A DNA stretch of 37,232 nt. It comes from an uncultured Lachnospiraceae bacterium. GTDB taxonomy: Bacteria > Bacillota > Clostridia > Lachnospirales > Lachnospiraceae. Numbering within the stretch: the stretch's first letter is position 1; every line of letters starts with the position of its first letter. The notes under the pieces are model-generated. The model saw only the letters and a program-made list of their open reading frames with translations. It had not been told where the DNA came from and did not search any database. The stretch spans positions 1-37,232 of the forward strand of contig CAMWJC010000028.1 of NCBI GenBank assembly GCA_947174495.1, read 5' to 3'. Made by a program: the position numbers and the translations under genes. This document shows positions 1 through 37,232 of this stretch, one piece after another.

Positions 1-282
1 CATATAGCTAAAATAGTAATCATTGCTTTCATGCAGGGAATTCGAAGGATTTTCCAACACAATAAATAACTTATAATAAGTGGTTCCCTCACGATTCTCC
101 CCTTGATATGTATCTCCTATCACTTCTGCCTGTACATCTTTGATTTGAGGCACTGACATAGCTTTTACATCATACGCTACCGATTCTCTTGAGGCAAAAT
201 AGTACACTACCCCTAATAGCATGGCAAAGCAGCAAAATACGGAAAAAAGGATCGTCATAACAATCTTAACTGCCTGTTTCAT
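1..282 (-). CDS. Partial membrane-anchored protein, 3' end outside window
   Basis: The reading frame is open from an ATG at 282 to the window edge, so only the first 94 residues are visible. The protein begins MKQAVKIVMTILFSVFCC, a basic start followed by a hydrophobic stretch at about residues 7-29. This is a signal anchor or uncleaved signal peptide, with the rest presumably outside the cell. The visible extracytoplasmic part (for example TYYKLFIVLENPSNS) resembles a small beta-rich domain. The ATG overlaps the stop of the upstream gene by four bases (ATGA), so the two are probably translationally coupled. Both are membrane proteins of similar topology and may work together. I do not recognise the family. 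Confidence 0.7.
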   Translation of the reverse strand, partial: MKQAVKIVMTILFSVFCCFAMLLGVVYYFASRESVAYDVKAMSVPQIKDVQAEVIGDTYQGENREGTTYYKLFIVLENPSNSLHESNDYYFSYM

Positions 283-1223
283 TGCCAGCCCTCGCTTTCT
301 CTGACCTCTTCCAGCCATTCTTCACTATCCCTGAGTTCGGAAATTTTCAGATTTTTCTCGTAACGACGAGTCAAAACCGATATCTTCTGCTCTGTTTTTC
401 GTTCCTCCGCATAAAAAGTAATCTCCCTGGTCTTTTCCGGAACAAAAAAGAAGAAAAAACCGCACTCATCGCTGCCATTTCCGAGTCCGTAAGAAGAACA
501 CATTTCATCCCTTTTAAATCCCATGATGGTAAGTGTAGAAAGAATCGTCTCATCACGGACACAGCGGCGAAAGCCCCTTTGTTCCCCCAGATCACAACCG
601 ATAAACATATCTCTAAGTGCATATTGACCAGATTTGTACTCTTGGCTTTCTATCTGCACCGGCACCGCAATCAACATTTCTCCCTCCGGTATTCCCAGTA
701 ATTGTTTATCCGTATTCTGGCTGAAAACGATACAAGCATCCCAAGCAAGCGTAACTATATTATTATCATATACCGGGAAACTGTCTTCATCCACCACAAT
801 ACGCTCATAATCAAGCTTCCTGTTTCGATAATCTGCGTTACTTTTGAAATGCCCTGCCGCTAATATGCTTACAGACACTACGATTATAGATAAAGCCAAA
901 AAAAAGAGATTGATCATCAGAAAAATCGGAAACTCCTTTTTGTTTCCCTGACTTTGATCTATTGTCTGACCTCTTCTCTGTTCCTTAGAATTATCATTTC
1001 TTTGGTATGTATAGGCCGGCTGATTGGGTATCCCATATGTCGGTTCTTCCTGAAATGTTTCGGTATCCGTATAAGGATTTCCCATATCCGTATTGGAGCT
1101 CTGTGATTCCTTATTTTCGGCCTGCTCATTCTTATCGTTCAGCCAGTTGCCCGTAATAACCGGTTTATTCCAGAAATCGTCATCACTTTTTCCCCAAAAG
1201 TCATTGTCCTTCTTATCCGCCAT
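279..1223 (-). CDS. Uncharacterised single-pass membrane protein
   Basis: This 314-residue protein has three visible parts. Residues 1-95 are polar and low in complexity, with a repeated FW motif (NDFWGK, DDFWNK) and many Asn, Gln and Tyr. Residues 99-123 form one strong transmembrane helix (FLMINLFFLALSIIVVSVSI). Residues 130-314 are probably an extracytoplasmic domain with Cys in RDMFIGCDLGEQ and RRCVRDE. The start is an ATG preceded by GGGGAGA. It follows gpsA by 24 bp and overlaps the next membrane gene by four bases, so it is the penultimate visible gene of the der-plsY-gpsA run. The tail plus single helix plus outer domain suggests a sensor or scaffold, but this is inference. Confidence 0.75.
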   Translation of the reverse strand: MADKKDNDFWGKSDDDFWNKPVITGNWLNDKNEQAENKESQSSNTDMGNPYTDTETFQEEPTYGIPNQPAYTYQRNDNSKEQRRGQTIDQSQGNKKEFPIFLMINLFFLALSIIVVSVSILAAGHFKSNADYRNRKLDYERIVVDEDSFPVYDNNIVTLAWDACIVFSQNTDKQLLGIPEGEMLIAVPVQIESQEYKSGQYALRDMFIGCDLGEQRGFRRCVRDETILSTLTIMGFKRDEMCSSYGLGNGSDECGFFFFFVPEKTREITFYAEERKTEQKISVLTRRYEKNLKISELRDSEEWLEEVRESEGWQ

Positions 1224-1247
1224 CTTATCTCCCCTTACATGTATCTA

Positions 1248-2285
1248 TTACCACGGAACCTCTATACTGTTCTGGTAAAGCTGCCGCAAATCGATATTCT
1301 CCACCTTCTTATCCCGAAGCATCAATTCTTTCACTGCCTCTGATGCGGGCATCCCCTCAAATAAAATCCGGTTAACCTGTTCAATGATCGGCATGCTCAC
1401 CTGGTATTTCTGAGAAAGAGCATAGCCTGCCTTTGCGGAGTAAACGCCTTCCACTACCATCTTGACTTCTTTCATGGCTTCTTCCATGGAAGCCCCCTGT
1501 CCAATCAAAATTCCGGCTCTGCGGTTCCTGGAATGCATGGAAGCGCAAGTGACAATCAGATCACCAATGCCGGTAAGTCCATAAAATGTCTCAATTCTTC
1601 CGCCCATACTAATACCCAGTCTGGCTATCTCCGCAATTCCTCTTGTGATCAGTGCCGCCTTAGTATTATCGCCGTATCCTAATCCATCCGCCATACCTGC
1701 CGCCAATGCAACAACATTTTTAAGAGCTGCGCCAAGTTCGATCCCAAGCACATCAGAACTGATATAAACCCGAAACACCGGACTCATAAATAAATTCTGA
1801 AGATATTCTGCTGTTTCCCGATCCTTAGAACCTACCACTATGGTTGTGGGAATTCCTTTTCCCACTTCCTCGGCATGAGAAGGCCCTGAAAGCACTGCCA
1901 CATTCGCATCAGGGATTTCTTCTTCAATAATCTCTGATAAGGTCATCAGTGTTTTCTCTTCAATTCCCTTTGCTACATTTATAATCTTCTTTCCTTTTTC
2001 CACATAAGGCGCCATTTTTGCTGCTGTACTTCTTGTAAAAGGAGAAGGGACAGCAAGTACCAGCGCATCTTTTCCTCTGACGGCTGCTTCAAGATCCGTA
2101 GTAAATTCCATATCATCCTTAAGGATTACTCCGGGCAGCTTATCCTTCTGTTCATGACATTCTTTAAGCATCCGGATTTCTTCTTCCATAATCGACCATA
2201 TAGTAATCTCATGTTGATTATTACCAAGCAGCCATGCCAGCGCCGTACCCCAGCTTCCTGCACCTATAATTCCAATCTTTGCCAT
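1248..2285 (-). CDS. gpsA: Glycerol-3-phosphate dehydrogenase [NAD(P)+]
   Basis: GpsA reduces dihydroxyacetone phosphate to sn-glycerol 3-phosphate, the backbone for phospholipid synthesis, in the cytoplasm. The 345-residue protein has the family length. It shows the N-terminal Rossmann motif GIIGAGSWGTALAWLLG, the middle motif VLSGPSHAEEV, and the catalytic lysine segment GAALKNVVALAAG in the C-terminal helical domain. The start is an ATG behind a good Shine-Dalgarno sequence (AAAGGAGA). It sits 21 bp downstream of plsY, the acyltransferase that uses its product, so the pair forms a pathway unit. Confidence 0.96.
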   Translation of the reverse strand: MAKIGIIGAGSWGTALAWLLGNNQHEITIWSIMEEEIRMLKECHEQKDKLPGVILKDDMEFTTDLEAAVRGKDALVLAVPSPFTRSTAAKMAPYVEKGKKIINVAKGIEEKTLMTLSEIIEEEIPDANVAVLSGPSHAEEVGKGIPTTIVVGSKDRETAEYLQNLFMSPVFRVYISSDVLGIELGAALKNVVALAAGMADGLGYGDNTKAALITRGIAEIARLGISMGGRIETFYGLTGIGDLIVTCASMHSRNRRAGILIGQGASMEEAMKEVKMVVEGVYSAKAGYALSQKYQVSMPIIEQVNRILFEGMPASEAVKELMLRDKKVENIDLRQLYQNSIEVPW

Positions 2286-2306
2286 TTCCTGTTCTCCTTT
2301 CCATGA

Positions 2307-2969
2307 TCACTGCTTGTTCTTTTTGGTCAGGTAGGTCTTCCTCTCCTCGCCTTTTATAAGACGCTTTATATTTTCCCGATGTTTATAATAAGCAAGTATG
2401 GTCAAAAGTGCTGTGATAATATACATTTCGATCAGCACCTGCTGGGATGCACCGAAAACTCCCATCTGCCCGGTAACCACCATCTGAATCATTAAACCTG
2501 CATAAACCAACAGCGACCCAAGAGAAACATAATGTGTAGTAAAAAAGATTCCAAAGAAAACAATTACACCCATAACTATAAAATAAGGGTGAAAAGCAAG
2601 AATCAAACCTGCTGTCGCCGCAATCCCCTTTCCTCCCTTAAAATGAAGATAAAAAGGAAAATTGTGACCTAAAATTGCTCCGGCAGCCGCATAGAGTTTC
2701 AGTAAATAGATTTCGTTCGGATGTGTTTTGTCAAAAAGAACACTGCACAGAACGATAGCAAGAATGCATTTGATTATATCTCCGGCAAGAACAATAAGTC
2801 CTGCTTTCGTGCCAAGTACGCGCAAAGTGTTGGTGGTTCCTGCATTACCACTTCCATGCTCCCTAATATCAATCCCGTGAAGCTTACCATAAATAAATGC
2901 TGTCTGAAACAGACCAAATAAATAACCGATTACAATACAGATGATACGTTCCAAATCACTTTCCCTCAT
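2307..2969 (-). CDS. plsY: Acyl-phosphate:glycerol-3-phosphate acyltransferase
   Basis: PlsY is the membrane enzyme that transfers an acyl group from acyl-phosphate to glycerol 3-phosphate, giving lysophosphatidate. The 220 residues contain several hydrophobic helices and the three family motifs: GSGNAGTTNTLRVLG near residue 40, GHNFPFYLHFKGGKGIA near residue 100, and a weaker third motif near TTHYVSLGSL. The C-terminal tail is basic. The gene overlaps the end of der by 14 bp and lies just upstream of gpsA, which makes its substrate. Confidence 0.95.
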   Translation of the reverse strand: MRESDLERIICIVIGYLFGLFQTAFIYGKLHGIDIREHGSGNAGTTNTLRVLGTKAGLIVLAGDIIKCILAIVLCSVLFDKTHPNEIYLLKLYAAAGAILGHNFPFYLHFKGGKGIAATAGLILAFHPYFIVMGVIVFFGIFFTTHYVSLGSLLVYAGLMIQMVVTGQMGVFGASQQVLIEMYIITALLTILAYYKHRENIKRLIKGEERKTYLTKKNKQ

Positions 2970-4290
2970 TTCTTTCTCTGATAATAAATTTCAGCGGAGT
3001 CCCCTTAAATCCAAAAGCTTCCCTGATCTGGTTTTCTATATATCTTGTATAAGAAAAATGCATCAGTTCCTTATCATTAACAAAAATAACAAATGTGGGC
3101 GGTTTTACACCTACCTGAGTAATGTAATAGAGGCGAAGCCTCTTCCCCTTATCTGAAGGAGGCTGCTGCATGGCTACCGCTTCGCTCATGATCTCATTGA
3201 GAACCCCGGTGGATATCCGCATGGCATGATTCTCGTGGACCATATCAATAAGATCATATAGCTTTGGAAGCCTCTGCCCTGTCACTGCGGATATATAAGT
3301 AATCTCCGCGTAAGGCATATAAGATAAAACATTTCGTATCTTCGCCGAATAACGGTTAACCGTCTTATTATCCTTCTCTATGGCATCCCACTTATTGACT
3401 GCAATGATTACCGCTTTCCCACGTTCATGCGCAATTCCTGCAATCTTTGCATCCTGCTCAGTAACTCCCTCTATGGCATCAATAAGCAGAATCACAACAT
3501 CGGCTCTTTCAACAGCTCCTACTGTCCTCACGATCATATAACGTTCCAGTTCTTCTTTGATCTTATTCTTGCGCCGAAGGCCTGCTGTGTCAATAAAGAT
3601 ATAATCTTTTTTATTGTGTGTAACTGGCGTATCCACGGCATCACGGGTGGTGCCCGCAATATCTGATACAATCAGACGGTTCTCACCGATAAGCTTATTG
3701 ATCAGGGAAGATTTTCCAACATTCGGCTTTCCAACGATTGCCACCCTGACAACATCCTCATCCTCTTCCTGATCACCGCCTTCTCCAAAATAAGAAATAA
3801 CTTCATCCAGAAGATCACCTATCCCCAGTTGATTGGCTGCTGAGATTGGATGCGGTTCTCCGATTCCCAGGTTATAAAATTCGTAGGTATCTGCCATATA
3901 TTTTTCATAATTATCAACTTTATTTACCACCAGCAAAATCGGTTTGTGAGAACGCCGCAGCATGTCCGCCACCTTGGAATCCGCATCTACTAATCCCTGT
4001 CTGACATCCACCATGAACAAGATCACATCCGCAGTATCTATGGCAATCTGTGCCTGTTCCCGCATCTGCGATAAGATCACATCGCTGCTGTCCGGCTCAA
4101 TTCCTCCGGTATCAATCAGAGTAAACTGTCGGTCCAGCCATGAAACATCCGCATAAATTCTGTCTCTGGTGATTCCCGGTGTATCTTTAACAATTGAAAT
4201 CCTCTGCCCTGCCAGTGCGTTGAATAATGTTGACTTACCAACATTCGGTCTTCCAACCACTGCAACAATAGGCTTTCTTTTTGTACTCAT
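2956..4290 (-). CDS. der: Ribosome-associated GTPase Der (EngA)
   Basis: Der is an essential GTPase with two tandem G domains that acts in late assembly of the 50S ribosomal subunit. Of 444 residues, the first G domain carries GRPNVGKSTL, DTGG and NKVD; the second carries GKPNVGKSSL, DTAGLRRKNK and NKWD. A C-terminal KH-like domain ends in GTPLKFIIRER, typical of the family. The ATG follows GAGGAG and lies 8 bp after the DUF512 stop codon, so the genes are cotranscribed. Nothing is missing or unusual. Confidence 0.97.
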   Translation of the reverse strand: MSTKRKPIVAVVGRPNVGKSTLFNALAGQRISIVKDTPGITRDRIYADVSWLDRQFTLIDTGGIEPDSSDVILSQMREQAQIAIDTADVILFMVDVRQGLVDADSKVADMLRRSHKPILLVVNKVDNYEKYMADTYEFYNLGIGEPHPISAANQLGIGDLLDEVISYFGEGGDQEEDEDVVRVAIVGKPNVGKSSLINKLIGENRLIVSDIAGTTRDAVDTPVTHNKKDYIFIDTAGLRRKNKIKEELERYMIVRTVGAVERADVVILLIDAIEGVTEQDAKIAGIAHERGKAVIIAVNKWDAIEKDNKTVNRYSAKIRNVLSYMPYAEITYISAVTGQRLPKLYDLIDMVHENHAMRISTGVLNEIMSEAVAMQQPPSDKGKRLRLYYITQVGVKPPTFVIFVNDKELMHFSYTRYIENQIREAFGFKGTPLKFIIRERNEGK

Positions 4291-4297
4291 ATTCTCC

Positions 4298-5671
4298 TCA
4301 CTTCTCTTCTAAAACAGCTTCTACAAAGTCATATCCGCTTGATTTTACAATATCTATTTTTACTTGTAAAGTCTTTTCCATTTCATCTATTGTCACATCG
4401 TCTAGCAATACCCTTTCTCCGCTTCTCAGTACATTTTCAGGAAGTAAAAGTCTTTCTCCTAGTTCTTTCCCCTTTAACTGCCGTATGATATCTCCGCCTG
4501 TGAGAAGACCGGAAACAGTGATCATTTCACCGAAAAACTCATTGATAATCTCATATACCCGGATCTGCAGTCCCGGAACCGCTTCCATAAGCTGCTGTGC
4601 CATCCTTAAAATATATGGATACGCAAGCCTTCCGGTTGCCATGGACAATGTCCTTGGCTTCCCCTGCTTTCGCTCTGCTCGTTTTGGTTCTGTTTCCTTA
4701 CGCTCTGCTTTCTGACCCCTTAACTCCTGCAATGCCTCCTCAAATTCGTTCAACAACAGTCTCAGCATTCCCACGCCGTTCTCAAGCTGAAGATATCCGT
4801 CATAGCTTTCTTCTTCCGGAAGCTCCCAGCCTGCAAGAATATACCATTCATCACTGGCGTGGACAAAATGAATTCCAAATCGTTCCATGCATTCCCGCTG
4901 AAAACCATGGATCAACGAAAGCACTTCCCTTGCCTCCTCACGCTCAAAAGGTTCCAGGGGATAAAGCCCCTCTCGATACTTCGAAAGCCCAACCGGAACT
5001 ACCGACACACTTTCAAGGAGCGGTGCATACTCCATCAGTTTACGAATGCTATACACTAATTCCGTGCCATCATTCACACCTTTGCAAAGCACAATCTGAC
5101 CGTTCATGGTAATTCCTGCTTCATATAGCATGTCCACCTTTTTAAGTGCTTCCCCAGCAAACCGGTTGTTTAGCATTTTACAGCGCAGCTCCGGATTCAT
5201 TGTCTGAAAGGATATATTAATGGGCGACAAACGATATTTAATGATCCTTTCCATATCATGTTCCGACATATTGGTAAGAGTCACATAATTCCCTTGCAGA
5301 AAAGAAAGTCTGGAATCATCATCCTTAAAATAAAGTGTGTCCCTCATTCCTTGTGGCATCTGGTCAATAAAACAGAAAATGCATTTATTGTGACAGGAAC
5401 GGTAATTGTCCAAAAGCCCGTTCTCAAACACAATCCCCAGGTCTTCATCCTCTTCCTTATCTACTTCCAAAAGCCATTGCTCTCCATCCGGCTTTTCGAT
5501 CAGGATCTCAATATATTCATCTTCCACATAATATTGATAGTCAAAAATATCTTCTATTTCATTCTCATTGATAGAAATCAGTTTATCTCCTGGCTCTATT
5601 TCAAGCTCTGCCGCAATACTTCCATTAAGTACTTCTTTTATAACATGTCCCTTTTGATTTTTCTCACTCAT
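4298..5671 (-). CDS. DUF512-family radical SAM protein with N-terminal PDZ-like domain
   Basis: This 457-residue protein belongs to the DUF512 radical SAM family, conserved in Clostridia and cyanobacteria and of unknown reaction. Residues 8-70 look like a PDZ domain (SIAAELEIEPGDKLISINE). The radical SAM cluster motif is CX3CX2C at Cys93, Cys97 and Cys100 (YRSCHNKCIFCFIDQMP). The DUF512 region follows, ending with TGGDIIRQLKGKELGE and LLDDVTIDEME. Near residue 325 there is a very basic stretch with two AERK-type repeats, which may be a lineage-specific insertion. The start codon has no close Shine-Dalgarno site; a tiny upstream frame (5668-5685) overlaps it. It heads the der-plsY-gpsA cluster. 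Confidence 0.9.
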   Translation of the reverse strand: MSEKNQKGHVIKEVLNGSIAAELEIEPGDKLISINENEIEDIFDYQYYVEDEYIEILIEKPDGEQWLLEVDKEEDEDLGIVFENGLLDNYRSCHNKCIFCFIDQMPQGMRDTLYFKDDDSRLSFLQGNYVTLTNMSEHDMERIIKYRLSPINISFQTMNPELRCKMLNNRFAGEALKKVDMLYEAGITMNGQIVLCKGVNDGTELVYSIRKLMEYAPLLESVSVVPVGLSKYREGLYPLEPFEREEAREVLSLIHGFQRECMERFGIHFVHASDEWYILAGWELPEEESYDGYLQLENGVGMLRLLLNEFEEALQELRGQKAERKETEPKRAERKQGKPRTLSMATGRLAYPYILRMAQQLMEAVPGLQIRVYEIINEFFGEMITVSGLLTGGDIIRQLKGKELGERLLLPENVLRSGERVLLDDVTIDEMEKTLQVKIDIVKSSGYDFVEAVLEEK

Positions 5672-5718
5672 ACTCTATACACCATCGCTCTTTCCTAATC
5701 TATTTTACAAGAAATTCC

Positions 5719-5747
5719 TTGACGTGTCACTAACATAATGATATAAA
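5719..5747 (+). promoter_or_regulatory. Sigma-A type promoter for PRPP synthetase gene
   Basis: A -35 box TTGACG (5719-5724) and a -10 box TATAAA (5742-5747) are separated by 17 bp. Transcription would start near 5754, about 35 bp before the ATG at 5789. The region is divergent with the DUF512 gene. Confidence 0.8.
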
Positions 5748-5788
5748 ATAAATTGATATTTTACTTAAGAATCATTGTGGAGGTTGTC

Positions 5789-6985
5789 ATGCCAAACATC
5801 TCAGAACTGGAAGCTGCTATTCCTGTCGCGCCTTTAAAACTGATTGTTTTGGAATCGGCGGCAAAATTAGGAAGCAGTGTCAACACTCATCTTGTAAATT
5901 TCAGAAGAGAAATTAAAAATATAGCCAAAAATGATCCTGCCTTTGAAGGGTATGTTTCTAATAATTATATTTTAGGAACTTCCTGTTATCGTTTCGGCTC
6001 CGGAGAGGGAAAAGCTGTGATTTCTGAATCTGTCAGAGGAAAAGATCTTTTTATTCTTGTGGACGTATGCAATCATAGCATTTCTTATACAATGAATGGT
6101 TATACCAATTATAAATCCCCTGATGACCATTACCAGGATCTGAAACGTGTGATTTCCGCTGCTAACGGCAAAGCCCACCGTATCAACGTGATCATGCCTT
6201 TCCTGTACGAAGGAAGACAGCACAAAAGGAATGGCAGAGAGTCCCTTGACTGTGCTTATGCCATTGAAGAGTTAAGTAATATGGGAGTAAGCAATTTTAT
6301 TACTTTCGATGCTCATGATCCCAGAGTCCAAAATGCGGAACCGCTGTGTGGATTTGACAATTTTACACCGCCCTATCAGTTCATAAGGGCGCTTCTTCGC
6401 ACCGATGACAGTCTTTTAATCGACAAAGAACACCTGATTGTCATCAGTCCTGATGAAGGAGCTCTTGACCGGGCTGTCTACTTCGCAAATGTTTTAGGCG
6501 TAGATACCGGAATGTTTTACAAACGGCGCGATTACTCCACCATCGTAAACGGAAAGAACCCCATTGTTGCACATGAATTTCTGGGAGATAATATTGACGG
6601 CAAAGATGTGATCATTATTGACGATATGATTTCCTCCGGTGGAAGCATGATTGACACTGCCAAGCAATTAAAGGCAATGAATGCCAAACATGTTTACATA
6701 TGCTGTACCTTTGGTTTGTTTACGGATGGTCTTGACCGTTTTGATGAGGCTTACGAAAAATGCTACTTTGACAAAATTGTTACCACAAATCTCACATATC
6801 AGCGTGCGGAGCTCAAATCCCGCCCTTACTATGTAGAAGCCGATATGAGCAAATTCCTTGCTTCTATCATCGACTTTATGAACCATGATTCTTCTATGTC
6901 AAATGTGTACACACCCACTGATAAGATTCATGAGTTCCTTGCAAGATATAATAATCGGGAAGATATTTCCCAAATGGACTCTTGA
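5789..6985 (+). CDS. prs: Ribose-phosphate pyrophosphokinase, long form
   Basis: This enzyme makes PRPP from ribose 5-phosphate and ATP, feeding purine, pyrimidine, His and Trp synthesis. The PRPP-binding loop is clear (VIIIDDMISSGGSMIDTA), preceded by the KRRDYSTIVNG segment, and the N-terminal half has the FITFDAHDPRVQNAEP motif that corresponds to the catalytic region. At 398 residues it is well above the roughly 315 of standard Prs. It has extra N-terminal sequence and a C-terminal tail, a variant seen in Clostridia. I chose the ATG at 5789 (MPNISELE) because TGGAGG lies just upstream; an in-frame ATG at 5753 has no such site. It is monocistronic with its own promoter and is followed 6 bp later by element A. 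Confidence 0.93.
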   Translation: MPNISELEAAIPVAPLKLIVLESAAKLGSSVNTHLVNFRREIKNIAKNDPAFEGYVSNNYILGTSCYRFGSGEGKAVISESVRGKDLFILVDVCNHSISYTMNGYTNYKSPDDHYQDLKRVISAANGKAHRINVIMPFLYEGRQHKRNGRESLDCAYAIEELSNMGVSNFITFDAHDPRVQNAEPLCGFDNFTPPYQFIRALLRTDDSLLIDKEHLIVISPDEGALDRAVYFANVLGVDTGMFYKRRDYSTIVNGKNPIVAHEFLGDNIDGKDVIIIDDMISSGGSMIDTAKQLKAMNAKHVYICCTFGLFTDGLDRFDEAYEKCYFDKIVTTNLTYQRAELKSRPYYVEADMSKFLASIIDFMNHDSSMSNVYTPTDKIHEFLARYNNREDISQMDS

Positions 6986-7018
6986 TTTTGTTCATTAAAT
7001 TAACGTTTAGCTGAGGTA

Positions 7019-7272
7019 GGGACTGAGTCATTTCAGCTTTCTGTGGCGATAGCGCCTTTCGGGATTTTGGGAACCCGGCCGTCACAAATGCCTATTAACT
7101 GCCCAGAGCCGAAACTCATACCCTGAATAATAGTTTCTATAAGACGAAATTATTTGTTCAGGGTATTTCGGACAACGTCTCTGGGCAGCAGCATTTTTGT
7201 GACAGCCGTTTCTCCAAAATCCATCGAAAGATCACTATAAGCCATGCGAAAGCTGAAACGACTTCAGTTCCC
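7019..7272. repeat. Long imperfect hairpin 1 of element A
   Basis: Nested complementary segments run over about 250 nt. From outside in they are GGGACTGAGTCATTTCAGC with its partner near 7249-7272, CTTTCGGGATTTTGG with CCAAAATCCATCGAAAG, GTCACAAATGC with GCATTTTTGTGAC, CTGCCCAGAG with CTCTGGGCAG, and ATACCCTGAATAAT with ATTATTTGTTCAGGGTAT. The apex is near 7145. Confidence 0.8.
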
Positions 7273-7379
7273 CTGCTATCACTTATACTATCGGCTAAAT
7301 ATGCTAACCGTCAGACTTTGTGTGAATTATTCAACATAGCTTACGCACTTAGCATATTACTACTTCTCAGCGTAAATCG

Positions 7380-7588
7380 AAATTCCCCGTTTAAAAACAA
7401 TGCGAAGAGCCTTTAAAATTTTTAGTGAAAAATCAAGAATCCGTCTTTCAGTAAATGTGCAGCCTGTTTTCTTTTGTTTGAACGTAGTGAGTTTGAAAAC
7501 AGGCTGCTAATATCATTTCTGAAAGCGGATTCTTAGATTTTACCTAAAAATTTTATCAGCCAAGTATTGTTTTTAATCGGGGAATTTC
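7380..7588. repeat. Long imperfect hairpin 2 of element A
   Basis: The arms pair in three tiers: AAATTCCCCG with CGGGGAATTT at the base, AAGAATCCG plus TCTTTCAG with CTGAAAG plus CGGATTCTT in the middle, and GCAGCCTGTTTTC with GAAAACAGGCTGC at the tip. The apical loop contains GAACGTAGTGAG. There is no T-run placed to suggest a simple terminator. Confidence 0.8.
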
Positions 7589-7653
7589 TAATCACACTTA
7601 GAATAGTACCCTCGCTAACCATTAATTTAATGACACTTGCAAACTATCGCCCC

Positions 7654-8139
7654 CTACTTTGTAACGGCATTATAAATCATATCAACCGTATCAGAAATAC
7701 TCATATCCCTTGTTATTGTTTTCTCAGGTATTACATTGGTATAATCTTTTTCCTTCCACCATCTTCTCATATCCTGTTCACCAAACTCTGCTCTATTAGG
7801 TTTGGTGGCATGCCGCCGCAATGTTTCTTCAAATGGCAGATCGTAATAGAAAGCAAAAATATCTGCGCCGTACTCTTTAACAGCTGTCTCAAATAAAGAC
7901 TCATAAACTTCCGAATCCAATATCCCCTCTAAAATCGTTATATCCGAATTTTGCCTGCCGTATTTCAACAATTGTATAATCAATGGCAGAGCCTCCGCGT
8001 CTTTAGCATATAGCATTTGCAACCGTACCATATCCTGCGAGATTAACATGGTATTTCGCCCAAATCTCTTTTGCAATTCTTTTGATACTGTTGTTTTTCC
8101 ACTGCCTGAATTTCCCCTTAATATTATAAGCTTGTGCAT
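7654..8139 (-). CDS. Small P-loop kinase / zeta-toxin-like ATPase
   Basis: This 161-residue protein opens with a beta strand and Walker A motif (MHKLIILRGNSGSGKTTV, motif at residues 9-17). A Walker B-like strand (ITILEGILDSEVY) and a lid-like segment rich in Arg (LRRHATKPNRAEFG) follow. That layout fits small-molecule kinases of the zeta toxin or chloramphenicol phosphotransferase type; the substrate is unknown. I place the start at the ATG at 8139, preceded by GGAGG with a seven-base gap; the frame is open further upstream but lacks such a site. The gene is 44 bp downstream of the serine hydrolase and may be its operon partner. No antitoxin-like gene sits next to it. Confidence 0.8.
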   Translation of the reverse strand: MHKLIILRGNSGSGKTTVSKELQKRFGRNTMLISQDMVRLQMLYAKDAEALPLIIQLLKYGRQNSDITILEGILDSEVYESLFETAVKEYGADIFAFYYDLPFEETLRRHATKPNRAEFGEQDMRRWWKEKDYTNVIPEKTITRDMSISDTVDMIYNAVTK

Positions 8140-8183
8140 CACTATTCCTCCAGTCCGTGATAGTATAGAGATCTCAAACTTTG

Positions 8184-9113
8184 CTATTTTAATATCTCTC
8201 TGCAAAATTCAATCATATCCAGATATCCCATTCCTCTGTCCGTTGGTGTTGCCTGTGTTACAATCACTGCATTTTCATTCGGAATAACAGTGATACTTTG
8301 TCCTCCATATCCACGGCAGCCGTATTGCTCCTCCCATACCCACCATAAAAATCCATAATTGGGATTACATTTCAGCGGGGATACTGCCTGACGAACATAA
8401 TTTTCGGATATGATCTGCTCTTTCCCATGCTTTCCGCCATTTAAAAAAAGCTGACCGATTTTCATCATATCTATTGCTGTCATCTTAAACTTCGTTTCAT
8501 TGTCCGTCTCCGCATCATCTCCGACGCTGTAATATACACCACAGGGACTTTTATACCAGCGTTCGCTCTCAATTTCCAAAGGTGCAAATAAATTAGTATT
8601 TATAAAATCATACATATCTCCGCATGCCTGATCCAGAAGCTTTGCTAAAAGGATCACATCCCATTCCTTATAGTTATACCTTGTTCCCGGAATATCAGCA
8701 ACTGCGCAATCCGCAATATACGAAATCCAGTTATCAGAGTTTCTGAGCTGCTTCATCATGGGACAATGATAATGAACCCCTCCATTCCAATAGATTCCTG
8801 AAGTCATTGTAAGCAAATGCCTGATCGTAATCATCCTGTGAAATGGCTCACGGCCTTCACTAAACTCATGAATATATTTATAAACTGGTTCATCTAAACC
8901 TTGTATCAATCCCTTATCCAACGCAATTCCTGTACATACCGACATAATACTTTTTGCCACCGAGGCAATTACATTTTTGCTTTGTTCATGAAAGCCATTA
9001 TAGTAACAGCGTGCCAGAATTTCATTATCTTTGCACAGCAAAACACTGTTAACCTGACGATAATGATGACCTAATACATACGCATCTATTTTCGCTTCAA
9101 TATCTGCATTCAT
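8184..9113 (-). CDS. Beta-lactamase-family serine hydrolase
   Basis: The 309-residue protein belongs to the class C beta-lactamase / penicillin-binding protein superfamily. The catalytic SxxK is SVAK at residues 51-54, followed by MITIRHLLTMTSGI, a hallmark of the family. The usual second motif Y-S-N appears as YKE in RYNYKEWDVILLAKLLDQ, so substrate handling may differ. The third motif region is GYGGQSI near residue 270. There is no signal peptide, so it is probably cytoplasmic, unlike secreted beta-lactamases. Its ATG overlaps the stop of the UvrA-like gene by four bases, indicating translational coupling. An esterase or peptidase role is as likely as drug hydrolysis. Confidence 0.85.
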   Translation of the reverse strand: MNADIEAKIDAYVLGHHYRQVNSVLLCKDNEILARCYYNGFHEQSKNVIASVAKSIMSVCTGIALDKGLIQGLDEPVYKYIHEFSEGREPFHRMITIRHLLTMTSGIYWNGGVHYHCPMMKQLRNSDNWISYIADCAVADIPGTRYNYKEWDVILLAKLLDQACGDMYDFINTNLFAPLEIESERWYKSPCGVYYSVGDDAETDNETKFKMTAIDMMKIGQLFLNGGKHGKEQIISENYVRQAVSPLKCNPNYGFLWWVWEEQYGCRGYGGQSITVIPNENAVIVTQATPTDRGMGYLDMIEFCREILK

Positions 9114-11485
9114 TTTAAATACCTTCCTATAACAGAATCAGGATCATTCTTCAGTTCTGCAGGCGTTCCTGTCGCGATAATATTACCGCCTTCATTGCCT
9201 CCGCCTTGCCCCAATTCAATAATATAGTCACAATTTGAAAGCACATAAGAGTCATGCTCCGTTATGATAATGGAATTTCCCATATCAACCAGCTCATTCA
9301 GCAGACTCATAAGCTGTTCACTGTCACTAAATGAAAGCCCGGTTGTAGGCTCATCCAAAATGTACAATATACCTTTGCTGTTCTTGCCCTTTGATAATTC
9401 CTTTGCAAGCTTTATGCGCTGGCTTTCTCCGCCGGAAATCGTTGGCGTTGCCTGTCCTAATTTTATATATCCCATTCCCACACGCTGTAAGATTGCCAGC
9501 ATGTTATCAATGGCTTTGTCCTTATCAGCAAAGAACCCCTTCGCTTCATCCACGCTCATCTCTAATACATCCCTGATATTCTTTCCATCAACGGTAATCT
9601 CCATAGCCTCCCGGATGTACCCGCTGCCGCCACACTCATCACAGTCAATATCAATGAAATTGCCAAATCCCACATGATAATGGAGAACACCGTCTCCTTT
9701 ACACTTATGGCATCCTCCCTTGCTGTTTACGGAAAACATACCAGATGTATATCCCCGCTCTTTTGCCTGACCGCTTTGTGCAAACAAATTCCGCACACGA
9801 TCAAAAATACCGGTGTAGGTAGCCGGACAGGAGGTTCTGCTTCTCCCAATCGGCCGCTGATCTATAATATAACAATGCCTGATATTATTTACTCCTGTCA
9901 ATGTGACTTCCTTATCTACAGCTTGTTCCGGCCAGTCATCGTCCTCCTCATCCATGGTACATTTTGCTTTTAACTGTTCCTTCAATTTGGGGACTAAAGT
10001 ATCTGCTATGAGACTTGATTTCCCACTGCCTGATACACCTGCCACTCCTACCATAACACCCAGCGGGATTCTGGCTGTTATATTTTTTAAATTGTGCAGT
10101 CTGGCTCCCGATATTGTCAGCATTTTTTCATTGTCAAGTTTTCTGTATTCTGTCTTCACTTTAAAACCAAGCTTATTTGACAAATATGGGGCAGTTTTTG
10201 AATCTGCACATTTCAAAAATTGATCATATCCCCCCTCAAAAACCTTAAAGCCTCCAAAATCACCTGCTTTAGGTCCCATATCAATAATATAGTCTGCCTC
10301 CCGCATAAAATTTTCGTCATGCTCTACCACAACAACCGTGTTTCCTGAATCCACCAGCCTTCGGATTATCCGTATCAGATTTTCTTTTTCAATCTCATGC
10401 AAGCCTATTGTAGGCTCATCAAACACAAAAATGATAGAATCCATCTCAGCAATAATATAGCTTGCCAGAAACAGACGTTGTATCTCACCGCCTGAAAGAG
10501 ACGGTACCGGACGGGATAATGAGAGATGATAAAGCCCTACGTCAAACATACAGGAAAGCTTCGTAACGATTTCCTTTAACAGAGGATTATTTCCTTCATG
10601 ATTTTCCTTTAAAAATTTAAGCAGATCGCCAATGTACATCCCTTCCAACTCATTGATGGTTTTGCCGCCAAACGTTGTATGAGAAGCCTGTTCACCAAGT
10701 CCTGTTCCGCCACATTTTGTGCATCTTTTTTCTTCTATCATACCTGCGTCTTTTAACAAGCTTGCCAGTCTTCCGGAAGTTGATACGGAACCATTTGTAA
10801 GCATAGTGATCCATGGAATAAAACCGAAAAATTTTGACTTCCCGCCATCTCCATATTTCAGTAAGTCAATCTGTTCCTTTGTAAGATCGGACAATTTATC
10901 TTCCCATAAACTCATCCCATAATTTCCACAAAATTCCTCCAGCATATTTTTGGTTGAACTTCTTCTCCCTAATCCGCATGCAACTTCATAAATATGCTGG
11001 TTTTTATCTTCAAATATCTTGTCCGCGTCAATCCACTTTATTACACCCTTGCCCAGACATTTTACACACATTCCCTTAGGGGAATTTTTTTGGAACATGG
11101 CAATGTCCAAAGGCTGTCCGTCATTATATTCCGGCAGACGGCTTCCGTAATTGGCCAATAATGCCGCAAGTATAGCGCTTATTTTAGTCTTTGTCCCCAC
11201 AGTGCTTCTCGGATTGGATTGACGGATAATTCTCTGTTCCACCGCAACTGTTGGGGAAATGCCGGTAATGCTGTCAAAAGCAGGAACAGTATCAACCATA
11301 AACTCCGTTCCTGAGAACATCAGATATCTTCTTTTTCCTTCCTCGTAAAGGGTATCAAATGCCAGGCTTGACTTCCCACTGCCTGACACTCCTGTGATAA
11401 TTGTAAGCTTATGCTTTGGAATGCTTACATCAATTCCTTTTAAGTTATGTATTCTTGCATTTTTTATCTCTATACAACTGTTCAT
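9110..11485 (-). CDS. UvrA-like tandem ABC ATPase (short paralogue)
   Basis: This is a UvrA-family protein of 791 residues, clearly shorter than canonical UvrA at about 940. The first ATPase half has Walker A GVSGSGKSS (residues 32-40), signature LSGGEIQRL and Walker B FVFDEPTIGLH. The second has GVSGSGKSSLIADTL, ISGGESQRIKLA and YILDEPTTGLS. Zinc-finger CXXC pairs are present (CVKCLGKG, CTKCGGTG, CHKCKGDG, CDECGGSG). The shortening suggests loss of part of the UvrB-binding or insertion domain. Such paralogues are known as accessory UvrA or drug-resistance proteins (for example DrrC), so this is more likely DNA or target protection than core excision repair. It is coupled to the serine hydrolase downstream. 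Confidence 0.88.
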   Translation of the reverse strand: MNSCIEIKNARIHNLKGIDVSIPKHKLTIITGVSGSGKSSLAFDTLYEEGKRRYLMFSGTEFMVDTVPAFDSITGISPTVAVEQRIIRQSNPRSTVGTKTKISAILAALLANYGSRLPEYNDGQPLDIAMFQKNSPKGMCVKCLGKGVIKWIDADKIFEDKNQHIYEVACGLGRRSSTKNMLEEFCGNYGMSLWEDKLSDLTKEQIDLLKYGDGGKSKFFGFIPWITMLTNGSVSTSGRLASLLKDAGMIEEKRCTKCGGTGLGEQASHTTFGGKTINELEGMYIGDLLKFLKENHEGNNPLLKEIVTKLSCMFDVGLYHLSLSRPVPSLSGGEIQRLFLASYIIAEMDSIIFVFDEPTIGLHEIEKENLIRIIRRLVDSGNTVVVVEHDENFMREADYIIDMGPKAGDFGGFKVFEGGYDQFLKCADSKTAPYLSNKLGFKVKTEYRKLDNEKMLTISGARLHNLKNITARIPLGVMVGVAGVSGSGKSSLIADTLVPKLKEQLKAKCTMDEEDDDWPEQAVDKEVTLTGVNNIRHCYIIDQRPIGRSRTSCPATYTGIFDRVRNLFAQSGQAKERGYTSGMFSVNSKGGCHKCKGDGVLHYHVGFGNFIDIDCDECGGSGYIREAMEITVDGKNIRDVLEMSVDEAKGFFADKDKAIDNMLAILQRVGMGYIKLGQATPTISGGESQRIKLAKELSKGKNSKGILYILDEPTTGLSFSDSEQLMSLLNELVDMGNSIIITEHDSYVLSNCDYIIELGQGGGNEGGNIIATGTPAELKNDPDSVIGRYLK

Positions 11486-11514
11486 TGATGTTTTCCGCTC
11501 CCTGCGTGAAATTG

Positions 11515-11572
11515 AATACCCTGCCTCAAAACAAATACAAAGAGTTAAAGCATTGTTTTAAGTCAGGGTATT
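11515..11572. repeat. Strong 20-bp hairpin between purF-like and uvrA-like genes
   Basis: The arms 11515-11534 and 11553-11572 pair with a single mismatch plus one wobble around an 18-nt loop; both ends read AATACCCTG / CAGGGTATT. It is the main feature of the 127-bp gap. No T-run follows on the minus strand, so it is not a textbook terminator; it could act as an attenuator, RNA-stability element or small repeat. Confidence 0.7.
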
Positions 11573-11612
11573 ATAATCAACCGTACATAAAACTAACTAT
11601 TATCCTGCAAAC

Positions 11613-13019
11613 TTATTCCTTCCCATCCCAGCAATAAGTACACAGCTTGTCCTTATCAATCCCCACCGACTCGATCATATCATCCAGTCTGTGATAACGG
11701 AGAGATGTAAAATTAAGCTGAACGCCGATCCTCTTTACCATTTCCTGATATTCCGGTGTCTCCGGATTGGAATAAGCGCTTAAATTCACGTTCTTTCCAT
11801 CCCCCTCCATCTCTTTGATGATCCGTCTGGTGATCAGATCCATCTCCGATGTGGAGCGGGAAAAGTTCAAGTATTTACATCCGTACAAAAGAGGCGGGCA
11901 CGCCGGCCGGATATGTACCTCTCTGGCTCCGCTCTGATAAAGAAATTCCGTAGTCTCCCTAAGCTGCGTTCCCCGAACAATGGAATCATCAATAAGAAGA
12001 AGACTCTTATTTTGAATCAAATCATGAACCGGTATCAGCTTCATCTTGGCAATAAGATTTCTCTTACTTTGAATCGTAGGCATAAACGATCTGGGCCAAG
12101 TCGGTGTATACTTGATAAAGGGTCTGGAAAAAGGAATTCCCGACTCATTGGAGTATCCCACTGCATGGGCAATACCGGAATCCGGCACACCTGCCACATT
12201 ATCCGGTGATACATCATCCCGCCTTGCCAAAAGAGCACCGCAATTGTAACGCATTTTTTCCACGCTGACTCCCTCGTAGGAAGAAGAAGGATAACCATAA
12301 TAAATCCAGAGGAAAGTACATATTTTCATCTTACTTCCCGGTTTTACCAACGTCCGGACCTCCTCCGGAGTGATGATTGCCACCTCTCCAGGCCCTAACT
12401 CCCGCTCTTGGGTATATCCCAAATTCAGGTAAGCAAAGCTTTCAAAGGAAATGCAGTAGCCATCCTCCTTTTTGCCGATCGCCACCGGTGTCCTTCCCAT
12501 CTTATCCCTGGCAGCATAAATTCCCTTTGGCGTAAGGAGCGCCAGCGTCAGCGAACCATCAATCAACTCCTGAGCATAAGTGATTCCCTCGATCAGATTA
12601 TCCTTCTGATTGATAATCGCCGCCACCAACTCCGTGGCATTGATATCACCTCCGCTCATCTCCAAAAAATGAGCATGTCCCATGGTAAAGATCTTCTCAA
12701 CAATCTCGTCTATATTGTTAATCTTTCCCACCGTCATAATGGCATAGGTGCCATGATGGGAACGCACCAAAAGAGGCTGAGGCTCATAATCGGAAATACA
12801 GCCAATTCCCATATTTCCATGCATCTCATTGACATCCTTATCGAACTTGGTACGAAAAGGGGAATTCTCAATGTTGTGAATTGCCCGGTCAAAGCCATTC
12901 TCACTACTATAGACTGCCATTCCCGCTCTTCTTGTCCCCAGGTGAGAATGATAGTCTGTACCAAAAAATAAATCAAATACACAGTCCTTTTTCAGGGCTG
13001 CTCCAAAAAAACCACCCAA
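11613..13019 (-). CDS. PurF-like amidophosphoribosyltransferase lacking the glutaminase Cys
   Basis: The 468-residue protein has the two-domain layout of glutamine PRPP amidotransferase. The C-terminal phosphoribosyltransferase domain is intact, with PRPP loop IDDSIVRGTQ (residues 343-352). The four Fe-S ligand cysteines known from Bacillus PurF appear present at Cys234, Cys381, Cys460 and Cys463. The N-terminal Ntn domain is altered: the start reads MGGFFG where active enzymes have MCGIFG, so the nucleophile Cys is Gly (GGT). The glutamine-binding motifs RYAT and HNGN are replaced by CISD and VGKI. The start codon is TTG, six bases after GGAGGAG. It may use free ammonia or have another role. 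It is 15 bp downstream of purB. Confidence 0.88.
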   Translation of the reverse strand: MGGFFGAALKKDCVFDLFFGTDYHSHLGTRRAGMAVYSSENGFDRAIHNIENSPFRTKFDKDVNEMHGNMGIGCISDYEPQPLLVRSHHGTYAIMTVGKINNIDEIVEKIFTMGHAHFLEMSGGDINATELVAAIINQKDNLIEGITYAQELIDGSLTLALLTPKGIYAARDKMGRTPVAIGKKEDGYCISFESFAYLNLGYTQERELGPGEVAIITPEEVRTLVKPGSKMKICTFLWIYYGYPSSSYEGVSVEKMRYNCGALLARRDDVSPDNVAGVPDSGIAHAVGYSNESGIPFSRPFIKYTPTWPRSFMPTIQSKRNLIAKMKLIPVHDLIQNKSLLLIDDSIVRGTQLRETTEFLYQSGAREVHIRPACPPLLYGCKYLNFSRSTSEMDLITRRIIKEMEGDGKNVNLSAYSNPETPEYQEMVKRIGVQLNFTSLRYHRLDDMIESVGIDKDKLCTYCWDGKE

Positions 13020-13034
13020 AATATACTCCTCCGT

Positions 13035-14486
13035 CTAAACATTAATCTCTGCTTTTATTCCAAGAAGTTCCTTATTTTCCTGAAGAATCGGCTGTATCAC
13101 CTTTGCAAGGAAGCTTTCAACCTGCTCTCTGGAACGTCCCACATACCTTGAAGGCTCCATGGTCTTTTTCAGGTCTTCCAGCGTCATATTAAATGCCGGA
13201 TCCTCTGCAATCAATTCCAGAAGATTATTTTCTTTTCCTTCTTCCTTAACATTTTTTCCGGCCATCATGGAAAGCTCACGAATCCTTTCGTGAAGCTCCT
13301 GCCTGTTTCCGCCCATCTTCACGGCATCCATCATAATATTCTCGGTTGCCATGAAAGGCAGTTCACTTAACATGTGCTTCTCAATTACCTTGGGATACAC
13401 TACCAGTCCATCCACTACGTTCAGGCATAGATCCAAAATTCCATCAATTGCAAGAAAGCCCTCCGGAATAGAAAGCCGCTTATTTGCTGAATCGTCCAAA
13501 GTTCTCTCAAACCACTGTGTCGCCGAAGTAATCGCCGGATTCAATGCGTCGATCATCACATATCTGGAAAGAGAAGCAATCCTCTCACTTCTCATAGGGT
13601 TTCTCTTATATGCCATGGCGGAAGAACCGATCTGGCTCTTCTCAAAAGGCTCCTCTACTTCCTTAAGATGCTGCAAAAGCCGGATATCGTTTGACATCTT
13701 ATGAGCGCTTGCCGCAATGCCCGCAAGTACATTTGCCACTCTGGTATCCACCTTTCGGGAATAAGTCTGTCCAGACACCGGATAACACTCCTTAAAGCCC
13801 ATCTTCTCTGCAATCATAGGATCGATCTTATCAATAGTCTCCTGATCTCCGTCAAACAATTCCAAAAAGGAAGCCTGGGTTCCCGTCGTTCCTTTGGAAC
13901 CAAGCAGCTTCATACCGGAAAGTACATGGTCAAGATCTTCCAGATCCAGACAAAACTCCTGCATCCAGAGAGTCGCTCTCTTTCCCACCGTAGTAGGCTG
14001 CGCAGGCTGAAAATGGGTAAATGCAAGGGTCGGCTGGGATTTATACTTATCCGCAAAATCCGATAGCTCCTTTAAAACATTAACCAGTTTCTTTTTTACC
14101 AGTTTCAGTGCCTTGGTCATTACAATAATGTCTGTGTTATCACCCACATAACAGCTTGTGGCGCCTAAGTGAATAATACCAGCTGCCTTGGGGCACTGCT
14201 GCCCGTAAGCATAAACATGGCTCATCACATCATGCCGCACTTCTTTTTCCCTGGCTTTTGCCACATCGTAATTGATATCATCGGCATGCTCGCGAAGCTC
14301 TTCGATCTGCTCCATAGTGATTACCGGCTTGCCGTTCTGGGACAGCCCCAGTTCCATTTCCGTCTCGGCAAGTGCGATCCAAAGCTTTCTCCAGGTCCTG
14401 AATTTCATATCCGGTGAAAAAATATACTGCATCTCTTTGCTGGCGTAACGCTCCGACAAAGGACTTACGTATTTATCTGTACTCAT
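13035..14486 (-). CDS. purB: Adenylosuccinate lyase
   Basis: PurB cleaves SAICAR to AICAR and adenylosuccinate to AMP, releasing fumarate. The 483-residue protein shows the fumarase/aspartase superfamily signature GSSAMAYKRNPMRSER, the early motif ATSCYVGDNTD and the THFQPAQPTTVGKR segment carrying the catalytic His. Its length matches the longer eukaryote-like branch of the family. The ATG follows AGGAGAT. It lies 85 bp downstream of purC and directly upstream of the PurF-like gene, so three purine-related genes are in series. Confidence 0.97.
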   Translation of the reverse strand: MSTDKYVSPLSERYASKEMQYIFSPDMKFRTWRKLWIALAETEMELGLSQNGKPVITMEQIEELREHADDINYDVAKAREKEVRHDVMSHVYAYGQQCPKAAGIIHLGATSCYVGDNTDIIVMTKALKLVKKKLVNVLKELSDFADKYKSQPTLAFTHFQPAQPTTVGKRATLWMQEFCLDLEDLDHVLSGMKLLGSKGTTGTQASFLELFDGDQETIDKIDPMIAEKMGFKECYPVSGQTYSRKVDTRVANVLAGIAASAHKMSNDIRLLQHLKEVEEPFEKSQIGSSAMAYKRNPMRSERIASLSRYVMIDALNPAITSATQWFERTLDDSANKRLSIPEGFLAIDGILDLCLNVVDGLVVYPKVIEKHMLSELPFMATENIMMDAVKMGGNRQELHERIRELSMMAGKNVKEEGKENNLLELIAEDPAFNMTLEDLKKTMEPSRYVGRSREQVESFLAKVIQPILQENKELLGIKAEINV

Positions 14487-14571
14487 AAGTTAAAATCTCC
14501 TATCCGGCTGCTTGTCACGCGCCGTTTCCTTTACTGATCAAACTCTTTCCGCCCCGCCTATTTGCTTTGCC

Positions 14572-15279
14572 TTATGCCAGACCCAAACGTTTAAATACTT
14601 CGTTGTATGCTTCTTCTACATTCCCGAGATCTCTGCGGAAACGGTCTTTATCCAGTTTCTCGTTGGTATTCACATCCCACAAACGGCAGGTATCTGGTGA
14701 TGTTTCATCCGCAAGAAGAATCTCTCCGTGGAAACGGCCAAATTCGATTTTAAAATCAATAAGCTTAATATCAGCCTGAAGGAAGTATGCTTTTAAAACT
14801 TCATTCACCTTAAATGCGTATTTCTTAATAGTCTCGATTTCCTCCCAGGTTGCAAGCTCAAGCGCAACTGCAAAGTAGCTGTTGATCAGCGGATCGCCCA
14901 GCTCATCATTCTTATAACTGAATTCAATAGTAGGCTCTTTAAAAGGAGTTCCCTCTGGCACGCCCAGACGCTTGGAAAAGCTTCCTGCCGCCACATTACG
15001 GATAATAACCTCAAGGGGTACGATCTCCACCTTCTTTACCGCAGTCTCTCTGTCACTCAATTCCTCGATCAGATGAGTAGGCACCCCTTCCTTCTCAAGA
15101 AGCTTAAAAACGTGATTTGTCATGCGGTTATTGATCACACCTTTGCCTACGATCGTTCCTTTCTTTTCCCCGTTAAAGGCTGTTGCATCATCCTTATAGT
15201 CCACAATGACTACATCCGGATCGTCTGTTGCAAACACTTTCTTTGCCTTTCCTTCATAAAGCTGCTCTAATTTTTTCAT
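14572..15279 (-). CDS. purC: SAICAR synthetase
   Basis: PurC joins CAIR and aspartate with ATP to give SAICAR. The 235 residues match the family length. Visible landmarks are [16 protein letters not shown] at the start (ATP binding), [17 protein letters not shown], and [11 protein letters not shown] followed by [15 protein letters not shown]. The ATG is preceded by GGAGG. It is the first gene of the purC-purB-purF-like series and has a good promoter about 140 bp upstream, leaving a leader of roughly 135 nt that is unlike a known purine riboswitch to my eye. Confidence 0.97.
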
Positions 15280-15419
15280 GGTTCCTCCATTCTGCCGCCC
15301 TGCGGCTGTATAAAATTTTTATGCCCCAGAATCTTGACATCTTCACATCCGTTCATAACAAACGCTGCCACGCTTTGCGAGCCAGCTTATTGTAATAAAA
15401 CCGTTCCAAATACAGTCAC

Positions 15420-15448
15420 ATGCTATCACGCTGAAAAAGAGAAGTCAA
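15420..15448 (-). promoter_or_regulatory. Promoter for purC-purB-purF-like operon
   Basis: Read on the minus strand, TTGACT (15443-15448) and TAGCAT (15420-15425) are separated by 17 bp. The leader to the purC ATG contains a GCCGC-AGG-GCGGC hairpin just before the ribosome binding site. The remaining sequence between 15280 and 15504 holds no gene that I can see. Confidence 0.65.
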
Positions 15449-15504
15449 GGACAAATCTATGCTCCAAAACTGCCCATTCATCATTCTTATAACAATCAAA
15501 ATTA

Positions 15505-16704
15505 TTAATTGTGTTGTTGCTCTTTTTCGATACTTGCATACTGTGCAACAATATCCAGTATCTCTTTGGCATATTCTGGATACTTATCCACCAGATCCTT
15601 AATTTCTGCCTGTGCTTTTCCCGCAATCACTTCTCTGTTGTAATCCATCCGTCTTCTTAAGGACTGTCTGCGAATGATCAGATTGTGCCGGATCTCCACC
15701 ATTTCCTTTTTGTCAAGAATAGCCTGGGTCTGATGCAGCCATATCATGGGATCCTTTACCTGATAGCGGCGCAGTATATGCAAAAGCTCTTTCTGGCAAA
15801 TATCCAATTCCCGCTCTGCATCCTGATAGTTCTTCCGCTCTTCTTTTTCTTCCATATATTGCATCCAGCTCTTTCCTAATTCACCGGCGCTCGAAACATT
15901 ATATTTCATATAAAGATAATCCAGAAGATGGGTATTATTTACATAGCGGATTTTCACTGTATTCTGAAGCCGGATAATTCTTCCGATTCCATTTTCAACC
16001 TGCTTAAGTTCTCGCACTCCGTCATTGTGCTTCGTAAAAATAACCGTGATCGTCGCCGCACCCACCGCCGCTGCTGCCAAGTATCCAAGCTTTGTATTCA
16101 TCCGGAAACCAAACTGTAGAACCAAAAGAATCAAAATGCATACAACCAGTGCCGCTGTACAAACGATGGTCATGGATCTGGTATCCTCGATAACGCGCAA
16201 CAGCTCTCGTTTCCGAAAGAAATAGGCCTGTTTTTCTCCATCAAGTTTCCGAAGATCACGCTTTACCAGTTCCTGATATTCCTCCGCCTGGTTCAACTTT
16301 TCAAGGCCTTCCTGCACCTCCTCTTCCAGGCGTTCCATCTGTCGGAATTTTTCTTCATCCATCCGGTTTTTCCGCTCTTTATAACCGGACTGCTGTAATT
16401 CCAGAGCCTCAATTTTTCTGGCGCTGTCTTCCAAAGCTGCTTTGGGTTCCGGAGGAAGAGCCTCGATTTCCTCCATATCCTTCAAATACGAAGTAACCAT
16501 ATTATATTCAAACTGAAGATTTTCAAGTTCTTTCGAAGCTTCTGCAATCTGCTCCAGACAGCCCTTTACATACTCCCGTCTCTGTTTGCGATCTTTAATC
16601 TGAAGATCATCTCTGTTATAGACAATCTCATTCCAATCTCCAGTTTCATATTCCGGCTCAATTGTTCTCTTTTTTAAATGCAATAACTTCTTTATTAAGC
16701 CCAT
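15505..16704 (-). CDS. Coiled-coil protein with central membrane hairpin
   Basis: This 399-residue protein has a long charged helical region (residues 35-175, rich in Glu, Lys, Arg and Leu in heptad-like spacing). Two adjacent transmembrane helices follow at about 179-200 and 206-224. A second coiled-coil region (230-395) ends in IEKEQQHN. The short loop between helices (RMNTK) puts both arms on the same side, most likely the cytoplasm. I chose the ATG at 16704 because GGAGG precedes it and it lies one base after the upstream stop; an earlier in-frame ATG at 16734 overlaps that gene. It is the last gene of the four-gene cluster and would anchor it to the membrane. Family not recognised. Confidence 0.75.
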   Translation of the reverse strand: MGLIKKLLHLKKRTIEPEYETGDWNEIVYNRDDLQIKDRKQRREYVKGCLEQIAEASKELENLQFEYNMVTSYLKDMEEIEALPPEPKAALEDSARKIEALELQQSGYKERKNRMDEEKFRQMERLEEEVQEGLEKLNQAEEYQELVKRDLRKLDGEKQAYFFRKRELLRVIEDTRSMTIVCTAALVVCILILLVLQFGFRMNTKLGYLAAAAVGAATITVIFTKHNDGVRELKQVENGIGRIIRLQNTVKIRYVNNTHLLDYLYMKYNVSSAGELGKSWMQYMEEKEERKNYQDAERELDICQKELLHILRRYQVKDPMIWLHQTQAILDKKEMVEIRHNLIIRRQSLRRRMDYNREVIAGKAQAEIKDLVDKYPEYAKEILDIVAQYASIEKEQQHN

Positions 16705-16705
16705 C

Positions 16706-17539
16706 CTAAGCCTCCACAAGCTGACGATATTCATTTTTCAGCTCTGATATGATCTTATCAATTTCTTCATAATAAGAAGATACATTTCCTTCTTCCTTGT
16801 AAATCTTAAGTGCCGACAACATCCTGTTTTCCTGCGATGCTTCAAACTGCCCTCTGGCATCCATCAATTTCTTTTCCACAAGCATGGACAATTCATGGTA
16901 CTCCCCATGCTCCGCAATAAAAGCAATATATGCCTCATCACGCAGGAAAAGCCGTTTGGCAGCAAGAAAGGAAATTCCTGACTCAGTATTACCTGTCATA
17001 TCATACGCCCTTTTAAAATATTTTGCTGCCATGTCAAACATGAAAAACCCGGCATACGCCACTCCCATATTGTGGCAAATCAATGGCTTTAATGCGCTTT
17101 CCGTCTCTGGAAGCTCCCTCACCAGCCGATCATACTCTTCCAATGCCAGATAATATCTGCGGTTTTTCATAAGAAAGTCTGCCTGTTTTTTTCGTCGTTC
17201 AAAATCATTCAGTCCCACACTTCCCTGAAGAACCTCTTCAATCTTCGCCTTCTCCTGGGTTGTGCAAAAATTTACATAATCCAATATAGTGCTGACAAAA
17301 ATCCCCGGCTGGCATCCTCTTTGAAACAACGTAAGAAGCTGATGACTCAGTTCTGTAAGCCCGCATTCACGATCCAACCACTCCGCCAGTTCTTTGTCCA
17401 TCACATCATTGTCTATCATAAAAGGATTGCTTGCAAACAGATAGCACAGTTCTTCCACACAATATACATTCACGCACATGCTGTTGAAATGATATGGTTT
17501 CTTTGCATATCTTCCAATGCATAATATCATCCTGCCCAA
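16706..17539 (-). CDS. Helical-repeat (TPR-like) protein of four-gene cluster
   Basis: The 277-residue protein is soluble and mostly helical. The middle part has TPR-like pairs (YYLALEEYDRLVRELPE, LICHNMGVAYAGFFMFDMAA, YFKRAYDMTG), which usually bind other proteins. The N-terminal half (MILCIGRYAKKPYHFNSM) may be a separate small domain. Two starts are possible: TTG at 17539, seven bases after GGGAGA, or ATG at 17530, which has no well-spaced site; I kept the TTG. It lies 18 bp after the Hsp70-like gene and ends one base before the coiled-coil gene start. It is probably an adaptor between those two products. Confidence 0.7.
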   Translation of the reverse strand: MGRMILCIGRYAKKPYHFNSMCVNVYCVEELCYLFASNPFMIDNDVMDKELAEWLDRECGLTELSHQLLTLFQRGCQPGIFVSTILDYVNFCTTQEKAKIEEVLQGSVGLNDFERRKKQADFLMKNRRYYLALEEYDRLVRELPETESALKPLICHNMGVAYAGFFMFDMAAKYFKRAYDMTGNTESGISFLAAKRLFLRDEAYIAFIAEHGEYHELSMLVEKKLMDARGQFEASQENRMLSALKIYKEEGNVSSYYEEIDKIISELKNEYRQLVEA

Positions 17540-17557
17540 AACAAAATCTCCCTTCCG

Positions 17558-18874
17558 CTACACCTGTATTGTGGAGGACCATGCCTTCCCACTGGAAGGA
17601 AACAATTCTCCAAAACCCAGATCCTCTATGGTAACCGATGCCTGATTTACATCTGTCATTTCAATATGAATATTCAGCCTGGTAGCTCCCCTGGGCCGAT
17701 CCGGAATTCCTGGAAGATGTACTGACCGCTCTAAAACACCGCTTCCAGTTAACGGAGTTATCAGAAAGTCTACCGTATTTCCGCTTTCCAAAATAATATC
17801 AAATTCTGATGCCGCTTCATACCAGTTAGTTCCTGCATCCAGAATCGCATAATAAGAATCTTCTCCCCTTCGTAAAGCTTTCATTCCAATATTGGATTTT
17901 AACTTGTCAGCCCCCAGATATACATATCTTTTCCACTCTTCACCGGGATTTAATCTTTCCACCATAGCATAGCAGGCACCTTTACTGTACAGATTATTTC
18001 CCTGGAACACCCTTCTGTTCCTGCACAGAACCTTGAGAGATTCCTTTGCCCAACCTTCTTTAAATCCATCTCCCAATAAAAAGACTGTTGAAACCACTCC
18101 CCCATCAAGAGCTTCCTGTACTGTGTGGCCAAACAGCAGATCCAATTCCTGCTTCTGCCGTTCACATTCCTCCTCATTTTCCGACCACACCCGTCTTAAT
18201 ATATCGGGGAACTCTTCCTGACTGATCAATACCACCTTAGGCGTAGTTCTCTGATTACATTCCAGCCGCAGCATTCTCAGTTCGGTATTATATTCAAATA
18301 TCACCACATCATTCTTCCGCAGTTCACTGTCCTGATGCAGGGTGTATGCATAAAAACTTTCCAGATGATTCTGAAAGCATATGTTCTTTGTCTTAAGCTG
18401 AAGCCCTGCTGCCACCCTTGAAAGTACATCCACCATACGGGGCGTCAGTTCATCAACTGTAAACATAAGTGCATCTATCTGATATAAAGATAAACGAATA
18501 TTAAGGAGAGAAAGGCTTCTCTTCACAAACAGCGTAAGAAGTGCAACCGGATCAAAAGCTTCCCCCTCCACGAGCACATCTTCTCCCCTCTGGGCAAGCA
18601 TCAAAAGATCCTCAACCAAAATTCCTTCCTCTTCTTTTGCAAATTTAACCGCTTCCCTTCCATAATACCATTGTCCCACACCGGCTCTTTTACACAGCAC
18701 CATCGGAATATTATATTGTTCTGTACCGGTCACTGCGGAAACAGTCTCAGGCTCAGGCTGTATTTCGTCTGTGCCGCAATAACTGATCTGTGCAAACTGA
18801 TGCCCCAGATCATACCCAAGTATAATCCCTTTTCCGTTTCTTTTTCCGTTTCCATCCTTCTGGTTCTGAAACAT
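17558..18874 (-). CDS. DUF5716-type Hsp70-like protein, degenerate ATPase site
   Basis: The 438 residues follow an Hsp70/actin-fold plan. GIILGYDLGHQFAQISY (from residue 16) corresponds to the first phosphate strand, VVIFEYNTELRM (190-201) to the second phosphate strand, FLLGDGFKEGW (265-275) to the adenosine motif, and NNLYSKGACYAM (293-304) to the conserved GAA helix. The C-terminal part (RLNIHIEMTDVNQASVTIEDLGFG) resembles the beta-sandwich substrate-binding domain of Hsp70. Key residues are lost: the canonical DLGTTNS reads DLGHQFA, and DLGGGT is replaced by FEYNTE. Strong ATP hydrolysis is therefore unlikely. I believe this is the DUF5716 family, named from memory. It lies 19 bp downstream of the giant solenoid gene. 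Confidence 0.72.
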   Translation of the reverse strand: MFQNQKDGNGKRNGKGIILGYDLGHQFAQISYCGTDEIQPEPETVSAVTGTEQYNIPMVLCKRAGVGQWYYGREAVKFAKEEEGILVEDLLMLAQRGEDVLVEGEAFDPVALLTLFVKRSLSLLNIRLSLYQIDALMFTVDELTPRMVDVLSRVAAGLQLKTKNICFQNHLESFYAYTLHQDSELRKNDVVIFEYNTELRMLRLECNQRTTPKVVLISQEEFPDILRRVWSENEEECERQKQELDLLFGHTVQEALDGGVVSTVFLLGDGFKEGWAKESLKVLCRNRRVFQGNNLYSKGACYAMVERLNPGEEWKRYVYLGADKLKSNIGMKALRRGEDSYYAILDAGTNWYEAASEFDIILESGNTVDFLITPLTGSGVLERSVHLPGIPDRPRGATRLNIHIEMTDVNQASVTIEDLGFGELFPSSGKAWSSTIQV

Positions 18875-18893
18875 ATTCTCTGACCATGCCCTT

Positions 18894-21800
18894 CTATATC
18901 ATCCGAAAGAATTCTTTCATGAGATAATCATACTCAAAATAATCATTCAAAAGATTCTCCATGGTATCATAATCATGTAGATTTCTCCCTATTGCAATAT
19001 CATTAACCAGATTATAGCGGTTTTCCTTCTGGTCAATTCCCGTTTCATTCCGGCTTAGAGTCCCACTCTCTGTAAGCTGCTCCCGCGTTCCTTCCACCTC
19101 TGTGATATAGTATTGGAGCCTCTCTCCAAAGAAAAGTATGAACTGTTTGACACATATCCCACCAAACATATCCTTCATATCTTCCTTTTCATATTCCCCT
19201 TCTGTCTGCCCGTCTTTCTCAAGCAGATAATGAATTACCGCGCGGCTTCCCTCTTTTACGTGGTACTCTACCATAGTTTTATCCGCAAATTGACGCATGA
19301 AAACAATATTATCCGCATATTCCCTGAAATAAGGAAAATATCTGCCCTCTTCAATAATCTCTCTCAGAAAAACCAAAAGCCACCTGGATATGTTCTCATC
19401 TACAAGCTTCTTGTTCTCTGCATAATATCTGGTATAAGCAAGCTTACATACCAGGGGAATTTCTTCTCTCCGCTCAATGACTCTCTGCATATCTTCCAGC
19501 ACAAAGTCCTCGGTTATCTTATCCTTCACGAAATAATCATAAGCACACTGCGCAAGAAAAGCCATTTCCACCGAGCTTTTCGCCCCTCCGGATATGTATC
19601 TTCTAAAGATGGAAGTCTTTTCACCGATATGAGCACCGGTGTAGAGCATCTGAACCAGAATGCGTTCACTCAAATCATAGTCATCAATTCCAAAGCTCTC
19701 TGCCGCTTTCCAGATATCCCGCATTTCCTTAGTGGTTCCTTTAAAAAAGCGACACAAGTAAATCAACAGATTTTCATCATATTTCCCAGCTCGAAATGCC
19801 ATGAACGCAAGCGCTGTCAAAACTTCATCCTCTACCATTCCATCTAACGCCATAAGCCTGCTGCAAAGCTTTACGATAATCTTTGCTTCTATACCTTCTC
19901 CGCCCCGTCGCATGATCCACTGATATGCCTTTTCGTACATTCCACGCATAACCATAATACGAACAATCTCTGCGAAGCAGCTTCCCTCCACCTGATCCGG
20001 CATCAGCTCCTGCAAATAATCATCCAGATTTGACATTTGGTCATGATCATAATAATACCTTACCAGCCGGATTCGAATCTCCTGCTGAAGCTCTTCAACC
20101 ACCACAGGCGAATAGGTGATCCGCTTCATATACTCCACATTCTCGTCGGTAATGCCCGCGATTTCCCGCCCTCTTTCGCAAAACCACAAATCAAAATGCT
20201 CATTGACATTTGCATATGGCGCCGCCATTGCCGCCAGCTTGTCCGGCACCAACAGCCGCTCCAATGTATACTCATCTTCCCTGCAAAACCGATTTCCGTT
20301 TTTATCCTCCAAAAGCAGTTTGACATCATTTCCATAAACCGGCAGATAAATTTCCTGACCACTCATAGAAATAATGGTCTCTTCCTTTTCTTTCTCATAA
20401 ACCAGAATGATCCTGCGAATATCTTTTCGCTGCACCGTAAGACGGTGAACAAACAACGCCTCTATCATCCCGGAAGCCGTTTCCGGTGTAATCATCACCG
20501 GCGTAATCAAATTCCGATAAAGGTATGCCAGGTACTGATTGCTTTTACCTTTCAAAATTTGAAATACCATAAACCGCTCGATCTGTTCTTTGTAGCTTTC
20601 ATATAATTCCGGGAACTCTCCCCTGTTCCTATATACATAGAAGTATAGATAAGAATTGTGTAGAGTATCCAGGTTGCTGTCAAAAGCAAAATACATCAAC
20701 ACGATTTTGGGTATGTTTTTGTTTGCCTGCAAGTCAACGGACATCATGTAATATTCATACAGCCTTGTGATGCGCAGTTCCTTTTCAATACCCTTTTCAT
20801 ACCACAAAAAGGCTTCACTGTCCGTCTTATTCCCCTTAATAAGAAGCGTACAGATTGCCTGAAGCACTTCGTCACTGGGGATCACGGTATAACAGCTTTT
20901 TAAAATCGTAAACAGCCGCTGTGAATAATTTTTTTGTCTTCCTGCCAGATATATAATCTGTGTAATGACCTCCGGTGTCAACATTTCTTTTTTGGCCGCA
21001 TAAGACAAAATCTGCAGTTCAAAATTCTCCAACCGCATAAGCATAGCCGGATTTGCCATAAGCAGATTCCATGCCTCGATGTAGATGACCGGACTGCTGC
21101 ACCCCTGCCTGCACTGTTCTTCCAAAATAAGCCATTTTCTGGATGGACTCCTTGTATAGTCCTCTGATAAATATAGAAGCAGCCATGCTATACGCCAGTT
21201 ATGATCATTCTGGGTAAAAATACGCTCCACCTGACCTGCCACTTCGTCAATATAGCTTCCGCTCCGATCAATCAGCGTTGTAAGGTAGAGATAATAACTG
21301 TAAAGCGTGGGGTCAAAGCTCTCCCCCATCATTTCTCTTGCCTGGTCCAAATGCCATTTAGCCTCGTTAAGACGCTCCTGTGTGAGTAGAAGTTGCACCT
21401 GGAACAGCCGAAACGCAACATCATGACCATCCAAATCAACCAGACGGTTAATCAGAGCCTCTGTCTCCTTCATCCACGAGGCTGAACTGATCTTTTTTGC
21501 CCGAAACGCTTCATAATACTGCATCAGTTCCATTATGTTATGTCTTTTCTGCCTGCGTATCCCGGATAGCTTTGCAGTCACAGGACTGTTCACCACAATA
21601 ATATCAGCAGAGAGTGACACATAAGGATTGTATATCCTAATCTTTCCGTAATTCTTACCTCCGTGAAGTCTTTCACCTGCAACATAAAAAGGCAGACGAC
21701 AGGTATTTCCCAAAAAATCTTCCTCCCGGATTACCTCTTTTTCCAGAATCAGAAAATCTCCTTCCGCCTCCAAAAATAACTCTGAATACCCCCAACCGTT

Positions 21801-22490
21801 CCTGTTAATGATAAGTCTGCTCTCCACCGTATCTTTCGGATTATCAATTCTAATTTCCGACTCTTCCAGTAAAAACTCTACTTTTTGCTTTTTCCGAACC
21901 TCAAGCAGAAACTCTTCTACGTTCTGTTCTCTTCGTTCTCCGCCGACTAGTCCACGATATACAGGATAGTATTGCCTGTCAGCACCTGCAAACACTCTGT
22001 AAAAGTCTTTTGAATAAAAAAGATTTACGGCTTCATCCCAATTTGTCCTGGCAAGATTTGCAAAATGAAACAAATTCTTTATATTCCCTAACTCAGATTC
22101 CAATTCTCTTTCCACGATGGTTACCGTGTAGGGAATATAATATTCTCCCTGATTGGATATAATGCGGAATTCCCCTTTAAGCTGATCCCCTTCGGTCATT
22201 CCTTCCGTATAAAACCGATATCCAATCTCTTCCTCATTTCCGGAAAACCGACTGGTAAGACACTGCATTTTCAGTCTACTTGAAGACACGATTCCTTCTG
22301 TCAATTGATTCTCCGGTCCAAAAATTGTAAAACTACCTTCATAATCTTCATTTTCCTGAAGTGCTAATTCAATCACCGGACTGGAAAAGTCCAAAGAGCG
22401 AACATCATTATTAAAATTTCCTTCTAAGATTCTGTCAATTGCTTCCCGCACTCTTTTGTTCCTCCGGCTGTCTGTTTTCTTACGTGTCAA
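18894..22490 (-). CDS. Giant DUF5717-type protein: Ig-like domains plus helical solenoid
   Basis: At 1198 residues this is the largest protein here. The first 320 residues are beta-rich and look like two sandwich domains (FRIISNQGEYYIPYTVTIVE; KIRIYNPYVSLSADIIVVNS). The rest is a long alpha-helical solenoid with many aromatic and Leu-rich helix pairs (AFRLFQVQLLLTQERLNEAK, ILVQMLYTGAHIGEKTS). There is no signal peptide or membrane helix, so it is probably cytoplasmic. The frame begins at a TTG with only a weak upstream site; an in-frame CTG lies 18 bases earlier, so the exact start is uncertain. It is the first gene of the four-gene cluster and has its own promoter. I associate it with DUF5717; the function is unknown. 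Confidence 0.75.
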   Translation of the reverse strand: MTRKKTDSRRNKRVREAIDRILEGNFNNDVRSLDFSSPVIELALQENEDYEGSFTIFGPENQLTEGIVSSSRLKMQCLTSRFSGNEEEIGYRFYTEGMTEGDQLKGEFRIISNQGEYYIPYTVTIVERELESELGNIKNLFHFANLARTNWDEAVNLFYSKDFYRVFAGADRQYYPVYRGLVGGERREQNVEEFLLEVRKKQKVEFLLEESEIRIDNPKDTVESRLIINRNGWGYSELFLEAEGDFLILEKEVIREEDFLGNTCRLPFYVAGERLHGGKNYGKIRIYNPYVSLSADIIVVNSPVTAKLSGIRRQKRHNIMELMQYYEAFRAKKISSASWMKETEALINRLVDLDGHDVAFRLFQVQLLLTQERLNEAKWHLDQAREMMGESFDPTLYSYYLYLTTLIDRSGSYIDEVAGQVERIFTQNDHNWRIAWLLLYLSEDYTRSPSRKWLILEEQCRQGCSSPVIYIEAWNLLMANPAMLMRLENFELQILSYAAKKEMLTPEVITQIIYLAGRQKNYSQRLFTILKSCYTVIPSDEVLQAICTLLIKGNKTDSEAFLWYEKGIEKELRITRLYEYYMMSVDLQANKNIPKIVLMYFAFDSNLDTLHNSYLYFYVYRNRGEFPELYESYKEQIERFMVFQILKGKSNQYLAYLYRNLITPVMITPETASGMIEALFVHRLTVQRKDIRRIILVYEKEKEETIISMSGQEIYLPVYGNDVKLLLEDKNGNRFCREDEYTLERLLVPDKLAAMAAPYANVNEHFDLWFCERGREIAGITDENVEYMKRITYSPVVVEELQQEIRIRLVRYYYDHDQMSNLDDYLQELMPDQVEGSCFAEIVRIMVMRGMYEKAYQWIMRRGGEGIEAKIIVKLCSRLMALDGMVEDEVLTALAFMAFRAGKYDENLLIYLCRFFKGTTKEMRDIWKAAESFGIDDYDLSERILVQMLYTGAHIGEKTSIFRRYISGGAKSSVEMAFLAQCAYDYFVKDKITEDFVLEDMQRVIERREEIPLVCKLAYTRYYAENKKLVDENISRWLLVFLREIIEEGRYFPYFREYADNIVFMRQFADKTMVEYHVKEGSRAVIHYLLEKDGQTEGEYEKEDMKDMFGGICVKQFILFFGERLQYYITEVEGTREQLTESGTLSRNETGIDQKENRYNLVNDIAIGRNLHDYDTMENLLNDYFEYDYLMKEFFRMI

Positions 22491-22534
22491 TTCATGATAA
22501 TCCGACAGATCGAATTACCTAAAAACCCATAATT

Positions 22535-22564
22535 AGTATACCATCACCAGGGGGGCTTTCGCAA
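22535..22564 (-). promoter_or_regulatory. Promoter for four-gene Hsp70-like/solenoid cluster
   Basis: On the minus strand TTGCGA (22559-22564) and TATACT (22535-22540) are 18 bp apart, giving a leader of about 35 nt before the TTG start. The divergent threonine aldolase promoter lies 34 bp further on. Confidence 0.6.
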
Positions 22565-22598
22565 TCAAAAATAACCACAAGAATCAGACCAAAAAATG

Positions 22599-22628
22599 TT
22601 GCACTTATATTTATTTCCGCATTATACT
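22599..22628 (+). promoter_or_regulatory. Promoter for threonine aldolase gene
   Basis: TTGCAC (22599-22604) and TATACT (22623-22628) are separated by 18 bp. The ATG at 22682 follows CGGAGG at about 22671-22676. Confidence 0.65.
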
Positions 22629-22681
22629 GATGATAACGGACTATACCTAATAGTGTCAAAAGCATACGATCGGAGGCCAAA

Positions 22682-23716
22682 ATGATTTCTTTTGAAAATG
22701 ATTATACAACAGGCGCGCATCCAAAACTTTTAGAACGCCTTTTGAAAACAAATCTGGAAGCATTATCCGGATATGGCAGCGACCCCTACTGTGAAAGCGC
22801 ATGCCAAAAGATCCGCACTGCCTGTTCCTGTCCGGATGCGGATATTCTTTTTTTGACAGGCGGAACACAGACTAATTCCATAATCATATCCTCACTGCTG
22901 AAGGAATATGAGGGAGTTCTTTCCGCCCAAACCGGACATGTAAATACCCACGAAGCCGGAGCCATCGAAAGCACTGGTCACAAGGTGCTCTCTCTCCCAC
23001 ATTTGGATGGAAAGATACAGTCAAATCTTTTGGAACAGTACCTACAGCAGTTTTATCAAGATGCCAACCATGAACATATGGTATTTCCCGGTATGCTCTA
23101 TATTTCCCATCCCACGGAGTATGGAACCCTGTACTCCAAAAAGGAACTAACAGATCTGTACCGCATATGCCAGTACTATCAAATTCCACTGTTCATCGAC
23201 GGGGCCAGACTGGGATACGGCCTGATGAGCCGTGATACCGATGTAACGCTTCCTGATCTTGCAGCATTATGTGATGTATTTTATATCGGCGGCACCAAGG
23301 TAGGTGCTCTCTGCGGCGAGGCAGTAGTTTTTCCAAAACACAATATGCCGGAACACTTTTTAACCATGGTCAAGCGGCGCGGCGCTCTATTGGCAAAAGG
23401 CAGACTTCTCGGTATTCAGTTTGATGCTCTTTTTACCAATAATCTTTATTTTGAAATAAGCAGACATGCCATAGATATGGCACAGCAGCTGAAAGACATT
23501 TTTAAAGAAAACAAGATTCCGTTTTATCTGGAATCCCCAACCAATCAACAATTTGTCATTCTGGAAAATGATCAAATGGAAAAACTTCAAAAAAATATTC
23601 GTTTCAGTTTCTGGGAAAAGATTGATGAAAATCACACTGTGGTACGCTTTGTCACAAGCTGGTCCACTACACAGGAGGACTTGAGTGTACTTGCGCAAGC
23701 TCTCATGAAGATATAA
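22682..23716 (+). CDS. Low-specificity L-threonine aldolase family PLP enzyme
   Basis: The 344-residue protein matches the beta-eliminating lyase / threonine aldolase fold type I family. These enzymes cleave L-threonine or allo-threonine to glycine and acetaldehyde. MISFENDYTTGAHPKLLERL is the typical start, TGGTQTNSIIISSLL covers the cofactor phosphate site, FIDGARLGYGL carries the Asp that contacts the PLP ring nitrogen, and Lys206 in YIGGTKVGALCGE is the Schiff-base lysine. The ATG has a strong ribosome binding site and its own promoter, and no gene follows in the same direction, so it is monocistronic. Substrate preference cannot be read from the sequence. Confidence 0.9.
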   Translation: MISFENDYTTGAHPKLLERLLKTNLEALSGYGSDPYCESACQKIRTACSCPDADILFLTGGTQTNSIIISSLLKEYEGVLSAQTGHVNTHEAGAIESTGHKVLSLPHLDGKIQSNLLEQYLQQFYQDANHEHMVFPGMLYISHPTEYGTLYSKKELTDLYRICQYYQIPLFIDGARLGYGLMSRDTDVTLPDLAALCDVFYIGGTKVGALCGEAVVFPKHNMPEHFLTMVKRRGALLAKGRLLGIQFDALFTNNLYFEISRHAIDMAQQLKDIFKENKIPFYLESPTNQQFVILENDQMEKLQKNIRFSFWEKIDENHTVVRFVTSWSTTQEDLSVLAQALMKI

Positions 23717-23899
23717 CACGTCAAGCATCACTATTGTTCATTAATAGATTGTACGATGCCTATCTCTTCTGCGCGCTTTTCCAGCGGAATAACCAAGTCT
23801 TAAAATCTCTTTTATGTTTTTAATGAAATTACTATCTAATGTTTTGGAGTTGACACAATAAATTAACGTTTAACTTGGGTATGCATATGCGAAACGTCC

Positions 23900-23984
23900 G
23901 CTCAGATGAAAAGAAATCCTTTCGTCAACACGCTCGATAAAGCGTTCGCGAATTGTTTCCTCAAGGATTTCTTTTCATCTGAGC
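23900..23984. repeat. Perfect 22-bp stem hairpin 1 of element B
   Basis: Arms 23900-23921 and 23963-23984 are perfect complements (GCTCAGATGAAAAGAAATCC and its partner). The 41-nt loop contains CACGCTCGATAAA followed by GCGTTCGCGAATTG, a module also found in the loop of the element C hairpin. Confidence 0.9.
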
Positions 23985-24119
23985 TGGGTTGTTGAATGAC
24001 GCAAAGCCCAATTAACCGCCTCGCTAAGGTCGAATGTTCCACTCTTTAGCAAATAGCCAGACAGTGGGTTAGGCGACTATAGTGGAATCATTAGCTGGTT
24101 TCTCGTTAGCCAATAATTT

Positions 24120-24255
24120 AACCCGGATAGAATCAAATTCTAAAGGAACCCTTCAAAAAGCGTTGGTGCTTAACGAGGTTCCTAACGAGTTTAGCACCAT
24201 TACGCTTTTTGTAGAACGAGAGTGGGGTGACGTAGAATTTGATTCTATCCGGGTT
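24120..24255. repeat. Perfect 23-bp stem hairpin 2 of element B
   Basis: Arms 24120-24142 and 24233-24255 are perfect complements (AACCCGGATAGAATCAAATT and its partner). The 90-nt loop holds an inner hairpin of AAAAAGCG/CGCTTTTT with TGGTGCT/AGCACCA. Confidence 0.9.
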
Positions 24256-24299
24256 TTCTTATTTCTATTTGAAACTCAGCTAAACGTTAATTTATCAAA

Positions 24300-25568
24300 T
24301 CATGGTTCCGCAATTCTGCTGACTCCCACATAAATATTTGAAATACTGTACCATGTTGGGAAATCTACTATTCCGTTTTGCGGAAGATTAAAAATTCCCT
24401 GAAAGGTTCTTACTGCCTGTGCAGTTGCCGGTCCAAAAATACCGTCTGCCGATACCTTCGGTATTGCCGGATAATTCTGCGCAATTCTGTTTAGCTGTTG
24501 CTGCATCTGGCGCACCTTATCCCCTGACGAACCGACGGTCAGATTATATCCCGGCCAGGAAGAGGGAACTCCTGCAACACTTTCTGCCGTATTAATATAC
24601 ATATCCGCTCCATAATAGTAACGAATAATCTCAATTGCAGAATATCCTTCATCTCCCAAATATTTAGATCCCCACTGGCTAAGACCGTTACAGGTTACCC
24701 TCTGTCCGTCACAATAAGATGTAAAAATAGGCTGTCTGACTCCCGGTCTTGAAAGGTAGTTGTTAAATATACTGTCCACCAATCTGCCGATGTTAGAATA
24801 GATATTTCGTCCCCTTATCCATTTCTGATCGTAGGCGGTAGAGGAGGTAATCGTAAAATTGTAGCCCCTGTTTCGGTACCATTCCGTATATACCCTGTTT
24901 AAGGTAAAGGACATAATGGCAAGTACATTAGCATAAATCGAAGCTTCCGGCCATGTAGCGTAAATTTCCGAGGAAGCTACATTCTTGATGTAATCCCGGT
25001 ATTTCACGTAATAATTAGAGGCTGTGCTATCATCTGGAACACCGTCATGTACGATCACATATTCCGGTACAACTACCCGGCTTAATACGATCTCGCCGCT
25101 CTCATCCACCGGTTTTATCTCATCCTCCGGAATCTTGGGCGGATACTCTCCATACAGCGTGTGATCCGGAATAACGATCACTTCTTCTTCCTGCGAGGGA
25201 GCTGTCTCTAAAGGTGTCATCTGTATGGGCTGTAATGCCGTCACATCCGGCAGAATTTCCGTTCCTGATACCATGACCGATTCATAACCGGGTGCATCCA
25301 CCTGGATATTATATTCAGAATATGGCTGATTCTCTTGTTCAGGCTCCATACTATACTCAAGGGGCGGCGCCGGAAGTTCAATGACTGCTGTCTGCCCCGA
25401 AGAATCCGTCTTCAATTGCTCCACGGTCACACCCGGAACTCCGGTATAAGAAATGGTCACGGTTGCATCCGAAACAGGAATCAGCCCCAGTGAGGAGGTC
25501 ACATTAATCTGGAGCTGTCCCAGACTCTGCGCGCCCGCCTGCGCATTATTAGAATTATTTTCAGGCAT
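24300..25568 (-). CDS. SleC-like spore cortex-lytic / peptidoglycan-binding protein
   Basis: The 422-residue protein has an N-terminal beta-sandwich domain (QLQINVTSSLG, VSDATVTISYTG) and a proline- and acid-rich linker. A middle domain with VASSEIYATWPEASIYANV, NRVYTEWYRNRGYNFTITSS and YCDGQRVTCNGLSQWG follows, as in SleC-type cortex-lytic enzymes and SpoIID/LytB-related domains. A C-terminal PG_binding_1 domain (VGSSGDKVRQMQQQLNRIA, DGIFGPATAQAVRTFQ) ends the protein. No classical signal peptide is visible. The likely role is spore cortex hydrolysis during germination. I chose the ATG at 25568, with AGAGG seven bases upstream; that site lies inside the hairpin at 25573-25614. It follows htpG. 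Confidence 0.75.
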   Translation of the reverse strand: MPENNSNNAQAGAQSLGQLQINVTSSLGLIPVSDATVTISYTGVPGVTVEQLKTDSSGQTAVIELPAPPLEYSMEPEQENQPYSEYNIQVDAPGYESVMVSGTEILPDVTALQPIQMTPLETAPSQEEEVIVIPDHTLYGEYPPKIPEDEIKPVDESGEIVLSRVVVPEYVIVHDGVPDDSTASNYYVKYRDYIKNVASSEIYATWPEASIYANVLAIMSFTLNRVYTEWYRNRGYNFTITSSTAYDQKWIRGRNIYSNIGRLVDSIFNNYLSRPGVRQPIFTSYCDGQRVTCNGLSQWGSKYLGDEGYSAIEIIRYYYGADMYINTAESVAGVPSSWPGYNLTVGSSGDKVRQMQQQLNRIAQNYPAIPKVSADGIFGPATAQAVRTFQGIFNLPQNGIVDFPTWYSISNIYVGVSRIAEP

Positions 25569-25614
25569 AAAAATACCTCTGCACATATACTTAACATATA
25601 GTATGCAGAGGTAT
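25569..25614 (-). terminator. htpG terminator hairpin covering the downstream ribosome binding site
   Basis: Arms ATACCTCTGCA and TGCAGAGGTAT (25573-25583 and 25604-25614) form an 11-bp stem followed on the minus strand by TTTTT and then the ATG of the SleC-like gene. The AGAGG of that gene is part of the stem, so read-through RNA could be poorly translated. Confidence 0.65.
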
Positions 25615-25632
25615 CCCTCTAAGTGCTATTTC

Positions 25633-27717
25633 CTATTTGGTAAGAAGCATCATAATATCATTGCTTCTTGCTACAAACTTACTCATCGCCTCCGGATCAA
25701 GCGGTGCATGCTGCAAAAGCGCCAGATCATAAAGCTGCTCACAGATCATGCTCACATTCTGTCCCTCCGTGTTCTCCATAATATACTGAACAAGCGGATG
25801 ATTTGAATTCAAGATCAGGGTCTCCCCTTCCTTACCAAAGCCGCCCATATCCATTCCCGGCATGGAATACATTTTCATCATATCCTGCATTCTTCTGCTT
25901 TCTTCCGATAATGTGACCATAGACGCAATCTTCTTGTTTTTCAGCTTTTCTACCTTGATGGTAATCTTATCCTTTTTCAGGACTTTCTTCATCACCTTGC
26001 TGATAGCTTCCGATGCTTCCTCTAATTCTTTTTCTGCCTTTTTGCTGGTTTTGGCCTTAAAGGAATCTGTCAGATCAGCATCAATTCTCTGGAATTTAAT
26101 ACCTTCGTTCTTAGCTTCCAACTGAGAAATGAAAGGCTGGTCAATATTATGAGTAAGGATCACCGCATCCATCTTAGCCGCTTTGAACATACTGATGTAC
26201 TGACCCTGCTGCTGCTCATCCGTCACATAATAAATAACCTTTTCTTTCTTCTCCTCTTCCGCTTCATCATCAGCTGTGTTCTCATCCGTATCGCCGCTGA
26301 CAACATTACCGTCTGCATCAACTACTTCCGGCTTATCATCGTTTTCTTCGTCTTTCTGCGATTCTTCCGATACCTCATCCGGATCCGTCTTGTTGACTTC
26401 CAGACATTCGGGAAGGGTCAAATATTTACCATCCAGATTCTTGAACAGAATGTAATCCGTCATCTTCTCGCAGAACTTGTCATCCTTCAGGCAGCCGAAC
26501 TTGATAAAGGGACTGATGTCATCCCAGTATTTATCATATTCTTCTTTCTCTGTCTTGCACATACCGGAAAGCTTATCCGCCACCTTCTTTGTGATGTAAT
26601 CGGAAATTTTCTTAACAAATCCGTCATTCTGCAAAGCGCTTCTTGACACGTTAAGAGGAAGATCCGGGCAATCGATCACTCCCTTAAGCAGCATCAGAAA
26701 TTCCGGAATCACTTCCTTAATATTATCAGCAATGAATACCTGATTATTGTAAAGCTTGATCACACCTTCAATGGACTCATATTCCATATTGATTTTGGGA
26801 AAATACAAAATTCCCTTTAAGTTAAAAGGATAATCCATGTTAAGATGAATCCAGAACAAAGGCTCCTTATAATCCTGGAATACCTTGCGGTAAAACTCCA
26901 GATATTCCTCCTTGGTACAGTCATTGGGATGCTTCATCCATAGCGGGGTTGTCTCATTTAAAAGTTCAGGACGCTTTGTAATCTTGTAGCGAAGCTTGTC
27001 TTCTTCCTTTTCCGGCTTAAGTTCTTCCACTACCGTATCAGTATCCAGCTTCTCTTCCGCATCAATGATCTGTGTTTCCTTGGTATTATCTTTAGAGAGA
27101 TAGATTTCCGTAGGCATAAAGGAACAATACTTCTTGATCACTTCCTTTGCCTTATACTCATTACAGAACTCCAACACATCCTCGTTAATGAACAGGGTGA
27201 TCGTTGTCCCGACTTCCGGCTTGTCGCCTTCCTTCATATCAAACTCGGTTCCGCCGTCGCATTCCCAGTGTACCGCCTTTGCTCCTTCCTGCCAGGAAAG
27301 ACTGTCGATATGCACCTCATCGGCAACCATAAATGCCGAGTAAAAGCCAAGTCCGAAATGACCGATGATCTGATCATCATTTGCCTTATCCTTATATTTC
27401 TCAATAAAATCCGTTGCTCCGGAAAAAGCAATCTGGTTGATATATTCCTCAACCTCATCCGCTGTCATACCGATACCGTTATCAATAAACTTCAGCGTTT
27501 TTTCTTCCGGATTGACAATCACCTGAATTTTTCCCTTATAGTCTTCCGGCAGCTGATATTCACCCATCATGTCCAACTTTTTCAGTTTGGTAATCGCGTC
27601 ACATCCATTGGAGATCAGCTCTCTGAAAAAAATATCATGATCAGAATACAGCCATTTCTTGATAATCGGAAATATGTTTTCACTGTTAATTGATAAGTTT
27701 CCGTGTTTCTCTGCCAC
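25633..27717 (-). CDS. htpG: Molecular chaperone HtpG (Hsp90)
   Basis: HtpG is the bacterial Hsp90, an ATP-dependent dimeric chaperone in the cytoplasm. The GHKL ATPase domain shows FFRELISNGCDAITKLK, FIDNGIGMTADEVE and IIGHFGLGFYSAFMVAD. The middle domain has PLFWIHLNMDYPFNLKGILY and LPLNVSRSALQ, including the catalytic Arg. The protein has 694 residues against about 625 usually. Much of the extra length is a very acidic stretch at about residues 445-492, just before VIYYVTDEQQQGQYI. The start is GTG behind AAAGGAG. A promoter and a perfect CIRCE operator lie upstream, so HrcA control is expected. Confidence 0.96.
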   Translation of the reverse strand: MAEKHGNLSINSENIFPIIKKWLYSDHDIFFRELISNGCDAITKLKKLDMMGEYQLPEDYKGKIQVIVNPEEKTLKFIDNGIGMTADEVEEYINQIAFSGATDFIEKYKDKANDDQIIGHFGLGFYSAFMVADEVHIDSLSWQEGAKAVHWECDGGTEFDMKEGDKPEVGTTITLFINEDVLEFCNEYKAKEVIKKYCSFMPTEIYLSKDNTKETQIIDAEEKLDTDTVVEELKPEKEEDKLRYKITKRPELLNETTPLWMKHPNDCTKEEYLEFYRKVFQDYKEPLFWIHLNMDYPFNLKGILYFPKINMEYESIEGVIKLYNNQVFIADNIKEVIPEFLMLLKGVIDCPDLPLNVSRSALQNDGFVKKISDYITKKVADKLSGMCKTEKEEYDKYWDDISPFIKFGCLKDDKFCEKMTDYILFKNLDGKYLTLPECLEVNKTDPDEVSEESQKDEENDDKPEVVDADGNVVSGDTDENTADDEAEEEKKEKVIYYVTDEQQQGQYISMFKAAKMDAVILTHNIDQPFISQLEAKNEGIKFQRIDADLTDSFKAKTSKKAEKELEEASEAISKVMKKVLKKDKITIKVEKLKNKKIASMVTLSEESRRMQDMMKMYSMPGMDMGGFGKEGETLILNSNHPLVQYIMENTEGQNVSMICEQLYDLALLQHAPLDPEAMSKFVARSNDIMMLLTK

Positions 27718-27781
27718 GATAAATCACTCCTTTTTCTATCTTTTATTTATTTCTTCTTTGTACGATCTTATTCTAAAAAAC

Positions 27782-27810
27782 AGTGTAGTTCCCTTTCTGT
27801 TAAAAGTCAA
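27782..27810 (-). promoter_or_regulatory. htpG promoter
   Basis: On the minus strand TTGACT (27805-27810) and TACACT (27782-27787) are 17 bp apart. The -35 box begins seven bases after the CIRCE element ends, so the operator lies upstream of and next to the promoter. Confidence 0.6.
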
Positions 27811-27817
27811 GCAAAAA

Positions 27818-27844
27818 TTAGCACTCATTTAAGATGAGTGCTAA
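27818..27844. promoter_or_regulatory. CIRCE operator (HrcA binding site)
   Basis: The sequence TTAGCACTC, nine spacer bases, GAGTGCTAA is a perfect match to the CIRCE consensus bound by the heat-shock repressor HrcA. It lies about 100 bp upstream of the htpG start. Confidence 0.95.
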
Positions 27845-27855
27845 TAATTCATTCA

Positions 27856-27873
27856 AAATCCCGCATTTACGGG
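27856..27873 (-). terminator. Possible weak terminator of PpiC lipoprotein gene
   Basis: On the minus strand CCCG-TAAATG-CGGG is followed by ATTTT, 25 bases after the lipoprotein stop. The stem is only four pairs, so this is tentative. Confidence 0.35.
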
Positions 27874-27897
27874 CTTTCCGCAATTCTAAAATTTTTA

Positions 27898-28953
27898 TTA
27901 ACTAAAGTATTGATTGAAAATATCAAAAAAATTGCTGGTCTTGACCTCTTCATTTTCAACGAAGGTAACTTCTTCCCACAATGGCTCGTTTATGGTTCTT
28001 GTAAGAGAAGTGATAAAAGCATCATATTCTTGTCCGAATACTTCCTCACGCCTCTTTTCCACAATTTTCACCTTATTGGCATCTGTCTCCTCCCTGTTAA
28101 AAGTGTTGATACATTTGATAATATTATATCCCTGCCGGGTTTCCACGATCTCGCTGATCTCACCGGTTTCCAGATTAAAAGCCGCCACCTCAAAAGCAGG
28201 ATCCATCTCCCCTTTTCCGAAGGAAATGCTCCCCTTTTCACCTTCGCTGTACTGAAGGACCAATTCTTCAAAATCGCTGTCCTCCTGTCTTGCCTGTTCA
28301 AGAATATCTTCAATCTGGCGAAGAACATCCTGTCTTGCATTTTCGGAATATTCAATTTTTTTACCGGTTCCATCCCGGATATAGGTCTTGATCAGAACAT
28401 ATTGAACTGTAATATTTCTCGCCTCATCATCACTGATCTCAGGGTTGATATCCTTGATGATATATTCATATACTTTATTTGCAAGTGCAAATTCCGCATA
28501 TAATTTGTTGATCATTTCTTCATCCACCTGAAGAACTTCTCTCTCCGTCTCATTCAGAGATAGAAAATATTCTTTTGCCGCTTCCTGCACTTTCTTAAGC
28601 TCATTTTCGTCCAGTGTCACGCCGTGCTTTTCGGCAAGCAGATTCATGGTTTTAATCTGTGCGAGCTGTGCAAGCACCGTTTCTTTTATATTTTCTTCCA
28701 GAGTCACGCCATCTAAATCTGTTTTCCAGATTTCCTTACCGAAAACGCTCTCGTACTGATCCTGCGTATTGGTCAGATAAACCATAATTTCCGGCAGCAT
28801 ACAGGACATGGTTTCTATGCGGAACACTTCATCCTTTTTAAATCCCGTATACAGCACCAGCTTGGTATCTGTGTCAGGCTTTTGACAGCCTCCCATTGAT
28901 AGCAGAAAGAAAAGGCAAAAAAGTATAATAACTGTTCTTTTAAGCCTGTTCAT
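27898..28953 (-). CDS. PpiC-type peptidyl-prolyl isomerase lipoprotein (PrsA-like)
   Basis: The 351-residue protein begins MNRLKRTVIILFCLFFLLSM and has a lipobox-like SMGGC with Cys23 as the lipidated residue, so it is likely anchored outside the membrane. A SurA/PrsA-like helical N-terminal region spans residues 25-180. A parvulin domain follows (ITVQYVLIKTYIRDG, SEGEKGSISFGKGEMDPAF, VETRQGYNIIKCI). It would help fold secreted proteins. I chose the ATG at 28953, with AAGGGG eight bases upstream and two bases after the previous stop; an upstream TTG in frame is less likely. It is the last gene of the sbcDC-flavoprotein run. Confidence 0.87.
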   Translation of the reverse strand: MNRLKRTVIILFCLFFLLSMGGCQKPDTDTKLVLYTGFKKDEVFRIETMSCMLPEIMVYLTNTQDQYESVFGKEIWKTDLDGVTLEENIKETVLAQLAQIKTMNLLAEKHGVTLDENELKKVQEAAKEYFLSLNETEREVLQVDEEMINKLYAEFALANKVYEYIIKDINPEISDDEARNITVQYVLIKTYIRDGTGKKIEYSENARQDVLRQIEDILEQARQEDSDFEELVLQYSEGEKGSISFGKGEMDPAFEVAAFNLETGEISEIVETRQGYNIIKCINTFNREETDANKVKIVEKRREEVFGQEYDAFITSLTRTINEPLWEEVTFVENEEVKTSNFFDIFNQYFS

Positions 28954-28955
28954 GA

Positions 28956-30353
28956 TCAAATCCCCTTAAGGATGCTTCTTGCAACACTGATGCCGTTTGC
29001 AGATGCCTGCTGCAGTCCTCTTGTCACTCCGGCACCGTCGCCGATTGCGCGAAGTCCCTTGATACTGGTCTCAAAATCCTTGTCCACAATAACACGATTG
29101 GAATAAAACTTCACTTCCACCCCGTAAAGCAACGTTTCGTCCGCCGCAATTCCCGGCGTGATCTTATCAAGCGCCAGAAGCATCTCCTCAATGTCCACCA
29201 TAATTCTGTGCGGGAACACCAGGGAAAGATCTCCCGGTACCGCATCCTTGAGCGTCGGCATCAGATTATTACGGCACAGTCTTTCTTCCGTGGTTCTGCG
29301 CCCTCTTCGAAAATCCCCAAAAGTCTGCACCAGAATCTTACCGCCGCAAAGCATATTGGACAGCTGCGCAATATGCTTACCATACTCAATAGGCGTTTTG
29401 AAGGGTTTGGTAAAATTTTTGCTCACCAGAATTGCAAAGTTGGTATTACTTGTCTTATACTCTTTGGATTTGTAAGCATGACCGTTAACTACCGCCAGTC
29501 CGCCCTCATAGTATTCTGTTGCCACCTCTCCGGAAGGATTGGTACAGAAGGTTCTCACCTTATCATCAAAAGTAGGAGTATGATAAATCAGTTTTGCTTC
29601 ATACAGATTTTCATTTAAAGTCTGCATGATCTCATCCCGAACCTCCACCCGGACACCGATATCTACCGTCCCCGGTCTCGTCTCGATTCCAATCTCCTTA
29701 CACTTGTCCTTAAACCAGTCAGCGCCCTCTCTTCCTACTGCCGAAACGATCTCGTCTGCATAGTAAGTCTCGCCTTTATTTGTCTTTATTCCTTTTGCTC
29801 TTCCATCTTCTACCAGAATCTCATCCACCATCGTATTAAACAACAGTGTTACTCCCTGCTCTTCCAGATGATGTTGAAGCTTTTCGTAAATCTTGTAGCC
29901 TTCCTCCGTTCCCAGATGGCGGATGGGACATTCCACCAGTTTCAGGTTTGCCACGATTGCTTTCCTGCGGATCTCACGTATCTCCGCCTGCTTATCTACA
30001 CCGTAGACAGCCGTATCCGCACCAAATTTCAGGTAAATATCATCCGATTCCTTGATCAGTTTTTCGGTCTCGTCATATCCGAGAATGGAAGGAAGATTTC
30101 CGCCCACATCCGGAGACAGAGAAAGCTTCCCATCAGAAAAAGCGCCTGCTCCCGCAAAGCCGGTGGTGATGGAACAGGGCTGACATCCTACGCACTGCTT
30201 CGTGATACGCTTGGGGCACTGTCTCTTTTCGATGGAACGCCCCTTTTCCACGATAAGAACTTTCAGATCTTTCTTTTTATCCATTAATTCGTAGGCACAA
30301 AAGATCCCGCCGGGACCGGCACCTATAATAATTACATCAAATTGATTTGGCAT
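28956..30353 (-). CDS. Uncharacterised FAD-dependent dehydrogenase
   Basis: The 465-residue flavoprotein has an N-terminal dinucleotide-binding motif (DVIIIGAGPGGIFCAYELM) and a cysteine-rich segment (QCPKRITKQCVGCQPCSIT). GFAGAGAFSDGKLSLSPDVG and the C-terminal FAD motif LRAIGDGAGVTRGLQQASAN complete the pattern. This fits the widespread NAD(P)/FAD-dependent oxidoreductase family (COG2509-like) of unknown substrate. The CX2CX2C cysteines could hold an Fe-S cluster or be redox active. It lies 30 bp downstream of sbcC and two bases upstream of the lipoprotein gene start. Confidence 0.85.
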   Translation of the reverse strand: MPNQFDVIIIGAGPGGIFCAYELMDKKKDLKVLIVEKGRSIEKRQCPKRITKQCVGCQPCSITTGFAGAGAFSDGKLSLSPDVGGNLPSILGYDETEKLIKESDDIYLKFGADTAVYGVDKQAEIREIRRKAIVANLKLVECPIRHLGTEEGYKIYEKLQHHLEEQGVTLLFNTMVDEILVEDGRAKGIKTNKGETYYADEIVSAVGREGADWFKDKCKEIGIETRPGTVDIGVRVEVRDEIMQTLNENLYEAKLIYHTPTFDDKVRTFCTNPSGEVATEYYEGGLAVVNGHAYKSKEYKTSNTNFAILVSKNFTKPFKTPIEYGKHIAQLSNMLCGGKILVQTFGDFRRGRRTTEERLCRNNLMPTLKDAVPGDLSLVFPHRIMVDIEEMLLALDKITPGIAADETLLYGVEVKFYSNRVIVDKDFETSIKGLRAIGDGAGVTRGLQQASANGISVARSILKGI

Positions 30354-30383
30354 ATTATCCCTCTTTTCTGTTTTACTTTACTC

Positions 30384-33011
30384 TTAGGATACCATAACTT
30401 CAATACTGCTTCCAGCATTTGTTTTGCATATGCGTATCTGATTTTCAATTTTTTCCGCCAATTCCGGTACATGAGAAATGATACCGATGAGCCGGTTCTT
30501 TTCCACCAAAGTCTGAAGTGTCAGGCAGGCCTGCTCCAGTGATTCTTCATCCAAGCTTCCAAAGCCTTCATCAATAAATAGTGTTTCCACACGGATTCCT
30601 CCGCTCCCCGCCTGCACCACGTCACTCATTCCCAGTGCCAGCGCCAATGATGCCTTAAAGCTTTCGCCTCCGGACAGTGTTTTGACGGAACGATATTTTC
30701 CCGTATAATAATCCATAACTTCAATTTCCAGATTATCCTTGCTTCTGCCGTCGCTTACCTGCTGCATGCGCCGCAGCTCATATCGTCCTCCGCTCATAAG
30801 GTGAAGTCTTATATTAGCCGCCTTTAAAATCTCTTCAAAATAAGAAGCAAGCACGTACTGCTCAAACACCAGCCGCTTCCTATTATTCCCATTTGCGGCA
30901 TCATCCAGATCCTTCAGCAAACTGTATTTTTTCATAAGAGCAGATAACCGTTCCTGTTTTTCCTTCAGAGAAGCCAGACTCTTTTCTATCCTCTGTGTGC
31001 GGTTAGTAAGTTCCATCTGTCCGGCCAACAATGTCTTTTTCCACTCTTTGCTCTCTTCCAGCTTTCCCCGGATTTCCTGCAGATTTTCTTCCTTCATACC
31101 CTTCGTTTCTTTTTTCAGATGTGAAAGCATCTCATTATTGGCATGACATTCCTGCTTGAAATTTTGAATGGATTCCCGAAGCAGACGCAGCGTCTCCGAA
31201 TCTGTGAGCGCCTCCCGGTAATCCTGTTCGTCAGAAAAGCCTGCCAGACGAAGCTGCTGCTCCCACTTTGTGCACAAGCTGTCTAATTCCTGTCTTTGAG
31301 CCTCCAGCTCCTCCTTTTGTCTGCCAAGAACATTGGATTTTTCTTTCAGAAGCGTTGCCGTCTGCTCATATTTCCTGATCTGTCTTTGAAAATCCTCCGC
31401 ATCATACTTCTCCATATAATCCCCGAAAAGACTTTTCTCGTTCTGCAGTTTTTTCTCCAATTCCGCCTTTTTCCTGCCGCACTCACCGCATTGTCTGTCT
31501 AATTCTTCCGTTTTGGATAAATATGCAGTGGTTTTTCCGTGAAGCTCGATACGTTTCTGCTGTTTGCGTTCAAAAGCAGCTTTCAACACCCTGACCCTTT
31601 CCTCATCCGGCACATCCTGCTCCCGCTTCGCCGGGACAGGGTGGTGTGTGGACCCGCATACAGGACAAGGCATATCCGCTACAAGCTCTTCCCCCAAAAT
31701 TCCCGCAATTCCGTGCCGGTACTGCCTGTCCGCCTGTTCATAAATTCTTTTTTCTGCCTCTTCTTCCTCTTCAGCCTGCAAATATTCTTTTTGCAGTTTA
31801 CATAACTTATCTTTTTCCTTCTTATAACAGCTGATCAGTTCTTTCTCCTGCCCAAGTAGTTTACTCACTTCCTCCTCAAGCTGATAGGCCTTCTGCAGCT
31901 TTTCTCGACCTTCATATAGGAATTTTCCGTCTTCCTGCTGCTGTTCAAGCTGCCGGATCTCCTCTTCCCCCTTCCAGATCTGTTTTTCCAGATTAGTTAC
32001 GTAACCTTGTACGGTCTGTTTGTGAGTTTCTTCCGTTCTGAGGGCTGCCGCTGCTTCCTGTCGTTCCAGCATTTTTTCTTTCCGGCGGTTCTCCTCAGTC
32101 TCCCCTTTCAGCTTTTCGCTTCTTGCTTTTTCTGCCTCCAACTTATCAAAAAGGCTTTTCGTCTTTTCCGCCTGAGCTGCCTGCTCTGTACATTTTTGAA
32201 CCTGTTTTTCCGCCTTTTCATACTGCTTTCGGCTCTCCCTAAGCTCCTCCCGGCTTTCCTTAAGCTGTCGGTCCAAAATCTCCATAAGTCCTTCATAGTA
32301 GTAGCTTTCCGAGGATGTCAGTTCCTGCCACCGAAGAAGAACCGCTTCATCCATAAACAACCGGTCTCCCGAAAGCAGATCAATATCTTCGTCCATCTTA
32401 TGCCGGCATTCCATCACCTGACGATAAACCAAGCCTGATCTTCCTTTCAGTGAGGCCGCCATCTTTTCGTACAAATCCGTTCCGAATATTTCTCTGAAAA
32501 TTTTGGTTTTTTCACTTGGTGGCGCTGTCAACAATCTGGCAAACTCTCCCTGGGCAATCATGGATAACTGCTTAAACTGACGATAATCCAATCTGAGAAG
32601 CTCCTGAATCCGCCTTGTCACCTCATTCCCTCCCTCGACCTTTTTGCCGTTTGGTTCCGTGAGAATTGCCTTTTCTTTTTCTTTCGTCATGCCTACTTGG
32701 CGCTTCCTCGGACGCAGATACTCCGGATTCCTGTATATGGTATATTCCCTGCCGTCATGGGTCATGACCAGCTCCACGTAAGTGGGAACATCCGCAGCCG
32801 CGAAATCACTGCGCACACTACTTTTCTCCCGCATTCCGCCGCTCATATTCCCGTAAAGCGCATATGTAATGGCGTCAAAAACTGTGGTTTTTCCTGCTCC
32901 GGTCGGTCCTGTAATCAAAAATAATCCCCGCCTGTCAAGCGCGCCAAAGTCAATTTCCTGTTTTCCTTTATACGGCCCCCAGCCGCAGATTACCAGTCTG
33001 AGTGGTCTCAC
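30384..33011 (-). CDS. sbcC: Exonuclease SbcCD, ATPase subunit SbcC
   Basis: SbcC is the SMC-like ATPase partner of the SbcD nuclease; the complex cleaves DNA hairpins and processes blocked DNA ends. The protein has 875 residues, at the short end for the family. It has Walker A GPTGAGKTTVFDAITYALYG near residue 35, two long coiled coils, a zinc hook MPCPVCGSTHHP near residue 445, signature LSGGESFKASLALALG and Walker B LFIDEGFGSLDEES. The start is GTG, overlapping the sbcD stop (GTGA), so the subunits are translationally coupled. The hairpin-cutting activity is notable beside three large hairpin elements, though that is only juxtaposition. Confidence 0.95.
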   Translation of the reverse strand: MRPLRLVICGWGPYKGKQEIDFGALDRRGLFLITGPTGAGKTTVFDAITYALYGNMSGGMREKSSVRSDFAAADVPTYVELVMTHDGREYTIYRNPEYLRPRKRQVGMTKEKEKAILTEPNGKKVEGGNEVTRRIQELLRLDYRQFKQLSMIAQGEFARLLTAPPSEKTKIFREIFGTDLYEKMAASLKGRSGLVYRQVMECRHKMDEDIDLLSGDRLFMDEAVLLRWQELTSSESYYYEGLMEILDRQLKESREELRESRKQYEKAEKQVQKCTEQAAQAEKTKSLFDKLEAEKARSEKLKGETEENRRKEKMLERQEAAAALRTEETHKQTVQGYVTNLEKQIWKGEEEIRQLEQQQEDGKFLYEGREKLQKAYQLEEEVSKLLGQEKELISCYKKEKDKLCKLQKEYLQAEEEEEAEKRIYEQADRQYRHGIAGILGEELVADMPCPVCGSTHHPVPAKREQDVPDEERVRVLKAAFERKQQKRIELHGKTTAYLSKTEELDRQCGECGRKKAELEKKLQNEKSLFGDYMEKYDAEDFQRQIRKYEQTATLLKEKSNVLGRQKEELEAQRQELDSLCTKWEQQLRLAGFSDEQDYREALTDSETLRLLRESIQNFKQECHANNEMLSHLKKETKGMKEENLQEIRGKLEESKEWKKTLLAGQMELTNRTQRIEKSLASLKEKQERLSALMKKYSLLKDLDDAANGNNRKRLVFEQYVLASYFEEILKAANIRLHLMSGGRYELRRMQQVSDGRSKDNLEIEVMDYYTGKYRSVKTLSGGESFKASLALALGMSDVVQAGSGGIRVETLFIDEGFGSLDEESLEQACLTLQTLVEKNRLIGIISHVPELAEKIENQIRICKTNAGSSIEVMVS

Positions 33012-34195
33012 TTTTTACTTCCTTCCTGTCCTTCCAGTTCCTTTACCAATTCTTCCACTATCCTTTTTCCCTCTTCGTCAAGTGCCTTTTCCCGAACTTC
33101 CTGATAAAAGTCCTCAAACAAATCCAGTGCGTCCTTTTTCTCTGTCTGCATACGGCTTTCAGACACCTCATAATTCTTTTTTTCCCCATCCTGTCCGGAT
33201 GGTTTTCTGACAATCTGCATAATATTTGGATAAACACTCCTCAGAGTTCCTATCGGATCGATCAATTCCCCCTGATCCCAAAGCTCCGCCTGTATGTAAT
33301 CCTGCTTCTGCAGATCCTCCTGTCCTTTTGCCAGAAGTTCATTTAACTGCCCGCTGATCCTGCGCATTCGTCGCATGGGCCGAAGGGAAATCTGCTGTAT
33401 CTCCAAAAGTCCCTGCTCGCTGATATCCACCAGCAGCACGCCCTTTTGTTGATGAATTTCTCCAAACGAATAAGAAAGCGGCGCCCCTGCATACCAGACG
33501 GATCTTTCCCCAATCTGCTGCTGCTTGTGAATATGTCCTAATGCCGTATAGTCAAAGCCCTCAAAAACAAAAGCCTCCACATTGTCAAGTCCGCCTACAT
33601 GAATGGTGGTTTCACTGTCCGAAAGTTCTGGCGTTCTGCCGCTGTCCGTGACAAAAAAATGCGTTACAAGCACGCGATTTTTCTTTTCCGTCTTCTTCTC
33701 TTTTTCCTGTTCCCAATACCTCCCAAGCACCTTCTCCACGGCCTCCTGGCTGGTAGAAGCCTCGGCCTGTGATGGTTTTAAAAAAGGAAGAAGCACAAAC
33801 TGCGTAATGTTCTCTTTTCCCTGAGAATCCAAATCCGTTTTTCGGAACTCTACCGTAACCAGATTCTCCTCCTTCATTCCCGCAATATAAACCCCCTGCT
33901 TTCCCAGCAATTCCTTTCCAAAACTCAGCCGCTCCGGCGAATCGTGATTTCCGCTTATCAGCAAAACAGGAATCTTATGACCTGACAGTTCTGTCAGGAA
34001 CTGATCAAACAGGAGCACCGCCTCTCCGGATGGAATCGCACGGTCATAAACATCCCCCGCCACGACCACCGCATCCACATGATTTGCCTGTGCAATTCCC
34101 ACAATCTGATCCAAAATAAATTTCTGATCCTCCAGCATGGAAAAATCATTGACCACTTTTCCGATGTGCAGATCAGAAATATGTAGAAATTTCAT
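33008..34195 (-). CDS. sbcD: Exonuclease SbcCD, nuclease subunit SbcD
   Basis: SbcD is the Mre11-like metal-dependent nuclease of the SbcCD complex. The phosphoesterase motifs are present in order: FLHISDLHIGK, VAGDVYDRAIPS, LISGNHDSPERL, VTHFFV and ALGHIHKQQ. At 395 residues the length is typical. I chose the ATG at 34195 (MKFLHISDLH), with a GAGGGAAGT site; the frame extends ten codons upstream to another ATG without better support. It ends overlapping sbcC and follows the PHP gene by about 74 bp. Confidence 0.95.
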   Translation of the reverse strand: MKFLHISDLHIGKVVNDFSMLEDQKFILDQIVGIAQANHVDAVVVAGDVYDRAIPSGEAVLLFDQFLTELSGHKIPVLLISGNHDSPERLSFGKELLGKQGVYIAGMKEENLVTVEFRKTDLDSQGKENITQFVLLPFLKPSQAEASTSQEAVEKVLGRYWEQEKEKKTEKKNRVLVTHFFVTDSGRTPELSDSETTIHVGGLDNVEAFVFEGFDYTALGHIHKQQQIGERSVWYAGAPLSYSFGEIHQQKGVLLVDISEQGLLEIQQISLRPMRRMRRISGQLNELLAKGQEDLQKQDYIQAELWDQGELIDPIGTLRSVYPNIMQIVRKPSGQDGEKKNYEVSESRMQTEKKDALDLFEDFYQEVREKALDEEGKRIVEELVKELEGQEGSKK

Positions 34196-34269
34196 ACTTC
34201 CCTCATTTCTGTGCGTTTTGCGCACTGCAAAGTTTATGACTGCATCCCAACCACAAACTTTTCCTTCCT

Positions 34270-35025
34270 CTATGCTTCAATGGGCGATCCATTTTTGTCA
34301 AACCAACTGTCTCCATTGGTCAAAAGATAATCTTCCCCTGTCAAAATAGCATTACAGTAATCCTTGACGGATTTGAGCTTCCGCTTAAAAGCCATGCCCC
34401 CGCCCAAAAGACGGGTATCATGGATATCTGATCCCGCTGTCATAGGAAGATGATTCTCTGTGGCGTATGCCCGGGCACGGACATCAAACTCAGGGTTATT
34501 ATGGCTCTGACTCAAATGACAGGAATGAGCTGCATTGACGGTTTCCACTCCATCCACATACTCCGGAAAAAGCCGGATTTCGGAAATATATCCCGCCTCC
34601 CGAAAAGGATGCGCATGAATCACAAGTCCTCCCTCCCCATGAATCAACTCATACTGTTCCTTTATAGTTGCTGTCTTAATCTGCGGATGCGCAATCAGCC
34701 AGTCCGGACCCACACCGTAAATAAGGAATTCCGTTGCATTATAATTTGACTCATACCCAAAGAACACGGAAAAATCATTTTCATCTCCCCAGCTTTTGGC
34801 GTCCTCATAACCTTTACTAAAAGCTCTGACCCACTGCTCCCAGGGCAGAGAAGAATCGATACAGTTATTTCCGTACCAGCTGTGATCCGTGATAATAACT
34901 CCCGCATAGCCTGCTGCCTTTGCTGCCGCTGCCATCTCTCTTCCCGCCGCACGCGCACATTTGCTTGCCTGACTGGTATGCATATGGGTTTCATATAAAT
35001 ACGGATAATCGTCTATATTGATCAT
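34270..35025 (-). CDS. PHP-domain metal-dependent phosphoesterase
   Basis: The 251-residue protein has the PHP motifs YETHMHTSQASKCARAAG (residues 11-28), GVIITDHSWYG, GYESNYNA, VIHAHPFREAG and TAGSDIHDTR. All metal ligands expected for a three-metal PHP site appear present. Family members act as phosphatases (for example on histidinol phosphate) or nucleases; the substrate here is not evident. It lies upstream of sbcD on the same strand and may be cotranscribed with it. Confidence 0.85.
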   Translation of the reverse strand: MINIDDYPYLYETHMHTSQASKCARAAGREMAAAAKAAGYAGVIITDHSWYGNNCIDSSLPWEQWVRAFSKGYEDAKSWGDENDFSVFFGYESNYNATEFLIYGVGPDWLIAHPQIKTATIKEQYELIHGEGGLVIHAHPFREAGYISEIRLFPEYVDGVETVNAAHSCHLSQSHNNPEFDVRARAYATENHLPMTAGSDIHDTRLLGGGMAFKRKLKSVKDYCNAILTGEDYLLTNGDSWFDKNGSPIEA

Positions 35026-35127
35026 GGTCTTACTACTCCTTCCCGCAAATTCTTCTCCCCTCTATTCTACCCTCTGTGTACATTCATTACAAGATTTTCT
35101 TCCTGCTATAATTTTTATAAAACCCTT

Positions 35128-35254
35128 TTATAGTTCCTTGGTAAATGTATATCCCATATGCCTAATTTCATCATCTGTTGTGCATTCAGATTTGAATTTT
35201 GATGATTTTAGAGCCGGAAAATTTCAGTTCACTCATTTCCATTACTTCTTTCAT
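35128..35254 (-). pseudogene. Possible frameshifted 41-residue small protein
   Basis: A frame begins MKEVMEMSELKF at 35254 and stops early at the TGA in KIIKIQI. Removing one T from the TTTT run near codon 12 joins it to a second frame ending SECTTDDEIRHMGYTFTKEL at 35130. The 127-base span is one base more than 42 codons. No strong ribosome binding site precedes the ATG. It lies in the 324-bp gap between the DUF218 and PHP genes. It could be a broken gene, a sequencing error or chance. Confidence 0.35.
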
Positions 35255-35263
35255 AAAATTAAA

Positions 35264-35295
35264 TATAAAAAAATGTCCCTGATAAAACCAGAGAC
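35264..35295 (-). terminator. Rho-independent terminator of DUF218 gene
   Basis: On the minus strand GTCTCTG, a seven-base loop and CAGGGAC are followed by a T-rich run, 55 bases after the DUF218 stop codon. Confidence 0.75.
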
Positions 35296-35349
35296 AACAA
35301 TAATATCCGTACCGGACAGCTGCCCGCCAAACCGGATTTGTACCATATC

Positions 35350-35955
35350 TTATATTTCAAAATCAGGAATTACTCCATTATTAATACATCTTACAATGTT
35401 CAATGCCTCCTCATTTACTCTGTCGATTCCTTCAGGTGTATTCATCCAATTATCCCTCTTAGTTGTTGTGTCGTCTGCCGGACAAGGATATACACTTATA
35501 TGGGAGGGGAAAAGATATTTTGCTATATGCAAACTTCGGCGCATATGATATGTTGTTGTCACCAGCAATACGCTTTTTACATTATTAAGCCACATTGAAC
35601 GTTGTAATTCCAAAAGTGAACACAGTATATTTTCTATAGTATTTTGAGAATTTTTTTCAATAATAATACTTGCTTCTGGAACTCCTAATTCCAAGGCCTT
35701 TTTATACATATTATCTGCTTCTGCCATATTTTCATTTGAAAATTTTCTCATTTTCCCTCCACACAGCATAATCTTTTCAGACCTTCCTGAAAAAAATGCC
35801 TTAGCCGCGACAGGGACTCTATATTTTGCTGCTTTTATACTACCCAAAACAATAATACAATCTACACTCGCTCCATTATCATTCAAACCCTCAAATAGAA
35901 GACGATCTATCACATCATTCGTTAGATTTTCTTTTGTTATCTTTGATACCCACAT
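35350..35955 (-). CDS. YdcF/SanA-like DUF218 family protein
   Basis: The 201-residue protein has the DUF218 core: DCIIVLGSIKAAKYRVPVAA near residue 33, EKIMLCGGKMRKFSNENMAE, IIIEKNSQNTIENI, and VLLVTTTYHMRRSLHIAKYL. It has no membrane helix, unlike SanA or ElyC, so it is probably a cytoplasmic member like YdcF, a Rossmann-like fold of unclear activity. The ATG follows GGTGG. It has a strong promoter upstream and a terminator downstream, so it is probably a single-gene unit. Confidence 0.85.
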   Translation of the reverse strand: MWVSKITKENLTNDVIDRLLFEGLNDNGASVDCIIVLGSIKAAKYRVPVAAKAFFSGRSEKIMLCGGKMRKFSNENMAEADNMYKKALELGVPEASIIIEKNSQNTIENILCSLLELQRSMWLNNVKSVLLVTTTYHMRRSLHIAKYLFPSHISVYPCPADDTTTKRDNWMNTPEGIDRVNEEALNIVRCINNGVIPDFEI

Positions 35956-36032
35956 ACTTTACCACCGCTTCAGATCTTTTGAAAATCCATTCAATCCTAT
36001 GGCATTTCTATAAATTCCAAACTGCCACTCCG

Positions 36033-36061
36033 ATTATATCACGAGCACATCCCTTTCTCAA
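36033..36061 (-). promoter_or_regulatory. Strong promoter for DUF218 gene
   Basis: On the minus strand TTGAGA (36056-36061) and a consensus TATAAT (36033-36038) are 17 bp apart, about 80 bp before the ATG. Confidence 0.8.
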
Positions 36062-36125
36062 CTCATTTACGTGATACCGGCGGAGTTTTATCCAGCAACG
36101 CCAATCTTGAAGAGGGACCCTTCAC

Positions 36126-36911
36126 CTACAGTCTTTGCAGGATATCTAATGTATGATTCGATGCCCCTATCAGATCCCTTCTCTCACATATGGACAGATG
36201 ATATTTAAAATATAATTGAAAGGTCTCATCATTCATGGCATTAACAGTGTCCTCCATATATCTCGCTGCTCCGTCTGATGCAATCATTTTCACTCTCCGA
36301 ACCGGATAATTCTGCGTCAATGCTTCTATTTCCTCGGGACGTATCAAAGAAAACGCGTCATTTTGATTGGAAGTCCAGTGAAAATCCTCTGAAACCAGAC
36401 CTTTATTCATGTCCTCCCATATGGTTCCCCTTTGAAAACAATATTGAAGAATAGTCGCTTCATTCATACAATAAGCTACAAAAATCATTCCTCCCCGTTT
36501 CGTGACACGTATTGCTTCCTCCAATGCCTGTCTTTTGCTTTCCTCCTGAAACAAATGGTACATCGGACCCAGAGACAACGTACAGTCAATGGTTTCGTCC
36601 GCAAACATGGACAAATCCATTGCATTTCCCTGAAATAAGTTGACAGAGATATCCGTCTTCAGCTTTGACCGGAAGACTTCCAGGTTTCTCTCTGCCAGTT
36701 CAACGGCATCTACCTGGTATCCTTCCGATGCAAGCGCTAAGGAATACCTGCCTGTTCCGGCACCGATTTCAAGAACCCTCATTCCCGACTTCAAGTACTC
36801 ATGAATATATTTCATGGTCGTCATAAACTCAATCTGTCCAGACTTTGCCGCAAGCCGTTCCTCCTCATTATGAGAACTGTAAAACTGGTTAACTAAATTT
36901 GTTTCAAGCAT
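36126..36911 (-). CDS. Class I SAM-dependent methyltransferase
   Basis: The 261-residue protein carries motif I VLEIGAGTGRYSLALASEGY near residue 45, an acidic strand-2 end (VDAVELAERNLEVF), motif LFQGNAMDLSMF, and motif IV DCTLSLGPMYHLF. An extended C-terminal half (ALTQNYPVRRVKMIASDG) probably selects the substrate, which I cannot name. The ATG follows AGGAGG. Element C begins 23 bp upstream of the start codon, so its promoter may lie within or beyond that element. Confidence 0.88.
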   Translation of the reverse strand: MLETNLVNQFYSSHNEEERLAAKSGQIEFMTTMKYIHEYLKSGMRVLEIGAGTGRYSLALASEGYQVDAVELAERNLEVFRSKLKTDISVNLFQGNAMDLSMFADETIDCTLSLGPMYHLFQEESKRQALEEAIRVTKRGGMIFVAYCMNEATILQYCFQRGTIWEDMNKGLVSEDFHWTSNQNDAFSLIRPEEIEALTQNYPVRRVKMIASDGAARYMEDTVNAMNDETFQLYFKYHLSICERRDLIGASNHTLDILQRL

Positions 36912-36933
36912 TCTGTCTTCCTCCTAAACCCCA

Positions 36934-37232
36934 TCATTAAATTAACGTTTAGCTGAGTTTTAAATAGAAATACTAAAGCCCGGATAAAATCAAATTCTAC
37001 GTCGCCACGCTCGATAAAACGTTCGCGAATTGGCTCCTTTAGAATTTGATTTTTATCCGGGTTAAGCTATTGGCTAACAGGAAACCAGCTAATGATTCCA
37101 CTATAGTTGCCTAATCCACTGTCTGGCTAATTGTTAAAAAGTGGAACATTCGACCTTAGTGGAGTTTCCAACTGAGTTTTGCGTCATTCGATAACCCAGC
37201 TCCGATGAAAAGAAATCCTTGAGGAAACAATT
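36934..37232. mobile_element. Palindromic element C, truncated by window end
   Basis: TAAATTAACGTTTAGCTGAG occurs exactly at 36938-36957. It is followed by a hairpin (36979-37061), a linker (37062-37198) and the first arm of a second hairpin (from 37199), all in the same order as the reverse complement of element B. The linker shares long blocks with B, such as TTGGCTAAC, AAACCAGCTAATGATTCCAC and GTGGAACATTCGACCTTAG. The far end lies outside the window; from B, about 100 or more bases are missing. No gene is present. C is thus an inverted-orientation copy of B about 12.6 kb away. Confidence 0.78.
36979..37061. repeat. Hairpin of element C with shared loop module
   Basis: Arms CCCGGATAAAATCAAATTC (from 36979) and its partner (37040-37061) pair with one bulged T. 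The loop carries CACGCTCGATAAA then ACGTTCGCGAATTG at 37006-37032. Confidence 0.88.

What the first reader, a model, noticed from the sequence alone, without database searches (positions are those of the whole stretch)
23858..24295. Undescribed family of gene-less double-hairpin elements with a shared terminal repeat
Elements A, B and C all begin with TAAATTAACGTTTAGCTGAG or a close variant, and the two complete ones (A, B) end with it inverted. Each has two long hairpins flanking a linker. No transposase or other gene is inside. Perfect 22- and 23-bp stems in B and three copies in 37 kb argue for a mobile or actively maintained family. I cannot match it to a named family; a MITE moved in trans by a DDE transposase, or a structured RNA, are the main options.
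Basis: partly seen in the sequence, partly recalled or inferred. Interest (0 to 1): 0.8.

Follow-up and report, generated by a model that had tools for sequence, protein, structure and literature searches.

The report
Gene-less DNA hairpin elements with differing ends
A bacterium carries dozens of short, gene-less pieces of DNA built as two hairpins, and related bacteria carry the same hairpin tip on pieces with other ends, so it looks like a hitchhiking core that several jumping-DNA systems can move.

Summary
Element B (23858-24295) has at least 40 places in its own genome; its 15-bp end motif occurs 61 times there, 66 times in the nearest relative searched and 0-2 times in 35 other genomes of the genus. 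The folded part is wider: hairpin H2 (conserved cap of about 90 nt on a variable but paired stem of about 22 bp) occurs in 25 of 37 genus genomes and in other Lachnospiraceae. The stem covaries at DNA level (G.T no commoner than A.C), against a structured RNA. The same cap sits in compact palindromic elements with four other kinds of ends, with target duplications of 8, 8, 9 and (one copy) 10 bp. The family is best read as MITE-like mobile DNA moved in trans. The window's own class shows no target duplication in 43 copies, and no gene bounded by its ends was found. Of 15 loci comparable between the two species one kept the same element and two kept part of it; the rest hold another inside, an inverted copy, the A-type, a reduced form or nothing. 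Assembly error in these draft genomes could mimic part of that. An IS4-family element inside some copies is a nested guest, not the driver.

The parts
23858..24295 (+). element B, complete double-hairpin element (B-type), between two convergent genes
23859..23878 (+). left terminal inverted repeat of B (3 mismatches)
23900..23984 (-). hairpin H1 of B with the short cap (about 40 nt), cap read on the minus strand
   Evidence: I4, by eye
23985..24111 (.). linker of B
   Evidence: lies between the hairpins
24112..24263 (+). hairpin H2 of B with the long conserved cap; covariance-model match 24115-24259, E 8.8e-30
24275..24294 (-). right terminal inverted repeat of B (exact)
6992..7633 (+). element A: same ends, different inside (A-type), also multi-copy
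36934..37232 (-). element C: B-type copy in inverted orientation with the short H2 cap, cut by the window end; weak model match 36974-37067 (-), E 2.2e-9

Best explanation
B is a non-autonomous mobile DNA element (MITE-like): two DNA-level hairpins in opposite orientation between short terminal inverted repeats, moved in trans by an enzyme that reads the ends. The conserved part is the hairpin cap, which in this group of bacteria is carried by elements with at least five kinds of ends, so the core has been taken up by different transposase systems. Shown: copy number, conserved cap, paired variable stems without RNA-type wobble, different ends with different target duplications on the same cap, and different occupants at orthologous loci of the two draft genomes. 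Inferred: that the palindromes are kept perfect by template switching at replication rather than by selection for an RNA; that replacement at old sites is mostly ectopic recombination between dispersed copies; and that an unseen transposase first placed the window's class.
For: At least 40 places in G000; end motif 61/66 hits in G000/G032 against 0-2 in each of the other 35 genomes and 0-1 per strand for the reversed control. H2 model hits at E<=1e-6 in 25 of 37 genomes, up to 61 in one (at most 86 candidates scored per genome). 28-sequence alignment: 97.6% of cells paired (shuffled 76.5), 33 of 50 pairs changed on both sides (shuffled 26.9, reached by 1 of 500), covariation 0.637 (shuffled 0.226; slid at most 0.138). 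87 distinct hairpins: outer-stem cells 1821 Watson-Crick, 13 G.T, 27 A.C, 21 other. Cap-bearing elements of 150-300 bp: GTAACAGTTCAG ends, 8-bp duplication in 12 of 33 at up to 1 mismatch (shuffled 0.37); GTTACTTTTCAC, 8 bp in 4 of 10 (0.42); CACGGAAATCAATTTTCAG, 9 bp in 5 of 6; CAATGTCATT, 10 bp in 1 of 2. Two copies at different loci of G000 are 99.3% identical (L006/L011). Different occupants at orthologous loci.
Against: The window's own class has no target duplication: among 43 copies, at lengths of 6-12 and end offsets -4..+4, never an exact one and at most 2 within one mismatch. The two sites empty in a relative differ from the filled ones by about 5-12 bases, not by a clean duplication (by eye). 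No gene bounded by these ends was found in G000 or G032, though both are incomplete drafts that often break at the repeats. The IS4 transposase inside some copies has its own ends. One covariation measure is not above its control (further pair types 78, shuffled 75.9). Wrong joining of repeats in draft assemblies could produce part of the apparent exchange. No structure, transcript or transposition was measured.
Confidence: 0.72

Rival explanations
1. The ends are sites of a site-specific recombinase: each locus is a pair of inverted recombination sites, and the inside is a cassette that inverts and is exchanged between some 60 end sites per genome. This would explain the missing target duplication, the inversion and the A-for-B difference with kept outer ends.
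For: L005/L115 is inverted between conserved flanks; L004/L189 holds A-type instead of B-type with both junctions kept, L008/L190 with the left junction kept; no target duplication in 43 copies.
Against: At L106/L133 the changed parts are the hairpins inside the element, with ends and linker kept, which fits gene conversion better. No recombinase gene was searched for.
Confidence: 0.12
2. The apparent exchange at orthologous loci is an assembly artefact: draft genomes joined the wrong copy of a repeat to the right flank. The family would then be an ordinary MITE family with stable insertions.
For: Several contigs of G032 end at these elements; one G032 copy (L263) and others carry N.
Against: Most B copies differ from each other by some 10-20%, and A and B share only about 20 bp, which gives little overlap for a wrong join; the empty, reduced and single-hairpin forms are not explained this way.
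Confidence: 0.2
3. A structured RNA family whose genes were multiplied by a mobile element; the hairpins act in the transcript.
For: Strong covariation and fold energies; 27 of 48 loci lie between co-directional and 14 between convergent genes, where read-through transcripts are plausible.
Against: G.T is not enriched over A.C in the stem (13 to 27); the two caps of B lie on opposite strands; no Rfam match.
Confidence: 0.07
4. REPIN-like elements moved by a REP-associated tyrosine (Y1/HUH) transposase that recognises the hairpins.
For: Inverted pair of hairpins with a linker; no target duplication in the window class; REP units often lie close together in opposite orientation (PMC3733652, abstract and passages).
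Against: G000, with 50 hairpin hits, has no Y1_Tnp match (78% complete), while five genomes without hairpin hits have one; none of the 20 Y1 loci tested (of 33 matches listed) has the hairpin in its fetched flanks; units are about 150 nt, not 20-40.
Confidence: 0.04

Closest known systems
MITEs (miniature inverted-repeat transposable elements) of bacteria
   Same: short, gene-less, terminal inverted repeats, many intergenic copies; cap-bearing relatives have target duplications
   Different: one conserved hairpin cap occurs with several unlike kinds of ends; the window class has no target duplication; occupants differ at old sites
REP/REPIN elements (GTAG and CGTC families, PMC3733652, abstract and passages)
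   Same: palindromic units, often in inverted pairs, many downstream of genes
   Different: units here about 150 nt with a conserved cap; no link with Y1 transposases found
BOX elements of pneumococci (recalled) and Tn3-derived TIMEs (PMC4133298, search listing only)
   Same: non-autonomous and mosaic
   Different: no sequence link tested; here hairpin modules with covarying stems
IS4-family insertion sequences (NCBIfam NF033592)
   Same: a few cap elements have the IS4-type ends CAATGTCATT, one with a 10-bp duplication
   Different: in B-type copies the IS4 element is a nested guest in the cap, with its own ends and duplication

Membership tests
MITE | short, no gene, multi-copy | tested here: met
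   438 bp, no frame of 90 aa or more inside; at least 40 places
MITE | terminal inverted repeats | tested here: met
MITE | target-site duplication, window class | tested here: not met
   43 copies, lengths 2-12, offsets -4..+4, no excess over shuffles
MITE | target-site duplication, cap-bearing relatives with other ends | tested here: met
   8, 8 and 9 bp classes; the 10-bp class rests on 1 of 2
MITE | autonomous element with the same ends | tested here: inconclusive
   none found for the window class, genomes incomplete; for the GTAAC class one IS66 transposase fragment is followed by such an end with one mismatch
REPIN / RAYT system | units of 20-40 bp | tested here: not met
   hairpin model of 144 positions
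REPIN / RAYT system | associated Y1 transposase | tested here: not met
   none in G000 (78% complete); none of 20 Y1 loci has the hairpin
structured RNA | pairing with wobble tolerance on one strand | tested here: not met
   G.T 13, A.C 27 of 1882 outer-stem cells
structured RNA | stable transcript | not testable with these tools
   no expression data
IS4-family IS | ends read by the IS4 transposase | tested here: not met
   ends of B are TAAATTAACG..., those of the IS4 guests CAATGTCATT...

The most novel reading that the evidence does not exclude
The hairpin cap is an active recombination module: a DNA structure that lets different transposon ends be folded around it and lets dispersed copies exchange or invert their insides at fixed chromosomal sites, so that one core outlives many transposase systems and keeps reshuffling dozens of intergenic sites per genome.
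Probability: 0.17. Interest if true: 0.85.

Novelty: new variant of a known kind. Interest (0 to 1): 0.6.

Why it matters
A conserved non-coding core found with several kinds of transposon ends would mean that a MITE lineage is not tied to one transposase. The stems give a natural data set of DNA-level covariation, which is easily mistaken for a structured RNA. If the turnover at fixed sites is real, palindrome-driven exchange between repeats becomes measurable in these bacteria.

Tried and rejected
IS4 as the driver: the gene in G032 between inverted B-type ends (L267) looked like the autonomous partner, but its own ends CAATGTCATTAAGTTAA lie inside the cap. Nested copies have 10-bp duplications, TTACGGAGCG in L277 and AGCACTTAGT in L287; in L267/L276 the two sides are inverted copies of the same half, so no direct duplication is seen there. 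No match to the protein at E<=1e-10 in G000. Rejected as driver of the TAAATTAACG ends.

IS66 as driver: PF03050 matches in 5 of 9 genomes, two of which (G035, G064) seem to be the same genome. At the G000 and G032 copies only weak resemblances to the window's ends were seen (3-4 mismatches of 15), and no terminal inverted repeat of that kind. It stays a candidate for the GTAAC class only, on one fragment.

Viral or plasmid origin: 0 exact matches of the cap pattern and of an 18-bp end motif in viral contigs; no match of B in phages or plasmids.

Independent insertion at the same sites was judged less likely than exchange because locus-specific variants of the ends are shared (by eye).

Dropped or weak rows: the pair L118/L006 shares only 58 bp of flank and was not counted. 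Of 31 loci in the two joined-flank searches, 9 gave a G032 locus that I scored; the other 22 were not scored (contig ends, one side matched or none, different neighbours, or not followed). With the 6 pairs this makes 15. L109/L121 rests on a truncated G032 copy. L263 and L119 are rich in N: one search counts N as mismatch, so its linker value for L014/L263 is too low, and L119 comes out as best match because N is left out there.

The 9-bp duplications of the CACGG class appeared only after I moved its ends 3 bp outwards, having seen the flanks; with the first ends there were none (0 of 6). The shuffled controls include self-pairings, so for the sets of 6 and 2 they read 0.87 and 1.00 and say nothing.

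The stop-codon count has no control; my note gave 29 where the call shows 31. In one search the G.T excess inside the cap (99 to 25) comes mainly from one column that looks misaligned (49) and one short doubtful helix (37), so I draw nothing from it.

Full report
What is there. The 20-bp terminus occurs four times in the window with up to 3 mismatches and in none of 100 shuffles. B (23858-24295) has inverted ends, hairpin H1 (23900-23984), a linker and hairpin H2 (24112-24263); both strands fold far better than shuffles. It holds no open frame of 90 aa or more. The whole window has no Rfam match at the gathering score; a permissive scan of 23800-24350 gave seven matches, all far below their gathering scores. 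C is a B-type copy in inverted orientation with a shorter H2 cap, cut by the window end; A shares the ends but not the inside.

Copies. The own genome G000 (2.89 Mb, 78% complete) has at least 40 B-type places (40 of 82 candidates scored) and 33 ends at up to 2 mismatches, against 0 for the reversed motif. Over 37 genomes of the genus the 15-bp end motif (up to 1 mismatch) has 61 hits in G000, 66 in G032 and 0-2 in each of the other 35; the reversed control has 0-1 per strand in each. So in this sample the end class belongs to two species. A-type elements are multi-copy in both. At the site of B itself, the G032 flanks lie on two contigs that both run into element ends, the right one with an H1-type end where B has H2; the inside is not assembled.

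The wider hairpin family. In nine other genomes of the genus only the H2 region matched. A model of 28 such hairpins finds matches at E<=1e-6 in 25 of 37 genomes (G035 61, G000 50, G028 40, G032 38, G020 26; 12 genomes none; at most 86 candidates scored per genome, list cut). In the pairs that I read off that list the minus-strand hairpin comes first and the plus-strand one second, as in B. The cap is conserved, the outer stem is not: 56 distinct 5' arms among 87 distinct hairpins, a few of them with gaps or N. Pairing is kept: 97.6% of cells paired (shuffled 76.5), 33 of 50 pairs changed on both sides (shuffled 26.9; 1 of 500 reached it), covariation 0.637 (shuffled 0.226, slid at most 0.138); the count of further pair types, 78, is not above shuffles (75.9). 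One listed contig (L332, a Lachnospiraceae MAG) has the window's end class, hence my placing of the window. None was found in viral contigs.

DNA or RNA. A paired RNA tolerates G-U but not A-C on the transcribed strand; a DNA palindrome treats them alike (general knowledge). The outer stem has 13 G.T and 27 A.C among 1882 cells, so I take the pairing to be kept at DNA level; the alignment was fitted to the model, which favours paired cells but not one wobble type. Template switching during replication can create and restore perfect hairpins (PMC8794818, abstract); that it acts here is inference.

Different ends on the same cap. Among loci L200 and later (unnamed genus genomes and named contigs; some may be the same genome, and elements with the same first 60 bases were counted once), elements of 150-300 bp with a full cap have four other ends: GTAACAGTTCAG (33; 8-bp duplication in 12 at up to 1 mismatch, 6 exact; shuffled 0.37), GTTACTTTTCAC (10; 4, 3 exact; 0.42), CACGGAAATCAATTTTCAG (6; 9 bp in 5, 4 exact, after moving the ends 3 bp outwards) and the IS4-type CAATGTCATT (2; 10 bp in 1, exact). 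In G035 an IS66-type transposase fragment is followed by an end like the first class; that IS66 ends begin with GTAA and give 8 bp is recalled. The window class shows no duplication in 43 copies of both species, some loci counted twice.

Occupants at orthologous loci. Fifteen G000 loci could be compared with G032 (6; 4 of 16; 5 of 15). Flanks, measured for 12 of them, are 90-98% identical. One locus has the same element (L099/L193, 96%). Two have kept part: L106/L133 kept ends and linker but not the H1 stem or H2 cap; L014/L263 kept ends and H1 and changed the H2 cap from long to short, the rest being unclear for N. Four hold a B-type inside no nearer than other copies (L027, L029, L013, L109; ranks 8, 8, 6 and 11 of 13). 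One holds a B-type copy inverted relative to both flanks (L005/L115, rank 5 of 13). Two hold an A-type element (L004/L189 with both junctions kept, L008/L190 with the left one). Two hold a single-hairpin form (L020/L264, L103/L261), two hold remnants (L098/L260, L104/L262) (by eye), and one is empty (L028/L184; loss and never-inserted cannot be told apart). Several loci share variants of the outer end between species, such as ATAAATTGACG at L029/L120 and TAAGTTAACG at L109/L121 (by eye); the first also occurs at L025, so it is not unique. Wrong joins in draft assemblies remain possible.

Sites. At L028 the G028 site has five bases, and at L011 twelve, where G000 has the element; no duplication is seen (by eye). 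At L100 the G028 site has a terminator-like hairpin instead (by eye). Of 48 loci (both species) 27 lie between co-directional, 14 between convergent and 6 between divergent genes, 1 unclear. Of 61 ends towards which a frame reads within 250 bp, 31 have the stop codon at -1..+12 of the end and 15 exactly at its first base (no control).

The IS4 guest. A 434-aa IS4-family transposase (NF033592, E 8.6e-52; PF01609) lies between B-type ends in G032. IS4 elements with their own ends lie in caps in 3 of 9 examined cases (L276, L277, L287), and three further loci show a cap-IS4 end junction (L176, L081, L085). Matches to this protein occur in 11 of 37 genomes, not in G000.

Mechanism and limits. I hold the family to be MITE-like mobile DNA whose conserved core has been carried by several transposase systems, probably with later exchange between copies. 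Which enzyme placed the window class is open: no Y1 transposase match in G000 and no hairpin near 20 Y1 loci; recombinase genes were not searched. Paper searches listed nothing that describes this family; most subscription journals are not in the library. Papers: PMC3733652 (abstract, outline and 12 passages), PMC8794818 (abstract and start of the introduction); others only in search listings.

Noticed in passing
L276, L277, L287 (G032, G020); junctions in L176, L081, L085: IS4-family elements (ends CAATGTCATT) sit in the conserved caps in 3 of 9 examined cases: the cap looks like an insertion hotspot.
   Followed up: partly
G000 C13, C31, C1, C5, C10 (L295-L299): Giant nested single hairpins (about 455-533 bp by folding), some with ends like TTCAGTCTCATAATTTAA, with a copy-specific, largely paired segment outside an inside related to A-type.
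   Followed up: partly
flank of L006 (G000 C34): A tandem motif TTGCATCATAG beside the element matches many places in G032, G028, G013, G035 and G020: another dispersed repeat of the genus.
   Followed up: no
G000:C14:51456 (L050) and G000:C12:43127 (L047): Single ends without a partner found, each followed by a gene; at L050 the next frame looks like a beta-lactamase-type protein (own reading, no search made).
   Followed up: no
G000:C16:44721-44836 (L273) and G000:C27:4059-4237 (L112): Mini elements of about 116 and 179 bp with both ends and at most one full hairpin.
   Followed up: no
G028:C41:94527-94773 (L266): A terminator-like hairpin occupies the site where G000 has an element.
   Followed up: no
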